This document shows, piece after piece, positions 1 to 64,000 of a stretch of 64,000 nt of DNA. Both the position numbers and the translations under genes were made by a program. Numbering within the stretch: position 1 is the first letter of the stretch; the number at the start of each line of letters is the position of its first letter. The stretch covers positions 1 to 64,000 of the forward strand of contig NZ_JAGQAZ010000002.1 of the NCBI RefSeq assembly GCF_024345375.1, given 5' to 3'. This stretch comes from Cyanobium sp. WAJ14-Wanaka. GTDB lineage: Bacteria; Cyanobacteriota; Cyanobacteriia; PCC-6307; Cyanobiaceae. A model generated the notes under the pieces. It had not been told where the DNA came from. It saw only the letters and a list, made by a program, of their open reading frames with translations, and searched no databases.

Positions 1-98
1 CGACTCAGAAAACCTACAGCATCGGCGGCTCGCGCCTCCTCAACTGTCTGCCCCAGTCGAAAATCCGTTTTACCGGTTTCCGACCAGTCCAAAATCAT
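1..98 (-). CDS. unknown protein, N-terminal part only (cut by window edge)
   Basis: An ATG at 98 is preceded on the minus strand by a strong Shine-Dalgarno sequence (AGGGGAGG about 10 nt upstream), and the frame stays open to the window edge. The visible 32 residues begin MILDWSETGKTDF and continue with an acidic/alanine-rich stretch; I do not recognise a family. It lies 47 bp downstream of the inositol-monophosphatase-like gene on the same strand, so it is probably the next member of that leftward cluster. The good SD argues it is real. Confidence 0.5.
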   Translation of the reverse strand, partial: MILDWSETGKTDFRLGQTVEEARAADAVGFLS

Positions 99-145
99 AA
101 CACCACAACCTCCCCTTAAGCAAGCAGCCGCCAACGAAGGGCGCT

Positions 146-946
146 TCAGCTCACCAGGGCGTCTGCCCAGGGCATAAAGGTGGCCAGTGTTTCCTCGCAG
201 GAGGCTGCCAAGACAGGGAAATCGGCCTGGCTCAGATCGGTACCTGGGGCAATTGCCACAGGGGATTTGCTCAACCAGCGCAGGGAGCACTGGAGCTCTT
301 CAAGCACCAGCCAAGCGGCAGCCAGGTCCCAAATTTTGGGTGTGGCCTCCAGGGCCGCCACCGTCTGCCCCATGGCCACGCTGACCATATTCAGGCTGGC
401 AACACCCAGCAGGCGAATCTTGCCTGGGAAGCGCCGGTTGGGGAGCTTTTGGAGCACCCCGATCGAACGGCTGCAGAGCGAGGCGCAACCGGCTGGATTG
501 GTCTGCAGTGCCGGCGAAAAAAGTGGTTTGCCATTGCGCCAAGCCCCCTTTCCCCGGACCGCCACAATTCGCTGCCTCAGGGGTGGCACATCCAAAAGTG
601 CCAAAACGGGAATGCCGTCCTGGAAGCGGGCCATCGAAATCGCCCAATAGGGAATGCCCGCCGCGAAATTAGTGGTGCCATCCAGGGGGTCCACCACCCA
701 ATAGGCCGGCGAGGCAGGGACCCGCTTATCGCCCTCCTCGCTCAACACCCCCTCCTGGGGGAAGAGGTCAGCTAAGCCCTCAACCAGTACGGCGTCGCTC
801 CAGCGATCACAGGAAGTGATCAAGCTGCCATCGGCCTTGAGATCGGAGGCCATGTGACCAAAATCCAGCCGTTGTCGCTCCGCCACCCGATCCAATAACT
901 CCCCAATTCCAGGGGGTAGGCCAGGGGGAGAGGGGTAGGGGGTCAT
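146..946 (-). CDS. inositol monophosphatase family protein
   Basis: Mg-dependent phosphatase of the IMPase/CysQ/FBPase-like superfamily, cytosolic, acting on a small phosphomonoester (inositol phosphate, histidinol phosphate or PAP; the substrate cannot be told from sequence). The metal-binding signature is clear: an acidic pair in LSEEGD and then WVVDPLDGTTNF, and a C-terminal WDLAAAWLVLEE segment that matches the second family motif (WDxAAG-like). About 266 aa, normal length. I chose the ATG at 946 because it overlaps the stop of the upstream PucC-like gene as ATGA, a typical translational coupling; a longer in-frame extension to 1054 would run inside that gene. Confidence 0.88.
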   Translation of the reverse strand: MTPYPSPPGLPPGIGELLDRVAERQRLDFGHMASDLKADGSLITSCDRWSDAVLVEGLADLFPQEGVLSEEGDKRVPASPAYWVVDPLDGTTNFAAGIPYWAISMARFQDGIPVLALLDVPPLRQRIVAVRGKGAWRNGKPLFSPALQTNPAGCASLCSRSIGVLQKLPNRRFPGKIRLLGVASLNMVSVAMGQTVAALEATPKIWDLAAAWLVLEELQCSLRWLSKSPVAIAPGTDLSQADFPVLAASCEETLATFMPWADALVS

Positions 947-2391
947 CCGAGCTCGAGAGCCAGCACCTTGCTGAGACTCTTCCCCGTATCTTCCCTGAAT
1001 TGGTGCACATTGACGCGGGATAGGGCAAAAAGGGCAGCAACCGCCACGACACATTCCACGCTCAGCACCAGGGCAAAGGGTGCGTAGGCCCCCTCACTCC
1101 AGGGGAAGATCGTTTGTAGGAAGCGGCCTACATCGAGGAGCAGCCCGCCCAAAACCTTGCCCAACGCCCTAGACAACGCCTGGGCCAAACCCCAAACCCC
1201 AACGAAGGTGCCAGCCGCCTGAGGCAAGGTCAAATCCAGCATCAACACAAGGGCACTGTTGGTGGCGATACCTGAGGCCAGGCCAAACAGCAACATCACC
1301 ACCTGGAGGGCCGCCACCTGGCCCGAAAGCCCAACTGCCAGCAGCAAAATCAAGTTGGCCAGGATCAACTGACAGCCAAGACGGGCAGTTGATAATTTGC
1401 CCAGGGCCGGCACCACCCATAACCCAGCCACCACCAAACCCAGCAGGGTGCCAATGCCCCAAACCGCATTGAGCCCAGCGGTGGCTGCAATGGACATTCC
1501 AAAGACCTGGGCTCCGTAGCTCTCGAGGATTGGATCCTGCAAAAAGAGGGCCAGGGTGAACAACACTAAAAAGGAGAAAAAGACCAGCACCTGGCCCGAT
1601 GAGGTAATCAGCGCCCAGGCCTGGGGAAGGGTGATCGAATCCTGGCGGGGTTCTTCGCCTGGATTGGCCAAGGGGCCTGCCAGCTTTTCCCTGCCAGCCG
1701 GTTTTTCCTGGCCAATGGTTGCAACCAGGGTGAGCGCCATCACGATCACGGCCACCTTGGCCATAAAGGAGCGCAAGACCGGCTCCAATGTCCTGGCATC
1801 GGTAACGCCATCAAGGCCCTTGAGGTTGATCGAAATGGCGATGGCGCCAACCACGATCCCTACGGTGAGCATGCACCAAATAATTCCGACCGCCCGCGGA
1901 CGCTGCTGCTCGGTGGTGCGATCGACCACTAGGGCCAGATAGGGGGTGCTGGATAGGGATATGGCCAGGCCATAGAGGGCAAAGAGGCCGCAAAGGGCGG
2001 CGGCGGCGAAAATGGTTTGGGTCTGATTGCCCAGCTCAAGCAACCTGGCCACGTGGAAGATCAGCGGGATCGAGAGCACCGCCAATGTGCAGAAAAAGGC
2101 TGTGCCCAGCCAGATGTAGGGCACGCGGCGGCGTCCCCAAAGTGCATGGGAATCGGAGATCTGACCAAACAGGACCCTTGATGGGGCCACAAATTGCTCA
2201 AAGGCCAGGGCACCGCCCACCAAGAGACCTGGGAATTGCAATTCGCTGAGCATCACCCGGTTAAGCAAACCGGCAAAAATCAGAGCGAGGCAGCCAAGGC
2301 AGGCCTGAAATAAGCCAAGCCGCAGTGTTTCAGCCAGGCCTAGGCCCCTGATTTGGACTTCTGGGAGGGCTTGGCCTTCAGGCTGGATCAC
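943..2391 (-). CDS. PucC/BCH-family MFS transporter
   Basis: Twelve-helix-type membrane protein (482 aa) of the BCH/PucC branch of the major facilitator superfamily, whose members are associated with (bacterio)chlorophyll handling and light-harvesting complex assembly. Visible family features: an amphipathic N-terminus with RLGLFQACLG, the conserved FGQISD and GRRRVPYIWLG segment after helix 2, and regularly spaced hydrophobic segments throughout, with a long loop near the middle (about residues 220-255). The start is a GTG three bases after the TolC-like gene's stop, and the end overlaps the IMPase-like gene by four bases, so it sits inside a leftward operon. Role in chlorophyll or pigment-protein traffic is inferred from the family; it could export another hydrophobic compound. 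Confidence 0.85.
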   Translation of the reverse strand: MIQPEGQALPEVQIRGLGLAETLRLGLFQACLGCLALIFAGLLNRVMLSELQFPGLLVGGALAFEQFVAPSRVLFGQISDSHALWGRRRVPYIWLGTAFFCTLAVLSIPLIFHVARLLELGNQTQTIFAAAALCGLFALYGLAISLSSTPYLALVVDRTTEQQRPRAVGIIWCMLTVGIVVGAIAISINLKGLDGVTDARTLEPVLRSFMAKVAVIVMALTLVATIGQEKPAGREKLAGPLANPGEEPRQDSITLPQAWALITSSGQVLVFFSFLVLFTLALFLQDPILESYGAQVFGMSIAATAGLNAVWGIGTLLGLVVAGLWVVPALGKLSTARLGCQLILANLILLLAVGLSGQVAALQVVMLLFGLASGIATNSALVLMLDLTLPQAAGTFVGVWGLAQALSRALGKVLGGLLLDVGRFLQTIFPWSEGAYAPFALVLSVECVVAVAALFALSRVNVHQFREDTGKSLSKVLALELG

Positions 2392-2394
2392 GCC

Positions 2395-4041
2395 CTAAAA
2401 GACAGCGCCAGGGGCTGCGGCCCTACAGGCAGGGATCAGGGGGGTGGGATCCACTGGCACATCAGATACCCCAGCTGGTTTGACGGCTGAAAGGGACTGA
2501 ACGGCGCAGCCACTTACCTGGTTTAGGCCGGTGCGGCGACTGATTTCAACAAGGCGCTTGTTGTAGTCGCTGATGGAAGAGGAATAGCGAACTTCGGCCT
2601 GGGTGAGGTCGCGCTGGGTATCCACCACTTCTCTCTGGGTGGTGACTCCAGCCTGAAAACGCAGACGGGCCAGCCTGAGAGACTCCCTCGCCGAGATCAC
2701 TTCCCGGGAAGTGGTGATGATGTTGCGGTTGTTTTTTTGAAGTTCGTAGAAGCTAGTTTCCACTTCTTGACGAATTTGGTCCCGGCGCTGGCTGAATTTG
2801 TAGCGACCCTCCTGGGCCTGTTGTTTGGATTTGCGGAATTGGGCAGCGGCGGCACCGCCATCAAATATCGACCAAGAAAATTTCAGGCCATAAGAATTGG
2901 TGTATTGATCACCGGAAACCGGAGAAGTCTGAGAACTTTGATTTCCTTGCCCGCCATTGAACTGGGCATAATCAGCCCCGGTAAAAATCTTTAAAATTGG
3001 CTGAACCCCTCCTAGGGCCGCATTAGCCTGGCTGTTGGAAATGGAGATATCCAAAATGGCCTGATCTAACTCTTCCCTGAAGGAATAGGCCGCCACAATG
3101 CTTTCAGATAGAGAGGCATTCCAAACCCCTAGCACCCTGGCTGGCTCTTTAGCAGTGGGTGTGACCCCAAATGGAAGGTCGAGCAAAGCGGCGAGAGATC
3201 GCCTGGCAATGGATTGGGCTGCCAGGGAGTTGGCAAGAAGCTGTTGATCTCGAGCCAATTGGGTTTCAGCCTGGAGCACCTCAAGCTTTGTGGCTACTCC
3301 AGCTTGGAAACGGGCCCGGGCATCCCGGAGGCTTACCAAAGATGCCCGCACAGACTCTTGGCCGATTCTTACCTCATCATCGGATTGCTGGAGGTCGAAA
3401 TAGGCCTGGGCTGCCTGCAGGCGGAGCTCCCTCAGGGAAACCAAGTAACCATATTTAGCCCTTTCGTATTGGTCGCGGGCTGCGGCGACTAGGGGCACCC
3501 GTTGGGGATTAATCAAGGCATATTCCAACAATGCTCCTGCAGCAACGGCCCTCTTGGCAATATTCGTCTGGGAGGAACCACCACCGGCAAAGTCTGCACT
3601 GCTCTTGCCGTAGGTATATCCGGGCAAGGTGGCTGCCTGCACACTCAAGGTGGGGTACCAAAGGGCCAGCTGGGCTCTTAGGTTGCTTTTAGCTTGGTCT
3701 ACCTGGCTGGCAATTGCCTTGAGGTTGGGGTTATTAACTTCAGCCAAATTTGTTACTTCTGCCAAACCAAGGGGGCGCAGCTCCTGGATGCGGACCATTT
3801 CCGCCTTGGTGGGCAGGGCCAGTAGCTCCGGCGAACCGAGATCCCTAATGGCTGGGGCAAGCTGGGTGGCCGCAGGCTTCACCTGCTTAGGGTTGACCCG
3901 CGGCCTTGAACCCTTAACAGCTGGTGCCAAAGGAACAGTTGATGTAACCGACGCAGAAGAGATCTGGGCCTCAACGGGGTAGGCGGCTAGGGGCAGGCCC
4001 GCCATGCCGATGAGCGCTGCTTTTAAAAATGGGCGCCGCAC
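2395..4041 (-). CDS. TolC-family outer membrane efflux protein
   Basis: Outer membrane channel protein (548 aa) for type I secretion or efflux. A signal peptide is visible at residues 1-25 (LKAALIGMAGLPLAAYPVEA). The mature protein has the two-fold repeat typical of TolC: long helical segments ending in RFQAGVATKLEVLQAETQLA and, in the second half, RFQAGVTTQREVVDTQRDL, the paired RFxAGVxTxxEVxxAxxxL motif. A proline/valine-rich region of about 60 residues follows the signal peptide. GTG start at 4041. The adjoining PucC-like transporter and FeS protein do not include an inner membrane pump, so its partner must be elsewhere. Confidence 0.92.
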   Translation of the reverse strand: MRRPFLKAALIGMAGLPLAAYPVEAQISSASVTSTVPLAPAVKGSRPRVNPKQVKPAATQLAPAIRDLGSPELLALPTKAEMVRIQELRPLGLAEVTNLAEVNNPNLKAIASQVDQAKSNLRAQLALWYPTLSVQAATLPGYTYGKSSADFAGGGSSQTNIAKRAVAAGALLEYALINPQRVPLVAAARDQYERAKYGYLVSLRELRLQAAQAYFDLQQSDDEVRIGQESVRASLVSLRDARARFQAGVATKLEVLQAETQLARDQQLLANSLAAQSIARRSLAALLDLPFGVTPTAKEPARVLGVWNASLSESIVAAYSFREELDQAILDISISNSQANAALGGVQPILKIFTGADYAQFNGGQGNQSSQTSPVSGDQYTNSYGLKFSWSIFDGGAAAAQFRKSKQQAQEGRYKFSQRRDQIRQEVETSFYELQKNNRNIITTSREVISARESLRLARLRFQAGVTTQREVVDTQRDLTQAEVRYSSSISDYNKRLVEISRRTGLNQVSGCAVQSLSAVKPAGVSDVPVDPTPLIPACRAAAPGAVF

Positions 4042-4073
4042 ACCAAAAATCCGCCTGATTGTGCTGACCTTAA

Positions 4074-5468
4074 TCAGTCAATGGCTGCTGGCACGAGACA
4101 GCAGGACACCAGATCCGCTGCTCCATGCAGCAGTTGCACTTTTGCGGGCAATTGATCCTCCAGCTCAAGGAGGGTCAGATCATCCAAAAAGACTGGCTCG
4201 CCCTGGCGCAGCATCACGGCTGGGAGCAGCAGGGTGTCGCCCAGATCCTTTCCCTTAAGACCCGCAAGCAGATCGGATCCCGTCAACAGACCTGTGACCA
4301 CCTGGTCTTGGCCCCAGTAGGGGCTTGGTAGGCCATGGAGCACTAGCTCCAGGCCAGCAACGGCATTGAGTCGATCAACCACCGGCTGCAGGGCTTCAGC
4401 CACCAACTGCCCCACCACCCAGCTGAGGCGCCGGGGCTTGGCTACGGCCCTGGGCAGATCTCGGGTGGCCAGATCGAGCTCCTCCAAAAAGGCCCGAATG
4501 CTGCCCACGCCGTTTTCCTGCTGGGGCAGATCTTCGTAGCTATCGCGCGGCGGCAAGGGCAGGCCAGCCATCAAATACCACTCATCGGAAAGCCAGGCAA
4601 ATCGGCTACCCAAGCTGCTTTGAAAAAGCTGCTGGAGGGGTTCCACCAGGGCCACCACCTCCTGGGCTGCAGGCCTATCTACCGGCGTAAGGGCATCACC
4701 GGGCGGCCGAAATCGGGTCAGGCCCACGGGCACCACCGCCGCGGAGAGCACCGCCGGCCATTCGCCCGCACCAAATTCAGCCAGATCCCGCAGGGTGGCT
4801 TCCAGGGCCGCACCATCGTTTAGCCCAGGGCAGACCACCACCTGGGCATGGATCTGCAATTGGCGCTGGGCAAACCAGGCCAATTGCTCCAGCAGTAGGC
4901 CGGCACGGGGATTAACCAGCAGCCGACTGCGCAGCTCCGGCTCCGTGGCATGGACAGACACGAACAGGGGCGAAAGTCGCTGCTCCTCAATGCGCTGCCA
5001 ATCCGCCGGCCCCAGGTTGGTGAGGGTGAGATACGAGCCATACAGAAAGCTGAGCCGGTAGTCGTCGTCCTTGAGGTAGAGGCTGCGGCGTTTGCCGGGG
5101 GGCTGCTGGTCGATGAAGCAGAAGGGGCAGTGGTTGTTGCACTGCTTAAGGCCATCGAAGAGGGCTTCGGTAAAGCCGAGGCCAAGCCCCTCATCGAGAT
5201 CCTTCTCCAGCTCCACCAAGTGACAGGTGCCATCGGGATCCTGCACCTCCAGGGTGAGCTCCTCCTCCCCCAACAAAAACTGCAGATCAATCAGGTCGCG
5301 GGGGCGCTTGCCATTGATGCTCAGCAGCCGGTCGCCGATCTGAAAGCCCAGCTCCTCCCCAATCGAGCCCGGCTCAACGCTGGCCACCACTGCCGGCTCG
5401 GGCAGCCTGGCCCCAGAGGCAGCCTGCTCGGCCGCCAGGGCAATCCCTGCTGAGGGTTCATTCCACAC
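4074..5468 (-). CDS. PDZ-like / radical-SAM-like FeS protein, DUF512 family (TIGR03279 type)
   Basis: A 464-aa protein of the family annotated as cyanobacteria-type FeS-containing oxidoreductase. A PDZ-like domain lies near residues 25-75 (VEPGSIGEELGFQIGDRLLSI). It is followed by C110-x3-C114-x2-C117 (CNNHCPFC), consistent with a radical SAM type 4Fe-4S cluster, and then the DUF512 C-terminal region. The biochemical function of the family is not established. The GTG start at 5468 lies 4 bp from the uppP stop; the family usually begins nearer my residue 25, so the first 25 residues may be untranslated or a local extension. Co-oriented with uppP and the TolC-like gene. Confidence 0.85.
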   Translation of the reverse strand: MWNEPSAGIALAAEQAASGARLPEPAVVASVEPGSIGEELGFQIGDRLLSINGKRPRDLIDLQFLLGEEELTLEVQDPDGTCHLVELEKDLDEGLGLGFTEALFDGLKQCNNHCPFCFIDQQPPGKRRSLYLKDDDYRLSFLYGSYLTLTNLGPADWQRIEEQRLSPLFVSVHATEPELRSRLLVNPRAGLLLEQLAWFAQRQLQIHAQVVVCPGLNDGAALEATLRDLAEFGAGEWPAVLSAAVVPVGLTRFRPPGDALTPVDRPAAQEVVALVEPLQQLFQSSLGSRFAWLSDEWYLMAGLPLPPRDSYEDLPQQENGVGSIRAFLEELDLATRDLPRAVAKPRRLSWVVGQLVAEALQPVVDRLNAVAGLELVLHGLPSPYWGQDQVVTGLLTGSDLLAGLKGKDLGDTLLLPAVMLRQGEPVFLDDLTLLELEDQLPAKVQLLHGAADLVSCCLVPAAID

Positions 5469-5471
5469 GGC

Positions 5472-6338
5472 TTAGGCGAGCGGGTTACGGGAAAGCCATA
5501 CCAGCAGTGAAGCACCAAAAACGAGGCGATAGCCAACAAACCACCAGGTGCTGTGGTTCTGCAAAAAGCGGAGCAGCCAGGCAATTGCCAACCAGGAAAC
5601 CACCAGGGCTGATGCAATGCCCACCAGCAGGGGCACCACCCCAGCCGTGGTCGGGCCATGCAGGGCGTCCTTGAGCTCCACCAAGCCTGCCAAGGTGATC
5701 GCAGGGATGCCCAATAGGAAGGAAAAGCGGGCCGCATCGGAGCGGCGCCAACCGTCAAACAGGGAGGCCGTGAGGGTGCTGCCGGAGCGCGATACCCCAG
5801 GGATTACGGCCAGGCATTGGGCCAGGCCCACGAGCAGCCCATCGATCGGTCGCACCTGGTCAAGCACCCGCCGCCGCCTGCCCACCTGTTCGGCCAGGGC
5901 CAGCAGCAGCGACATCACGATCGAAACCACCGCAATCGAATGGAGACTGCGCAGGGGGGAGTTGTCGTAGTCGGGCACGAATTTCTTAATTCCCAGGCCC
6001 ACCACCACAATCGGCAGCGTGCCCAGAAGGATTGCCAGGCCCAGCCGGGCTGGGGGCTCCTGCCAGCTGCCTTGGCGCAGGGCACTTGCCATGCCCCGCC
6101 CCACCTCAGCCAGGTCTTGGCGGAAGAAAGTAAGCACCGCCACGATGCTGCCCAACTGAATCGCAGCGGTGACGGCAACGCCGGGATCACCCCAACCCAA
6201 AAGCACGGGCACCACCTTCAGGTGGGCCGAACTACTAATGGGCAAAAACTCCGTAAGGCCTTGCACTACCCCGAGCACGAAGTAGCGCCAACAGGCTTCC
6301 AAATCGATCCCGACCACTGCCAGCAAAGCCCTAACCAA
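5472..6338 (-). CDS. uppP: undecaprenyl-diphosphatase UppP (BacA family)
   Basis: Integral membrane phosphatase that recycles undecaprenyl diphosphate to the monophosphate carrier lipid for peptidoglycan and other envelope glycans. The two family motifs are present: GLTEFLPISSSAHL near the N-terminus and PGVSRSGSTLTASLF in the middle, the latter carrying the catalytic Arg/Ser region. Hydrophobic segments fill the remainder; 288 aa is a usual length. The first possible start is TTG at 6338; a GTG at 6317 would give a protein more like the common family start. First gene of the leftward cluster that runs to the window edge. Confidence 0.93.
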   Translation of the reverse strand: MVRALLAVVGIDLEACWRYFVLGVVQGLTEFLPISSSAHLKVVPVLLGWGDPGVAVTAAIQLGSIVAVLTFFRQDLAEVGRGMASALRQGSWQEPPARLGLAILLGTLPIVVVGLGIKKFVPDYDNSPLRSLHSIAVVSIVMSLLLALAEQVGRRRRVLDQVRPIDGLLVGLAQCLAVIPGVSRSGSTLTASLFDGWRRSDAARFSFLLGIPAITLAGLVELKDALHGPTTAGVVPLLVGIASALVVSWLAIAWLLRFLQNHSTWWFVGYRLVFGASLLVWLSRNPLA

Positions 6339-6425
6339 GCCGAGAGATTGAATCCAACCCTATGGCCGCGAGGATCCACTTAGCCCCGACCAACCCCTTA
6401 AGGTTGCACAACTTTCTTTACATCC

Positions 6426-7100
6426 TTGGTGATCGGGGCTCCCCGCAGCAAGAGCTGGGCCCTGGAGGCCGCCAGTGGCGTGCTGGTCACCCTGCCGGTG
6501 TTTTTACAGGCGCCCTGGGTGCGAGTCGCCCCGTTTAGCGCCACCCTTTTCACCGTGCCCCTGGTGGCCATTGGTCTGGCGCTTGCCCATAACCCAAACC
6601 CCCGGATGCGGGACTGGGGCTGCCTACTGGTGGGCTTCTGCGGCAGCTGGCTCGGGGGGTGTTTGTTTTGGGGCTGGTGCCGGCTCCATCCGATTTGGCA
6701 CCTACCGCTGGAAGCCTTCGTCTTGCCCCTGGCCCTGGCTGGCTTGGGGGGACGCTGGCGCCTGGCCTGCGGTTTTTACCTCGGCTCCCTGATTGGCACC
6801 GCCGCCACCGATGGGGCGATTGCCCTTACTGGCGTGATGCCCCTTTGGCCCCAGGTGCTGGGGGCCAGCCCAAGCGAGGCCGCCAGCTTTTTACAAGCCG
6901 CCGCCCTGCAGCTCCTCCAACCAACTGGCCTAATGGTCGTTGGGGCCTTCGCCCTTGGCCTCAGCCAGCTATGCCGTTGGCTCGGCGGCCTGGGGGAGGT
7001 GGGGCGCATAGCGGCTGCCGCCCTGGCCACCACCTTGGCGGTGGATGGTTTGTTTTGGCTGGTAGCCCTGGCAGCCCCGAAGCTGAGCGGCCTGATCTGA
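6426..7100 (+). CDS. DUF3120 integral membrane protein
   Basis: A 224-aa, very hydrophobic protein with about five or six membrane spans, matching the cyanobacterial DUF3120 family in its N-terminal LPVFLQAPWVRVAPFSATL and general layout. Function is unknown. The start is TTG at 6426 or GTG at 6429; no clear SD is seen. It is divergent from uppP (87 bp apart) and ends 110 bp before psbU, so the psbU promoter probably lies between them. Confidence 0.75.
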   Translation: MVIGAPRSKSWALEAASGVLVTLPVFLQAPWVRVAPFSATLFTVPLVAIGLALAHNPNPRMRDWGCLLVGFCGSWLGGCLFWGWCRLHPIWHLPLEAFVLPLALAGLGGRWRLACGFYLGSLIGTAATDGAIALTGVMPLWPQVLGASPSEAASFLQAAALQLLQPTGLMVVGAFALGLSQLCRWLGGLGEVGRIAAAALATTLAVDGLFWLVALAAPKLSGLI

Positions 7101-7164
7101 AGATCTGCAAAAGGATCGTCAGGTTCGTCTGAGATAGCTGCCGGCATCTGTAACGTTGAGAGAC

Positions 7165-7181
7165 AGGTGGCAAATCCACCT
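7165..7181 (+). other. short hairpin in the psbU 5' leader
   Basis: AGGTGG and CCACCT (6-bp perfect stem, 5-nt loop) lie 30-46 nt before the psbU start codon. It may stabilise the leader or influence translation; no U-run follows, so it is not a terminator. Inference only. Confidence 0.35.
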
Positions 7182-7210
7182 CCCTTCTCTGGATTCCACG
7201 GAGTTTCTCG

Positions 7211-7588
7211 ATGAAACGGCTGGCAGCCTGGTTGATGAGTGGTGTCGTTCTTTTCGGCCTACTGGCGCTCCTATGGCTGCCTGCCCCTGTGCTGGCTGCA
7301 GGGCCCCGCAATATCGCCGACGACAAAATTGCTGAGCGCGCCGGCAAGGTCGACCTCAACAACTGCTCAGTGCGGCGCTTCCAGGACTACCCCGGCATGT
7401 TCCCGACCCTGGCGGGCAAGATTGTCTTGGGCGGCCCCTACAGCAGCGTCGATGACGTCTTGAAGCTCGACCTGAGCGAGCGCCAAAAGGAGCTGTTCAA
7501 CAAGTACAAGGACAACTTCACCGTGACCGAGGCCTCGATTGCCCTCAACGAGGGCGACGACCGGATCAACGACGGCCAGTACCGCTGA
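7211..7588 (+). CDS. psbU: photosystem II 12 kDa extrinsic protein PsbU
   Basis: Lumenal extrinsic subunit that stabilises the oxygen-evolving Mn cluster of PSII. The 125-aa precursor has a signal peptide (residues 1 to about 29, ending PVLA before AGPRN) and a mature part with the helix-hairpin-helix fold: KVDLNNCSVRRFQDYPGMFP and KIVLGGPYSSVDDVLKL are characteristic. ATG start with CGGAG about 8 nt upstream. The stop is 40 bp before the likely nadB start, and an in-frame nadB TTG lies directly after it, so the two may be co-transcribed. Confidence 0.97.
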   Translation: MKRLAAWLMSGVVLFGLLALLWLPAPVLAAGPRNIADDKIAERAGKVDLNNCSVRRFQDYPGMFPTLAGKIVLGGPYSSVDDVLKLDLSERQKELFNKYKDNFTVTEASIALNEGDDRINDGQYR

Positions 7589-7628
7589 GTTGAAAGCCGT
7601 CGGCCCTGGCCGGAGCCCGGCAACCCCG

Positions 7629-9368
7629 ATGGCACGCAATTGGGACGTGGTGGTGGTGGGCAGTGGCGCCGCCGGCCTAATGGCCTGCCTGGAATTACCG
7701 CCTGAATTGCGGGTTCTGCTGCTCAGCAAGGATTCCGCGCCCCGTTCCGCCAGCCGCTGGGCCCAGGGCGGCATTGCTTCGGTGACGCGGCCAGAGGACA
7801 GTTTTACCAGCCACATCGAAGACACCCTGAGGGCTGGGGCCGGGCTGTGTGATCAACCGGCGGTGGAGTTGCTGGTGCACCAGGCCCCGGACTGTGTGAG
7901 GCGGCTCCTGGAAATTGGCATGGCCTTCGACCGGGATGGCCCGGCCCTAAGCACCACCCTGGAGGCCGCCCACAGCCACCGGCGGGTGCTCCATGCCCAA
8001 GACCGCACCGGGGGCGCCCTGGTGGAAGCCCTGGAGCGGGAGGTGCAAGGGCGCGATGGGCTCGAGCAACGCCGGGGTGTTGCGGCCTTGGGCCTGTGGA
8101 TGGAGCAGGGCCGCTGCGTGGGCCTGCAGGTGATGGAGGCAGGGCAGATCCACTGTCTAAAGGCCGGCGCCGTGGTACTCGCCACGGGGGGGGGAGGCCA
8201 CCTTTTTGTGCACACCACCAACCCGGCCATGGCCTGCGGTGATGGGGTCGTGATGGCCTGGCAAGCCGGAGCAGAGCTCAGGGACATGGAATTTGTGCAG
8301 TTCCATCCCACCGCCCTGATGCTGCCGGGGGCACCGCGTTTCCTGATTTCCGAAGCGGTCCGGGGTGAGGGGGCCCACCTGCTCGATGGCCAGGGCTGCA
8401 GCCCGGTAGCAGATTTACCCGGTGGCGACCTTGCCCCCCGCGACCAGGTGAGCAGGGCCCTGGCCCGCACCATGCGGGAACAGGGTGTCGACCACCTTTG
8501 GCTCGACCTGCGGCCCGTAGGCAAGCAGCGCCTCGAACAACAATTCCCCACGATCCTGGGGCGCTGCCGCGAACTTGGCCTGGAGCCCACCGAAGAGCCG
8601 ATTCCCGTGGCTCCGGCGGCCCACTACTGGATGGGGGGCATCTTCACCGATCACGAGGCAGCCACCAGCGTGCCCGGGCTCTATGCCGTGGGGGAAGTGG
8701 CCTGTACCGGCATCCATGGGGCCAATCGGCTGGCCAGTAATTCGCTGATGGAATGCCTGGTGTTTTCACGCCAACTACGACTGCTCAAGCTCGAACCCCA
8801 AGCGCTGATCACGGCAGACCAGTTCGGGCCGGATTGCAAGCCAGATAGGGAGCTGGCGCTGGATTTACCCCCCATCGAAGTGCTCGAGCAGGCCATTGGC
8901 AAGCTGCGCGAACTGTGTTGGTGGGCCGCCGGAGTGGAGCGCTGCCGCCGGGATCTGGCCCCATCTCTTGGCCGCATCAGACAGCAGCGGCGGGCCCTGG
9001 AGCAAGACCCCAATTGGCAACGGTTTTCCAGCCTTAGGGCCGGCGGCGAAGTCGGCCTGAAATCCGAATCAGCCCTTGGGCCGGTGCTGAAGACAAAGCT
9101 GGAGCCCGAACTGGGCAAACGCTTTCTGACCTGGCATGAATTGCATCAGCGGCTCGTGCTTGCCGAGCTGGTGATGGAGGCAGCGTTGTTTCGGGAAGAA
9201 AGCCGGGGCGGCCATTTCCGCACCGATGCCCCCGCCAGCCAGCCGTTCTGGCGGCGCCACAGCATTCAGAAGAGGGGCCCCGCAGGCGGGGGGGAGCACA
9301 CCATCGGCACCACCCCCGTAGATCAGCCCGCCCAGAGGGACCCGCCTAGAGGGGCCCAGCAGACCTAA
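7629..9368 (+). CDS. nadB: L-aspartate oxidase NadB
   Basis: FAD enzyme that oxidises L-aspartate to iminoaspartate, the first step of de novo NAD synthesis. The FAD-binding motif VVVGSGAAGLMACLE is at residues 6-20; SRWAQGGIASV, the substrate-binding EFVQFHPTAL and the C-terminal GIHGANRLASNSLMECLVF segments are all family hallmarks. The start is ATG 7629 (an in-frame TTG at 7590 immediately after psbU is possible). The usual C-terminal end of the family (FRTDAPASQPFWRRHSIQ) is followed here by about 30 extra Gly/Pro/Arg-rich residues that run across the end of the convergent VKOR gene by 23 bp. Confidence 0.95.
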   Translation: MARNWDVVVVGSGAAGLMACLELPPELRVLLLSKDSAPRSASRWAQGGIASVTRPEDSFTSHIEDTLRAGAGLCDQPAVELLVHQAPDCVRRLLEIGMAFDRDGPALSTTLEAAHSHRRVLHAQDRTGGALVEALEREVQGRDGLEQRRGVAALGLWMEQGRCVGLQVMEAGQIHCLKAGAVVLATGGGGHLFVHTTNPAMACGDGVVMAWQAGAELRDMEFVQFHPTALMLPGAPRFLISEAVRGEGAHLLDGQGCSPVADLPGGDLAPRDQVSRALARTMREQGVDHLWLDLRPVGKQRLEQQFPTILGRCRELGLEPTEEPIPVAPAAHYWMGGIFTDHEAATSVPGLYAVGEVACTGIHGANRLASNSLMECLVFSRQLRLLKLEPQALITADQFGPDCKPDRELALDLPPIEVLEQAIGKLRELCWWAAGVERCRRDLAPSLGRIRQQRRALEQDPNWQRFSSLRAGGEVGLKSESALGPVLKTKLEPELGKRFLTWHELHQRLVLAELVMEAALFREESRGGHFRTDAPASQPFWRRHSIQKRGPAGGGEHTIGTTPVDQPAQRDPPRGAQQT

Positions 9369-10290
9369 AGCCACTCAAGTCAGCCAACTTGGCTAGGGGC
9401 TTCACACCTGAATCGAGCTTGCCGTTGATTTCCCAGCTGGGGAAACCATCAATCTTCTTGGCCTCACACAGAGCCTTCTGGCTGTTTTGGCCATCGGCCG
9501 CACACTCAATCACCTTGAGCTTGGCAGTTGCTTCCCGGCCAAAAAGCTCCTTTTGCTCATGGCAGTGGGGGCACCAGTAGGCCGAATACATCACCGCTCC
9601 AGTGGCGCTGAGGTGTTCGGCCAGGGCCACCGCCTGGGGCGTGCTCACCGTGGTCACCGCTGGCGCAATGCCTTTGCCGGTAACCACCGCGGGGCGATCG
9701 GCAGACGCCGCCCAGCCCAAGCCAAGAAGGGCCACCACCAGGGCCACCAACACCCCCCGAAATAGCAATTTGCCCCGGTCTTGCCAATCGCCGCCCACCA
9801 GGGAAAGCACGAATAGGGCCAGGCTCAAGAGGGCCGACAGGATGCAGAAAGGGCAGCAATCACGGATGCCAAACAGCATCACGCCAACGAGCACGCTGCT
9901 GAATACGGCCATGCCAGTGCTCACCAGAAACAACCCCCACCAGCTGCGGGTGGCCAGATCGGCCCGGAGATCGCCGGGGGCCACCAGGGGGGCAACCGCC
10001 ATCACCAAGACGGCGGCGTAGGCCAAAAAGCCAAAAAGCGACAGGGGCTGGCCGGCAATGCTGCCCCAGGCACTGGCAAGCACCTTTTCGCAACCGTTGC
10101 AGCCAAAGAAGGCCTCCTTCGAACAGCTAATGGCCCCCAGCAGCCCCCATTTTTTGAGGGTTATGGAACCAGTGTCGAGCGCGCCAATGGTGGCCAAAAC
10201 GGCAATTGCCACCCGAATCCAGCGGCTGCCTTCCGGGTCGCTGCGGCGCCGGTTTTCATTGAGGCGCTGGCTCAATCGGGTCGAGGTCAC
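9346..10290 (-). CDS. VKOR family protein fused to thioredoxin-like domain
   Basis: Membrane protein that makes disulfides in the periplasm/lumen by oxidising a thioredoxin-like domain and passing electrons to quinone. About 314 aa: a basic N-terminus, a VKOR domain with CNGCEKVL (loop cysteines) and the quinone-proximal CCPFC, and a C-terminal thioredoxin fold with YWCPHCHEQK. A GTG at 10290 is the best start because the first membrane helix begins about 28 residues later and the region above runs into the divergent rimO. Homologues are linked to PSII assembly in cyanobacteria and chloroplasts (LTO1). Its 3' end overlaps nadB on the other strand. Confidence 0.9.
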   Translation of the reverse strand: MTSTRLSQRLNENRRRSDPEGSRWIRVAIAVLATIGALDTGSITLKKWGLLGAISCSKEAFFGCNGCEKVLASAWGSIAGQPLSLFGFLAYAAVLVMAVAPLVAPGDLRADLATRSWWGLFLVSTGMAVFSSVLVGVMLFGIRDCCPFCILSALLSLALFVLSLVGGDWQDRGKLLFRGVLVALVVALLGLGWAASADRPAVVTGKGIAPAVTTVSTPQAVALAEHLSATGAVMYSAYWCPHCHEQKELFGREATAKLKVIECAADGQNSQKALCEAKKIDGFPSWEINGKLDSGVKPLAKLADLSGFRSAGPL

Positions 10291-10372
10291 AGGAGGCTTC
10301 CGCGAAGTGGTGCAGGCATGGCCTTGATTCTCGCAGTCGCACCCATAGGGTGGAGCTACGGCCCCAAGGTTT

Positions 10373-11743
10373 ATGACCAAACCCACCGTTGCCTTTGCCC
10401 ACCTGGGCTGCGAGAAAAATCGGGTGGATACCGAGCACATGCTGGGCCTTTTGGCCCAGGCCGGCTATGGGGTGACTGCCGATGAGGGCGAAGCCAGCGT
10501 GGTGGTGGTCAACACCTGCAGCTTTATCCAAGACGCCCGGGAGGAATCGGTGCGCACCCTGGTCGACCTGGCGGAACAGGGCAAGGAACTGATCATTGCC
10601 GGCTGCCTGGCCCAACACTTCCAGGAGGAACTGCTCGAATCCCTGCCAGAGGCGAAGGCGATAGTTGGCACCGGCGATTACCAGCACATCGTGAGTGTGT
10701 TGGAGCGGGTTGAGGCCGGAGAGCGGGTCAACCAGGTGAGCGCCAACCCCACCTTTGTGGGCGATGAAAACCTGCCCCGCTATCGCACCACCTCTGAGGC
10801 GGTGGCCTATCTGAAGGTGGCTGAGGGCTGCGACTACCGCTGCGCCTTCTGCATCATTCCCAAATTGCGGGGCGACCAGCGCTCCCGCCCGATTGAATCG
10901 ATCGTGGCCGAGGCCAAAACCCTGGCTGCCCAGGGGGTGAAGGAGCTGGTGCTGATCAGCCAGATCACCACCAATTACGGCCTGGATCTCTACGGCAAAC
11001 CCCAACTGGCCGAGTTGTTGCGGGCCCTGGGTGAGGTGGAAATCCCCTGGATCCGGGTGCACTACGCCTACCCCACCGGCCTGACAACGGAAGTGCTGGC
11101 GGCCTATCGGGAAGTGGTGAATGTGCTGCCCTACCTCGATCTGCCCCTGCAACACAGCCATCCCGAGGTGCTGAGGGCCATGAATCGGCCATGGCAGGCC
11201 GATGTGACCGCCGGGCTGCTGGAGCGGATCCGGCAGCAACTCCCAGAGGCCGTGCTGCGCACCACCTTCATCGTGGGCTTCCCAGGTGAAACCGATGAGC
11301 ACTTCCAAAACCTGCTGGATTTTGTGGTAGAACAGCGCTTCGACCATGTGGGGGTCTTCACCTTCTCGCCAGAGGAAGGCACCCCGGCCGCCGAACTGCC
11401 CAACCAGGTGCCCGCAGAGGTGGCAGCTGAGCGCAAGGATCAGCTGATGGCCCTCCAACAGCCGATCGCCGCCGAGCGCAATGCCAGCTGGGTGGGCCGC
11501 ATCGTGGATGTGCTGATCGAGCAGGAAAACCCCAGCAGCGGCGAAATGTTGGGGCGCTGCGCCCGCTTTGCGCCGGAGGTGGATGGGGAGGTGCGGGTAA
11601 TGCCAGGGGAAGGGGGCCTTTGCGCCGCACCCGGCACCCTGGTGCCCGTGCGGATCACCGCCGCCGACACCTACGACCTGGTAGGTGAGGTGGTGGGGGC
11701 AAAAGCGATGGTGGGCGCTGCCCTGGCCAGCCGGGCCAATTGA
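10373..11743 (+). CDS. rimO: ribosomal protein S12 methylthiotransferase RimO
   Basis: Radical SAM enzyme with two 4Fe-4S clusters that methylthiolates the conserved Asp of ribosomal protein S12. Order of domains: UPF0004 N-terminal domain ([13 protein letters not shown]13, then NTCSF and AGCLAQ supplying the other ligands), radical SAM core with C153-x3-C157-x2-C160 (CDYRCAFC), and a TRAM domain at the C-terminus. 456 aa, full length. Start ATG 10373. The stop TGA overlaps the TTG start of the next gene (TTGA), implying translational coupling. Confidence 0.96.
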
Positions 11744-12963
11744 ACGCCCGCCAAGGCCTGCAACTGCTGCGCCAGCACCAGCGCACCACCTTCCTGGTGG
11801 CATCTGGCCTCAGTACTGCTGGGTCGTTTGCCGGGCTAACCGCCAAGGGCTGGTTGCTATTGCAGGGCAGCCATAACCCGCTGCTACTGGCACTCCACTT
11901 CGCCATGCTCACCCTGCCCACCCTGGTGGTGAGCGGCCCCGCCGGGGTGCTCACCGACCAATGGGGCAGTGAAAAGGTATTGATTCGGGCCCAATGGGGA
12001 CTATTTGCCGCCGCGGTGCTTGGCGCCATTGCGATTCCCCTCAGCCAGGGAGGCCTGCAGGCCCTATTGCTGCTGGCCAGCACCCTGGGGGTGGGAACCG
12101 CCAGCGCCTATGAACTGACGGCCCGAAACAAATACTGCGCCCTGCTGGTCGACCATCCCGATGGGCTGGGCTCGTACCTCACCAGCTTTTCTGTGGTCTT
12201 CAACGTGGCCAAGCTGGTGGGGCCTCCCATCGGCGGCCTGCTGCTGGCAGGCACTGGACCCTTTGCGGCCCTAGCCCTAGATGCGGCCAGCTATCTGGTG
12301 CCGATTGCCACCTTGATCTGGTTAATGGCGCCCAATGCGGACGCCGAAGAACGCAGCCAGAGGGGCCAGCAGGCAAGCCTGGCCACGGCCTGGCGCGATT
12401 GCGGAGCCGACCTGCGCAGGGTGCTGATTTTCTGCGCCCTGGCCTGCCTATTCGGCTTCTTCCATCCAGGACTAGCCCCGCTGATGGCCGACCAACTATT
12501 GGGCCCTAGCCCCCAGGCTCTTGGCCTATTTACCAGCGTGATCGCCGCCGGCAGCATCACCGGTGGCCTTTGGCTACAGCGAAGGGCGGAACACCTCAGC
12601 CGCAGGCCCGCCCTCTTACTGGGGGGCAGCACCTTGGTGAGTGGCCTGGCCCAAATCGGCCTAGGGATTAGCCCCCATGCCGGCTGGGGCCTGGCCATGG
12701 CCTTTTTGATTGGGGCTGGCACCGCCTGCCTGCTCTCCGGCACCAACCTGATCCTCCAGGTGCGCTCGCCCCAGGTGCTGAGGGGAAGGATGGCCGGTTT
12801 GGGGCAAATTGCCTTCCTGGGTGGCGGTGGCCTGAGCGGCATCCTGGCCGCTGGCCTCAGCCTCAAAACAGGGATTTGGCCCACCTTCGTGCTGCTGGGC
12901 TGCCTGGGCAGCGCCCTGGCGATTTGGGAACTGGCCAGCCAGCACCAGAAACGCTTGGCCTGA
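11740..12963 (+). CDS. MFS transporter (EntS/MFS_3-like exporter)
   Basis: A 407-aa, twelve-helix membrane protein. The arrangement (short N-tail, [20 protein letters not shown] after helix 2, [14 protein letters not shown] in the middle) fits the MFS_3 group that includes the enterobactin exporter EntS and macrolide exporters; the substrate is not predictable. No ATG or GTG lies before the first helix, so the TTG at 11740, overlapping the rimO stop as TTGA, is the likely start. The C-terminus ends just before the convergent petL. Confidence 0.85.
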
Positions 12964-12992
12964 TAACTCTCCAGCAATGGCTGGGGTCAGGC

Positions 12993-13085
12993 TCAGATCA
13001 ACTTGATCCCGCGCAACACAAGGGAAGCCAGAACTGCTGCGGTAAGGCCACCACCCACCAAACCCAGGTAGATCGCAACGCCCAT
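12993..13085 (-). CDS. petL: cytochrome b6-f complex subunit PetL
   Basis: A 30-aa single-span protein reading MGVAIYLGLVGGG at the start and VLRGIKLI at the end. The length, one central hydrophobic helix and the terminal R-x-I-K-L-I are what cyanobacterial PetL proteins show. PetL is a peripheral small subunit that stabilises the b6f complex. It lies alone on the minus strand between the convergent MFS gene and the divergent radical SAM gene; no strong SD is visible. Short length keeps confidence below certainty. Confidence 0.75.
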   Translation of the reverse strand: MGVAIYLGLVGGGLTAAVLASLVLRGIKLI

Positions 13086-13149
13086 GGCCAACCCGTCAAA
13101 AACTTAAGGCCATTACAGCAGAAACCGCAGCCCCCTAGTCGGGAGTGCC

Positions 13150-13172
13150 ACAAACCTCCTAGGGTTTGTTTT
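13150..13172 (+). terminator. hairpin plus short U-run
   Basis: ACAAACC (13150-13156) pairs with GGTTTGT (13163-13169) around a 6-nt loop and is followed by TTT. In plus orientation it could end transcription coming from rimO-MFS, which would run antisense through petL. It also sits about 65 bp upstream of the petL start and 60 bp before the radical SAM gene, so it could instead be a regulatory element. Confidence 0.45.
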
Positions 13173-13232
13173 GGACCAAGCCTTTCCAGGGGCCGCGCAA
13201 GCGATCTGGCTCGACCGCTCGAAAAAGGAAAG

Positions 13233-14843
13233 ATGCGCACCCTATTCATCTACCCCGAGTTCCCGAAGACCTTCTGGAGCTACGAAAAAATCCTCGACCT
13301 CATCAACCGCAAGGTGCTGTTGCCGCCCCTGGGGCTGGTGACGGTGGCGGCCCTGATGCCCCAAAGCTGGGAGATGAAGCTGGTCGACCGCAATGTGCGG
13401 GAAGTGCTCGAAGAAGAGTGGGCCTGGGCTGAATTGGTGGTTATCTCCGGAATGATCGTGCAAAAGGCCGACATGGCCGTGCAGATCGCCAAGGCAAAAG
13501 AAAAGGGCATCCCCGTGGCCGTAGGTGGGCCCTTTGCCAGCTCCACCCCGGATGCGCCGGAATTGGACCTGGTGGATTTCAAGGTTCTCGATGAGGGCGA
13601 AATCACCCTGCCGCTGTTTATTGAAGCCCTGGAGAGTGGCGCCCAGCAGGGACGCTTCAGCTCCGAGGGGGTTAAGCCGGATGTGACCGGCACACCGGTG
13701 CCCCGTTTTGATCTGTTGGAGTTGGGGGCCTACTCGGAGATGTCGGTGCAGTTCTCCCGGGGCTGCCCTTTCCAGTGCGAGTTTTGCGACATAATCGTGC
13801 TCTACGGCCGCAAACCCCGCACCAAGAATCCGGAGCAATTAGTTGCTGAACTTCAGGCTCTCTATGACCTGGGCTGGCGCCGCTCCGTGTTTCTGGTGGA
13901 TGACAACTTCATTGGCAACAAGCGCAACGTAAAACTGCTTTTGCCCCTACTTAAGCAATGGCAAATCGATCGCGGTTACCCCTTCAGCTTTGCCACCGAG
14001 GCATCTGTTGATTTGGCCAGCGACGACGACCTGATGCAGATGATGGTGGAATCGGGCTTTGAGAGCGTATTTCTCGGCATCGAAACCCCAGACGAAGCAA
14101 GTTTGGCCACTGCCGGAAAACTACAAAACACCCGCAGCTCCCTAGACGAATCCGTCAACAAGATCACCTCCTACGGCCTGCGGGTGATGGCCGGCTTCAT
14201 CATTGGCTTCGATGGCGAAAAACAGGGTGCTGGCCAGCGCATTGTCGATTTTGTGACCCGCACCGGCATTCCCCACGCGATGATGGGCATGCTTCAAGCC
14301 CTTCCAAACACTGCCCTTTGGCACCGATTGGAGAAGGAAGAGCGCCTTATCCAAGAAACAGGGGCAGCCAAAGGGGTCAACCAAACCAACCTGCTCAATT
14401 TCATACCAACCCGGCCGATTCAAGACATCGCCAACGAATATGTGGATGCTTTTGCCGCCCTCTACGAGCCAAATGCCTACATCGATAGGGTTTATAGCTA
14501 CTTCCTAAAGCTGCCACCCCAGAAACACACGCAATTCCTAATCCCTGAAAATCGCCATCCCGCCAAGTCGATTGATCCGGTCGATTTGCGGGCTTTGGCA
14601 ACAGTTATTTGGCGCCAAGGCTTCAAGCGCGACACCCGCTTTCGTTTTTGGCGGGCCCTGGGGGGCATGGCCATCCACAACCCCAAGCGCTTTAGGGGAT
14701 TCATCTCAATCCTTGCCCACAACGAACACTTTCACGAATATCGGGCCATCGTGCGCCGTGAGATTCAAGCCCAACTGGTGGGGCTCCCCCCCGAGCCGCC
14801 AGCAAAGCCAGCCACGGCGGAGCGTCAGCTACAGCCGGCCTGA
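13233..14843 (+). CDS. B12-binding-domain radical SAM protein with DUF4070-like C-terminus
   Basis: A 536-aa class B radical SAM protein: an N-terminal cobalamin-binding Rossmann-like domain (about residues 1-140, LLPPLGLVTVAALMPQSW and the VAVGGPFASS segment), a radical SAM core with C178-x3-C182-x2-C185 (SRGCPFQCEFCD), and a C-terminal region like DUF4070. Such proteins include methylases such as the hopanoid C-2 methylase HpnP and the BchE cyclase; the substrate here is unknown. The ATG at 13233 has AAAGGAAAG directly upstream. The intergenic region after the stop is notably AT-rich. Confidence 0.85.
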   Translation: MRTLFIYPEFPKTFWSYEKILDLINRKVLLPPLGLVTVAALMPQSWEMKLVDRNVREVLEEEWAWAELVVISGMIVQKADMAVQIAKAKEKGIPVAVGGPFASSTPDAPELDLVDFKVLDEGEITLPLFIEALESGAQQGRFSSEGVKPDVTGTPVPRFDLLELGAYSEMSVQFSRGCPFQCEFCDIIVLYGRKPRTKNPEQLVAELQALYDLGWRRSVFLVDDNFIGNKRNVKLLLPLLKQWQIDRGYPFSFATEASVDLASDDDLMQMMVESGFESVFLGIETPDEASLATAGKLQNTRSSLDESVNKITSYGLRVMAGFIIGFDGEKQGAGQRIVDFVTRTGIPHAMMGMLQALPNTALWHRLEKEERLIQETGAAKGVNQTNLLNFIPTRPIQDIANEYVDAFAALYEPNAYIDRVYSYFLKLPPQKHTQFLIPENRHPAKSIDPVDLRALATVIWRQGFKRDTRFRFWRALGGMAIHNPKRFRGFISILAHNEHFHEYRAIVRREIQAQLVGLPPEPPAKPATAERQLQPA

Positions 14844-14891
14844 GCCAATTGATTGCCAATTTATTAGGCCAATATTAGTAGGCCAACATAT

Positions 14892-15284
14892 TTAGTCTTG
14901 GACATATTCGAGGCCGTGATCTAGGCAATATTCAGCTTTTTGCAATTCCCTACCTAAATAGAGGGCATGGTCTAGGCGCGAGAGGGGCAGGGGGCTGCTG
15001 CCTTCACTGAGGGCCATGCCCAGCTCCTTAGCGGTGCGGCCCCGGTATGTGGCTAGGGCCTGGCGGGGTCCTTCCCCCTTGCAGGCGATCACCTCGCCGG
15101 TTTCTGGGTCGGTGGCGAGGCCCTGGCTATCTATTGCATTGCCGTAGTGCTCAGCCACCAGCCCATGGGCCAGCTGGTCCAGCTTGATCAGGAAATAGCC
15201 CTCTGGATCCAGGGCGATAAAGCGCTGGGAGAGCTTGGCGTCGAGCTCTTGACGGGCTTGGCGGCTGGAGCGTGCTTCAGGCAT
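14892..15284 (-). CDS. DUF4346 family protein
   Basis: A 130-aa soluble protein that I match to the cyanobacterial DUF4346 family by ALDPEGYFLIKLD, the PETGEVIACKGEG segment, RGRTAKELG and the C-terminal SRLDHALYLGRELQKAE with final YVQD. The fold has been compared with the MtrA/thymidylate-synthase-like group, but no activity is known. It overlaps the upstream FemAB-like gene by 8 bp, so the pair is co-expressed. Confidence 0.8.
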   Translation of the reverse strand: MPEARSSRQARQELDAKLSQRFIALDPEGYFLIKLDQLAHGLVAEHYGNAIDSQGLATDPETGEVIACKGEGPRQALATYRGRTAKELGMALSEGSSPLPLSRLDHALYLGRELQKAEYCLDHGLEYVQD

Positions 15285-16440
15285 GGGGTGGATCGTAGGA
15301 AGCGGTGAAGGGCAGTTCCCCGTTTACAGCTTCGATTTCCAGGCCCATTTCGATGTTGGCTCCCGGCAGCCAGCGACGCAGGATTGCATCGAATTGCGGT
15401 TCAAACCAGGCATGCAGGCTGGTGCGCGGCTCAGCCACAAAGCCGCGGCGCCTCTTGTGGCTACCGCCAGCCCCTGGATCGAACTGGCGAATGCCGCGGG
15501 AAATCGCCCAGGCGATCGGGGCGTAGTAACAAACCTCAAAGTGCAGGCAATCGATTTCCATCTCACTGCCCCAATAGCGGCCCCAAAGCTGGTCGGGGGT
15601 GTGGACGCAAAGCGACATCGCCACGGGTTCCTGGGGATCGCCAAGGTGGGCACTGAACAGCACCAAGTTGGCCCTTAGATCCGCTGTGGAGGAGGTAAAA
15701 AACTCTTCAGTCAGGTACTTGCTGCCCCAGGCACCCCAACGGCTGCAGTGCTGGCCGTAGAAGTAATGCATGCGCTCCATTAGCGCCGGGGTGATTTCTT
15801 CGCCCACCACCGGGCTGACCTGCAGGCCCGCCGCGGCCACGGCCTGGCGTTCCCGCTTGATGTTGCGGCGCTGGTTGGCATTGAAACTGGCCAGATAGCC
15901 GTTGAAATCTTCAAAACCGGGATTGACCCACTGGCTTTGCTGGTTCACCCAGGGGGCCCAGCCGCAGGCCTCCACCAGGGGCTGCCAGGCCGGATCCACG
16001 TAGAGAAAATTGCAACTCAAGAGCCTCTGCTGCCGGCAAAAGGCCTCCACCTGCTGGAGCATCAGGGCCGTGATTTCGGCCGGGTCCTCGGAGGGGTCCA
16101 TCAGGAAGCGATAGCCCTGGACGGGGCTGAGCGGGCTCATCCCCACCAACTTCGGGTAGTAGCGCAGGCCCAGCTGGCCGGCGAGTTGGGCAAAGCTCTG
16201 GTCGAAGACAAATTCGCCGTAGCTGTGGCCCTTGAGATAGAGCGGTGCTGCCGCAATCAGCTGTTCGCCGCGCCAAAGCCCCAGATGGCAGCTCTGCCAA
16301 CCCTGGCGCGGCACGATGCTGCCACTGGCCTCCAGTTGGTGCAGCCAGCGCCAACTAAAAAACGGTATTCCCGCAGCCAAACAATCCCAGGTGGCCTCGG
16401 GAAACTCGACCATGGAGGAATGCCAGCGGGCCTCCAGCAC
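15277..16440 (-). CDS. FemAB-like / peptidogalycan biosynthesis protein (GNAT superfamily)
   Basis: A 387-aa protein of the FemAB_like family (COG3146), with two GNAT-like folds. Recognisable parts are EARWHSSMVEFPEATW at the N-terminus, the FNANQRRNIKRERQAVAAAGL segment in the middle, and FEVCYYAPIAWAISRGIRQFDPGAGGSHK near the C-terminus. The family is believed to transfer acyl or aminoacyl groups to envelope components, but no substrate is proven. GTG start at 16440 is chosen because the conserved EARWH segment would be lost from the ATG at 16413. Overlaps the DUF4346 gene downstream. Confidence 0.85.
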   Translation of the reverse strand: MLEARWHSSMVEFPEATWDCLAAGIPFFSWRWLHQLEASGSIVPRQGWQSCHLGLWRGEQLIAAAPLYLKGHSYGEFVFDQSFAQLAGQLGLRYYPKLVGMSPLSPVQGYRFLMDPSEDPAEITALMLQQVEAFCRQQRLLSCNFLYVDPAWQPLVEACGWAPWVNQQSQWVNPGFEDFNGYLASFNANQRRNIKRERQAVAAAGLQVSPVVGEEITPALMERMHYFYGQHCSRWGAWGSKYLTEEFFTSSTADLRANLVLFSAHLGDPQEPVAMSLCVHTPDQLWGRYWGSEMEIDCLHFEVCYYAPIAWAISRGIRQFDPGAGGSHKRRRGFVAEPRTSLHAWFEPQFDAILRRWLPGANIEMGLEIEAVNGELPFTASYDPPHA

Positions 16441-16502
16441 ACAGGGCGGTCAACGAACCGCAAAACTAACCAGAGTGCCTAGGCCATGGCGGCCTGAACT
16501 AG

Positions 16503-16922
16503 ATGCGCCCCCCTGCCCCCTGGCTGACAGGAAACCTGATCGGAATTGTCCTGGCCCTGCAGGGGCCGGCCCAGGCGGGGCTGCTCCTACCGGTGCTGCA
16601 GCTGATGCGGCCCCAGTTGGAGGCCAAGCTGACCAAGGTGTGTGTGGAGAAGGGTTCGGCTGGGAATGGGGCCCTGGCGGCCAAGCTGCTATCGCCCTGC
16701 CAGCAACTGGCCAAACCAACCAGCGCCTGCCTGGTGGAGGAAACCGATGCCACTGGCCACAGCCTGGGGGTGATCTCCGAATTGATCCAGGGCCAATTCG
16801 GCAGCCAGAGCGAGCTGGTGGTTAAGCGCTGTCTGGCCAAGATGTTGGGCCTGCCGGCCGACAGCCTCAACGAGGTGCCGCTGCTGGAGCTGGCTACAGG
16901 CTTCAACAAAACCAAGCCCTAG
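16503..16922 (+). CDS. secreted small protein with four cysteines, function unknown
   Basis: A 139-aa protein with a signal peptide (residues 1 to about 25, NLIGIVLALQGPAQA) and a mature region with four cysteines (C47, C66, C76, C110), consistent with one or two disulfides outside the cytoplasm. I do not recognise a Pfam family. ATG at 16503. It is divergent from the FemAB-like gene (62 bp apart) and convergent with the RibD-C-like gene (14 bp apart). Good codon use like its neighbours suggests a real gene. Confidence 0.65.
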   Translation: MRPPAPWLTGNLIGIVLALQGPAQAGLLLPVLQLMRPQLEAKLTKVCVEKGSAGNGALAAKLLSPCQQLAKPTSACLVEETDATGHSLGVISELIQGQFGSQSELVVKRCLAKMLGLPADSLNEVPLLELATGFNKTKP

Positions 16923-16935
16923 GCCCAGCCAAGCC

Positions 16936-17583
16936 CTAGGCCCGCCGGTAGCGCAGGAGCAATTCTTCTCCGCCAAGGGGCCTGTGCTCAACCAGGCGCC
17001 AGCTGCTGCCGCCAAAGGCCTCCCCCCCGTGCCAGGGGATCCAGCCATGGGGACCGCCCAGCAGGGAGGGGCAGAGGGTGAGCTGGAGCTCGTCGATCCA
17101 ATGCCCCGCCAACAGCTGGCTGGCCACCTGGGCCCCACCCAGGACCACCAACCGCTCGAGGCCCGCTTGCCAGCAGCCGGCCCACAGATCCGGCCAAGGG
17201 CCCAGGGGCCAGTGCCGCTGAAATTGCCCGTTGGCTGGGATTTCCAGGCCTGGGGGCACCAACAGCCAGCGCTCCAGGGGCTGCTGAAAAAAGGGCAATT
17301 CGGCGGGCAGCTGGCCAGTGCGGCTGAGCACCAGGGCCGCTGGCTGGGGCGATCGGCCTGCCGCCAGGCGCTGCGCCAGCAGATCGGCTGCTCGAATCAA
17401 ACAGGTACTGCCGTGGCGACGCAGGGTCTCGGCGCCAATCAGGCAGCCATCAGCCCAGGCCAGGGCCTCCTCCAGGGCCCGCCGGTCCCCCTGGCCACCC
17501 AAATGGGCCGCACCCCCCTCTGGCGGCGCCAGGCGCCCATCCAGGCTGGTCGCCAGGACCAAGCGCAGCTCGGGCCGATTCAA
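16936..17583 (-). CDS. RibD C-terminal-like (DHFR-fold) pyrimidine/pterin reductase, stand-alone
   Basis: A 215-aa protein with only the reductase half of RibD: ELRLVLATSLDGRLAP at the N-terminus (NADPH/substrate strand and turn), GCLIGAETLRRHGS, and near the C-terminus VVLGGAQVASQLLAGHWIDELQLTLCPSLLGG. There is no deaminase domain. The start is TTG 17583, which overlaps the stop of the PTPS gene as TTGA; no ATG or GTG precedes the conserved first strand. The coupling to a PTPS protein suggests a pterin rather than a riboflavin substrate, but that is inference. Confidence 0.85.
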   Translation of the reverse strand: MNRPELRLVLATSLDGRLAPPEGGAAHLGGQGDRRALEEALAWADGCLIGAETLRRHGSTCLIRAADLLAQRLAAGRSPQPAALVLSRTGQLPAELPFFQQPLERWLLVPPGLEIPANGQFQRHWPLGPWPDLWAGCWQAGLERLVVLGGAQVASQLLAGHWIDELQLTLCPSLLGGPHGWIPWHGGEAFGGSSWRLVEHRPLGGEELLLRYRRA

Positions 17584-18482
17584 CCGGCGACCAGGGCCTC
17601 CAGGGCTGCGGGCACCATTTCGAGGCGCGGTGACTCTGCGAACACCTCGGCGGCGTTGTTCGGGCTTTCCTGCAGGCGCACCTTGTGGAGCTTGGCGCCG
17701 ATCTCCGCGATGGGGCCCTGGAGCAGGTCGGCAATGTGCAGGGCGATGTTTTCGGCCGTGGGCACGCAATCGGCGAAGAAGGCCACGTCCTTGTTGAGGA
17801 AGGTGTGGTCAAAGGGCTCCACCACCAGGTCTTGAACCAGCTGCTGCAGGGCCGCCAGGTCACAGACCATGCCGGTGCGCGAATCAATCGAACCCCGCAC
17901 TGTCACATCAAGCAGGTAGTTGTGGCCGTGGCCATGGGGCCGGGCGCACTTTCCGTAGATCTCTTCGTTTTCCCCCTGGGAGAGCTCGGGCCGGGCCAGG
18001 CGGTGGGCGGCGGCGAAGTGGGTGCGGATCGAGAGGAAAGCTTCCATGGAATCGGCCAGCAGGTCGGCCCAGAGGTTGGATTGTTCAAACAGGCGAAGAC
18101 CCACCACGGGCAAATGGGGCGCCAGGCGCCGCCAAATGGCCAGGGCCAGGGCTTCGGTGGTGGGTAGGCAGCCGCCGGGGAGGCTGAGATCGAACTCGGG
18201 CCAGGTGTCGTTGAGAAAACGGAAATCCAGCTGGGCCGTCACCTCGGAGCGAATGGCGTGCTTCACGTCAGAGAGGTTGAGCACCATGCCATCGGCATCG
18301 AGGGGGCCCGCCATGGCCACCACCAATTCGTAGTTGTGGCCGTGGCCTGGGGCGATGCTGCAGGGCCCAAAGCGGGCCCGGTTTTGCTCGCCATCCAACT
18401 CCGGAAGGCAATAGAGATGACTGGCACTAAAGGTGGCTCGCCGCGTAATCACGCAGGGCCGACCCTGGCCATGGCTTGGCAT
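17580..18482 (-). CDS. tandem 6-pyruvoyl/6-carboxy-tetrahydropterin synthase-like protein
   Basis: A 300-aa protein with two PTPS/QueD domains. Domain 1 (about residues 10-135) has Zn ligands H22, H47 and H49 and Cys41, but where the family has catalytic Asp-His it reads LDFRFLN (D86, F87). Domain 2 (about 150-285) has H160, C179, H185, H187, D225-H226 and E244, a complete set. So domain 2 is probably the active one. Possible roles are queuosine (QueD) or pterin synthesis. ATG at 18482 is used; an in-frame start at 18506 is also possible. Divergent from aroK. Confidence 0.9.
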   Translation of the reverse strand: MPSHGQGRPCVITRRATFSASHLYCLPELDGEQNRARFGPCSIAPGHGHNYELVVAMAGPLDADGMVLNLSDVKHAIRSEVTAQLDFRFLNDTWPEFDLSLPGGCLPTTEALALAIWRRLAPHLPVVGLRLFEQSNLWADLLADSMEAFLSIRTHFAAAHRLARPELSQGENEEIYGKCARPHGHGHNYLLDVTVRGSIDSRTGMVCDLAALQQLVQDLVVEPFDHTFLNKDVAFFADCVPTAENIALHIADLLQGPIAEIGAKLHKVRLQESPNNAAEVFAESPRLEMVPAALEALVAG

Positions 18483-18542
18483 TGCCAACCCTCTGAGGCC
18501 CTCCATCCTAGAAACGCAGGATTACCCCCGGCGATATCGGCC

Positions 18543-19169
18543 ATGACCGCCGCCCCCTACAGCAGCCTGGCCAAGCGCCTGGCAGGCCTCAACCTCTATC
18601 TGGTGGGGATGATGGGCACGGGCAAAAGCGCGGTGGGGCGGCCCTTAGCCACGGCCCTGAGCTACCGGTTCATCGATGCCGACAGCACCCTCGAACGGGC
18701 CGCCGGACGGACAATTGCCGAGATCTTTGCCAGCGATGGGGAAAGCGACTTTCGCCAGCTGGAAACGGGCGTTCTGAACCAAATTGCCAGCTGGCATTCC
18801 CTGGTGGTGGCCACGGGCGGTGGAGTGGTGACCAGGCCGGAAAACTGGGGTCATCTGCGCCAGGGGGTGGTGATCTGGCTCGATGCCAGTGCGGAGCGCC
18901 TGCTGGAGCGGATCCAGCAGGACCCCACGCCGCGGCCGCTGATGCAGAGCCCGGATCCGGGTGCCCGGCTCAGGGAACTAATCGCCCAACGCCAAGCCCT
19001 ATACGCCCAGGCGGATCTGGTGATCCGGCAACGGGATGAAACCCCCCAGGAGGTGGCGGAAGCGGTGCTGACGGCCCTCCCCACGATCCTCAAAGCCCGG
19101 GACGAGGCCCCCCAGCAGCCGGCGGTGCTGCGCAATGGGGATGGGGAGCTGACCCAGTCGCTCAACTAG
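18543..19169 (+). CDS. aroK: shikimate kinase
   Basis: ATP-dependent 3-phosphorylation of shikimate in aromatic amino acid and quinone-precursor synthesis. The P-loop is GMMGTGKSAVG (residues 22-32), followed by FIDADS (shikimate-binding Asp), RQLE and ATGGGVV, with the lid Arg in PRPLM. 208 aa, slightly long because of about 20 extra C-terminal residues. ATG 18543; 60 bp divergent from the PTPS gene and convergent with CRR7. Confidence 0.96.
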   Translation: MTAAPYSSLAKRLAGLNLYLVGMMGTGKSAVGRPLATALSYRFIDADSTLERAAGRTIAEIFASDGESDFRQLETGVLNQIASWHSLVVATGGGVVTRPENWGHLRQGVVIWLDASAERLLERIQQDPTPRPLMQSPDPGARLRELIAQRQALYAQADLVIRQRDETPQEVAEAVLTALPTILKARDEAPQQPAVLRNGDGELTQSLN

Positions 19170-19187
19170 GCGGTTCAACTGGGCAGC

Positions 19188-19448
19188 TCAACTGGGAGGC
19201 TCAACGCGCACGGCAAACCACTGGATGGTGCGCCCCGGCTCCAGCTCCAATTCACAGGCCGTTTCCAACAGGCGCATGGCCTGCTGCGTCGCCGTTGGTA
19301 GCCCCCGTAAATCGGCAGGCAGGGCCCCCAGCTCACCGAGCTGGGTCTCCAGCCAAGCCAGGGTTTCGGCGGCCGTGAGAATCCTTTCGGCCCCCGCCGG
19401 CTCAAGCACCACGTAGTGGTCGAGGGCTCGAAGCAGGGGATCGGACAT
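19188..19448 (-). CDS. CRR7-like NDH-1 factor (chlororespiratory reduction 7)
   Basis: An 86-aa protein matching the CRR7 family: DHYVVLEPAG at the N-terminus and CELELEPGRTIQWFAVRVE at the C-terminus. In plants CRR7 is needed to assemble chloroplast NDH; the cyanobacterial protein is thought to play a related role. It fits the number of NDH-1 genes in this window. ATG 19448; 13 bp downstream of the GST gene, likely co-transcribed. Confidence 0.8.
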   Translation of the reverse strand: MSDPLLRALDHYVVLEPAGAERILTAAETLAWLETQLGELGALPADLRGLPTATQQAMRLLETACELELEPGRTIQWFAVRVEPPS

Positions 19449-19461
19449 GGTTAGTGGGGGA

Positions 19462-20148
19462 TCAGGCTGCGGATGTCTCGGCTTCGATCCGATCACGCCA
19501 GCTAAACAGCGGCTCCAACAGGGGGTGATCTGCCAGGCCCGGCACCTGGCAAAAAGCCAGTTGGGCAGCCACCGCCAGGTCGGCAAGGCTGAGGGAAGAA
19601 CCCACCAGGTAGGGGCCAGCGGCCACCATCACTGCCAGTTGCTGGAGGTTGGCCTGCAGGTGCTGGCGTTCCGCAGCACCCATCACGCTGCCGAGGGCAT
19701 CACCAAGGCCGCCAAACAGACGATTTGGCACCTTGTCGACAAACTGCTTGACCAATTCAGGGGTGGCCTCAGGCAACAGCTCGGAGCGCAACTGGGGGTC
19801 GAGGGCAGCGGCCTGGAGCAGGGCCATGCGGGCGCCCGAGGCCAGGGAGGTGTCGGCCCAATCCTCCAGGAGCAGCGCCCTGGAACGCAGGAGGGGATCG
19901 GCGGGCAGCAGGGCCGGGGTGGGGAATTTATCTTCTAAATAGAGGGCAACGGCACTGGAATCGGCAATCACCTCCGGGCCATCCACCAGAACCGGTACCT
20001 GGCGCTGGCCGGAAAGCTGGAACAGGGAAATCTGGCCCAACCCTGGCGTCACCTCGACCACGCTGTAGTCGAGGCGCTTGAAGGCCAGCACCAAACGCAC
20101 CTTGGCGCAGAAGGGGGAATGGCGAAACTGGTGCAGCTGCATCGACAT
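19462..20148 (-). CDS. glutathione S-transferase family protein
   Basis: A 228-aa protein with an N-terminal thioredoxin-like GST domain (LHQFRHSPFCAKVRLVLAFK, then GQRQVPVLVDGPEVIADSSAVALYLED with the cis-Pro and glutathione-binding DS) and an all-helical C-terminal domain (GSSLSLADLAVAAQL). The SPFCAK start resembles glutaredoxin-like CxxC sites with one Cys (omega/beta-like classes). Substrate unknown. ATG 20148. Confidence 0.88.
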   Translation of the reverse strand: MSMQLHQFRHSPFCAKVRLVLAFKRLDYSVVEVTPGLGQISLFQLSGQRQVPVLVDGPEVIADSSAVALYLEDKFPTPALLPADPLLRSRALLLEDWADTSLASGARMALLQAAALDPQLRSELLPEATPELVKQFVDKVPNRLFGGLGDALGSVMGAAERQHLQANLQQLAVMVAAGPYLVGSSLSLADLAVAAQLAFCQVPGLADHPLLEPLFSWRDRIEAETSAA

Positions 20149-20223
20149 CGCCGGCTTTGGCGGGCAGAGTAGCTACCACGAACCAGCTATTGGCCCTCCC
20201 GACTCAATGCAACCAGCCCAGCG

Positions 20224-20430
20224 ATGAAGGACTTCTTCCTCAACGTGACCCGTTACCCGCGCTATTTGGTGGCGTTTGGGTTGGGATTGGCCAATTCGGT
20301 GCTGGAACCCCTAGCCGCCCGGGGCCGTAACCCCGTGACCGCCGTCGCCCTGATTGGGGCTGGCGTGAGCGGCATGCTCAGCCTGGCGTTGATCCTGCAT
20401 GCGATGGTGAACACCTCACCGGTGGCTTAG
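20224..20430 (+). CDS. DUF751 small membrane protein
   Basis: A 68-aa protein with two hydrophobic segments (about residues 14-30 and 40-62), beginning [20 protein letters not shown], characteristic of the DUF751 family of cyanobacteria and plastids. Function unknown. It stands 2 bp before rbfA, the conserved order in marine Synechococcus-type genomes, so it is co-transcribed with the ribosome-maturation gene. Confidence 0.82.
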
Positions 20431-20432
20431 CG

Positions 20433-20825
20433 ATGGCCCAAAGCCGAAGGGTGGAGCGCGTGGCCTCCATGATCCGCCGCGAAATCAGCGAAATGCTGGT
20501 AGCTGGCATCAGGGACGAAAGGGTTAGCCAGGGCATGGTGAGCGTCACCAACGTGGAGGTGGCTGGCGATCTGCAGCACTGCAAGATTTTTGTGAGTGTC
20601 TTCGGCAGCGAAGACGAGCGCCAGGAGGCCATTGCCGGCCTCAAATCGGCCACGCCATTTGTGAAGGGGGAATTGGGCAGGCGGCTGAAGATGCGCCGCA
20701 CCCCCGATGTGTTGTTTGTGCTCGACCGTGGACTCGAAAGGGGCACTTCTGTCTTGAGCCTGCTCAACAAGCTGGAAGAGGTGCGCCTGGAGAAGGGCGA
20801 GCCCCCCGAGGGCAGTGACCTCTGA
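20433..20825 (+). CDS. rbfA: 30S ribosome-binding factor RbfA
   Basis: KH-fold factor for late 30S maturation and 16S 5' end processing. The 130-aa protein shows [35 protein letters not shown] and [20 protein letters not shown], all RbfA signatures. ATG 20433. The last 11 bp overlap the GTG start of the GH3 gene. Confidence 0.96.
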
Positions 20826-22428
20826 CCTAATCCGCAGCCTGATCGTGGTGCGCGCCAGCGGCCACCTGGCCGACGGCCAACGCCGCTATCCCCGCTGGGA
20901 ACTGACCAACGCCGAGCTGCAGCGGCTGCTGGAAGAGGGGGTGGGCGGAGTGATCCTGCTGGGGGGCAGCGCCACGGAGGTTCGCGAACGCACCGCCCAG
21001 TTGCGCCGGTGGGCGGGCAAGCCCCTGCTGCTTTGTGCCGATGTGGAAGAGGGGGTGGGCCAGCGCTTTGAGGGGGCCACCTGGCTGGTGCCCCCCCTGG
21101 CCCTGGGCCAGCTGCACCGCCGCGACCCAGGCCGGGCCACGGCCCTGGCCGAGCGCTACGGCCGCTGCACGGGCAGGGATGCCAGGGCATTGGGCCTCAA
21201 CTGGGTGCTGGGGCCGGTCTGTGACGTGAATAACAACCCGGCCAACCCGGTGATAAACGTGCGGGCCTGGGGCGAAGGGCCTGATGCCGCCGCCGAGCTG
21301 GCCGCCGGCTTCTGCCGTGGTGTCCAGGCCGAAGGGGTGCTGGCCTGCGCCAAGCATTTTCCCGGCCATGGCGACACCGCCACCGATTCGCACCTGGAGT
21401 TGCCGCTGATTGCCCACTCCCGAGATCGGCTGGAGGCGGTGGAGTTGCCCCCCTTCCGCTCGGCCATTGCCGCCGGAGTGGCAGCGGTGATGACGGCCCA
21501 CCTGATGCTGCCGGCCCTTGATGCCGAGCTGCCGGCGACCCTGTCGCGGGCGGTGCTGAGCGGCCTGCTGCGCCAGGGACTGGGTTTCGACGGCCTGATC
21601 GTGACCGATGCGCTGGTGATGGAGGCAATTGCGGGCCGCTATGGGGTGGGCGAAGCGGCCGTGTTGGCCCTGGCGGCGGGTGCAGACCTGGTGCTGATGC
21701 CAGGCGATGCGGACCTGGCCATGGCGGCGATCGCCACCGCCCTGGAGGAGGGCAGATTGGACCTGAAGGCCCTGGAGGCTTCGGCCGCCCGACGGCAGCG
21801 GGCCCTGGCCTCCACCGAGATCGCCACTTCCCCAGCAGGCCCACCAAACCTGCCGCCCCTGGAGCCGGATCAGGCCCTGGCCCTGGAGTTGGTGCAGGCC
21901 AGCCTCGAGCGCCAGGGGCCCCGCTGGAGCCGGCCCAGACCCGGCCAGGCCAGCGTGAACCTGATCCGCTGCGACAACGCCCTATCGGCGCCCTTTTTGC
22001 CCCTAACGGCCCCGGCCCTGAACCTGCCTGGGGCCGCCGGCATGCAGACCTGCCTGCTCGATCGCCACTCCCCATCGCCCTGGAGCGGCGATCCCCAGGC
22101 GCCCCTGGCCCTGGAGCGCTTGCCAGGCGTTGCACAGCCGGACAGCCCGGCGGTGTTGCTCCAGCTTTTTGTGCGGGGCAACCCCTTTCGCGGCAGCGCT
22201 GGGGCCGAAGAACCCTGGGCCGAAGTGGTGCAGCAGTTGCAGACCCGCGGCCAACTGGCCGGGTTGGTGGTGTACGGCAGCCCCTATCTCTGGCAGGGCC
22301 TTAGGCCCCTGCTGGCCACCCAGATCCCCGCCGCCTACAGCCCTGGTCAAATGCCCCTCGCCCAGGCGGAAGCCCTGGCAAGCCTTGGGGTGGGCGACAC
22401 TGAGGGCCAAGGCGGCTTCACCGACTAG
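20815..22428 (+). CDS. glycoside hydrolase family 3 (beta-N-acetylhexosaminidase-like)
   Basis: A 537-aa GH3 protein. The NagZ-type signature [20 protein letters not shown] is near residues 178-197 and includes the His/Asp general acid/base loop; [15 protein letters not shown] contains the nucleophile Asp. The first 330 residues are the TIM barrel; the last 200 form an extra C-terminal region as in longer cyanobacterial forms. Likely in peptidoglycan recycling or turnover; no signal peptide is evident, so probably cytosolic. GTG start overlapping rbfA. Confidence 0.88.
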
Positions 22429-22431
22429 CCC

Positions 22432-23637
22432 ATGCTCAGCCTTTCGATGATCGTGCGGGATGAGGCCGAGCGGATCGAAGGCTGTCTGGCTTCGGTGGCA
22501 GGTTTTGTCGATGAAATGGTGCTGCTCGACACCGGCTCCCTCGACGACACCGTGGCCATTGCCCAGCGCTGCGGCGCCGTGGTGCACCACCTGGCCTGGC
22601 CGGGGGATTTTGCACCGGCTCGCAATGCCGCCCTCGAGCACCTGAGCGGCGACTGGGTGCTGGTGCTGGATGCCGATGAGCAGCTGCAGGAGGCCGCCAA
22701 GGCCCCCCTGCAGGAGCTGATGGCCGATCCAGAGCTGCTGGTGATCAACCTGCTGCGCTTTGAGCAGGGGGCCCTGCAGTCGCCCTATTCGAGTGTGAGT
22801 CGCCTGTTTAGGCGCCATCCAGCCCTGGGCTGGAGCCGGCCATATCACTCAATGATCGACGACAGCGTGATTGCCCTGCTGGAGCGGGAACCCCATTGGC
22901 GGGTGGTCGATTGCCCGGTGCCGGCCCTGGTGCACGACGGCTACCGACCCGAACTATTGGCGGCGGGCCAAAAGGCGGCCCGGCTGCGGCAGGCCATGGA
23001 GGCCGACCTGGCCGCACGCCCCGGCGATCCCTATGCCTGCGCCAAGTTGGGCAGCCTGGAGGTGGGCGAAGGAAATCTGCGGCGAGGGCTCGAGCTGCTG
23101 GAGCTGGGGCTGACCCATTGCCCGGCAGAAGCCCATCCCGAGCGCTACGAACTGCTGCTGCACCTGGGGATTGCCCTGGCGCCAACCGATCCCCAAAGGG
23201 CCGCCGAGCTCTACCAACGGGCCCTGGCCCTGCCCCTGCCGCCCCGGCTCCTGCTGGCGGCCCTGCTCAATTTGGCGGCGCTCCTGCTCGAGGCGGGCCA
23301 GCCAGCACCTGCGGCCCAGCTCTGCAGGCAGGCCACCCAGGCCGCGCCGGAGGTGGCCCTGGGCTGGTACAACCTCGGGATCGCCGAGCGCCAGCGGGGT
23401 GATGTGGCAGGGGCTATCGCCGCCTATGGCCAGGTTTTGAAGCTGGATCCAAACCATGCTTCCGCCCAGCAAAACCTGGGGGTGGCCCTCTTGCTCAGGG
23501 GCGACATCGAAGGGGCCCGCTTGGGGCTGCGCCGGGCGATCCAGCTGCTGGTGGAGCAAAACCGCCACGATGAGGCCGCCGCCCTTCAACAACAGGCCGG
23601 GGCCATGGTCAATCTCAATGCCCCTGGGGTGCCATGA
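22432..23637 (+). CDS. GT2 glycosyltransferase fused to TPR repeats
   Basis: A 401-aa protein. Residues 1-110 are a short family 2 glycosyltransferase fold with MIVRDEAERIEGCLASV, DEMVLLDTGSLDDT and the nucleotide-sugar DxD-like LVLDADEQL. Residues 180-390 hold tetratricopeptide repeats (for example AEVALGW-like and NLGVALLLRGDIEGARLGLR). The architecture resembles SunS-type or other protein/peptide glycosyltransferases; acceptor unknown. ATG 3 bp after the GH3 stop; the end overlaps hemD as ATGA. Confidence 0.85.
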   Translation: MLSLSMIVRDEAERIEGCLASVAGFVDEMVLLDTGSLDDTVAIAQRCGAVVHHLAWPGDFAPARNAALEHLSGDWVLVLDADEQLQEAAKAPLQELMADPELLVINLLRFEQGALQSPYSSVSRLFRRHPALGWSRPYHSMIDDSVIALLEREPHWRVVDCPVPALVHDGYRPELLAAGQKAARLRQAMEADLAARPGDPYACAKLGSLEVGEGNLRRGLELLELGLTHCPAEAHPERYELLLHLGIALAPTDPQRAAELYQRALALPLPPRLLLAALLNLAALLLEAGQPAPAAQLCRQATQAAPEVALGWYNLGIAERQRGDVAGAIAAYGQVLKLDPNHASAQQNLGVALLLRGDIEGARLGLRRAIQLLVEQNRHDEAAALQQQAGAMVNLNAPGVP

Positions 23638-24422
23638 GCCCTCTGCCCCTAGCTGGCCGCAGGGTGGCCGTAACCAGGGCCGAAACCCAGCTCGGGGAAG
23701 CGCGCCGTTTGTTCGAGGCAGCCGGCGCCCAGGTGCTGGATCTGCCGGCCCTGGTGGTGGGGCCACCGGATGAATGGGGCCCCCTCGATGACGCCCTCGC
23801 CGAGCTCGACAGCTTCCACTGGCTGATCTTCTCCAGCGGCAATGGCGTCAGCGCCGTGGAGCAGCGCCTCAAACGGCTGGGCAGCTGCCTGGCCCACCGC
23901 CCCAGGAGCCTGAAGATCGCAGCGGTGGGCCGCAAAACGGCAATCCAACTGGAGGAGCTGGGCGCCGGGGCCGATTTCATCCCACCGGCCTTTGTGGCCG
24001 ACAGCCTGCTGGAGCACTTTCCGGTTTCGGGCTGGGGGTTGAGGTTGCTGCTGCCCCGGGTGCAAAGCGGCGGCCGCACCCTGCTGGCCGAAGCATTTGC
24101 GGAAGCCGGCGCCCGGGTAGTGGAGGTGGCGGCCTACGAAACCCGCTGCCCCAAGGGCCTTCCCAGCGCGGCATTGGCGGCCCTGGAGCAAAAGGGGCTG
24201 GATGCAATCACCTTCAGCAGTGGCAAAACCGTGCGCCACACCTGCGAAATGCTGGAGGCGGCCTATGGCCCCAGCTGGCGGCAACAGCTCGAGGGGGTGG
24301 CGGTGGTCTCGATCGGCCCCCAAACCAGCCGCTGTTGCCTGGATTTACTGGGCCGGGTGGATGGGGAGGCCGACCCCCACGATCTAGAGGGCCTGGTGGC
24401 GGCCTGCGCTAGGGCCCTCTAG
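23634..24422 (+). CDS. hemD: uroporphyrinogen-III synthase
   Basis: Cyclises hydroxymethylbilane to uroporphyrinogen III, the branch point to heme, chlorophyll and cobalamin. 262 aa with the two-lobed HemD layout: VAVTRAETQLGEARRLFEAAGAQV, LIFSSGNGVSAVEQRL, AAVGRKTAIQLEELG and a C-terminal ITFSSGKTVRHTCEML followed by VVSIGPQTSRCC. ATG overlaps the GT2/TPR stop. Its end overlaps the convergent lipoprotein gene by four bases. Confidence 0.95.
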   Translation: MSPLPLAGRRVAVTRAETQLGEARRLFEAAGAQVLDLPALVVGPPDEWGPLDDALAELDSFHWLIFSSGNGVSAVEQRLKRLGSCLAHRPRSLKIAAVGRKTAIQLEELGAGADFIPPAFVADSLLEHFPVSGWGLRLLLPRVQSGGRTLLAEAFAEAGARVVEVAAYETRCPKGLPSAALAALEQKGLDAITFSSGKTVRHTCEMLEAAYGPSWRQQLEGVAVVSIGPQTSRCCLDLLGRVDGEADPHDLEGLVAACARAL

Positions 24423-24925
24423 AGCTCTGCCACCACTGATTGGCCACCATTGAGCAGCAGCAGGCGACCGCGCTGCCCATCAACCCTGGCCACCTTCCAG
24501 CCCGGGGGCAAAAGGTCAGTGCTGCGGCCACCCTGCTGGCCGGCGCTCAAGGTGCCGCTCAAATTGCCAAATTGCACCAGGGCCTGCACCTGGCCGCCGC
24601 TGCGCACCACCCCGCTAAAACGAAAACCGGCGGGAAGGGCAGCCTGGGCGTTTGCCTGGCGACCGCTGGCGGCAATCGGGCCGAAGGGATCCCGGCGGCC
24701 GATCGGCACCGAAGCCTCCACCTGGGCAGGGGTGGGCAGGGCCTTGAGCCCGGCCAAATGCCCCCGGCCTTGACCCTGACCCTGGCTGGCCGGTCTGGGC
24801 CCTAGGGCAACAGGGGCTGGGGGGAGGGAAGAAGGGGAATTGGCATTGGGGCCCGCAAAGGAGCTACACCCCGCCAGCAGCAGGGCCGGGATAACGGCTT
24901 TGCACCAGGTCGCGAAAACGGTCAA
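24419..24925 (-). CDS. putative lipoprotein with PilP-like GRRDPF motif
   Basis: A 168-aa protein with a lipobox (PALLLAGCSS, Cys about residue 20) after a short N-region, then a Pro/Gly-rich linker and PIGRRDPFGPI followed by a beta-rich domain with GTLSAGQQ and VDGQRGRLLLLNGGQ. The GRRDPF then beta-domain arrangement recalls type IV pilus PilP/GspC proteins, but no pilus genes are nearby, so this is only a resemblance. The only usable start is TTG 24925, which would overlap the SRPBCC gene by 62 bp in another frame. Confidence 0.65.
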   Translation of the reverse strand: MTVFATWCKAVIPALLLAGCSSFAGPNANSPSSLPPAPVALGPRPASQGQGQGRGHLAGLKALPTPAQVEASVPIGRRDPFGPIAASGRQANAQAALPAGFRFSGVVRSGGQVQALVQFGNLSGTLSAGQQGGRSTDLLPPGWKVARVDGQRGRLLLLNGGQSVVAEL

Positions 24926-25325
24926 GGTTGGCCTGGAGCTCCTTAGTGACTATTCCCCCCAGGATGCTCGGTTCCATCAAGGGTGCCAATACCCCGGGCA
25001 GCTCATAGCTGACGCTGAGCTTGACGGAGGTGGCGCCATCCTCCTGGGGATAGAAGCGCACCGCCCCCTTGGTGGGCAGCCCGCCAACGGATTGCCAGTG
25101 CAGTTGCTGGGCCTCGACCCGCTGGGTAATCCGTGCCTTCCAGTGGAAGCGAAAACCCTGGGCCGCCAGGGTCCAGTCGGTGAGGTCGGGATCATCGAGG
25201 GTGGTCACCGACTCAATCCAGCGCATCCACTGGGGCATCGCCTCCAGATCACTCCACACCTCCCAGACCTGCTCCACCGGGGCATCGATCTGGGTGGTCA
25301 CACTGTGCTCAAGCCAACGGCCCAT
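24864..25325 (-). CDS. SRPBCC (START/polyketide cyclase-like) protein
   Basis: A 153-aa protein with the helix-grip lipid/ligand-binding fold: APVEQVWEVWSDLEAMPQWMRWI at the N-terminus and a long C-terminal helix ELQANLDRFRDLVQ. It begins 9 bp after crtQ on the same strand, a linkage often seen in Synechococcus/Prochlorococcus. A role near carotenoids or membrane lipids is inferred only from that linkage. Confidence 0.87.
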   Translation of the reverse strand: MGRWLEHSVTTQIDAPVEQVWEVWSDLEAMPQWMRWIESVTTLDDPDLTDWTLAAQGFRFHWKARITQRVEAQQLHWQSVGGLPTKGAVRFYPQEDGATSVKLSVSYELPGVLAPLMEPSILGGIVTKELQANLDRFRDLVQSRYPGPAAGGV

Positions 25326-25334
25326 GGGTTCTGC

Positions 25335-26822
25335 TCAGGAATTAGCCGGGGTTGAGGAAGCTGGATTGGCGGCCAGCTGCACAGGACGATCCAAAATTGC
25401 CGCCGCCGCCAGGCGACCGCTCATCGTGGCACCCTCCATCGAGTCGATGTAGTCCTGCTTGGTGTAGCTGCCGGCCAAGAAGAAGTTAGGGATGGGGGTG
25501 CGTTGATCGGGGCGGTAGGGCTCCATGCCGGGGGCTTCTCGATACAACGACTGGGCCAGCTTGACCACATTGCTCCAGACCAGCGTGAGCCCCTGGGCCG
25601 ATGGGAACAGGCTGCGCACCTGGGCATCGGTGGCCGCCACGATCTCCTCGGTTTTCTTGGGGATCCAGGGGTCGCCTGGGGTTAGAACGCACTGCAGCAG
25701 CGAACCTTGGCCCTCCTTGCGGTAGTCGGCGGGGCTGGCCAGAGCCAGGTCGGCAAAGCAGCTGAAATCGGCGTCGGCTGTGTAGAGGAGGTTGTCGAGG
25801 CCACTGGCATGGGCCAGGTCGTGGCGCTTGCTGGTGGCGTCAGGGGAATCACCCAATTCGGTCACCCAGCCGTCGTAGCGCAGCTGAACGGTGGCCACCG
25901 GCACGGCTTCTAGCTTGTAGATGGCATCGAACTGGGCATGCTGGCGCCAGGCCTCGGGCAACAGGCGCTGAATGCCCGGCACATCGCAGGCCGCCAGGTA
26001 GCAATCCGCCTGCACCTGCACATCGCCCTCGGGGGTGCCCAGGGTGAGGCCGGTAACCCGGAGATTTTCACCCTCCTCGAAGTGCACCTGGCTTACCCGG
26101 TGGCGCAAGTGGAGCTTGGCGCCGCGCTCCTGGATGTAATCGAGGATCGGGCCCGTCAGCCAGCGGTGCGGTGAGCCCTTGAGCAGGTTGAGTTTGGAGG
26201 CCTCAGTTTTGGAGGCAAACATCATGAAGATGGTGAGCATGCAGCGGGCGGAGATCGCCTCGCAATCAATGAAGCCGAGGGCATAGGCGATCGGATTCCA
26301 GAGGCGGCGGATGCTCTGCTCACTGCCGCCATGGCCCACAAACCAATCCTGGAAGCTGATGCGATCGAGATCGCGAATCACCTTCATGGCCGCCTCGTAA
26401 TCCACCAGACCAAGCACGATCGGGCTGGTGCCCAGGGCCAGGGCGTTGCGTAGTTTGTCGAGCCAGTCGAGCTGGGGGGTGGTGAAAAAGGCCTTCAGGC
26501 CATTGAAGGGGGCACCGATCGGGAAGCGAAAGTCGAGCTCGCGCAGGTCGCCGCCCTTATTCACAAACAGGTGGGTGTGGTCCTTGGGGAGCAGGTTTTC
26601 GAAGGCCCCCACCTTGCGCATCAGGGCAAACAAATTGGCGTAGTTGAAGAAGAAAACATGCAACCCCATTTCGATGTGGTTGCCTTCGGCATCTACCCAG
26701 CTGCCCACCTTGCCGCCCATGAAGGGGCGGGCCTCATAGAGGTCGACCTGGTGGCCCGCTTCCACCAGATCCACGGCCGCCGACAGCCCGGCCAGCCCTG
26801 CTCCCACGATGGCGACGCGCAC
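25335..26822 (-). CDS. crtQ: zeta-carotene desaturase CrtQ (ZDS type)
   Basis: FAD enzyme that converts zeta-carotene through neurosporene to tetra-cis-lycopene, plant type. 495 aa, with dinucleotide-binding [21 protein letters not shown] at the N-terminus, FMGGKVGSW and [13 protein letters not shown], distinguishing ZDS from PDS, and a C-terminal [22 protein letters not shown]. Start is GTG 26822 with little SD. The paralogue crtP lies 27 kb away at 53.6 kb. It is divergent from the IscA-like gene (154 bp). Confidence 0.95.
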
Positions 26823-26976
26823 CTACTGCCCAGCGATGTGGCCCGACTCTATGGATTCGCCCGCCAAAACCGCGATCAGAAAGGCTGCTCCCAAAAAGGG
26901 CCGCCCTGGCCCAGAAACGGCAGGCCAGCGGAAGCATCCATAGAGTTGGGGGATCTTGAACGTTGCGGCCGCAGCC

Positions 26977-27372
26977 ATGACCACCGGTACCGCCACCATT
27001 CCAGCCCCCCACACCGCCAAAGACGGTAAGGGAATCCTGGTTACGGAGCCAGCGATGAAACAGCTGGGCAACTTGATGCAGCAGCAGGGTACAAACCAGG
27101 TTTTGCGGGTGGGTGTGCGCTCCGGCGGCTGCAGCGGCATGAGCTACACCATGGATTTTGTGAATCACTCCGAAATCCAGGCCGACGACGAGCAGTACAC
27201 CTACGAACCGGCCAATGCCCCCAGCTTTTTGGTGATCTGCGATCCCAAGAGCCTGCTCTACATCTATGGCATGCAGCTGGATTTCTCCACGGCCCTGATT
27301 GGGGGTGGCTTCAACTTCACCAACCCCAACGCCACCCAAACCTGCGGCTGCGGCAGTTCCTTTGCGGTGTGA
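26977..27372 (+). CDS. IscA/SufA-type iron-sulfur assembly protein
   Basis: A-type Fe-S carrier or scaffold of about 131 aa. The three conserved cysteines are present: RSGGCSGMSY and the C-terminal TCGCGSS pair. The N-terminal 20 residues are variable. The chosen ATG is at 26977; an in-frame TTG at 26956 adds seven residues. Followed 57 bp later by a TPR gene. Confidence 0.92.
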   Translation: MTTGTATIPAPHTAKDGKGILVTEPAMKQLGNLMQQQGTNQVLRVGVRSGGCSGMSYTMDFVNHSEIQADDEQYTYEPANAPSFLVICDPKSLLYIYGMQLDFSTALIGGGFNFTNPNATQTCGCGSSFAV

Positions 27373-27429
27373 GGCCCCAAGCAGCGGCCGGCATGGGAAT
27401 CTGAAGCAGATACGCGCACGGCGCTTGCC

Positions 27430-27876
27430 ATGACGGCATCCCCAGGCTCCGAAGCCCAAACCAGCCAAGAGAGCTCCCTGTTTGAGGCGGCCATCGGCCG
27501 CTACCAGCAGGGTGCCCCGGCGGCTGAAGTAATCGACGACTTCATCGCCATCACCCGCCAACAGCCCAACCAATCCGCCGGTTGGACCTGCCTGGCCTGG
27601 TTGCTACTGCTGGAAAACCAACCAATTGATGCCCTCAAGGCCGCCAAGGCGGCGGTGCGCCTAAACCCCCAGGACCCCCAGGCCCGGATCAACCTCAGCC
27701 TGGCCATGCTCGAAACCGGCGCCAAGGGCGTGCGCGAGCACATTGAGATGGTGCAAAGGGTGCTGGTGATGGCCCCCGAGATGGCAGAAGAACTGCAGGA
27801 ATCGATGGCCGATGGCCTGCGGCGCAAGCCGGGCTGGCAGGCCATGGACAAGGTGAGGGACTGGCTGGCCCTTTGA
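27430..27876 (+). CDS. TPR repeat protein
   Basis: A 148-aa soluble protein with about two or three tetratricopeptide repeats (for example AGWTCLAWLLLLENQPIDAL and the following A-A-V-R-L-N-P turn). An adaptor or assembly role is inferred from the repeats; specific partner unknown. ATG 27430. Its TGA overlaps the TTG start of the LpxB-related gene. Confidence 0.78.
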   Translation: MTASPGSEAQTSQESSLFEAAIGRYQQGAPAAEVIDDFIAITRQQPNQSAGWTCLAWLLLLENQPIDALKAAKAAVRLNPQDPQARINLSLAMLETGAKGVREHIEMVQRVLVMAPEMAEELQESMADGLRRKPGWQAMDKVRDWLAL

Positions 27877-29120
27877 GAGCTTCCCTTGAGGTAACCCCCA
27901 AGCCCCTGCTGCTGCTCAGCAATGGCCATGGGGAGGATCTCAGCGGCTCCCTAATCGGCCAGGCCCTAGGGGCCCAGGGCCAGAGGGTGATGGCCCTACC
28001 CCTGGTGGGCCATGGCCGGGCCTATCTGCAGGCGGGCATTGAAGTGCTGGGCCGCACCCGCGAATGCAGCACCGGGGGCTTGGGTTACACCAGCTTTGGG
28101 GCCCAGCTGCGGGAGATCCGGGAGGGTCAGTGGGCCTACCTGCTGGGGCGCCTGCTTTGGCTGAGGCGCCACAGGAGCCAGTTTGGGCTGGTGATCGCCG
28201 TGGGGGATCTGCTGCCGGTGCTGGGGCTCTGGCTGAGTGGCCTGCCGGGAGCGGTGTATCTGGTGGCCTACTCCAGCCACTACGAGGGTCGCCTGCGGCT
28301 GCCCTGGCCCTGCGGCTGGCTGCTGCGCTCCAAAAGGATCCTGGAGATCTGGAGCCGGGATCAGCTCACGGCCCTCGACCTCAGCAGCCAACTGGGCCGC
28401 TGCGTGCGCTTCCTCGGCAATCCATTCATGGATGGGCTGCCAACGCTCGCAAGTGACCCCAGCCCTGAACCCAGGCCCCCTGCCCGCCAAACCCTGGCCC
28501 TACTGCCGGGCAGCCGCATGCCAGAGGCCCTGCAAAATCTGCTGCTGATGCTGCGGGTGCTGGAGCGCCTCCCTTCAGAACTGCAGCAGCCTGGACGGCT
28601 GCGGCTGCGGGTGGCGCTGGTGTCGGCCATGGATCAGCAGCAGCTGGCGGCGCGGGCCGGCCGCCTGGGCTGGCAGCTGGAGCAGCCCGCAGGAGAGGGC
28701 ACCCCCTTACTGCGGCGCGGCAGCCTGCGGCTGGAGCTGGGTTGGGGGAGCTTTGGGACCATCCTGCAGGATTCAGACCTGGTGCTCGCCAGTGCGGGCA
28801 CGGCCAGCGAACAGGCGGTGGGCTTGGCAAAGCCCGTGCTGCAACTCTGCGGCCCGGGCCCCCAGTTCACGGCCAGCTTCGCGGAAGCCCAGCGCAGGCT
28901 CCTGGGCCCGGGCGTTTGCTGTGCGATCGGCCCCAGCGGCGACCCTGGCACCCTCGAGGCCACAGCAGAGCTGGCCAGCCAACTGCTGGCTCGCCAATGG
29001 GCCGATGGGGGCGACTGGCGCCAGGGCCTGGAGCGCATCGGCGCCGAGCGGATTGGCCCGATCGGTGGCAGTGAGGCCATGGCGGCGGCGATCATGGCGT
29101 TAGTTCCAATCACCAGGTAG
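27873..29120 (+). CDS. lipid-A-disaccharide synthase-related protein (TIGR03492 type)
   Basis: A 415-aa protein of a cyanobacterial family related to LpxB/GT-B glycosyltransferases. Motifs: LLLLSNGHGEDLSGSLIGQAL at the N-terminus, VIAVGDLLPVLGLWLSGLP, FLGNPFMDGL, ALLPGSRMPEALQNLL and the C-terminal donor-site-like LVLASAGTASEQAVGLAKPVLQ. Substrate not established; it is not the canonical lipid A enzyme. The TTG at 27873 overlaps the TPR stop (TTGA), and no ATG or GTG exists before the conserved first strand. Confidence 0.85.
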   Translation: MRASLEVTPKPLLLLSNGHGEDLSGSLIGQALGAQGQRVMALPLVGHGRAYLQAGIEVLGRTRECSTGGLGYTSFGAQLREIREGQWAYLLGRLLWLRRHRSQFGLVIAVGDLLPVLGLWLSGLPGAVYLVAYSSHYEGRLRLPWPCGWLLRSKRILEIWSRDQLTALDLSSQLGRCVRFLGNPFMDGLPTLASDPSPEPRPPARQTLALLPGSRMPEALQNLLLMLRVLERLPSELQQPGRLRLRVALVSAMDQQQLAARAGRLGWQLEQPAGEGTPLLRRGSLRLELGWGSFGTILQDSDLVLASAGTASEQAVGLAKPVLQLCGPGPQFTASFAEAQRRLLGPGVCCAIGPSGDPGTLEATAELASQLLARQWADGGDWRQGLERIGAERIGPIGGSEAMAAAIMALVPITR

Positions 29121-29369
29121 ATGGAAACCAGGTTGCAGCGGGTCAAAAACGCCTTCGACAGCCTGCTGGTGGTGGATGTGTTTGTGGTGATCGCCGGTGC
29201 GATCTGGTTTGCGGTGGCGGTGACCCTGCACAGCCAAAAGATTGAGGCCCCACTTGAGCTCTTTCAAAAACTGTGGGAGCCCCTATTCACCCCGGCGATT
29301 GGCCTATTAATGGCCGCCGCCATCCTCAGCGGGGTGCTGGGCTGGTGGCAGCGGCGAGGGCAGCGCTGA
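29121..29369 (+). CDS. small two-helix membrane protein, unknown
   Basis: An 82-aa protein with two hydrophobic segments (about residues 15-35 and 55-73) separated by a charged loop, ending WWQRRGQR. I do not recognise a family. The ATG follows the LpxB-related stop immediately (no gap), so it is probably translated from the same mRNA. The 3' end overlaps the convergent epimerase gene by 44 bp. Confidence 0.65.
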   Translation: METRLQRVKNAFDSLLVVDVFVVIAGAIWFAVAVTLHSQKIEAPLELFQKLWEPLFTPAIGLLMAAAILSGVLGWWQRRGQR

Positions 29370-30261
29370 GCTCGGCGTAATCGAATTTGAAGCCTTGGGC
29401 CTGCAAGCGCTCGGGCACCACCTGCTGGCCCTCCAGCACCACCTGGGCCCCATCCCCCAGCAACAGCTGCAGCAGCGGGCCGGGCACCGGCAGCAGGCTT
29501 GGGCGCCCCAGAGCCCGGCCAAGGGCGGCGGCAAAGGCGGCCATGGTGGTGGGTTCGGGGCCCACGGCGTTGTAAGTGCCGCTGTAGGCGGAATCCTCCA
29601 GGGCGGCGGCAATCAGGCGGCAGAGATCGTGGCGGTGGATCCAGCTCATCCACTGACGGCCCGAACCCACGGGCCCGCCAAAACCCATCCGAAAAACGGG
29701 CAACATCTTGCCCAGGGCGCCTCCATCGGGGCCGAGCACGATGCCAATCCGCAGGGTCACCAGGCGGCAGGCCGGCGGCAACTTGGCTGCTGCTGCCTCC
29801 CATTGCTTGCAAATCTCAGCGAGATAATCGGAGCCGGCGGGGCTTGCCTCCGTGAAACGGGCCGTCTGGCTGCTGCCGTAGAAACCTACCGCCGAGCCAT
29901 TGACCAGCACCGCCGGGGGCTTGGCCATGGCCGCCATTGCGGCCGCCAGGTTGGCGGTGCTGCGCAGGCGGCTCTGGAGCAGCAGCTCGCGGTGCTCTGG
30001 GGTCCAGCGCTTATCGGCAATGGGCTCACCGGCCAGGTTGACCACCCCATCGGCCTGGGCAAGGGCCAGATCGAGGCCGTCGTGCTGCCAGGCTTGGGGA
30101 TCGGCTGGATCAAGCTGCAGGCAGGAAAGGCGGCCACTGGCCAGGGCCGGGAAGGGATTGGCCCGGCGGCTCACCAGGGTGATGCTGTGGCCTAGCTCCA
30201 GCAGGAAGGGCACCAACTCGCGGCCCACAAAGCCAGAACAACCCAGCAGCAGCAAGCGCAC
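29326..30261 (-). CDS. TIGR01777-type SDR family epimerase/oxidoreductase
   Basis: A 311-aa extended short-chain dehydrogenase with N-terminal LLLGCSGFVGRELVPFLLELGH (nucleotide-binding) and the family segments GVVNLAGEPIADKRWT, VNGSAVGFYG and VTLRIGIVLGPDGGALGKMLP. It is related to E. coli YfcH and chloroplast SulA-like (GC1) proteins; no substrate is known. GTG start. Convergent overlap with the small membrane protein gene. Confidence 0.87.
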   Translation of the reverse strand: MRLLLLGCSGFVGRELVPFLLELGHSITLVSRRANPFPALASGRLSCLQLDPADPQAWQHDGLDLALAQADGVVNLAGEPIADKRWTPEHRELLLQSRLRSTANLAAAMAAMAKPPAVLVNGSAVGFYGSSQTARFTEASPAGSDYLAEICKQWEAAAAKLPPACRLVTLRIGIVLGPDGGALGKMLPVFRMGFGGPVGSGRQWMSWIHRHDLCRLIAAALEDSAYSGTYNAVGPEPTTMAAFAAALGRALGRPSLLPVPGPLLQLLLGDGAQVVLEGQQVVPERLQAQGFKFDYAELSAALAAATSPAPR

Positions 30262-30339
30262 GCAGTGAACCCAGATAACGGTGCCGGGAGACTAGCGGCC
30301 CTAGCCTGCAGCCACTGCCTTCAACTTTGCCTGCCCGCC

Positions 30340-30591
30340 ATGGCCGAAACACCAGCACCCGCGCCCGCAGCCTCCGCTCCCGCCGCCCTCAAGAAGGGCA
30401 GCCTGGTGCGGGTTAGCAAAAAGGCCTACCAGGGCAGCCTGGAGGCGGGAGTCAGTGATCCCACCCCACCCGATTACATCTTTGAGGGCCCCGGCGAAAT
30501 TTTGGCCTTGAAAGGTGAATACGCCCAATTGCATTGGCGGATGCCCGTGCCCGACGTGTGGCTGAGGCTAGATCAACTAGAAGCCTGTTGA
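30340..30591 (+). CDS. ndhO: NAD(P)H-quinone oxidoreductase subunit O (NdhO)
   Basis: Peripheral hydrophilic-arm subunit of cyanobacterial NDH-1, cytoplasmic side of the thylakoid. The 83-aa protein has an Ala/Pro-rich tail then LKKGSLVRVSKKAYQGSLEA, the YIFEGPGEILALKGEYAQLHWRMP segment and WLRLDQLE, all NdhO-specific. ATG at 30340 is chosen because the family starts MAET. Convergent with the J-domain gene (12 bp). Confidence 0.93.
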   Translation: MAETPAPAPAASAPAALKKGSLVRVSKKAYQGSLEAGVSDPTPPDYIFEGPGEILALKGEYAQLHWRMPVPDVWLRLDQLEAC

Positions 30592-30603
30592 CCATCCGCC
30601 GGC

Positions 30604-31266
30604 TTATTTAGCCTTAGATACACCAAAGCGACTGCGCTCCTGCTGCAGTGAAGCGCGAAAGCGCTTGGCTTCTCGGATCATCTCGCGGCCATCGTGCAAG
30701 TAGGAATCCACGTAGCCCATGGTGTAACGCTCTAGCTCCATCAAGGCATCCTTGAGCTGGGCGAAACAGTGATATAGCTGCAACGAAAAATCCTTAGCCG
30801 CCAGGGGTGCGGCAGATGCCGCATAGAGGGCCTCAACCCTATTAATTTTCTGCTGCGATTGCTCGAGATAGGAGCAAAAAGCCTCCATCAATTGGTCGTC
30901 GTAGGGATCGGCAGCCAGCTCCTTGAGCTGGGCCGGGAATGGATTGATCACCTGGGCCAGCAGCCGATCAATGGGCCCATACACCTGGTTAAACCAATGG
31001 GCCAGGGCCTGCTGCTCGGCCGTTACGGAAGGGGGGCTGCTGACCCGTTGCGATGGGGCGGCGGCAGCTGGGCTGCGGTCGTAGGCAGTGCGCCGTGCCC
31101 GGTCGCGGAGTATTTCCCAGGCGGCATTTAGGGCAATGATCGTGGTGGCATCACCGCCGGCATCGGGGTGGTGCTGCTTAACCAGGGCCCTGTAGGCAGC
31201 CTTTATTTCAGCGGCGCTGGCGCCCGGTGATACGGCCAATACGGCGTAGGGATCGGCAGCAGCCAG
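30604..31266 (-). CDS. J-domain (DnaJ-like) protein, likely CTG start
   Basis: A 220-aa protein with an N-terminal J domain (DPYAVLAVSPGASAAEIKAAYR, then HHPDAGG with the HPD motif at about residues 32-34) and a C-terminal helical region without Gly/Phe or Zn-finger domains. It would recruit DnaK to a specific client. No ATG, GTG or TTG gives the complete J domain: TTG 31239 cuts off DPYAV. CTG at 31266 gives the full domain and has a perfect GGAGG 7 nt upstream, so CTG is proposed as the start. Confidence 0.8.
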   Translation of the reverse strand: MAAADPYAVLAVSPGASAAEIKAAYRALVKQHHPDAGGDATTIIALNAAWEILRDRARRTAYDRSPAAAAPSQRVSSPPSVTAEQQALAHWFNQVYGPIDRLLAQVINPFPAQLKELAADPYDDQLMEAFCSYLEQSQQKINRVEALYAASAAPLAAKDFSLQLYHCFAQLKDALMELERYTMGYVDSYLHDGREMIREAKRFRASLQQERSRFGVSKAK

Positions 31267-31351
31267 GGCAGTGCCTCCGCAATCAAATAAAGATATGAGA
31301 GGAAGTTTAGGAATCGGCCCAGCTCAGTAGCGGCTGGGATTGGAAGCCAAT

Positions 31352-31378
31352 AAAAAACCCCGGCTTGCGCCGGGGTTT
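31352..31378 (-). terminator. Rho-independent terminator of the porin gene
   Basis: CCCCGGC and GCCGGGG pair around TTGC; on the minus strand the stem is followed by a run of T. It lies about 115 nt after the porin stop. The flanking AAA/TTT make it partly bidirectional, but no plus-strand gene ends here. Confidence 0.85.
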
Positions 31379-31492
31379 GGGATGAGTAAGCGCCGAGGGC
31401 GCGGTGTGAAAAGTGGAGGACTTTGAAAATAGGGGGCCTGAAAATGTGTGAGGGTTCAGGCCCAGTTTTGATCGGGCTAAATAAGCCTTAGA

Positions 31493-32977
31493 TCAGAACT
31501 TGAAGGTGGTCTTGACTAGGCCGCCAACGCTGTCCTTGCTGCCGCCGTAGCCATTGATCCAAACGAATGCAGGAGTAACCGAGATGTTGTCGGTGACTTG
31601 CATCTTGTAGAACACCTCGAAGGAATCGGTGGCTTGATCAGTACCACCAATTTGGGTGTCGCCGTAGGCCATACCAAAGGCATTACCTTTCACGAATGCA
31701 TCACTCCACTGGAGGGCGACCTGCCAGGTGGAAGAATCACCATTGTCGCCGTTGGCATAGGTGGAACCCACGCCAGCGCTGATCGAGGGGATGATACCCG
31801 TGGTCTTGGGCTGCCAGTAGGCGCTGAAACCGAGGTTGTTAGCGCCCTTAGAGTTGTAAGAAGCGTTGGGGTCTAGCAATGCGTAGCTAGAAGCTGCATT
31901 TGAGTAGGTGTAGGCAAAGGCCATACCCCAGTTAGAAGCCGCATAGCCAGCCTGGAAAGTGGTAGTGGAGGCTGAACCAATACCAGAGCCATCGGCATCA
32001 AGTACGTTGCTGGACTGGACAGAGTTGCCAGAAGTCAGCTGGTTAGAAACGTAGTTACCGCTGAGGCTGAAGCCATCCTTCTTATAGGAAAGGCCAGCAC
32101 CGGCGCCCAGGTTGAGGCTATAGGCACCAGGTGCGCCTGCGTAGGTCATCCGATCAAGGATGGTGTCTGCGCCGTAGGCAGAGGGCCACATGGCAAGCAT
32201 GTCGTCCTGGCGAACCTTGGCACCCACGGTGGCGGTCCAGTTGGAGCCCACGGGGAACTGGTAGAACAGGCGGTTGATGCCGACAGCATCAGCAGAAGTG
32301 TTGCTGGGGGTTGAGGCTGTTTCCAAGGCAGCACTGCCGTTTTGGCCGAAGGCGCTGTTCTGATAGTTGTTGCTGCGCAGGGTGGTGCGGAGCAGATCTT
32401 TGCCGGTGAAGCTGGTGTCCAGATTCAACTTCACGTCGTAGTTGAACGTGATGTTGTTGGTGGAAGACCCAGTCGGATAATCGACACCGTAAGCAGTGCC
32501 GTTGTCCACACCGCCGATCACGAAGGTGGCGACGCCCTTCAGCTTGGTGGTGGTGGAGAACTGGTTAGCTTCCAGGGTGCCAACGCGGGCATCCAGGCCG
32601 TCAACACGGCCCTTGAGGATGGCGAGCTCCTTTTGGAACTCGGTCATCAGCTTCTTCAGCTCGTCGGTCGTCTCGGTGACCCGATCGAGGCAGGCGTTGA
32701 GCAGGGCGGCTGCTTCAAAGCGGGTCATGGCCTGGCCACCTTTGTAGGTGCCGTTGGGGTAACCAGCGACGCAGCCATAGCGCTCGATCAGGTTGGAAAG
32801 TGCTTGGTAAGCCCAGTCGGTGGGCTTGACGTCAGAGAACTGACTGATGCTGGTGACTTGCTCGTCGGCGGCGTACTTGCTGACGCCAGCCACGTTCAGG
32901 TCGGCTGCATTGGCGGCCATGGGAGCCAGAAGGCCCAGGGCAGCAGGGGCAACCAGGAGTTGCTTAAAGAGTTTCAT
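31493..32977 (-). CDS. SLH-domain iron-uptake-type porin (Som/OprB family)
   Basis: Major outer membrane porin of cyanobacteria, 494 aa. Signal peptide residues 1 to about 24 (LGLLAPMAANA), an SLH domain at about residues 45-100 (FSDVKPTDWAYQALSNLIERYG, then RFEAAALLNACLDRV), a coiled coil (about 105-145) and a C-terminal beta barrel ending in aromatic F (TTFKF). Diffusion of small solutes, perhaps inorganic ions; the SLH domain binds the peptidoglycan. ATG 32977 with GAGGA about 6 nt upstream, the same bases that match Yfr1 (see separate entry). Confidence 0.92.
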   Translation of the reverse strand: MKLFKQLLVAPAALGLLAPMAANAADLNVAGVSKYAADEQVTSISQFSDVKPTDWAYQALSNLIERYGCVAGYPNGTYKGGQAMTRFEAAALLNACLDRVTETTDELKKLMTEFQKELAILKGRVDGLDARVGTLEANQFSTTTKLKGVATFVIGGVDNGTAYGVDYPTGSSTNNITFNYDVKLNLDTSFTGKDLLRTTLRSNNYQNSAFGQNGSAALETASTPSNTSADAVGINRLFYQFPVGSNWTATVGAKVRQDDMLAMWPSAYGADTILDRMTYAGAPGAYSLNLGAGAGLSYKKDGFSLSGNYVSNQLTSGNSVQSSNVLDADGSGIGSASTTTFQAGYAASNWGMAFAYTYSNAASSYALLDPNASYNSKGANNLGFSAYWQPKTTGIIPSISAGVGSTYANGDNGDSSTWQVALQWSDAFVKGNAFGMAYGDTQIGGTDQATDSFEVFYKMQVTDNISVTPAFVWINGYGGSKDSVGGLVKTTFKF

Positions 32978-32982
32978 GGTGT

Positions 32983-32991
32983 TCCTCACAC
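32983..32991 (-). promoter_or_regulatory. predicted Yfr1 sRNA target site at the porin SD
   Basis: The mRNA reads GUGUGAGGA across its Shine-Dalgarno, the exact complement of the UCCUCACAC core of the cyanobacterial small RNA Yfr1. In Prochlorococcus MED4, Yfr1 is known to bind porin mRNAs over just such sequences and to repress them. The match is seen directly; regulation is inference. Confidence 0.6.
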
Positions 32992-33109
32992 GAGTAGGGC
33001 GCAATGCGCCAAACAGATAATGAGGCATTAATAAGCAATACCCAGGCCAGTTGTGCCAGAGCACACATCGACCCAATTGCCAAAACACTTTGGCCAAAAA
33101 CCAAATCCC

Positions 33110-33159
33110 AAAAACGATGCCCCCGAAACCCAGGCCCTAGGGGCTTGGACTTCGGGGGC
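33110..33159 (-). terminator. second terminator, downstream of the tiny reading frame
   Basis: On the minus strand GCCCCCGAA pairs with TTCGGGGGC across a 22-nt loop that contains a further small stem, and CGTTTTT follows within a few bases. It lies 33 nt after the 17-codon frame and about 130 nt upstream of the porin start, so it ends a transcript from the psbD-porin interval. Confidence 0.7.
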
Positions 33160-33191
33160 TCTCGCCGGGCTGCAATCAGCCGCGAAACCAG

Positions 33192-33245
33192 CTAGATGGC
33201 GTTCTCCGCGATCAGCAGACCCTGATTAGTAGTACTGGAACTCAC
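33192..33245 (-). CDS. possible 17-aa small protein or leader peptide
   Basis: GTG start at 33245, preceded by AAAGGAGGAGG about 6 nt upstream (one of the strongest SDs in the window), encoding VSSSTTNQGLLIAENAI and a TAG stop. A GTG two codons upstream could also start. No similarity that I recognise. It lies between psbD's terminator and a second terminator, so it may have its own transcript of about 150-250 nt. A small protein, a regulatory leader or the translated part of a dual-function sRNA are all possible. Confidence 0.45.
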   Translation of the reverse strand: MSSSTTNQGLLIAENAI

Positions 33246-33377
33246 GGGCACCTCCTCCTTTGGGGGATAGGGCCAGCCGGCGGCGGATTCGGCAGCAGGG
33301 CTGGTTCAAACCCTTGGGCTTGAGCCATAGGCCCCTTGCCCCGTCACTGCTGACAGAACCCACAAACAATAGCCAAT

Positions 33378-33402
33378 AAAAAAGGCGCCCCGAGGGGCGC
33401 CC
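33378..33402 (-). terminator. Rho-independent terminator of psbD
   Basis: A perfect 8-bp stem (GGCGCCCC with GGGGCGCC, 2-nt loop) followed on the minus strand by TTTTTT. It lies 35 nt after the psbD stop, showing psbD ends transcription without a following psbC. Confidence 0.9.
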
Positions 33403-33436
33403 AGATCAATGAGTTGAATGATCAAAGATCTTTCGA

Positions 33437-34495
33437 TCAAAGGGCGTTTCCACGGGGCAGAACCTCTTCAGGGAAGACGAAGTTTTCATGCGGCTGGTCA
33501 GCCGGTGCCATCCAGGCACGCAGACCTTCATTCAGCAAGATGTTCTTGGTGTAGAAGGTTTCAAACTCAGGGTCCTCAGCGGCGCGGATTTCCTGCGACA
33601 CGAAGTCGTAGGCACGCAGGTTGAGGGCCAGGCCAATGATGCCGATGCTGCTGGTCCAAAGACCCATCACAGGCACAAACAGCATGAAGAAGTGCAGCCA
33701 GCGCTTGTTGGAGAAGGCGATACCAAAGATCTGGCTCCAGAAACGGTTGGCGGTGACCATCGAATAGGTCTCCTCTTCTTGGGTCGGCTCAAACGCCTTA
33801 AAGGTGTTGGCCTGGTCGCTGTCCTCAAACAGGGTGTTCTCCACCGTTGCGCCGTGGATGGCGCACAGCAGGGCACCACCGAGGATGCCGGCCACTCCCA
33901 TCATGTGGAAGGGGTTCAGCGTCCAGTTGTGGAAGCCCTGCAGGAAGAGCAGGAAGCGGAAGATTGCTGCCACACCAAAAGATGGGGCAAAGAACCAGCT
34001 GCTTTGACCCAGGGGGTACATCAGGAAAACACTGACGAACACCGCAATCGGGCCAGAGAAGGCGATGGCGTTGTAGGGGCGAATGCCGACTAGGCGAGCA
34101 ATCTCGAACTGACGCAGCATGAAGCCGATCAGGGAGAAGGCACCGTGCAGGGCCACGAAGGGCCAGAGGCCACCCAGTTGGCACCAGCGCACGAAGTCGC
34201 CTTGGGCCTCAGGACCCCAGAGGAGAAGAAGGCTGTGACCCATGGCATCAGCCGGGGTGCTCACCGCAGCGGTGAGGAAGTTGCAACCCTCCAGGTAGCT
34301 GGAGGCAATGCCGTGGGTGTACCAGGAGGTAACAAAGGTGGTGCCGGTTAGCCATCCACCCAATGCCAAGTAGGCAGTTGGGAAAAGAAGCAGGCCAGAC
34401 CAGCCCACAAATACGAAGCGGTCGCGCTTAAGCCAGTCATCAAGGATGTCGAACCATCCCCGTGCTGCTGGCTGGCGCCCAAGGGCAATTGTCAT
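33437..34495 (-). CDS. psbD: photosystem II D2 protein, copy without psbC
   Basis: PSII reaction-centre core protein D2, 352 aa, five transmembrane helices, full length. It begins MTIALGRQ and ends [15 protein letters not shown], which is D2 and not D1, and has the expected helices with His ligands (for example in [15 protein letters not shown]). In most cyanobacteria one psbD overlaps psbC; here a terminator follows directly and no psbC is present, so this is probably the second, separately regulated copy. The leader holds a GTTACAT half-site (34517-34523, plus strand) resembling half of an RpaB HLR1 box, only a weak indication. Confidence 0.97.
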
Positions 34496-34601
34496 GAGAG
34501 AGCAGCTTCATGAAGCGTTACATGGGGATCGTAAGGGGCATTGCCGCCAGCCGTGGCTCCTAGGCGCCAAAGTGGCCTCAGCAAGCCCTTTCCCAGTTGT
34601 C

Positions 34602-34865
34602 ATGTTTGTCGTAGAGCTCTCGCTAAAGCTCAGCCCCATGCCCGTTGCCGTGCAGCGCAAGGAGCTCAGCGATGCCCAAGCCCTCTATGCCACGGTCAAA
34701 CAGGCCCTAGAGAGCGCCAGCCCGATGCTGCTGGAGCTCTCCTGCGAGAAGGAAGAAAGCAAGCAAATCTGCCTGCTCACTAGCGAAGTGGTGGCGGTGC
34801 AGATCTACGAAAAATCGGCGATGGCCTCCGGCAGCAAGCGCCCGGGTTTCAGCCTCTACAACTAG
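34602..34865 (+). CDS. UPF0367 family protein
   Basis: An 87-aa soluble protein matching UPF0367: begins [20 protein letters not shown] and contains [30 protein letters not shown] and final [10 protein letters not shown]. Found in most cyanobacteria; function unknown. ATG 34602, divergent from psbD (106 bp). Its TAG is followed at once by the GTG of the ABC ATPase gene, so the two are co-translated. Confidence 0.83.
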
Positions 34866-35579
34866 GTGGGCTCCGCAGCACAAACCACCCCCCTAAGGAT
34901 TGAGCGGCTCAGCTACAGCTGGCCCAACGGCCAATCGGCTCTGAGCCAGTGCCAGCTAGAGATCCCCCGCCCGGGCCTCTGGATGCTGGTGGGCACCAAC
35001 GGCAGCGGCAAAAGCACCCTGCTGCGCCTTATTGCCGGGCTGCTGGAGGCCAAAACCGGCCAAATCAGCACCCCGCTCAAGCCGGCCCTGGTGTTCCAAA
35101 ACCCTGACCACCAATTACTCCTGCCCAGTTGCAGCAGTGAGCTACTGCTCAGCCTGCCCGGGGGGCTTGGGGCCAGCGAGCGCAAAAAGCGCCTGGAGCA
35201 GGCCCTGCAACGGGTTGGGCTGGCGGGCTTCCAGCAGCGGCCAATCCACACCCTCAGTGGCGGCCAGAAGCAACGGCTCGCTATCGCCGGGGCCCTGGCC
35301 AGTGAAGCGGGGCTGCTGCTCCTCGATGAACCCACGGCCCTGCTGGATCCCCAAAGCCAAAGGGAGGCCCTTGAGCTGATCTACCAGCTCAGCCATCCCG
35401 GCCCCCAGCACAGCCAACCAGCCATCACGGCCCTATGGATCACCCATCGGCTCGAGGAGCTGCGGCGCTGCGATGGCGCAGCCCTGATGGAGCACGGCCG
35501 CATCGGGCCCTGGCAAAACGGCGCAGAGCTGGCGCAGCAACTGGCCACCCCCTTGCAGGGCGGCAGGGTCGAGAGGTAG
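34866..35579 (+). CDS. ABC transporter ATP-binding protein (ECF/CbiO-like)
   Basis: A 237-aa ATPase: Walker A GTNGSGKSTLL, FQNPDHQLLLP (Q-loop, the NPD pattern found in cobalt/ECF ATPases), signature LSGGQKQRLAIAG, Walker B LLLLDEPTALLD and a His switch ITHR. No membrane component is adjacent, so its transporter partner must lie elsewhere. GTG start directly after the UPF0367 stop. Followed by tRNA-Asn on the same strand. Confidence 0.9.
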   Translation: MGSAAQTTPLRIERLSYSWPNGQSALSQCQLEIPRPGLWMLVGTNGSGKSTLLRLIAGLLEAKTGQISTPLKPALVFQNPDHQLLLPSCSSELLLSLPGGLGASERKKRLEQALQRVGLAGFQQRPIHTLSGGQKQRLAIAGALASEAGLLLLDEPTALLDPQSQREALELIYQLSHPGPQHSQPAITALWITHRLEELRRCDGAALMEHGRIGPWQNGAELAQQLATPLQGGRVER

Positions 35580-35625
35580 GTTCTTGCAGCCGGATGGCCG
35601 GCAGCTTCATCTCCAGGAGCTTCAT

Positions 35626-35697
35626 TCCTCGGTAGCTCAGTGGTAGAGCGGTCGACTGTTAATCGATTGGTCGCAGGTTCGAATCCCGCCCGGGGAG
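35626..35697 (+). tRNA. tRNA-Asn (GTT)
   Basis: A 72-nt cloverleaf: acceptor TCCTCGG with CCGGGGA, D-arm GCTC...GAGC, anticodon loop CTGTTAA (GTT, Asn), T-arm with GGTTCGAATCC, discriminator G. No CCA encoded, so it is added by the enzyme (cca is in this window). Followed by a terminator. Confidence 0.97.
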
Positions 35698-35729
35698 TTT
35701 TTAAACACACGCCCCAGTAGGGCCCACCA

Positions 35730-35755
35730 AGCCGCCTCACCAGGGGCGGCTTTTT
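35730..35755 (+). terminator. terminator after tRNA-Asn
   Basis: GCCGCC pairs with GGCGGC around a loop, followed by TTTTT on the plus strand. Confidence 0.85.
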
Positions 35756-35946
35756 GCTGGCATCACAACAAACAACTGCAAAGAAAACCTAAAGAACGGC
35801 CGCCCTTCGCGGCAAAGGAGATACGGAAAAACGCTCACCGCCACAGGCTTGCTTCCTGATTTGCCGGCCAGTCGCTCCGCCAATCCGGGGCCGCCAGTGG
35901 CGCAGCAAGGCCTTTGACCCATCGATGGCTGCCAGATGGCGCAAAA

Positions 35947-36004
35947 AACCGCGAGAATCAAGCCACCAAAGTGCATCTGATTTGCTGCACTGGCGGTTGT
36001 TTTT
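35947..36004 (+). promoter_or_regulatory. stepped hairpin with U-run in the rpaA upstream region
   Basis: AACCGC, CCA and GTGCA (35947-35975) pair in the reverse order with TGCAC, TGG and CGGTT (35986-35998), interrupted by bulges, then GTTTTT. It could be an attenuator or the 3' end of a small RNA in the rpaA leader; the minus strand also ends in a T-run. The rest of 35756-36046 holds no gene I can support. Confidence 0.4.
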
Positions 36005-36046
36005 CAGAGCTCGTCTCCCCCAACGCCCTACTTCGAGCCCTTTGCC

Positions 36047-36772
36047 ATGAAGCCCTCAATCCTGCTGATCGAAGACGACAGCGACATGCGCGATCTGGTG
36101 GCTGGCCACCTCGAGCACGGTGGCTTCGATGTGCAGCGGGCCGATGACGGCATCAAGGGCCAGGCCCTGGCCCTGCAGTACAGCCCCGACCTGATCCTGC
36201 TCGACCTGATGCTGCCCAAGGTGGATGGGCTCACCCTCTGCCAACGCCTGCGCCGCGAAGAGCGCACCGCCAAGATCCCGATCCTGATGATCACCGCCCT
36301 AGGCGGCACCAAGGACAAGGTGAGCGGCTTCAATTCCGGCGCCGACGACTACCTCACCAAACCCTTTGACCTGGAGGAGTTGATGGTGCGGGTTAAGGCC
36401 CTGCTGCGCCGCAGCGACCGGGCACCGCTCTCCACTAAGCACAGCGAAATCCTCAGCTACAGCTGCCTCACCCTCGTGCCCGAGCGGTTTGAAGCGATTT
36501 GGTTCGACGAACCGGTGCGCCTCACCCACCTGGAGTTTGAGCTGCTGCACTGCCTGATGCAGCGCCACGGCCAAACCGTGTCTCCCTCCCTGATCCTCAA
36601 GGAGGTGTGGGGCTACGAGCCCGACGACGACATCGAGACGATCCGGGTGCACGTGCGCCACCTGCGCACCAAGTTGGAGCCCGACCCCCGCAAGCCCCGC
36701 TTCATCAAGACCGTCTACGGCGCCGGCTACTGCCTGGAATTGCCCCGGGCCGAACAGGCCGTCGCCAGCTAG
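36047..36772 (+). CDS. rpaA: OmpR-type response regulator RpaA
   Basis: Circadian output master regulator (target of SasA/CikA) and regulator of energy transfer from phycobilisomes. 241 aa: receiver with phospho-acceptor D53 in [22 protein letters not shown], then a DNA-binding winged helix. The linker and C-terminal half ([58 protein letters not shown]) are specific to RpaA rather than RpaB. ATG 36047. Its end overlaps the convergent holB. Confidence 0.94.
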
Positions 36773-37752
36773 GGCGAACCAATCTCCAGCAGGGCCACTT
36801 CCCAGGCCAGGCGGGGCTGAACGTAGGCCTTTAGCTGGCTACGCAGCCGCTCCAGCCGCTTGAGCTGGTGGGTTGCTGCTGCGGACCCGTTTTGGCGCCA
36901 AAGCACCCACTGCCACCAATCCAGCAGCCACAGCTGTTGCTCCCCATCTAGCGCCTCAGCAAGGTCGCGGGCCAGCTCAAGGGCAGGCAGGGCGGCGCCA
37001 CCGCTTTGGCCCAGCTGGCGCAGCCGGTCGGCCAATCCCTCTGGCAAGGCCTGCCACTGCTGGCGATGGCGCAACAGGGCCCCGGGGGAGCCCGCCGCCA
37101 GCTCAATCAATTCCCTGGGATCTGCTTGATGCGGCTCCTGGTCGGAGCACACCTGGCTAGCGAGCACTGCGGCCAGCTGGTCAACGGAAAGCCTGCCAAA
37201 GGGGATTTGCTGGCAGCGGGAGCGAATCGTGGTGAGTAGTTGTTCGGGGGCTGCACTGATCAGGATTAGGCGGCCCTCACCTGGCTCCTCCAGGGTTTTA
37301 AGCAGGGCATTGGCGGCCGCTTCCGCCATCGCTTCTGCCCCATCCAGCACCACCATGCAGCCGGGGGCCTCCACCGCCCGGCGCGATAAAAAGCGCGACA
37401 CATCACGGATTTGCTCCAGCCGCAGCTGGGGCGCCGCCCGCCGGGAGATCCCCTGCTCAGCGGCCTGGGAAGCGGGGATCAACTGGCCCTTGTCGCTGTA
37501 GGTGGGCTCCACCCAGAGCAGGTCGGGATGGTTGCCCTCCTGCAGCCTGCGGCGCACGGCCAAATCCCCCTGGGGGCCAGCCAAAATCCCCTCCAAAAAG
37601 CGCAGGGCGGCGAGGCGGCGGCCCACTCCTTCGGGGCCGGCAAAGAGGTAGGCGGGGGCCAGCCGCTGCTGATCCAAGGCGGCCTCCAAAAGCGCCACGG
37701 CCTGGCCCTGGCCCACCAGATCGCCAAACAGCTCTCCCAGCGACCCAGCCAT
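36769..37752 (-). CDS. holB: DNA polymerase III delta' subunit
   Basis: Clamp-loader subunit, 327 aa. The AAA+ core is clear ([39 protein letters not shown], and the SRC-like IRSRCQQI), but the Walker A lysine is replaced (GVGRR), and the usual Zn cysteines are absent, in keeping with a delta' that does not hydrolyse ATP. ATG 37752 overlaps the tmk stop (TGATG); upstream in-frame codons to 37785 lie in tmk. Convergent with rpaA. Confidence 0.9.
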
Positions 37753-38417
37753 CAGGTCTGGCCCAGCTGCAGCAAGCACTGGCAACAGGCCGCTGTGACC
37801 AGCTCGGGGGCCGCATCGGCATCCACCCGGGCCCAGCCGCGTTGGGCCGCCAGGGCCGCAAAGCCATCCCCCACCCGCTGCAGGAAGGCCTCCCCCGCCG
37901 CCTCGATCCGATCCGCCTGGCGATTCCCCCGCCGCCGCAGCGATTCAGCCAGGGGAATATCCAGCCAAAGGGTGAGGTCGGCCGTCAGGCCCCCGGTTGC
38001 CATGGCCTCCAGCTGCTCAATTAGGGCCAACGAGAGGCCCCGGCCGTAGCCCTGGTAGGCCGCCGTGGAGCCGGCAAAGCGGTCGCTGAGCACCCAATCA
38101 CCCCGCTCCAGGGCCGGGCGGATCGTTTGCTCCACATGCTGGGCCCGGTCGGCGGCATAGAGCAGTAATTCGGCAGTGGGCTCGGGGGCCGCCTCGCCCG
38201 GGGGGTGCAGCAGCAGCTGGCGCAGGGCCTGCCCCAATGCGGTGCCACCGGGTTCGCGGCTAACCACCAGCCGGCTGCCTGCCGCCATCAATCCACTGGC
38301 CGGCAACCAGGCCTGCAGGGCCTCGAGCTGGGTGCTTTTGCCGCAGCCATCAAGGCCCTCGAGCACCACAAACCGGCCGCTTGGCACCTGGGACCTAACC
38401 GCGCTGATGGCGGCCAT
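37752..38417 (-). CDS. tmk: thymidylate kinase
   Basis: dTMP to dTDP kinase, about 221 aa. P-loop EGLDGCGKSTQ, VVSREPGGT (DRx-like/substrate), LLLYAADRAQHVEQTI, DRFAGSTAAYQG and the lid RQADRIEAAGEAFLQRV. The ATG at 38417 lies within the Cu-ATPase 3' end; a GTG at 38387 just after that stop would give a shorter protein of more usual start. In the order Cu-ATPase-tmk-holB on the minus strand. Confidence 0.94.
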   Translation of the reverse strand: MAAISAVRSQVPSGRFVVLEGLDGCGKSTQLEALQAWLPASGLMAAGSRLVVSREPGGTALGQALRQLLLHPPGEAAPEPTAELLLYAADRAQHVEQTIRPALERGDWVLSDRFAGSTAAYQGYGRGLSLALIEQLEAMATGGLTADLTLWLDIPLAESLRRRGNRQADRIEAAGEAFLQRVGDGFAALAAQRGWARVDADAAPELVTAACCQCLLQLGQT

Positions 38418-40716
38418 CCTGGAGCAAGAGGGCATTGGCGACCACGGTGATCGAGCTCATCGCCATCAATAGGGCCGAGAAAGACGGCGTCAGCAGCAGC
38501 CCGTAGCGGGGCAACAGCACCCCCGCCGCCAGCGGCAAAACAATCAGGTTGTAGCCAAAGGCCCAGGCGAGGTTCTGGCGCACCTTGGCCATGGTGCGGC
38601 GAGCCAGCCCCAGGGCCAAGACCAACCCCTCCAGGCCATCCCCCAGCACCACCAGATCAGCGGTGTCCTGGGCGATCTGGGTGCCCGTTCCCACGGCAAT
38701 GCCGAGGTCGGCGGCGGCCAGGGCGGGGGCGTCATTGATGCCATCCCCCACCATCGCCAAGGTGCCCTGGTGGGGGAATTGGTCCAGGTGCTCAAGCTTC
38801 TGCTCGGGCCTGAGCTCCCAGGCCAATTCCTCGGGCCTTAGCCCCAGCAGGGCGCCGAGTTGTTGGACGGGCTGCTGGCGATCGCCACTGAGCAAACCCA
38901 GCTGCAGGCCCATGGCCCGGAGCTGCTGGATCACCAGGGCCGCATCGCGGCGGGGTTGGTCCTGAACCGCCACCAAACCCAGCACCCCCTGGCGATTCGC
39001 CACCGCCAGGACCGTGGCCCCATCGGCCTCGAGCCGCTGCTGGCGGCCAGGGAGATCGGCCAGGTCGCCGGCTGGGGCTGGGGCTTGCGCTGGCAGGGAA
39101 GGATCAAGGCCGGCCTGCACCCAGGCGAGCCTGCCCACCCGGTAGTGCTCACCCTTAACTATGCCTTCCACGCCCTGGCCCGCCACGCTGCGGCAATCGC
39201 TGGTTTCAAGCAGCGGTAGCTCCAGCCGCTGGGCCTCCACCAGCAGCGCATAGGCCAGGGGATGGCGGCTGCTGGCCTCGAGGCTGGCGGCCAACTGAAG
39301 CAGGGCATGTTCAGCCGATGGGAACTGCCCAGCTGCCATTGCCCCGGGCGTAAATGTTTCGATGGCGATCACCACCGGGCGCCCCAGGGTGAGGGTGCCG
39401 GTTTTGTCGAACAAGATCGCCCCCACCTGGGCGGCCGCCTCAATCGCATCACCACCGCGAAATAGCAGCCCAGCTCGGGCCGCCTGGCCGGAGCCCACCG
39501 TGATCGCCGTGGGGGTGGCGAGGCCGAGCGCACAGGGACAGGCCACCACCAGCACCGAAATCGATAACTGCAGCGCCAGGGCCAGGGGGGTGGTGGCATG
39601 GGCCCCCAGCACCTGGGGCCAGAGGGCCGCGCCCCATTGCCACCAAAAAACAAAGGTGACTAGGGCCAAGCCCAACACCAGGAAAGTGAACTGGCCCGCC
39701 AAGCGATCAACCAGGCGCTGGATTGGGGCCTTGCGCGCCTGGGCCTGCTCCACCAGGCGAATGATTCGGGCGATGGCGCTATCGCTGCCGCAGCGGCTCA
39801 CCTCCAGCTCCAAGGGGGCCTCCAAGTTGAGGCTGCCGGCTGCCAGTTCGGTGTCGACCGTGGCCTGCAGCGGCAGGGGTTCGCCCGTGAGTCCGGACAC
39901 GTCCACCGCCGATGCCCCGGCGCGCACCACCCCATCCACCGGCACCCGATCGCCAGGTAGCAGTTGCAGCCGGTCACCAGGGCGCAGGCCCCCGACCCGC
40001 ACGCTCCGGGGCGGCCCTTCCCCCATCAACAGTTGGGCCGTATCTGGCTGCAGGGAGGCGAGATCCTCCAGGGCGCGGCCTGTGCGGAAGCGGGCCCGCT
40101 CCTCCAGGAACCTCCCCAACAGCACAAATCCCAGCAGCAGCACCGGCTCATTGAAAAAACAGGGCCAGCCGCTCTCTGGCCAAAACAGGCCCACCCCACT
40201 GGCCAGGTAGGCACTGGCCAGGCCCAAGCCCACCAGGGTGTCCATGCTGGGCATCCCCGCCCAGGCCCCCTGCCAACCGCGCACCAGGATTGGCCTACCG
40301 GGCCCCGCCAGCGCCACGGTGGCCACCAGGCCATGGAAGCCCATGGAGCCCAGCTGGCCCAGGTGCCCGAACACCGACACCACCAGCAGGGCCAGGGCCA
40401 CCACCAACTGGCGCCACTGCTCCCACCAATTGCGGTGCTGAAGCCGCTCGCGGCGGGAGCTGATCTCCTGACCCACCTCCCGCAGCCTGGCCTGGAAGCC
40501 CAGGGCCGCCAATGCCTTCTGGATCGGCTCGAGGGAGGCCCCCTGGTCCGCCGCGGCCAGGGCCAGATCTAGCTGCACCCAGGCGGTGCGGGTCAACAAA
40601 TTGACACTGGCCTGCTGCACCCCCGGTTGCTCCAGCAGCCGCTGCTCCACGGCACGCACGCAGCCACCGCACTTCATCCCCTCGATCTCGAGCAGCAGAG
40701 GTTCTGAAGCGAACAA
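38395..40716 (-). CDS. copper-translocating P1B-type ATPase
   Basis: A 773-aa membrane pump moving Cu(I) toward the thylakoid lumen/periplasm or out (CtaA/PacS class). N-terminal heavy-metal domain with MKCGGC (C16, C19), then eight helices: SVLVVACPCALG (CPC), DKTGTLT (phosphorylation), SRHPLAYAL (HP) and VGDGINDAPALAAADLG (hinge). Start TTG 40716, since no ATG/GTG lies closer to the first metal site. It probably supplies Cu to plastocyanin. Divergent from ycf3 (72 bp). Confidence 0.92.
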   Translation of the reverse strand: MFASEPLLLEIEGMKCGGCVRAVEQRLLEQPGVQQASVNLLTRTAWVQLDLALAAADQGASLEPIQKALAALGFQARLREVGQEISSRRERLQHRNWWEQWRQLVVALALLVVSVFGHLGQLGSMGFHGLVATVALAGPGRPILVRGWQGAWAGMPSMDTLVGLGLASAYLASGVGLFWPESGWPCFFNEPVLLLGFVLLGRFLEERARFRTGRALEDLASLQPDTAQLLMGEGPPRSVRVGGLRPGDRLQLLPGDRVPVDGVVRAGASAVDVSGLTGEPLPLQATVDTELAAGSLNLEAPLELEVSRCGSDSAIARIIRLVEQAQARKAPIQRLVDRLAGQFTFLVLGLALVTFVFWWQWGAALWPQVLGAHATTPLALALQLSISVLVVACPCALGLATPTAITVGSGQAARAGLLFRGGDAIEAAAQVGAILFDKTGTLTLGRPVVIAIETFTPGAMAAGQFPSAEHALLQLAASLEASSRHPLAYALLVEAQRLELPLLETSDCRSVAGQGVEGIVKGEHYRVGRLAWVQAGLDPSLPAQAPAPAGDLADLPGRQQRLEADGATVLAVANRQGVLGLVAVQDQPRRDAALVIQQLRAMGLQLGLLSGDRQQPVQQLGALLGLRPEELAWELRPEQKLEHLDQFPHQGTLAMVGDGINDAPALAAADLGIAVGTGTQIAQDTADLVVLGDGLEGLVLALGLARRTMAKVRQNLAWAFGYNLIVLPLAAGVLLPRYGLLLTPSFSALLMAMSSITVVANALLLQDGRHQRG

Positions 40717-40788
40717 AACGGCAGCATTAACCTCAGCAGAGGCTAGGCAGATCGGTGAGAATGGTGCCCAAGCAGCTTTTGTAGGCCG

Positions 40789-41310
40789 GTGCCCCGCTCC
40801 CAACGCAACGACAACTTCATCGATAAGAGCTTCACGGTGATGGCCGACCTGATCCTCAAGGTCATCCCCACCAACCGCCGCGCCAAGGAGGCCTTCGCCT
40901 ACTACCGGGATGGCATGAGCGCCCAGGCCGACGGGGAATACGCCGAAGCCCTCGACAACTACCAAGAGGCCCTCACCCTCGAAGACGATCCCCTCGACCG
41001 GGCCTTCATCATTTACAACATGGCCCTGGTGTACGCCAGCAACGGTGAGCACCACAAGGCCCTCGACCAATACGGCGCCGCCCTAGAGCTCAACAGCAAG
41101 ATGCCCCAGGCCCTCAACAACATGGCGGTGATCCACCATCACCTGGGCTCGATTGCTGAAGAAAAGGGCGAAGCCGATGAGGCCGACCGCTGCTACGACC
41201 AGGCCGCTGACCTCTGGGGCAAGGCGATCCGCCTAGCCCCCAACAACTACATCGAGGCCCAGAACTGGCTGAAAACCAGCGGCCGCGACAGCGTCGATGT
41301 CTATTTCTGA
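40789..41310 (+). CDS. ycf3: photosystem I assembly protein Ycf3
   Basis: TPR protein needed for PSI core assembly. 173 aa beginning [28 protein letters not shown] (GTG codes the first Met) and including [28 protein letters not shown] and [15 protein letters not shown]. Three TPRs. Full length. The GTG start is supported by the highly conserved N-terminus. Confidence 0.96.
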
Positions 41311-41364
41311 GCAGAGCGGGTTGCCCCGCCAAAATCGCAGCTCTTCACCAGCTGATCAACCCCT

Positions 41365-41637
41365 TTACACCGTGTCGTGGCTACCGATATCGATCGGAAT
41401 CAGGAGCTGGCCCTCAATTAAGAGCTCAAGGGTGATTCGGTAACTGATGTTGATTGATACGGAATGCAGCCCACTCAATCGCCCCTTTAGGGCATGCAAT
41501 CGCAAGGAGGGGTGACGGGGATTTGCCTCAAGCAGCAAGAGAGTCTTGAGATACTTTTCACGTAGATCTGGATGCCGGCTTAAGAAACGAGAGGCTTTGC
41601 GGTTGTAACTCTCGTTAAATAGCAGCTTCCAGCTCAA
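41365..41637 (-). CDS. type II toxin, RelE/ParE-YafQ superfamily
   Basis: A 90-aa basic protein with the RelE fold: FNESYNRKASRFLSRHPDLREKY at the N-terminus, then HALKGRLSGLHSVSINISYRITLELL and terminal IDIGSHDTV. The late His (SHD) and Arg residues are as expected for a ribosome-dependent mRNA interferase. ATG overlaps the upstream antitoxin stop (ATGA), the normal order. Lower GC than the neighbouring core genes, hinting at transfer. Confidence 0.87.
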   Translation of the reverse strand: MSWKLLFNESYNRKASRFLSRHPDLREKYLKTLLLLEANPRHPSLRLHALKGRLSGLHSVSINISYRITLELLIEGQLLIPIDIGSHDTV

Positions 41638-41903
41638 GACAGCTCAGCCGCCAGAGCATCAAGACGATCCAGGTGGGCTTCAGCCGATTCTTCGACAAAC
41701 CTTCCTGCCACCACCTCGGCACGGGCCTCCAAAAGGGCGAGTTCTAATTCCAAATCACGTAGGCGCTGAAACTCCACCGTTTCCATCACCACATAGCGCA
41801 GGTGACCACGCACGGATACACCAGCTTCACGCTCGTTTTGCAACGCCCGGGAAATGGCAGCAAGCCCTGCCGTTTTTAGCTCGTTGGCCGAGACAATTTG
41901 CAT
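41634..41903 (-). CDS. antitoxin, Phd/YefM-like
   Basis: An 89-aa acidic protein: MQIVSANELKTAGLAAISRAL (N-terminal DNA-binding part, as in Phd/YefM) and an acidic helical C-terminal half rich in E, A and L that would wrap the toxin. First gene of the TA operon; a palindrome lies over its start codon. The exact antitoxin class is less sure than the toxin. Confidence 0.78.
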   Translation of the reverse strand: MQIVSANELKTAGLAAISRALQNEREAGVSVRGHLRYVVMETVEFQRLRDLELELALLEARAEVVAGRFVEESAEAHLDRLDALAAELS

Positions 41904-41908
41904 TGCAA
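41898..41908. promoter_or_regulatory. palindrome at the antitoxin start, possible autoregulatory operator
   Basis: TTGCA-T-TGCAA, a perfect 5-bp inverted repeat, spans the antitoxin ATG region (start codon 41901-41903). TA operons are usually autorepressed by such sites. Short, so it may be chance. Confidence 0.4.
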
Positions 41909-42020
41909 TGGAAAGCTCTCTTTAGATCATACGCATAACCGCACGGTTTAAAGTACTGTTCACCATCGGATTCCGGCCCGGGTGAAGCATGGCGAAAAAC
42001 TCGGCGAACCAAACCTGATA

Positions 42021-43505
42021 TCAATCCCGATCTTCGGCCGGGTTGACCCCCAGGGCCGCCACCAGGGCTTCGGCGACCGTGCCCGCCTCCAGCAGCTGCA
42101 GGCCGATGCCGGCGGCGACCTTGGCCATGCCGCTGCCCTTAGGAACCACCGCCCGGGTGAAGCCCAGGCGGGCGGCCTCGCCTAGCCGCAGCTCCAGCTG
42201 GCCCACCGCCCGCAGCTGGCCACCCAAGCCCAACTCCCCCACCAGCACCGTGCCTGGCGGCAGGCAGAGATCCCGGTAGCTGGCCACAACCGCCGCGGCC
42301 ACCCCCAGATCCGCTGCCGGTTCCTCCACCTCCAGGCCACCGGCCACCGCCAGGTAGCAATCAAATCGGCTGAGGGGCAGGCCCAGGTGCTTTTCGAGCA
42401 CCGCCAGGATCTGGTGCAGGCGGTTGGCGGCGATGCCGGTGGCGCTGCGGCGCGGGCTCGCATAGCTGGTGGTGCTCACCAGGGCCTGGAGCTCCACCAC
42501 CAGCGGCCTGGTGCCCTCACAGGCCACGATCGTGGCGGTGCCGGCGCTGGGTTCCTCGCTGCCTAAAAACAACTCACTGGGGTTGCTGACCTCGGCCAGG
42601 CCCCGATCGCGCATCTCAAAAACCCCCAGCTCATGGGTGGCGCCAAAGCGGTTTTTGACCGCCCGCAGCAGCCGATGGCTGGCAAAGCGATCGCCTTCGA
42701 AGGTGAGCACCGCATCCACCAGGTGCTCGAGCACCTTGGGCCCGGCCAAGGCACCCTCCTTGGTCACATGGCCCACCAAAAGAAGGGCCGTGTCCTGGCG
42801 CTTGGCAATGCGGGCTAAAGCCGCAGCGCATTCGCGCACCTGGGCCACCGAGCCCGGGGCACTGCCCAGTTCGGCGTCGTGCAGGGCCTGGATGCTGTCG
42901 ATGATGGCCACCGCCGGCCGCAACGATTCGAGCTCCTGCAGCACCAGTTCCAGGTCGGTTTCGGCCAGGAGCTGCAGATCGGCCACTCCAGGGGCCTGTT
43001 CCAGGGATTCCTGGGCCTCCGGCAATTCCGGCGGGGATTCGCCCATCTCCGCCAGGCGCCGCCAGCGCAACTTCACCTGCTGGGCCGACTCCTCAGCGCT
43101 CACATAGAGCACCGAGGTGCGGGCCGCCATCGCCCTGCAGCTCTGCAGCAGCAGGGTCGATTTACCGATGCCGGGGTCGCCACCCAACAGCACCAAAGAG
43201 CCGGGCACCAGCCCCCCCCCCAGGACCCTGTCGAATTCGGCATAGCCGCTGGCCAGCCGCTGCAAAGGCCGCTCCCCCACCGCATGGATCGGCTCCGAAC
43301 GCTTGGGCCTGCCCCCGGCCAACTCCCCCGTCAACTCGCCTGCGGCGGCAACGGGTCTGCGGCGGCGGCTATCGGCGGCAGGGGCAGAAGACTGCTTCTG
43401 CTCGATCAGGGTGTTCCAGCTGCCACAACTGGAGCATTTGCCAAAAAATTGGCGGGTCTGGGCCCCACAGCTGGTGCACACAAATACGGAATGGGACTTG
43501 GCCAA
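42021..43505 (-). CDS. radA: DNA repair protein RadA
   Basis: RecA-related branch-migration helicase, 494 aa. A C4 zinc finger (FVCTSCGAQTRQFFGKCSSCG) is followed by a RecA-like ATPase with Walker A GGDPGIGKSTLL, the RadA-specific KNRFG motif (VKNRFGATHELG) and a C-terminal Lon-protease-like domain (VAGGLEVEEPAADLGVAAA). Start ATG 43505. Separated by 117 bp from the TA operon, with no other feature between. Confidence 0.96.
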   Translation of the reverse strand: MAKSHSVFVCTSCGAQTRQFFGKCSSCGSWNTLIEQKQSSAPAADSRRRRPVAAAGELTGELAGGRPKRSEPIHAVGERPLQRLASGYAEFDRVLGGGLVPGSLVLLGGDPGIGKSTLLLQSCRAMAARTSVLYVSAEESAQQVKLRWRRLAEMGESPPELPEAQESLEQAPGVADLQLLAETDLELVLQELESLRPAVAIIDSIQALHDAELGSAPGSVAQVRECAAALARIAKRQDTALLLVGHVTKEGALAGPKVLEHLVDAVLTFEGDRFASHRLLRAVKNRFGATHELGVFEMRDRGLAEVSNPSELFLGSEEPSAGTATIVACEGTRPLVVELQALVSTTSYASPRRSATGIAANRLHQILAVLEKHLGLPLSRFDCYLAVAGGLEVEEPAADLGVAAAVVASYRDLCLPPGTVLVGELGLGGQLRAVGQLELRLGEAARLGFTRAVVPKGSGMAKVAAGIGLQLLEAGTVAEALVAALGVNPAEDRD

Positions 43506-43611
43506 GGGGAATCGGAGCGGGCGATGTGTGAAGAAAGGTGGCGTTAGGTGAACTGTTAGGCCCTATGGCCCTTTCAGTGGGCAGATCCGATGTAACAGCA
43601 ACGCTGCGGCG

Positions 43612-44358
43612 ATGACGGCTACCTCACCCGCAAAAGAAACGATCCTTGTTGTCGACGACGAGGCCAGCATCCGGCGGATCCTGGAAACCAGGCTTTCGAT
43701 GATTGGTTATCAGGTGGTGACCGCCTGCGATGGCGTCGAAGCCCTGGAGATCTTTAACCGCATCAACCCAGACCTGGTGGTGCTCGACGTAATGATGCCC
43801 AGGCTTGATGGCTATGGGGTCTGCCAGGAGCTGCGCAAGGAGTCGGATGTGCCGATCGTGATGCTCACCGCCCTGGGCGACGTGGCGGATCGCATCACTG
43901 GGCTCGAGCTAGGAGCCGACGACTACGTGGTCAAACCCTTCAGCCCCAAGGAGCTGGAGGCCCGGATTCGCTGCGTGCTGCGGCGGGCCGACAAGGAGCT
44001 GGGCCCCGGCAAACCCAATTCGGGCCTGCTCTTGGTCAGCAACCTGCGGATCGACACCAACAAGCGCCAGGTGTATCGCGGTGATGAGCGGATCCGCCTG
44101 ACCGGCATGGAATTCAGCCTGCTGGAGCTGCTGGTCAGCCGCTCCGGTGAGCCCTTTGGTCGGGGTGAAATTCTCAAGGAGGTGTGGGGCTACACCCCTG
44201 AGCGTCATGTAGATACCCGGGTGGTGGATGTTCACATCTCCCGGCTTCGCTCCAAACTGGAGGATGATCCTGCCAACCCCGAGCTGATCCTCACGGCTCG
44301 GGGTACCGGATATCTGTTCCAACGCATCGTTGAAGCCGTTGCCCCTGAAGGAGCCTGA
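43612..44358 (+). CDS. rpaB: OmpR-type response regulator RpaB
   Basis: Essential regulator of photosynthesis and high-light genes that binds HLR1 boxes. 248 aa: phospho-acceptor D59 in LVVLDVMMPRLDG, ADDYVVKPFSPKELEARIRCVLRR and a winged helix. Differs from RpaA in TGMEFSLLELLVSRSG and GTGYLFQRI, specific to RpaB/Ycf27. ATG 43612. The plsX frame overlaps its end by 29 bp. Confidence 0.94.
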   Translation: MTATSPAKETILVVDDEASIRRILETRLSMIGYQVVTACDGVEALEIFNRINPDLVVLDVMMPRLDGYGVCQELRKESDVPIVMLTALGDVADRITGLELGADDYVVKPFSPKELEARIRCVLRRADKELGPGKPNSGLLLVSNLRIDTNKRQVYRGDERIRLTGMEFSLLELLVSRSGEPFGRGEILKEVWGYTPERHVDTRVVDVHISRLRSKLEDDPANPELILTARGTGYLFQRIVEAVAPEGA

Positions 44359-45670
44359 TTACGCCGGTTCAAGCCCCAAGCGGGCTAAGCCCAGTCGCGC
44401 CATTCGGCGCCTGGTGATCTGGTATCGCCGCAACGCCGCCGTCACCACCCTGGTGGATACGGCCACTTCGGCCGCCAGCTCCGCCGCCAGCTCAGCTGCA
44501 AACACTGCCGGGTCCGTGGCTGGGGCCGCGGTCTATGGCGCTGGGGCGGTGCTGCAACCCCTGGTGTTCGACCCCCTGCGCCGCCTGCAGCGGGGCATTG
44601 GCAGCGCCGAAGACGGCAGCATCAACGACGCCGATCGCCTCTGGGTGGCCGTCGATGGCATGGGGGGCGATTACGCCCCAGGGCCGATCCTGGAGGGCTG
44701 CCTGCGGGCCGTGGAACTGCTGCCCCTGAAGGTGCGTTTTGTGGCCGAGGAAGGCCCATTGCGCCAGGCGGTTCAGGCCATGGACCTCCAAGAGCAACTC
44801 GACCAAGCCCTGGAGCGGGGCCTGATCCAGCTGGTGGCGAGCGGCCCATCGGTGGGGATGAACGAGGAGGCCACGGTGGTGCGCAAAAAGCGCGACGCCA
44901 GCATCAACATGGCCATGGACCTGGTCAAAGAGGGCCTGGCCACGGCCGTTTATTCCGCCGGCAACTCCGGGGCAGTGATGGCCTCGGCCATTTTTCGGCT
45001 CGGTCGCCTCAAGGGCATCGACAGGCCCGCGATCGGGGCCCTCTTCCCCACCAAAAACCCCGAACTACAGGTGCTGGTGCTGGATGTGGGCGCCAACATG
45101 GACTGCAAGCCGGGATACCTGCACCAGTGGGCCCTGCTGGGCAACATCTACAGCCGCGATGTGCTGCAGGTGCCCAAGCCCCGCATCGGCCTGGTCAACA
45201 TCGGTGAAGAGGAGTGCAAGGGCAATGAGCTCTGTCTCAAGACCTACCCGCTCTTAGCGGCGGAAGAGCGCTTTGTCTTTGCTGGCAACTGCGAGGGCCG
45301 CGACATCCTCTCGGGCGATTTCGAGGTGGTGGTTTGCGATGGTTTCACCGGCAACGTGCTGCTGAAATTCCTGGAATCCGTGGGCAGTGTGCTGCTCGAT
45401 GTGATCAAGGAGGAGCTGCCCCGGGGCCGGCGCGGCAAGGTGGGTTCGGCCTTCCTGATCAACAACCTGCGGCGGATCAAAAAACGTCTCGACCATGCTG
45501 AGCACGGCGGCGCCCTACTGCTGGGGGTAAACGGCGTTTGCGTGATTGGCCATGGCAGCAGCAAGGCCCTATCCGTATTGAGCGCCCTGCGCCTGGCCCA
45601 TTCCGCCGCCAACCATGGGGTAATGGCCAACCTCTATGCCCTCAGCGCCAGCGCGCCTGTGGTTGACTGA
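44330..45670 (+). CDS. plsX: phosphate acyltransferase PlsX with N-terminal extension
   Basis: Converts acyl-ACP to acyl-phosphate, the first step of phospholipid synthesis. The 340-residue core has VAVDGMGGDYAPGPILEG, SAGNSGAVMASA and ILSGDFEVVVCDGFTGNV. Ahead of it is an extra segment of about 100 residues containing a basic patch (RAIRRLVIWYRR) and an Ala/Ser-rich stretch (SAASSAASSAANTAGS), probably an amphipathic membrane contact. The start codon is uncertain: TTG 44330 or 44339, both inside rpaB; an AAGGAG at 44347 has no in-frame start after it. Confidence 0.9.
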   Translation: MKPLPLKEPDYAGSSPKRAKPSRAIRRLVIWYRRNAAVTTLVDTATSAASSAASSAANTAGSVAGAAVYGAGAVLQPLVFDPLRRLQRGIGSAEDGSINDADRLWVAVDGMGGDYAPGPILEGCLRAVELLPLKVRFVAEEGPLRQAVQAMDLQEQLDQALERGLIQLVASGPSVGMNEEATVVRKKRDASINMAMDLVKEGLATAVYSAGNSGAVMASAIFRLGRLKGIDRPAIGALFPTKNPELQVLVLDVGANMDCKPGYLHQWALLGNIYSRDVLQVPKPRIGLVNIGEEECKGNELCLKTYPLLAAEERFVFAGNCEGRDILSGDFEVVVCDGFTGNVLLKFLESVGSVLLDVIKEELPRGRRGKVGSAFLINNLRRIKKRLDHAEHGGALLLGVNGVCVIGHGSSKALSVLSALRLAHSAANHGVMANLYALSASAPVVD

Positions 45671-45691
45671 CCTAATCTGTGGGCAGATCCT

Positions 45692-46747
45692 GTGTCGCTC
45701 GGCGGCATTGCTAAATCCGCCTACCCGGGCCCCGTTGCAACTACGGGCCTGGGCATGGCCCTGGTGGGTAGTGGCAGCGCCGTACCGGCCGCCAGCATCA
45801 GCAACACCCAGCTCAGCAGCCGGGTAGACACCAACGACGACTGGATCCGCAGCCGCACGGGCATCGCGGCGCGCCGGGTGGCGGGCCCCTCCGAATCCCT
45901 GACCGTGCTGGCCACGCGGGCGGCCCAGGCGGCCCTTGACCACGCCGGCTGGACAGCTGAGGATCTCGATCTGATCCTGCTGGCCACCTCCAGCCCCGAC
46001 GACCTCTTCGGCACCGCCCCGCGGGTGCAGGGGGCCCTGGGGGCCAAAAATGCCGTGGCCTTTGACCTCACCGCCGCCTGCAGTGGCTTTCTGTTTTCCC
46101 TGATCACCGCCAGCCAATACCTGGCCAGTGGGGCGATGCGGCGCGCCCTGGTGATCGGCGCCGACCAACTCAGCCGCTGGGTCGACTGGGACGACCGCAG
46201 CACCTGTGTGCTGTTTGGCGATGGGGCAGCGGCGGTGGCCGTGGAGGCCTGCCCAAGCTCTGAAAACGGGCTACTTGGCTTTCGGATGCGCTCCGACGGC
46301 AGTCGCAACGGCTGCCTAACCCTGGCCCAAATCCCCAGCCACGAACCGCTAATAGAAGGCCTCAGTGCCCAGAAGGGCGGCTTTGCGCCGATCCAAATGA
46401 ATGGCCAGGAGGTCTACAAGTTCGCGGTGCGGGAAGTGCCAGCAATCCTGGCGGAACTACTTGAGGCCACCGGCACCAGCGCTGACCAGTTGCAATGGCT
46501 GTTGTTGCACCAGGCCAACCAACGCATCCTCGATGCGGTGGCGGATCGTTTTTCGATGCCCCACGAACAGGTGCTCAGCAACCTCAGCCATTACGGCAAC
46601 ACCTCCGCCGCCACCATTCCGTTGATGCTCGATGAGGCCGTCAAGGATGGGCGGGTGCAGAGCGGCCATCTGTTGGCCAGCAGCGGCTTCGGCGCGGGCT
46701 TGAGCTGGGGGGCGGCCCTGCTGCGCTGGTCCGGGCCCCAGGGCTAA
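45692..46747 (+). CDS. fabH: 3-oxoacyl-ACP synthase III
   Basis: Condenses acetyl-CoA with malonyl-ACP to start fatty acid synthesis. 351 aa; catalytic triad visible as C130 (DLTAACSGF), H273 (LLHQAN) and N303 (HYGNTSA). Start GTG 45692; ATG at 45755 is possible. 21 bp after plsX. Confidence 0.96.
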   Translation: MSLGGIAKSAYPGPVATTGLGMALVGSGSAVPAASISNTQLSSRVDTNDDWIRSRTGIAARRVAGPSESLTVLATRAAQAALDHAGWTAEDLDLILLATSSPDDLFGTAPRVQGALGAKNAVAFDLTAACSGFLFSLITASQYLASGAMRRALVIGADQLSRWVDWDDRSTCVLFGDGAAAVAVEACPSSENGLLGFRMRSDGSRNGCLTLAQIPSHEPLIEGLSAQKGGFAPIQMNGQEVYKFAVREVPAILAELLEATGTSADQLQWLLLHQANQRILDAVADRFSMPHEQVLSNLSHYGNTSAATIPLMLDEAVKDGRVQSGHLLASSGFGAGLSWGAALLRWSGPQG

Positions 46748-46795
46748 AGGCGGCCGAGCCCTAATCTCCTGCCGACTGCATAAGAGGCCGGCTGC

Positions 46796-47704
46796 ATGGG
46801 CATTGCCTGGGTTTTTCCTGGTCAGGGATCACAAAAGGTCGGCATGGCCGGGGGCCTGCTGGAGCTGCCAGGGGCGCGGCAAGCCTTTGACCAGGCCTCG
46901 GCGCTAGTGGGTCGTGATCTGCTGGCGATCTGCCAAGGGGAAGCCGGCGATGCCGATGCAAGCGGCCTAGGCCCTAGCGATCTCAACGACACCCGCAACA
47001 CCCAGCCGGCGCTGTTCGTAATCGAAAGCCTGCTGGCAGGCCAACTGTGGGCCCAAGGCCGCCGCCCCTCCCTGGTGGCAGGCCACAGCCTCGGTGAATT
47101 GGTGGCCCTGCACGTGGCCGGGGTCTTCGACTTCAGCACTGGCCTGGAGCTGATGAAAATTCGCAGTGAGCTGATGGCCGCCGCCGGTGGCGGGGCCATG
47201 ACCGCCGTGATGGGCTTCGAGCGCGAGGAATTGGATGCCCTTGTGGTCGCCACCGATGGCGTGGTGATCGCCAACGACAACAGCAGTGCCCAGGTGGTGC
47301 TCTCTGGCCATCCCGAGGCCGTGGCAGCCGTAAGCAGCCAACTCACCTGCAAACGAGCCATCCCGCTGGCGGTCAGCGGTGCCTTCCACTCCCCCTTGAT
47401 GGATGAAGCAGCCCGGGCCTTTGCCGAAAAGCTCGAGACGGTGACCTTTGCCAATGCCCAGATTCCCGTGCTGAGCAACACCGATCCCCACCCTGAAACC
47501 AATGGGGACTCCCTTAAGGCCCGGCTGATCAACCAGATGACCACCGGGGTCCGCTGGCGAGAAATTATGGATCGTTTCAGTGCCGAGGGCGTCGAAACCA
47601 GCGTGGAAATTGGTCCCGGCAATGTGTTGAGCGGTTTAATCAAGCGCAGTTGCCCAGGCGTCACCACGGCCCAAATTGCCAACGCTGCGGATTTGGGGCT
47701 GTGA
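46796..47704 (+). CDS. fabD: malonyl CoA-ACP transacylase
   Basis: Makes malonyl-ACP for fatty acid elongation. 302 aa; VFPGQGSQKVGM at the N-terminus, nucleophile S98 in AGHSLGELVAL, partner H198 in SGAFHSPLM, and a C-terminal EIGPGNVLSGLIKR. ATG 46796. Its TGA overlaps the GTG start of plsC. Confidence 0.96.
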   Translation: MGIAWVFPGQGSQKVGMAGGLLELPGARQAFDQASALVGRDLLAICQGEAGDADASGLGPSDLNDTRNTQPALFVIESLLAGQLWAQGRRPSLVAGHSLGELVALHVAGVFDFSTGLELMKIRSELMAAAGGGAMTAVMGFEREELDALVVATDGVVIANDNSSAQVVLSGHPEAVAAVSSQLTCKRAIPLAVSGAFHSPLMDEAARAFAEKLETVTFANAQIPVLSNTDPHPETNGDSLKARLINQMTTGVRWREIMDRFSAEGVETSVEIGPGNVLSGLIKRSCPGVTTAQIANAADLGL

Positions 47705-48405
47705 ACCGACCGGTAGCGGCCGTGAAGCGGGTGCTGCGGCGGCGCAAACCAGCGGAGCCCCCTGGCCTGCTCAGCAACCCCAAACCGAGCCTCACCTATC
47801 GGCTAATCAGCTACCTGCTGGTTTTTCCGGTCTACCGGCTGCTGTTTCGCGGCCGCACCTTGGGAAACGCCCAGGTGCCCATGGATGGGGCCCTGGTGGT
47901 GGTGGCCAACCACGGATCCCACCTCGATCCACCCTTGCTGGGCCATGCCCTGGGCCGGCCCGTGGCCTTCATGGCCAAGGCGGAGCTATTCAAGGTGCCC
48001 CTCCTAGGGCGGATCATTCGGGCCTGCGGCGCCTATCCGGTGTCCCGCGGAGCCAGCGACCGAGAGGCGATCCGCGTTGCCACCGACCGACTGCTGGAGG
48101 GCTGGGCCACCGGGGTATTCATAGATGGCACCCGCCAGGCAAATGGACGGGTCAACAATCCCCAGGCCGGAGCAGCCCTGCTGGCGGCTAGGGCCGGCGC
48201 CCGCCTGCTGCCCGTGGCGATCATCAACAGCCACAGGGCCTTTGGCCCGGGCAATTCGGGCCTGAGGCTGCTGCCAATTCACATCCGCATCGGCACCCCG
48301 ATTCCGCCGCCCGCATCCCGTAAGCGGGCCGATTTAGATCTGGCCACCGCTGCCTGCCAAGAGCAAATCAACGGCCTGCTGGATCAGGGCCTAATCAGGC
48401 CCTAG
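47701..48405 (+). CDS. plsC: 1-acyl-sn-glycerol-3-phosphate acyltransferase
   Basis: Adds the second acyl chain to make phosphatidic acid. 234 aa; NHGSHLDP (HX4D catalytic motif), VAFMAKAELFKVPLLG, and VFIDGTRQANG where most family members read FPEGTRS. Start GTG 47701 overlapping the fabD stop (GTGA), completing a plsX-fabH-fabD-plsC set. Ends overlapping the YdcF-like gene. Confidence 0.92.
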   Translation: MNRPVAAVKRVLRRRKPAEPPGLLSNPKPSLTYRLISYLLVFPVYRLLFRGRTLGNAQVPMDGALVVVANHGSHLDPPLLGHALGRPVAFMAKAELFKVPLLGRIIRACGAYPVSRGASDREAIRVATDRLLEGWATGVFIDGTRQANGRVNNPQAGAALLAARAGARLLPVAIINSHRAFGPGNSGLRLLPIHIRIGTPIPPPASRKRADLDLATAACQEQINGLLDQGLIRP

Positions 48406-49064
48406 GGCTGGGGCTGGTTACTGAGCCAATGGCGGATGTCGTGGCCAGTAATCACCCATAGAACGGCCCTGGCCCCATCGCCCCAGACCTTGCCAGGGCC
48501 CTCCTGATGGCAGCTCTGGCCGCAGGGAACGGCCACCGGGGTGAGCTGGATACCCCGACTGCCCGCCACTATCCGGCCCACCAACAGGGCCCTTTCCATG
48601 TGGTCGCTGCTCGTGACAAGGAGGGCATGGCGAATGCGGGCACGGCGCAGCTCATCCACCAGGGAGGTGAAGTTGCTGAGGGTGTCGTGGGCGCGGTAAT
48701 CGAGCTGCACCTGCCGCGATGGCAAACCCACCCTCTGCTGAAACAGCCAGTGGGCGTATTCGGGGTTACTGCCGCCGGTGACCACCACCGGCAGCCCATC
48801 GCGCTGGGCCAGTTCAGCTGCCCTTTGCTCCCGGGCCACATCGCCACCAAGTACCAGGATCAGCTGGGGTGGGGGCGGAGCTGGCCACCACCAACCGCGC
48901 GACAACCACAACAGCCCGGCGGCCCCTAGGGCCCAGAAAAGCCGCTTCCAGGGCTTCCTTGGCCTGCGAATGCGCTGCCGGGAGCGGCCGCTAGTGGGGG
49001 GGCTGCTTTTAGGAGGGCGAGTGGTTGGGCGGCGACTGCGCTGACCCGGACGGGGGGGAGCCAT
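48402..49064 (-). CDS. YdcF/ElyC/SanA family (DUF218) protein
   Basis: A 220-aa protein with a very basic, Pro/Arg-rich N-terminal tail (about 40 residues), a single helix (about 42-58, LFWALGAAGLLWL) and the DUF218 domain (LILVLGGDVAREQRAAELA, VVVTGGSNPEYA, LLVTSSDHMERAL). Envelope-related in E. coli (ElyC/SanA). ATG 49064, 5 bp after the tsaB stop. Confidence 0.87.
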   Translation of the reverse strand: MAPPRPGQRSRRPTTRPPKSSPPTSGRSRQRIRRPRKPWKRLFWALGAAGLLWLSRGWWWPAPPPPQLILVLGGDVAREQRAAELAQRDGLPVVVTGGSNPEYAHWLFQQRVGLPSRQVQLDYRAHDTLSNFTSLVDELRRARIRHALLVTSSDHMERALLVGRIVAGSRGIQLTPVAVPCGQSCHQEGPGKVWGDGARAVLWVITGHDIRHWLSNQPQP

Positions 49065-49069
49065 CGCCG

Positions 49070-49750
49070 TTACTGCTGGGCCACCGAAGAGGTGGGATGA
49101 ACCGGAGAGGTGGGATAGATCGGCAAAACGGGTTGCCAGGGGCCGGGCCTGCCCTCGGCAGCGGCCAGGCATGCCATGTCCAACAGCTGATCCACATCCC
49201 CAGGCAGCTCGGGCTGGGCCGGCAGCTGGGGGCCTGGCGGCAGATCTAAACCACTCCCGTAAAGCCTGGCAGCCTCCAGCTCGATCACACCGCCCCAGGC
49301 GCTTACATCGGGGCCATAGCAACCGGCCACCACCCCACGCCGCGGCAGCTCCTGCACCAGCCAGGTGGGCTCCTGGATCTGCAGCCTGCGGGCTATCAAC
49401 AAACCCGAGCAAACCCCGTCGAGGGGCACCCCCAGCTGCTGGGCGAGGGTGCGGGCCATCACCACCGTGAGCCGGGTGCCAGTAAAGCCCCCAGGGCCAA
49501 TGGCCACCGCCAGGCGCGTAATCCGGGGCCACTGGTCGGCCGGGCAAACCTCCTCAACGGCCGTGAACAGATGGTTGGAGAGGGCTCGATCCAGGGGGAA
49601 AGCTCGGCTGAGCCTGCTAACAGCGATCGTCTCGCCCACCTGGTTCTGGCCCACCTGGCCCTGGGCCAGCCCAACTCCCAAGACGGCACTGGAGCTGTGC
49701 AGGGCCAGCACCAGGGAGCCATCGGCCTGCTCTGGGGCTACAAAACTCAT
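49070..49750 (-). CDS. tsaB: tRNA threonylcarbamoyladenosine biosynthesis protein TsaB
   Basis: Partner of TsaD in making t6A37 of tRNA. 226 aa, ASKHA fold: LVLALHSSSAVLGVGLAQG, then LAVAIGPGGFTGTRLTVVMARTLAQQLG. The ATG overlaps the ycf34 stop (ATGA). Confidence 0.9.
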   Translation of the reverse strand: MSFVAPEQADGSLVLALHSSSAVLGVGLAQGQVGQNQVGETIAVSRLSRAFPLDRALSNHLFTAVEEVCPADQWPRITRLAVAIGPGGFTGTRLTVVMARTLAQQLGVPLDGVCSGLLIARRLQIQEPTWLVQELPRRGVVAGCYGPDVSAWGGVIELEAARLYGSGLDLPPGPQLPAQPELPGDVDQLLDMACLAAAEGRPGPWQPVLPIYPTSPVHPTSSVAQQ

Positions 49751-49998
49751 GTGGGCACTGCCAACCCAGGCATCAGCCGCGCCCAGTGGCCAGGGTCGGC
49801 CTGGAAACTGCCGCAACTGCGTACATCCCACTCCACACCCACTTCTCCAGTGGGTAGGTCTTGGACCTGCACATGGATCCGGGGCTCCCTGGGAACAAAG
49901 TCTGGAGCTGGATTGAGATGGTTCACACCGTGCTGACTTTCCACAGCGTGGTAAGCCTGGCAGCGGTCGATCCAGTGGCAATCCACACAGATGCACAT
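49747..49998 (-). CDS. ycf34: Ycf34 family Fe-S protein
   Basis: An 83-aa protein starting MCICVDCHWIDRCQAYHAVE with four clustered cysteines (C2, C4, C7, C13), and ending in the conserved IEWDVRSCGSF-like VEWDVRSCGSFQAD. In Synechocystis, Ycf34 binds a Fe-S cluster and affects photosynthetic electron transport. Its ATG shares bases with the opposite-strand cca start (CATG). Confidence 0.92.
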   Translation of the reverse strand: MCICVDCHWIDRCQAYHAVESQHGVNHLNPAPDFVPREPRIHVQVQDLPTGEVGVEWDVRSCGSFQADPGHWARLMPGLAVPT

Positions 49999-51277
49999 GC
50001 CGCCACGGGCTGATCAGCAAGTCATTCTGGCGGGCCAGGCCACCCCCAGCGACTTAGCCGCCCTGGCCGAACTGGTGCGCCAGCGCCTGGCCGCCAACCC
50101 CTGGCCCCTGCCGCCTAGCAGCTTCCCGCCGGGCAGCGCCCTGGTGGGGGGGGCCGTGCGGGATGCCCTGCTCGATCGCCTCCGCCCATGCCCCGACCTG
50201 GACCTGGTGATTGCGGCGGATGCCATTGCCCTCGCCAAATCCTTGGCGCGCCAATGGGGCGGCACCGCCGTGGTGCTGGATGGGGAGCGCTGCATTGCCC
50301 GCCTGGTGCTCAAGGGTTGGACCCTCGACCTGGCCCGCCAAGCCGGCGCCGACCTGGAGGAAGACTTGGGCCGCCGTGATTTCAGCATCAATGCGATCGC
50401 CTGTCCCCTGGGCCAGGGCACTGCCCTGGTGGATCCGACGGGCGGGCTGCAGGATCTAAACGCCGGCCAACTGGTGGCCATTAGCGAAGCCAACCTCCAA
50501 GCCGATCCCCTGCGGTTGCTGCGCGGGCTGCGCTTGGCCAGCGAACTGGACTTCTGCCTAGGTGCAGCCAGCAGCGAATGGATTGCTCGCCACGCCCCAA
50601 TGCTGGGCCAGGTGGCCGGGGAGCGGGTGCTGGCGGAGCTGGAGAAGCTGGCGGCCTGCGCTAACGGTCACCGCGGCCTCCAAAGGGCCATGGAACTGGG
50701 GTTAATGGGCTGCTGGCAGGCCGATCCCGCCGGCCAAAGCCGCCTGGAGCAGCTGGGGGAAGGGGCCGCCAGCTGCCGCAATTTCAATCCGGCCGAGACA
50801 GCCGAATTCCTGCCCCTAGCCAGGTTGGCAGCCCTCTTCGCCCCCTCGGCCTTGGGGGCTCTACGCAGTAGCCGCCGTCTGCAAAAACGCTGCGGCCTCC
50901 TACGCCAGTGGCAGGCAACCTTGGCGAGCCATGGGGGCATAGAGGATCTGGTCAGCCTGGAAAACCTCGCCGAAATGGAGCGGTGGCAACTGCATCAAGA
51001 ACTAGAAGCAGACCTGCCGGCCCTACTCCTGGCCCTGCCGGTGGCTGAGGCTCGGGCGGCCCTGGCCCGTTGGCACGATCCCAGCGATCCCCTATTTCAC
51101 CCCCAATCCCCCATCGATGGGCGCACCCTCCAGCGGGAGCTTGGGATACCAGCGGGCAGGGAGCTCGGGAGCCTGCTGGAGCACCTCAGCCTGGAGCGGG
51201 CCTTCGCTCGCCTGCCTGGCGCCAGCCCGGAAGTGATGCTGGCCTGCCGGAAATGGTTAAACAGCCGCCGTGATTAA
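49991..51277 (+). CDS. CCA tRNA nucleotidyltransferase (class II poly(A) polymerase superfamily)
   Basis: Adds or repairs the 3' CCA of tRNAs; tRNA-Asn in this window lacks an encoded CCA. 428 aa; LVGGAVRDALLDRL and DLDLVIAADA (catalytic Asp pair), then RRDFSINAIA and DPLRLLRGLRLASELDFCL. ATG 49991 or 49997 would overlap the ycf34 start; a GTG at 50075 would avoid this and still precede the catalytic domain. Could be A- or C-adding in part. Confidence 0.9.
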   Translation: MHMPPRADQQVILAGQATPSDLAALAELVRQRLAANPWPLPPSSFPPGSALVGGAVRDALLDRLRPCPDLDLVIAADAIALAKSLARQWGGTAVVLDGERCIARLVLKGWTLDLARQAGADLEEDLGRRDFSINAIACPLGQGTALVDPTGGLQDLNAGQLVAISEANLQADPLRLLRGLRLASELDFCLGAASSEWIARHAPMLGQVAGERVLAELEKLAACANGHRGLQRAMELGLMGCWQADPAGQSRLEQLGEGAASCRNFNPAETAEFLPLARLAALFAPSALGALRSSRRLQKRCGLLRQWQATLASHGGIEDLVSLENLAEMERWQLHQELEADLPALLLALPVAEARAALARWHDPSDPLFHPQSPIDGRTLQRELGIPAGRELGSLLEHLSLERAFARLPGASPEVMLACRKWLNSRRD

Positions 51278-51279
51278 CT

Positions 51280-51308
51280 CTCTGGTGAAAAGGCGCCCAG
51301 AGGGTTTT
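51280..51308 (+). terminator. probable terminator after cca
   Basis: CTCTGG (51280-51285) pairs with CCAGAG (51297-51302) followed by GGTTTT. Weak T-run, so modest confidence. It would separate cca from the RRM gene. Confidence 0.5.
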
Positions 51309-51337
51309 CCTCAACGTCAAACCAATTTCTTCCTTCC

Positions 51338-51760
51338 ATGAGCATCCGCCTCTACGTCGGCAATCTGCCCCAGTCCTTTGAAGCAAAGGAGCTGGAGGCC
51401 CTGTTCACTGCCGTCGGCGAAGGGGTGCGCTTTAAGGCTGTCAACGACAGGGAAACGGGCGCCTGTCGCGGTTTTGGCTTTGCCAACGTTGACAGCCAAG
51501 CCATGGCCGATGCCGTAATCGAGCAACTCAACGGCAAGGAATTCGGCGGCAGCAGCCTGCGCATTGAGGTTTCTGAGCGCCGTGATGGCCGCGGCGGCAG
51601 CACCCCAACAGCTGGCGGCGGCGCAGCCAGCCCCGCCCGCAAGGCCGTCAACAAAGTGGTGCACGCCGACAGCGTCGACACAGAGGCTCCCGATCCCCGT
51701 TGGGCCGGCGAACTGGCCAAGCTCAAAAACCTGCTCGACAACCAAAAAGCGGCGGTTTAA
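51338..51760 (+). CDS. RRM-type RNA-binding protein
   Basis: A 140-aa protein with one RNA recognition motif: RLYVGNLPQSF (RNP2) and RGFGFANVDSQ (RNP1), then a Gly/Ala-rich linker and an acidic/amphipathic C-terminal helix. Cyanobacterial Rbp proteins are cold-inducible, and some localise photosystem mRNAs at thylakoids. ATG 51338. Confidence 0.92.
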   Translation: MSIRLYVGNLPQSFEAKELEALFTAVGEGVRFKAVNDRETGACRGFGFANVDSQAMADAVIEQLNGKEFGGSSLRIEVSERRDGRGGSTPTAGGGAASPARKAVNKVVHADSVDTEAPDPRWAGELAKLKNLLDNQKAAV

Positions 51761-51767
51761 GCCTCCC

Positions 51768-52659
51768 TTGGCCAGCTGGAATTGGCGCGGCCACAACATC
51801 AATTTCCTTAGGGCTGGTCGTAGCGATCAGCCCAATAAGGTGCTGCTCATTCACGGTTTTGGAGCTTCCATAGGCCATTGGCGCCAAAACATCCCTGCCC
51901 TTTCGGAGCAGGCCGATCTGATCGCCCTCGATTTACTTGGCTTTGGGGCCAGCGACAAACCCCGCTCCCACCTGGCGAACGAACCCGCCACAGCTGGCAG
52001 CGTCCGTTATTGCTTCGACCTTTGGGCAGAGCAAGTGGTTGATGCCGCCCAATATTTCCTTGCTGATCGCGGCCAGCTGCACCTAATAGGCAATTCAATC
52101 GGCGCCGTGGTCGCCCTGGCAGCTGCCAAGCGAATGGAGGCCCTAGGCACGGCCCCAACCCAGGTTGTGCTGATTGACTGTGCCCAAAGAACCCTCGACG
52201 ACAAACGGGCAGCCCAACTCTCCGGATTCGAACAAACCACCCGCCCTTTAACCAAACAACTGGTACGCCAACGCTGGCTGATATCGCCGCTCTTCCAGTT
52301 ACTAGCCCAACCTGGCTTCATTCGCCAAGTGCTGAACAAGGCCTACCCGAGTGGGGCCAACATCGACGCAGATTTAATAGAACTGCTTCATAAACCAAGT
52401 ACAACCCCAGGCGCAAGCGAGAGTTTTCGAGGCTTTGTGAACCTGTTCAATGATTACTTGGCACCAGAAATTTTGGCCGAGTTCAAGACACCTGTTCGCA
52501 TGCTTTGGGGAGAAAAAGACCCCTGGGAAGATGTGGTAGAAGCACAACGCTGGGCCGAGGATTTCGCCTGCATAAAAGAGTTAAGGGTGCTACCTGGTCT
52601 CGGACATTGCCCCCACGACGAGGCTCCAGAAATCGTCAATCCAATCCTCAAGGAGTGGA

Positions 52660-52688
<29 letters not shown>
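51768..52688 (+). CDS. alpha/beta hydrolase
   Basis: A 306-aa protein: HGFGASIGHWRQNIPALS (oxyanion), nucleophile Ser in LIGNSIGAVVAL, Asp near WGEKDPWED and His in LPGLGHCPHDEAP. Similar to the pheophytinase-like and haloalkane-dehalogenase-like esterases in cyanobacteria; substrate unknown. TTG 51768 is the best start, after the RRM gene. AT-richer in its second half than its neighbours. Overlaps crtB by 29 bp, convergent. Confidence 0.83.
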
Positions 52689-55028
<2,340 letters not shown>

Positions 55029-55069
55029 CTAAAGTGAAAAGGCTTGCTGCGTCCAGCAAATTTTCCAAC

Positions 55070-55423
55070 GTGTCTGAAGCCGAGATCCTGCTGAAGTCGA
55101 CCACCCGCCACGTGCGGATTTTCACCGCCAGCGTGGTGGACGGCAATCTCGTGCCGAAGCCTGGCGAGTTGACCATGGATCTAGACCCCGACAACGAATT
55201 TGTCTGGGATGGGCCGGTGCTGGCCAAGGTTCAGCAGCGCTTTGGCGAACTGGTGGATTCCTTCGCCGGCGCTGATTTGAGCGAATACAACCTGCGCCGC
55301 ATCGGCTCAGACCTGGAGGGCTTCATCCGCCAGCTCCTACAGGCCGGGGAGCTGCGCTACAACCCCGACGCCCGGGTGCTGAATTATTCGATGGGCCTCC
55401 CCCGCAGCCCTGAAAGCCTGTGA
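55070..55423 (+). CDS. ndhM: NAD(P)H-quinone oxidoreductase subunit M (NdhM)
   Basis: Oxygenic-photosynthesis-specific subunit of the NDH-1 peripheral arm. About 117 aa: [52 protein letters not shown] and [14 protein letters not shown] 55070 is preferred by comparison to family N-termini; GTG 55034 adds 12 residues. Its TGA overlaps the next GTG (GTGA). Confidence 0.94.
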
Positions 55424-56031
55424 CCCGCTCCCGCTATCGCCCTGACCCCAGATATGGGGAGGAAAGCCGCGGACCCAGCAGGGGGAACCCTGGCCGGGGG
55501 CCCGGCGGTCCTGGCGGCAATGGCCCCGGAGACGGCAAGGGACCCTTTCAGTTCAATGTGGCCACCGTGGCAGTGCTGGCGGGGGTGTTGGTGGTGGGAA
55601 TCGGCATTGGCACCAGCCTTTCCAGTAACACCCAGGGGGATCAGGGCAACATTGCCAGCAGCCAGCAGCTCGACATGGCCGTGGCCGACCCTGAGTTCTG
55701 CAAGCAGTGGGGAGCCAGCGCCTTCGTGATGGATGTTGAGCTCTACACAACCATGAACCCCAGCTCCAGCTTCGTCACCCAGCCGGCGCTCAAGCCCGGT
55801 TGCGTAATTCGCCGGGAGAACTGGAGTGTGCTCCAAAAAGAGGGGGCGGTAACGGCGGAGCAAATGCGTCAGTGCAAGCAGCGCATGAACACCTTCGCCT
55901 ACATCGGCTCGGTCAAGGACAAGCCGATCGTGCGCTGCGTCTACCAAACCGATATCAGCGAGAACAAATTCCTCACCAAGGGCGTCGCTGACGACACCGT
56001 GGGCATAACCCCTGAAGCGGACAAGTTCTAG
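55420..56031 (+). CDS. DUF3172 family membrane-anchored protein
   Basis: A 203-aa protein with a Gly/Pro/Arg-rich N-terminal region of about 45 residues, one transmembrane helix (about 48-67, [18 protein letters not shown]), and an extracytoplasmic domain with [15 protein letters not shown] and [13 protein letters not shown] match this to DUF3172, present throughout cyanobacteria; function unknown. Translationally coupled to ndhM by GTGA. Confidence 0.8.
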
Positions 56032-56993
56032 GGGGCTTGTCCCGCTTGGAGGGGGCGCCGTAGGGGGCTATCGGGGCTGGCAAAAACCGGCAGCACCTCC
56101 TTGCGAAAGGCGTCCGAGGCGCGGGAGCAGTAGCGGGCTGGGTGGGTGATCAATTTCAGCTGGCGCCGCACCAGCAAATCAGCCACCTGGGGGCGATGCA
56201 GGCTGCCAGCCGAGAGCTCCCGTTCAATCGAAACCACCGGTAGAAAGGCAGCCCCCAGCTCCGATTGCACCGCATTTTTGATCGCCTCAAAGGAGTTGAG
56301 CTCCATCTCGATCTTGAGGCGCGCCACATCCAGACCCGAGCGGGCCAGCAGCTGGTCGACCATTTTTCGGGTGGTCGACTGGGAGTCGAGGCAGACAAAC
56401 CCCAGCCGGTAGAGGTCGTCCTTGGTGAGTTCAGGCAACCGAGCCAGGGGGTGTTTAGTCGGCAGCACCAGGGCCAATTCATCGCTGGCGTAGGGCACCA
56501 CCTGCAGCAACTCGCCCAGTTCGGTGGGCAATTCGCCGCCGATGATCGCCAAATCGATTTGGCCATTGGCCACGCTCCAGCCGGTGCGACGGGTGCTGTG
56601 CACCTGCAATTGCACAGCCACATCTGGATATTTCTGGCGAAACAGGCCGATCATCCGGGGCATCAAATAGGTGCCCGTGGTTTGGCTTGCCCCCACCACC
56701 AGGGATCCGCCCTTGAGGTTGTGAAGGTCGTCGAGGGCCCGGCAGGCCTCCTGACACTGGCTCAAGATCCGGTCGCAGTAGCTCAGCAGCAGGTGGCCCG
56801 CTTCCGTGAGCTGGGCCTTGCGGCCACCGCGATCAAAGAGCGAAACACTGAGCTGCTTCTCCAGGTTTTGGATTTGCAGACTCACCGCCGGCTGGGTGAC
56901 ATAAAGGCTGTCGGCCGCCTTTTTAAAGCTGCCCTCACTGGCAATAGCCCGCAGGATGCGGAGCTGGTCGAGGGTGAAAGGCAGATCTGCCAT
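56028..56993 (-). CDS. rbcR: LysR-type regulator RbcR
   Basis: Activator of the Rubisco operon. About 321 aa: helix-turn-helix [38 protein letters not shown]-type sequence and effector domain with [20 protein letters not shown], specific to the RbcR/Ycf30 group rather than NtcB or CmpR. ATG 56993; upstream in-frame Met codons lie in the adjacent divergent gene. Convergent end overlaps DUF3172. Confidence 0.9.
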
Positions 56994-57000
56994 GGTCGCC

Positions 57001-57813
57001 ATGCAGAACAAAACTCTAGGGGGGGCCGCCGGCAGCGAGAATCCGCAACTTCACAACTCCCCATCAGCCCCCGAGGCCCAACCCGTGAGCCCACACCACA
57101 GCAGCCTGGTGATGCTGGCCCTTCTGCTGGCCTTTGCTGTTTTGCACAGCGGCGGCGCATCGCTGCGGGCGTGGGGGGTGGAACGCATTGGCGAGCGGGC
57201 CTGGCGGGTGCTGTTTGCGGCCCTGAGCATCCCCTCAGCGGTGGTGGTGATTGGATATTTCCTGGCCCACCGCTACGACGGAACCCGCCTCTGGAACCTG
57301 CAGGAGCAGGCCTGGATCATTCCAGTGGTGTGGGTTGGCACCGCGATCAGCTTCCTGTTTCTCTATCCAGCCACCTACAACCTGCTGGAAATACCGGCGG
57401 TACTCAAGCCCCAGGTGCGCCTCTATGCCACCGGAATCATTCGCATCAGTCGCCATCCCCAGGCGGTGGGCCAGGTGCTCTGGTGCGCCACCCACCTGCT
57501 CTGGATAGGCAGCAGCTTCATGGTGGTCACCTGCTTTGGCTTGATTGCCCACCACCTATTTGCCATCTGGAATGGGGATCGGCGCCTGGCCAACCGTTTT
57601 GGCGCTGCCTTTGAGGAGCTCAAAGCCCACACCTCGGTGATCCCCTTTAGGGCCGTGCTCGATGGGCGCCAGCAGCTGGTTCTAGGCGAATTTCTGAGGC
57701 CGGCCCAGCTGGGCATTGCCATTGCCGTTGGCGTTTTCTGGTGGGCCCATCGCTGGATCGGCGCAGGCGCCACCACCTTTTCCCGCACGGGCCTGGGCCA
57801 TCTGCTCGGCTAA
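57001..57813 (+). CDS. NnrU-family protein, 15-cis-zeta-carotene isomerase (Z-ISO)-like
   Basis: A 270-aa membrane protein with about six or seven spans. The core from [20 protein letters not shown], through [23 protein letters not shown] and [19 protein letters not shown], to [16 protein letters not shown] and the final [19 protein letters not shown] is the cyanobacterial NnrU group closest to plant Z-ISO. Heme-dependent isomerisation of the 15-cis bond is likely. ATG 57001 is 7 bp from the rbcR start; a GTG at 57085 or ATG at 57112 may be the true start. Confidence 0.83.
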
Positions 57814-57819
57814 CTGGCT

Positions 57820-57833
57820 GAGCCAGCTGGCTC
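57820..57833. other. perfect 14-bp palindrome between Z-ISO-like gene and ndhF
   Basis: GAGCCAGCTGGCTC lies just after the Z-ISO-like stop. It could fold as a short hairpin ending that transcript or serve as an operator for ndhF; no U-run. Confidence 0.4.
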
Positions 57834-57923
57834 CAGGGCCGAACCGATGGGGAGCTCCCCACCAAGCGTGGAATCCCCCAACGAGCTGCCTAAACTCATT
57901 ACAACAACAGGCCGCGCCGCAGC

Positions 57924-59945
57924 ATGCCCTCAGCCGCTGAAATCGCCTGGTTAATACCCGTGTTGCCCCTGGCGGGGGCCTGCCTTGTGGGGCTGGGGCT
58001 GATCAGCTTCAACCGCACGATCAACCGACTGCGAAAACCCGTCGCGCTGCTGCTGATTAGCTGCGTGGGCGCCTCCGGCGTTTTGAGCTATGCAGTGCTG
58101 GCCGAACAACTGGCCGGCGCAGCCATGACGGAGGTGCTCTTCCCCTGGGCCACCGCCGGCACCTTCAGCCTGGAAATGGGGTTCCGGGTAGACGCATTGG
58201 GAGCCGTGATGCTGGCCCTGGTGACCACCATCGCCGTGCTGGTGATGATCTATTCAGATGGCTACATGGCCCACGACAAGGGTTATGTGCGCTTTTTCAC
58301 CTACTTGGCCCTATTCAGCAGCTCGATGCTGGGCCTGATCATCAGCCCAAACCTGCTGGAGATCTACGTTTTCTGGGAGCTGGTGGGCATGTGCTCCTAC
58401 TTGCTCGTGGGTTTTTGGTACGACCGCGATGGCGCCGCCAATGCGGCCCAGAAGGCCTTTGTTGTCAACAGGGTCGGCGACTTTGGGCTGCTGCTGGGAA
58501 TCCTGGGGCTGTTTTGGGCCACGGGCAGCTTTGGTTTTGAGGAAATTGGCGTGCGCCTGCAGGAGGCAATAGCAGGGGGCAGCGTCAGCAATGGGGTGGC
58601 AATCCTGCTCTGCCTGCTGGTTTTCATGGGGCCCATGGCCAAGTCGGCCCAGTTCCCCCTTCACGTTTGGCTGCCCGATGCGATGGAGGGCCCCACACCT
58701 ATCTCGGCCCTAATCCACGCAGCCACGATGGTGGCGGCCGGGGTGTTTTTGGTGGCCCGGCTCCAGCCGATCTACGTGCCCTTTGAGGCGGTGCAAACCG
58801 TGATTGCCGTGGTGGGCACCATCACCCTCTTCTTGGGGGCCTCAATCGCCCTCACCCAGATGGATCTCAAGAAGGGCCTCGCCTACAGCACCGTTTCCCA
58901 ACTGGGCTACATGATGCTGGCCATGGGCTGCGGCGCGCCGGTGGCCGGGATGTTCCACCTGGTTACCCACGCCTTTTTCAAGGCGATGCTCTTCCTCTGC
59001 TCAGGCTCGGTGATCCACGCCATGGAAGAGGTGGTGGGCCATGAACCCGTGCTGGCCCAGGACATGCGCCTGATGGGTGGCCTGCGCAAATACATGCCCA
59101 TAACCAGCGCCACCTTCCTGATCGGCTGCCTGGCCATCAGTGGCATCCCCCCCCTGGCGGGTTTTTGGAGCAAGGACGAGATCCTTGGCCAGGCCTTTGG
59201 CCATTTCCCCGTGCTCTGGGCAGCTGGCTTCATCACGGCTGGAATGACAGCTTTTTACATGTTCAGGCTGTACTTCCTCACCTTTGAGGGCAGCTTCCGG
59301 GGCGGAGACCAAACCATTCAGGCCCAACTGCTCTCAGCCGCCGGCAAGGGCCAGGGCGATGACGCCGCAGAAGCCCATGGCGGCAGCCACCACCATGCCG
59401 ATCACCCCCATGAATCCGGCTGGCAGATGGCCATGCCCCTGGCCGTTTTGGCGGTGCCCTCGGCCCTGATCGGCCTGCTGGGGACCCCCTGGAACAGCCG
59501 CTTTGCCCGCCTGCTCAACCCCGAGGAAGCGGCCCACATGGCCTCCCACTTCAGCTGGGCCGAATTTCTACCCCTAGCTGGGGCCTCGGTGGGGGTTTCC
59601 CTGCTGGGCATCAGCATCGCCGTGCTCGCCTACGCCCTCCACAAGATCGACCTCGGCACAGCCGTGGCCGGCCGTTTTCCCACAATCAATGCCTTCTTTG
59701 CCAACAAGTGGTACCTCGATCAAATCAACGACAAGTTGTTTGTGCAGGGCAGCCGCAAGTTGGCCAAACAGGTGCTTGAGGTGGATTCAAAGGTGGTGGA
59801 TGGGGTGGTCAACCTCACCGGCCTGGTGACCCTGGGCAGTGGTGAGGGCCTGAAGTATTTCGAAACCGGCCGGGCCCAGTTCTATGCCCTGATCGTGTTT
59901 GGCGGGGTGGTGGCCCTAGTGGTGCTGTTCGGTTCGCTGGGCTGA
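57924..59945 (+). CDS. ndhF: NDH-1 subunit 5, NdhF (NdhF1 type)
   Basis: Proton-pumping antiporter-like membrane subunit, 673 aa, of the respiratory/cyclic NDH-1. Key motifs: FWELVGMCSYLLVGFWYDR, NRVGDFGLLLGILG, SAQFPLHVWLPDAMEGPTPISALIHAATMVAAG and KKGLAYSTVSQLGYMML. Co-oriented with ndhD 123 bp downstream, the usual ndhF1-ndhD1 pair. A His-rich, charged loop (about residues 470-490) lies late in the protein. Confidence 0.95.
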   Translation: MPSAAEIAWLIPVLPLAGACLVGLGLISFNRTINRLRKPVALLLISCVGASGVLSYAVLAEQLAGAAMTEVLFPWATAGTFSLEMGFRVDALGAVMLALVTTIAVLVMIYSDGYMAHDKGYVRFFTYLALFSSSMLGLIISPNLLEIYVFWELVGMCSYLLVGFWYDRDGAANAAQKAFVVNRVGDFGLLLGILGLFWATGSFGFEEIGVRLQEAIAGGSVSNGVAILLCLLVFMGPMAKSAQFPLHVWLPDAMEGPTPISALIHAATMVAAGVFLVARLQPIYVPFEAVQTVIAVVGTITLFLGASIALTQMDLKKGLAYSTVSQLGYMMLAMGCGAPVAGMFHLVTHAFFKAMLFLCSGSVIHAMEEVVGHEPVLAQDMRLMGGLRKYMPITSATFLIGCLAISGIPPLAGFWSKDEILGQAFGHFPVLWAAGFITAGMTAFYMFRLYFLTFEGSFRGGDQTIQAQLLSAAGKGQGDDAAEAHGGSHHHADHPHESGWQMAMPLAVLAVPSALIGLLGTPWNSRFARLLNPEEAAHMASHFSWAEFLPLAGASVGVSLLGISIAVLAYALHKIDLGTAVAGRFPTINAFFANKWYLDQINDKLFVQGSRKLAKQVLEVDSKVVDGVVNLTGLVTLGSGEGLKYFETGRAQFYALIVFGGVVALVVLFGSLG

Positions 59946-60068
59946 TCCCGTCCCTAGGGCCGGGCAGATCGGCTCCATCAGCGCCATTGCTCTGTGTGAC
60001 ATCCCCGACCCGGGCGGGGTTGGGCTGGACAGGATTTCTACACTCCAGCCATTGGTGAGGTTTGGTTC

Positions 60069-61658
60069 GTGCCGTTCCCCTGGCTGAGCGCTTCGATCCT
60101 GTTTCCGATCGCCGCAGCCCTAGTTATTCCTTTCTTCCCCGACGAGGGGGAAGGCAAGCAGGTCCGCTGGTATGCCCTGGCGGTGGCCCTGATCACCTTC
60201 CTGCTGACGGTGGGTGGCTACCTGACTGGCTACGACCCGAGCGACCCCGGCCTGCAATTGGTGGAGCGGGTGCAGTGGCTGCCCAGCATCGGCCTGTCCT
60301 GGTCGGTGGCGGCGGATGGGATCTCGATGCCCCTGATCCTGCTCACCAGCTTCATCACGGCCTTGGCGGTGCTGGCGGCATGGCCTGTCACCTTCAAGCC
60401 CAAGCTGTTTTTCTTCCTGCTCCTGGCCATGGATGGCGGCCAGATCGCCGTCTTTGCAGTCCAGGACATGCTGCTGTTCTTCCTGGCCTGGGAACTGGAG
60501 CTGCTGCCGGTCTACCTCCTAATTGCGATCTGGGGGGGCAAAAAACGCCAATACGCAGCCACCAAGTTCATCATCTACACAGCGGGCAGCTCGCTTTTCA
60601 TCCTCCTGGCGGGCCTGGCCATGGCCTTCTACGGCGGCGGCATCCCCACCTTTGAGTACAGCGAGCTGATGGCCAAGGGCTTCCCGCCCAGCTTCCAGTT
60701 GCTCTGTTACGCCGGCCTGCTGATTGCGTTTGGGGTGAAGCTGCCAATTGTGCCGCTGCACACCTGGCTGCCCGATGCCCATGGCGAGGCCACGGCCCCG
60801 GTGCACATGCTGCTGGCGGGCATCCTGCTGAAGATGGGCGGCTACGCCCTGCTGCGCTTCAACTGCCAAATACTCCCCGATGCCCACGCCCAATTCGCGC
60901 CCCTGCTGGTGGTGTTGGGGGTGGTGAACATCATCTATGCGGCCCTCACCTCCTTTGCCCAGCGCAATCTCAAGCGCAAAATCGCCTACAGCTCCATCAG
61001 CCACATGGGTTTTGTGCTGATTGGAATCGGCAGTTTCAGCGCCCTCGGCAGCAGTGGGGCGATGTTGCAGATGATCAGCCACGGACTGATCGGGGCAAGT
61101 CTGTTTTTCCTGGTGGGGGCCACCTACGACCGCACCCACACCCTGCAACTCGACGAGATGGGTGGCGTGGGCCAAAACATGCGCAAAATGTTTGCCCTCT
61201 GGACCATCTGCTCCCTGGCATCGCTTGCCCTGCCTGGCATGAGCGGCTTTGTGTCCGAACTGATGATCTTTGTGGGCTTCGCCACCGACGACGCCTACAG
61301 CCTGGCCTTCCGGATCGTGGTTGACGGCCTGGCCGCAATCGGGGTGATCCTGACGCCGATCTACCTGCTTTCGATGCTGCGGGAGATCTTCTACGGCAAG
61401 GAAAACGTTGAACTGGCCTCCCACACCCAGTTGGTGGATGCGGAACCCAGGGAGATCTACATCGTGGGTTGCCTGCTGGTGCCGATCATTGGCATTGGCC
61501 TCTATCCGCGGCTAATGACGGACACCTACCGGGCCTCCATGGAAGCCCTCGTGGCCCGAGATGAAAGTGCCATGAAGATGCTCAATTCAAGGGGGCCTGC
61601 CCCGATCGGCTCCGGCCTGATCCGCCAGGCGCCCCTCTCCGCACCTTCCCTGGGCTAG
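60069..61658 (+). CDS. ndhD: NDH-1 subunit 4, NdhD (NdhD1 type)
   Basis: Proton-translocating membrane subunit, 529 aa. [62 protein letters not shown]-type region and [24 protein letters not shown] start at 60069. Between ndhF and ndhD is a GC-rich hairpin near 59999-60020 without a T-run, so they may be co-transcribed. Confidence 0.95.
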
Positions 61659-61763
61659 GCCACCACTCCAAGCCGCCACAGCTGGTGGCGAATGAAGCTG
61701 CTGGCCGGAACCGGCCGATACCGGTAGCGTGGAAATACAAATTCCCTGGGGAAACAGCAGCAA

Positions 61764-62675
61764 GTGGCAGAGGGGGGCGCCAGGCTGGCCATCCGGCTGC
61801 TGCAGGACGCGGCGGAACGGGGCGATCTCGACCCTTGGGATGTCGATGTAATTGCCGTGATCGACGGCTTTTTAGACCAATTGCGCCAGCGCATTGAGGT
61901 GCCGCGCCTGGTGGCAGCCTTGCGCCAGGGGCGAGGCGGCAGCTACGAACAGGACCTGGCCGAGAGCAGTGAAGCCTTTTTGGCCGCCTCCGTGCTCGTG
62001 GGCCTGAAGGCCGAGGTGTTGGAGGCTGCCACCTTCCCGCCGGCACCGATCGAAACCGACTTTGGCTTCGATTTTGACGACGACGGCCAGGGCTGGCTGA
62101 TGAATCCTGGCCTGGCATTGCCCCGCAGGCCGGAACGCCATCTCTGGCGCCGGCCCGTGGCCCCACCGCCCCTACAGCGGCCCGTAACCCTCGGGGAACT
62201 GATCCGCCAACTCGAGGAAATTGCCGAACGGCTCGAAGACGACGAGGGCAAGGCCCGCAATCGCCATCGCCCCAAGCGCTATAGCGAGCGGGCCGCGATT
62301 GAGCAGGTGGCCGCCCTGGCCCACCGCGAAAAGCTGCCGGAAACCACGGCCGCCCTCAGCCAATTTCTGCTGCAGTGGCCCGAGGCCCTTGATTGGACAG
62401 GCTTTGACCAACTCGTGCACTCCTGGGCCCAGTGCGTTGAAAGCAAAGGGGCCGCCGCCGACCTCGACGCCGATCGGGTTGGGGTCTTTTGGGCCCTGCT
62501 GTTTCTGTGTCATCAGGGCAAGGTGGAGCTGCAGCAGGAGGGAGGACTGTTTGGTGCATTGAGCCTGAAACGGCTGCTAAACGAGGGCGAAAGCGTCCAG
62601 CTGCCGCTGGTGAAGGCCGTTGCATCGCCCCAGGGACCAGCTGCCATGCCGACCCATGCAGCGCTGGCTGCCTAG
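61764..62675 (+). CDS. scpA: segregation and condensation protein A
   Basis: Kleisin that links the SMC dimer for chromosome organisation. 303 aa; begins with GARLAIRLLQDAAERGDLDPWDVDVIAVIDGFLDQ (the LLxLIxxxxLDIxDIxI-like motif) and ends with a winged helix (LLFLCHQGKVELQQEG). GTG start 61764. The 105-bp leader has a GGCCGG-AA-CCGGCC hairpin at 61703-61716. Confidence 0.9.
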   Translation: MAEGGARLAIRLLQDAAERGDLDPWDVDVIAVIDGFLDQLRQRIEVPRLVAALRQGRGGSYEQDLAESSEAFLAASVLVGLKAEVLEAATFPPAPIETDFGFDFDDDGQGWLMNPGLALPRRPERHLWRRPVAPPPLQRPVTLGELIRQLEEIAERLEDDEGKARNRHRPKRYSERAAIEQVAALAHREKLPETTAALSQFLLQWPEALDWTGFDQLVHSWAQCVESKGAAADLDADRVGVFWALLFLCHQGKVELQQEGGLFGALSLKRLLNEGESVQLPLVKAVASPQGPAAMPTHAALAA

Positions 62676-62720
62676 GCCGTTCACTAGGCTTACTTGTCCG
62701 TCAGAAATGAGCAAACGCCA

Positions 62721-63902
62721 ATGAAGGCGATGATCTTGGCGGCAGGCAAGGGAACACGGGTGAGGCCGATCACCCACACCATTCCCAAGCCGATGATCCC
62801 CATCCTCCAGAAACCCGTGATGGAGTTTCTGCTGGAGCTGCTGCGGGAGCATGGTTTCACCGAGATCATGGTCAACGTTTCGCACCTGGCTGAGGAGATC
62901 GAGAACTACTTCCGCGACGGCCAAAGATTTGGCGTTGAAATTGCCTACAGCTTTGAAGGCCGCATTGAAGACGGCGAGCTGATTGGTGATGCGATGGGTT
63001 CGGCCGGTGGCCTGAAAAAGATCCAAACCTTCCAGCACTTCTTCGACGACACCTTTGTGGTGCTCTGCGGCGATGCCCTGGTCGACCTCGACCTCAGCGA
63101 AGCGGTGCGGCGCCATAAGGCCAAGGGTGCCCTGGCCAGCCTGATCACCAAACGGGTCCCCCGCGACCAGGTGAGCAGCTACGGCGTAGTGGTGACCGAT
63201 GACGACGGCAGGGTGCGCTCCTTCCAGGAGAAGCCGGCCATCGAGGAGGCCGCCAGCGACATGATCAACACCGGCATCTACATCTTTGAGCCCGAAGTGT
63301 TGGACTTCGTGCCCACGGGCCAGCCATTTGACATCGGCTCCGACCTGTTCCCCAAACTGGTGGAATCCGGGGCAGCCTTCTATGCCCTACCGATGGAATT
63401 CGAGTGGGTGGATATCGGCAAGGTGCCCGATTACTGGCAGGCGATTCGCAGCGTGCTGCAGGGTCAGGTGCGCCAGGTACAGATCCCCGGCAAGGAGGTG
63501 CGACCAGGCGTCTATGCCGGCCTAAACGTGGCCGCCGACTGGGACAACATCACGGTGAAGGGCCCAATCTATGTGGGCGGGATGAGCAGAATTGAGAACG
63601 GAGCCACGATCATTGGCCCGGCAATGATTGGCCCCAACTGCCACATCTGTGAAGGCGCCACGATCGACAACTCGATCATCTTCGACTACTCCCGCATCGG
63701 TGCGGGGGTGCGCTTGGTGGAAAAACTGGTGTTTGGCCGTTACTGCGTTGACCGCAACGGCGACCACTTCGACCTGCAGGAAGCTGCCCTCGATTGGCTG
63801 ATCACCGACGTGCGCCGCCTGGATGTGGTTTCCCCCTCACCGCAGCAAAAGGCCATGGCCGAACTGCTCGGCACCGACCTGGCCCTTACGGGCTCGAACT
63901 AA
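62721..63902 (+). CDS. NDP-sugar synthase (nucleotidyltransferase with left-handed beta-helix)
   Basis: A 393-aa protein: LAAGKGTRVRPITHTIPKPMIPILQKPVMEF (nucleotide and Mg site), GDALVDLDL (sugar-phosphate region) and C-terminal hexapeptide repeats (VGGMSRIENGATIIGPAMIG). Family members make GDP-mannose, UDP-glucose or dTDP-glucose; the sugar is unknown. ATG 62721. Confidence 0.9.
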   Translation: MKAMILAAGKGTRVRPITHTIPKPMIPILQKPVMEFLLELLREHGFTEIMVNVSHLAEEIENYFRDGQRFGVEIAYSFEGRIEDGELIGDAMGSAGGLKKIQTFQHFFDDTFVVLCGDALVDLDLSEAVRRHKAKGALASLITKRVPRDQVSSYGVVVTDDDGRVRSFQEKPAIEEAASDMINTGIYIFEPEVLDFVPTGQPFDIGSDLFPKLVESGAAFYALPMEFEWVDIGKVPDYWQAIRSVLQGQVRQVQIPGKEVRPGVYAGLNVAADWDNITVKGPIYVGGMSRIENGATIIGPAMIGPNCHICEGATIDNSIIFDYSRIGAGVRLVEKLVFGRYCVDRNGDHFDLQEAALDWLITDVRRLDVVSPSPQQKAMAELLGTDLALTGSN

Positions 63903-64000
63903 GTGCTGGCACTGGGATTGGGGGTACTTCTGGCCTAAGGCCGGCCATTTCCAGGATCCTGGGGATCTTTTCCTCGGCCTTGATCGCCATCAGGTGCACC
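63886..64000 (-). CDS. metF: methylenetetrahydrofolate reductase, C-terminal end only
   Basis: The minus strand from the window edge reads 37 codons, VHLMAIKAEEKIPRILEMAG, then a Pro-rich tail and TAA. The GVHLMAIKxEEKIPxILExAGL ending is that of cyanobacterial MetF. The 5' part is outside the window. It overlaps the end of the NDP-sugar synthase by 17 bp. Confidence 0.75.
   Translation of the reverse strand, partial: VHLMAIKAEEKIPRILEMAGLRPEVPPIPVPALSSSP

Follow-up and report, generated by a model that had tools for sequence, protein, structure and literature searches.

In the stretch of DNA analysed here (the window, 64,000 nucleotides of Cyanobium sp. WAJ14-Wanaka), a reading frame of only 17 codons lies between the solitary psbD gene and a porin gene, which raised the question whether this frame encodes a micropeptide, serves as a leader of its neighbour or belongs to an RNA with a role of its own. 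An initial annotation had described a tiny GTG frame behind a very strong Shine-Dalgarno (SD) sequence between two terminators, with psbD ending at its own upstream terminator and the frame's terminator soon after the stop. Our analysis confirmed each of these points and placed them on the minus strand, which the annotation had left unstated: the frame, VSSSTTNQGLLIAENAI followed by a stop, runs from the GTG at 33245 to the TAG ending at 33192, the psbD terminator lies at 33402-33378, and the RNA's own terminator (about 33163-33110) begins roughly 30 nt past the stop.

The locus on the minus strand

The following features, given in the direction of transcription, make up the locus:

33437-34495, minus strand: solitary psbD, the upstream neighbour
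33378-33402, minus strand: terminator of psbD, 5' of the RNA (terminator scan and position)
33366-33371, minus strand: -10-like TATTGT of the putative promoter (upstream regions aligned on the 5' motif; by eye, relatives mostly have TAnnnT there)
about 33108-33358, minus strand: inferred transcript of ~250 nt (conserved 5' block and terminator)
33273-33354, minus strand: 5' structured domain with P1 (UCAGC:GCUGG), P2, and P3 with a conserved 4-nt bulge (RNAalifold, 43 sequences)
33249-33261, minus strand: extended SD AAAGGAGGAGGTG (GGAGGAGGTG exact in 77 of 78 homologues, whose selection had itself required an SD with at most two mismatches)
33192-33245, minus strand: 17-codon frame, GTG plus 16 codons plus TAG (reading of open frames and comparison of homologues)
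about 33110-33163, minus strand: the RNA's own terminator, GAGAGCCCCCG...CGGGGGCATCGTTTTT (terminator scan, sequence and fold)

In most of the aligned upstream regions, inspection by eye found TAnnnT just before a conserved start, GTTCYGTCAGCAGTG (TTTGGCAATAGCGA in AT-rich genomes), and because this start is conserved and preceded by such an element, we infer a separate transcript from about 33358 to 33108; a sigma-70 scan of the window reported no promoter for the RNA. The length first proposed for the unit, 150-250 nt, is to be corrected to ~250 nt, with structured 5' and 3' domains that had not been described. The view that its neighbours do not explain such a unit is supported by the presence of a real, conserved tiny frame in a discrete unit, and the suggestion of a dual-function sRNA or a microprotein came close to what sequence comparison points to, namely a structured RNA with a conserved frame.

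The downstream porin, which has OprB and SLH domains, starts at 32977. Its leader carries GTGTGAGG (32984-32991, minus strand), the complement of CCUCACAC within the conserved motif of Yfr1, which is described as a repressor of the porin alr4550 in Nostoc 7120 (PMC6974561). On the other side of the locus, a small conserved protein with no Pfam match (34638-34865, plus strand) is divergent from psbD; 14 of 47 loci have it in the vicinity of the RNA, some of them without psbD.

Conservation of the frame in picocyanobacteria

Using blastn, the RNA region was matched in 11 of the 16 genomes of the genus, its own included, and a 146-nt core was matched in 191 of the 400 sampled genomes of the family, with one match in 183 of these and two in 8. 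A 20-nt core with up to three mismatches was found in 226 of the 400 family genomes, some of them through chance matches within genes, and no genome had more than one exact copy of it among the matches listed. One genome (G049; L215, 1501-1626 on the minus strand, and L216) carries a second, diverged copy 5.3 kb from the first; this copy has no SD, yet the frame's core, the 3' block and the terminator are still there. A phage or plasmid origin of the RNA was dropped, as blastn gave no match in phage and plasmid records and viral contigs held no exact copy of a 24-nt core. A gene on the opposite strand was set aside on inspection by eye.

With incomplete loci left out, 110 loci with both core and SD yielded 78 homologues distinct over the 185 nt compared; they were chosen by the core (at most four mismatches) and the SD (at most two), and neither start, stop nor frame was a criterion. 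All 78 nevertheless begin with a start codon (ATG in 36, GTG in 42) and have a stop at codon 18 (TGA in 69, TAG in 7, TAA in 2), and with no insertion or deletion within the frame its length is always 17 codons, so that comparison across genomes supports both the homology of these loci and the ends of the frame. The seven TAG homologues are exactly the sublineage of the window, in which the span from the SD to the 3' block is 104-105 nt as against 124-155 nt (mostly 127-130) in the others, a shortening by ~23 nt; given this coincidence, the TAG represents a different stop at the same codon.

The RNA was absent from the small-genome genera g18, g11, g4, g27, g32, g56 and g40 (1.6-1.9 Mb, a size like that of Prochlorococcus), both genome-wide and beside the syntenic small protein; g40 gave one match at E 4e-4, which reads as a piece of a longer frame, and g56 one at E 0.65. 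Nor was it found in G009, a 99% complete genome of the window's own genus. Since it is missing from several small-genome genera and from this nearly complete genome, an RNA of this kind is dispensable. In seven loci of small genomes (L314, L316-L318 and L320-L322) the conserved small protein is present and the RNA is missing beside it; in L316, L318, L321 and L322 the place of the RNA is taken by a frame that resembles, as we take it, cysteine synthase.

The initial annotation had named conservation of the frame as the check on its proposal, and the outcome was divided: the frame ends are strictly kept (78/78), but codons 9-16 lack an excess of synonymous change. Among the 78 homologues the residues of codons 2, 3, 5, 6, 7 and 17 vary freely, while the third base of codon 17 is C in 75 of 78. 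Codons 9-16 show little variation: their variant codons number 5 synonymous and 13 non-synonymous, where single changes could give 21 and 51, respectively, so that there is no synonymous excess. For comparison, 17 genomes were used in which psbD is complete. The five of codons 9-16 whose residue does not vary are each represented by a single codon there, whereas of the 302 invariant residues of psbD in the same genomes (M and W excluded) 67 have a constant codon, and of its 152 fourfold sites 21 have a constant third base. Judged by this constancy relative to psbD and by the lack of a synonymous excess, the second half of the frame is held mainly as RNA, codons 9-16 being, on comparison of the sequences, conserved as nucleotides rather than residues.

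Predicted folds and a longer form in outer cyanobacteria

The 5' domain, aligned from 43 of the 57 sequences with a recognised 5' motif, was predicted by RNAalifold to be shaped as a long hairpin with a conserved bulge, and 16 of its 19 predicted pairs have at least one pair-keeping double change. A pairing of the 5' motif TCAGCAG with CTGCTGA of the frame was considered and dropped, as the AT-rich picocyanobacterial forms have GGCAATA there; it is also contradicted by the pairing of the motif inside its own 5' domain. RNAalifold further predicted eight pairs between the SD region and the 3' part, one of them with double changes; through such an SD:terminator-arm pairing the terminator arm might sequester the SD.

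Two alignments of the 78 homologues were used, of 67 and 63 rows, and RNAalifold on the former first revealed that the frame may pair with the 3' part of the RNA. The elements of this pairing in the window are:

33215-33222, minus strand: outer 5' strand of the long-range helix, GGGTCTGC, from the end of codon 8 to codon 11 (alignment, covariation and fold)
33204-33210, minus strand: inner 5' strand, CGCGGAG, from the end of codon 12 to codon 14 (covariation and fold)
33181-33187, minus strand: inner 3' strand, TTTCGCG (covariation and fold)
33167-33173, minus strand: outer 3' strand, GCAGCCC, with pairs GGG(U)CUGC:GCAGCCC (predicted fold)
33168-33181, minus strand: local hairpin GGCUG-AUUG-CAGCC, the window's counterpart of the hairpin H3 of its relatives (sequence and predicted fold)

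In the picocyanobacterial alignment (63 sequences) the long-range helix consists of GGGUCUGC:GCGGACCC plus CGCGGAG:UUCCGCG, and 97.6% of its cells are paired, with 3 double-change cells against 0.6 in shuffled alignments (8/500; 9/500, 14/500 and 32/500 by other shuffle measures). H3, formed by GGUUCCGC/GCGGACC in the same 63 sequences, is 97.3% paired and has 4 double-change cells (0/500 shuffles). When the 3' partner of the long-range helix was slid by 1-3 columns, 0-3 double-change cells were obtained and the paired fraction fell to 33-53%; sliding the partner of H3 likewise gave up to 5 double-change cells, with a paired fraction of 3-48%. Because the slid controls match the observed double changes, it is the paired fraction and the shuffles that back the picocyanobacterial helices; the strand of the helix that lies in the frame is nearly invariant in these organisms and its covariation is thin. 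In the window the local hairpin and the outer long-range helix are mutually exclusive and nearly equal in energy, as the free fold has -123.8 kcal/mol and the fold with the outer helix forced -122.4 kcal/mol, a cost of 1.4. Predicted full-length ensembles of the 78 homologues favoured the long-range helix in 48, H3 in 18 and neither in 12, the last comprising the seven short-spacer sequences, which the pairing measure misses, and five more. The picocyanobacterial 3' part can close as H3 instead, so that two exclusive folds are conserved.

The long-range helix begins ~23 nt past the start codon, which is just beyond the reach of an initiating ribosome.

A covariance model of the picocyanobacterial RNA matched 26 of 291 genomes and gave six matches, all of them weak, beyond the family. 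In five the SD is followed by a 23-codon frame and by a 3' block of similar kind; the sixth (L213) looks like chance. With at most two mismatches allowed, the pattern AGGAGGTGATGCCCATGA was then present in 222 of 282 genomes of the class, partly through chance matches, and its reversed control was rare. From 95 outer loci found by the SD-ATG pattern or by the model, 85 were kept that have 18-30 codons and SS near the start; the ten excluded loci include L209 and L210, which have the frame and fail the SS rule. Within this set, in which the SD, the ATG and the range of lengths are thus selected, the frame has 23 codons in 77 loci, 24 in 4, 25 in 3 and 27 in 1, it starts with ATG in 84 and GTG in 1, and it stops with TAA in 58 and TAG in 27.

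From codon 9 on, the outer frame is predicted to pair with the 3' part of the RNA over some 15 to 20 bp. For 66 distinct pairs (L254 and duplicates were left out, and L229 and L303 are without 3' block), native duplexes had -24.2 kcal/mol as against -18.9 with permuted partners, a difference reached in 0 of 10,000 permutations. Moreover, in an alignment of 36 of the 85 loci, 12 of 20 pairs of this helix have double changes, amounting to 46 cells versus 13.5 in shuffled alignments (0/500) and at most 7 in slid ones. Sequence comparison thus argues for pairing of the second half of the frame with the 3' part of the RNA, with strong covariation in the outer cyanobacteria and modest covariation in picocyanobacteria.

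A model built from the 36 outer sequences matched 214 of 271 genomes of the class at E ≤0.001, all of them outside the family among the matches listed. Run against 26 picocyanobacterial sources, it gave 21 matches, each at the known element, 17 of them at E <0.05 (best 4e-6) and four at 0.39-0.7, and missed five sources. The window, one of the four weak matches, scored 10.0 bits (E 0.63), and a scan of its whole genome with the outer model did not pick out the element. Given this weak score, the link of the window to the outer forms runs through its relatives and through synteny, and the window RNA is a derived form tied to them in this way. The outer peptides largely keep the C-terminus LxAGAVL while GGG/GGA, GCT/GCC and CTC/CTT swap; the C-termini of the two branches (ENAx in picocyanobacteria, AGAVL in the outer forms) are unlike, and the RNA architecture is alike.

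Neighbours, explanations and known systems

Among the 85 outer loci, psbD precedes the RNA on the same strand in 49; a porin is found downstream in the same orientation in 46 and PCD (pterin-4a-carbinolamine dehydratase, so named by Pfam in L211) in 30, and 21 have none of the three. Since many of the loci are cut off shortly beyond the element, these counts are lower bounds. The frequent order psbD - RNA - (PCD) - porin, which emerges from comparison of the loci, is kept by the window. In Nostoc 7120, psbD is alr4548 (PMC10406281) and alr4550 is an OprB-like porin (PMC6974561). Nine outer loci were viewed, and in these a T-rich, terminator-like stretch follows psbD and is followed by the RNA. 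Conversely, among 66 psbD loci (L029-L094, including a few picocyanobacterial ones), 15 have the outer RNA; Nostoc sp. CMAA1605 has two psbD loci, of which L088 carries it and L090 lacks it. Of 39 picocyanobacterial loci (the window and L120-L157), 16 have psbD before the RNA on the same strand. The gene that follows is convergent in 21 of the 39 (in representatives a DUF2079 or PMT-like membrane protein) and a co-directional porin in 8; in 6 it is unclear, and in 4 the contig ends before it. The psbD gene is an old neighbour of the RNA. The distance from psbD is about 1-2 kb in L120, L131, L133, L134 and L156, and in Synechococcus WH7803 (L024) the RNA follows psbD after ~1.8 kb with an opposite-strand frame between them, unlike in the window. 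In five loci (L233, L234, L280, L221 and L230) PCD starts 18-37 nt past the RNA's terminator, a gap too short for a promoter of its own, so that PCD may there depend on read-through from the promoter of the RNA.

On balance we favour the reading that the window holds the picocyanobacterial branch of an old, usually single-copy and independently transcribed RNA, very probably ncl0160 of other cyanobacteria (see below), whose presumed translation would set its fold. Ribosomes would load on the strong SD site, meet the long-range helix a few codons into the frame and melt it, and translation would thereby decide which of the exclusive folds the RNA adopts. The choice of fold might in turn affect how long the RNA lasts or how far its 3' part is open to a partner; control of the fold by translation, and a regulatory effect of the fold, are our proposal.

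The main rival, which we regard as unlikely, is a plain mRNA of a functional micropeptide, perhaps of photosystem II or the envelope, whose folds protect the message or tune its translation. It would account for the strict keeping of the frame ends, for an LxAGAVL that is largely kept in the outer forms despite the swaps of synonymous codons, and for psbD upstream in 49 of 85 outer loci, but it fits poorly with the 5:13 ratio at codons 9-16 in picocyanobacteria, with the free variation at codons 2, 3, 5-7 and 17 and with branches whose C-termini differ while their RNA architecture is alike. Given constraint on nucleotides rather than residues and the strong structure of the 5' domain and the outer helix, one might conversely take the RNA as a non-coding regulator in which the frame is incidental; this is very improbable in view of a near-ideal SD, ATG or GTG starts in 78 of 78 homologues and, again in all 78, stops of three kinds at codon 18 with no indel. 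A chance short frame between genes, for which only the shortness of the frame speaks, is refuted by all of the conservation results, and we give it practically no credence.

A different role is that of a leader peptide, already raised in the initial annotation, here combined with an attenuator in which read-through of the terminator would lead to expression of PCD and the porin. The co-directional porin next to the RNA in 8 of 39 picocyanobacterial loci, the window included, the same-strand porin beyond the RNA in 46 of the 85 outer loci and the closely following PCD in the five loci named above are in its favour. Yet a convergent gene comes next in 21 of the 39 picocyanobacterial loci and no co-directional gene is conserved, and we therefore rejected a porin leader as the general role, as the orientation of the next gene is not conserved. 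In addition, the long-range helix competes with H3 rather than with the terminator, and since helix and terminator do not overlap no antiterminator is evident; a candidate pairing of the SD region with the terminator arm shows little covariation, as one of the eight predicted pairs has double changes. Taken together, we hold attenuation to be a quite doubtful explanation, less probable than a micropeptide message.

Returning to an RNA whose translation sets its fold, a wider version, which we offer as tentative, would make the RNA a ribosome-read switch in most of the class: translation of a frame whose residues matter little would melt the helix between frame and 3' part, and a stand-alone RNA, often beside psbD, would report the state of translation through an exposed 3' part or through its stability. 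With the outer form in 214 of 271 genomes of the class and the present form in 191 of 400 genomes of the family, the RNA is a candidate for an overlooked regulator, and its exclusive folds together with the natural short-spacer variant make direct mutational testing of translation as the signal possible.

With regard to known systems, a cmscan against Rfam 15 (the window at gathering thresholds, the element region and eight related loci at E up to 5 and 1) returned only tRNA genes at gathering score, and the known families, including riboswitches, 6S and tmRNA, were dropped on this ground. Our literature search found no function for the window RNA and no mention of the peptide strings GLLIAEN, RLRAGAV and RLCAGAV, and an earlier description under another name is possible. 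The initial statement that no match is known has to be revised, since the wider family is very probably described as ncl0160 in PMC4734099.

Yfr103 is a structured picocyanobacterial RNA with homologues in many marine Synechococcus and some Prochlorococcus, and it is described with seven paralogues of 290-328 nt in CC9605 (PMC5069720), whereas the window RNA mostly has one match per genome and ~250 nt; identity with Yfr103 was dropped because of the differing copy number, the two being set apart by description, not by sequence. Yfr6 of Prochlorococcus MED4 is, like the window RNA, reported as an ncRNA with a short conserved frame, but this frame has 33 residues, is widespread in high- and low-light Prochlorococcus and has an overlapping partner, Yfr14 (PMC2518516). 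SR1/SR1P of Bacillus (PMC5126843) offers a parallel in that a single RNA may be both message and RNA, both roles being putative for the window RNA.

The closest counterpart is ncl0160, a name that PMC4734099 traces to work on Synechocystis 6803 by Mitschke 2011. According to Brenes-Alvarez 2016 (PMC4734099), 83 homologues share a conserved predicted peptide of 23-25 aa with an RBS ahead, mostly ATG and few GTG starts and the stops TAA (47), TAG (34) and TGA (2); ncl0160 was judged likely to be translated, Prochlorococcus and marine Synechococcus were excluded from that study, and the section on ncl0160 assigns no function. The outer RNA is very probably ncl0160, matched by description rather than by letters, since its frames of 23 (77), 24 (4), 25 (3) and 27 (1) codons lie near 23-25 aa; the helix between frame and 3' part and the psbD neighbourhood do not appear in the text of PMC4734099, its figures S1-S2 aside. 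The window branch shares with ncl0160 an ATG or GTG start behind an RBS and the use of all three stops, and it appears to be a homologous RNA at a comparable locus, with models that match in both directions via picocyanobacterial relatives and a common order of psbD, RNA and porin. It differs in its other peptide, its mostly TGA stops and its length of 17 codons (78/78), and because 17 codons stand against 23-25 aa, we class the window RNA as a variant of ncl0160 and not as a plain member.
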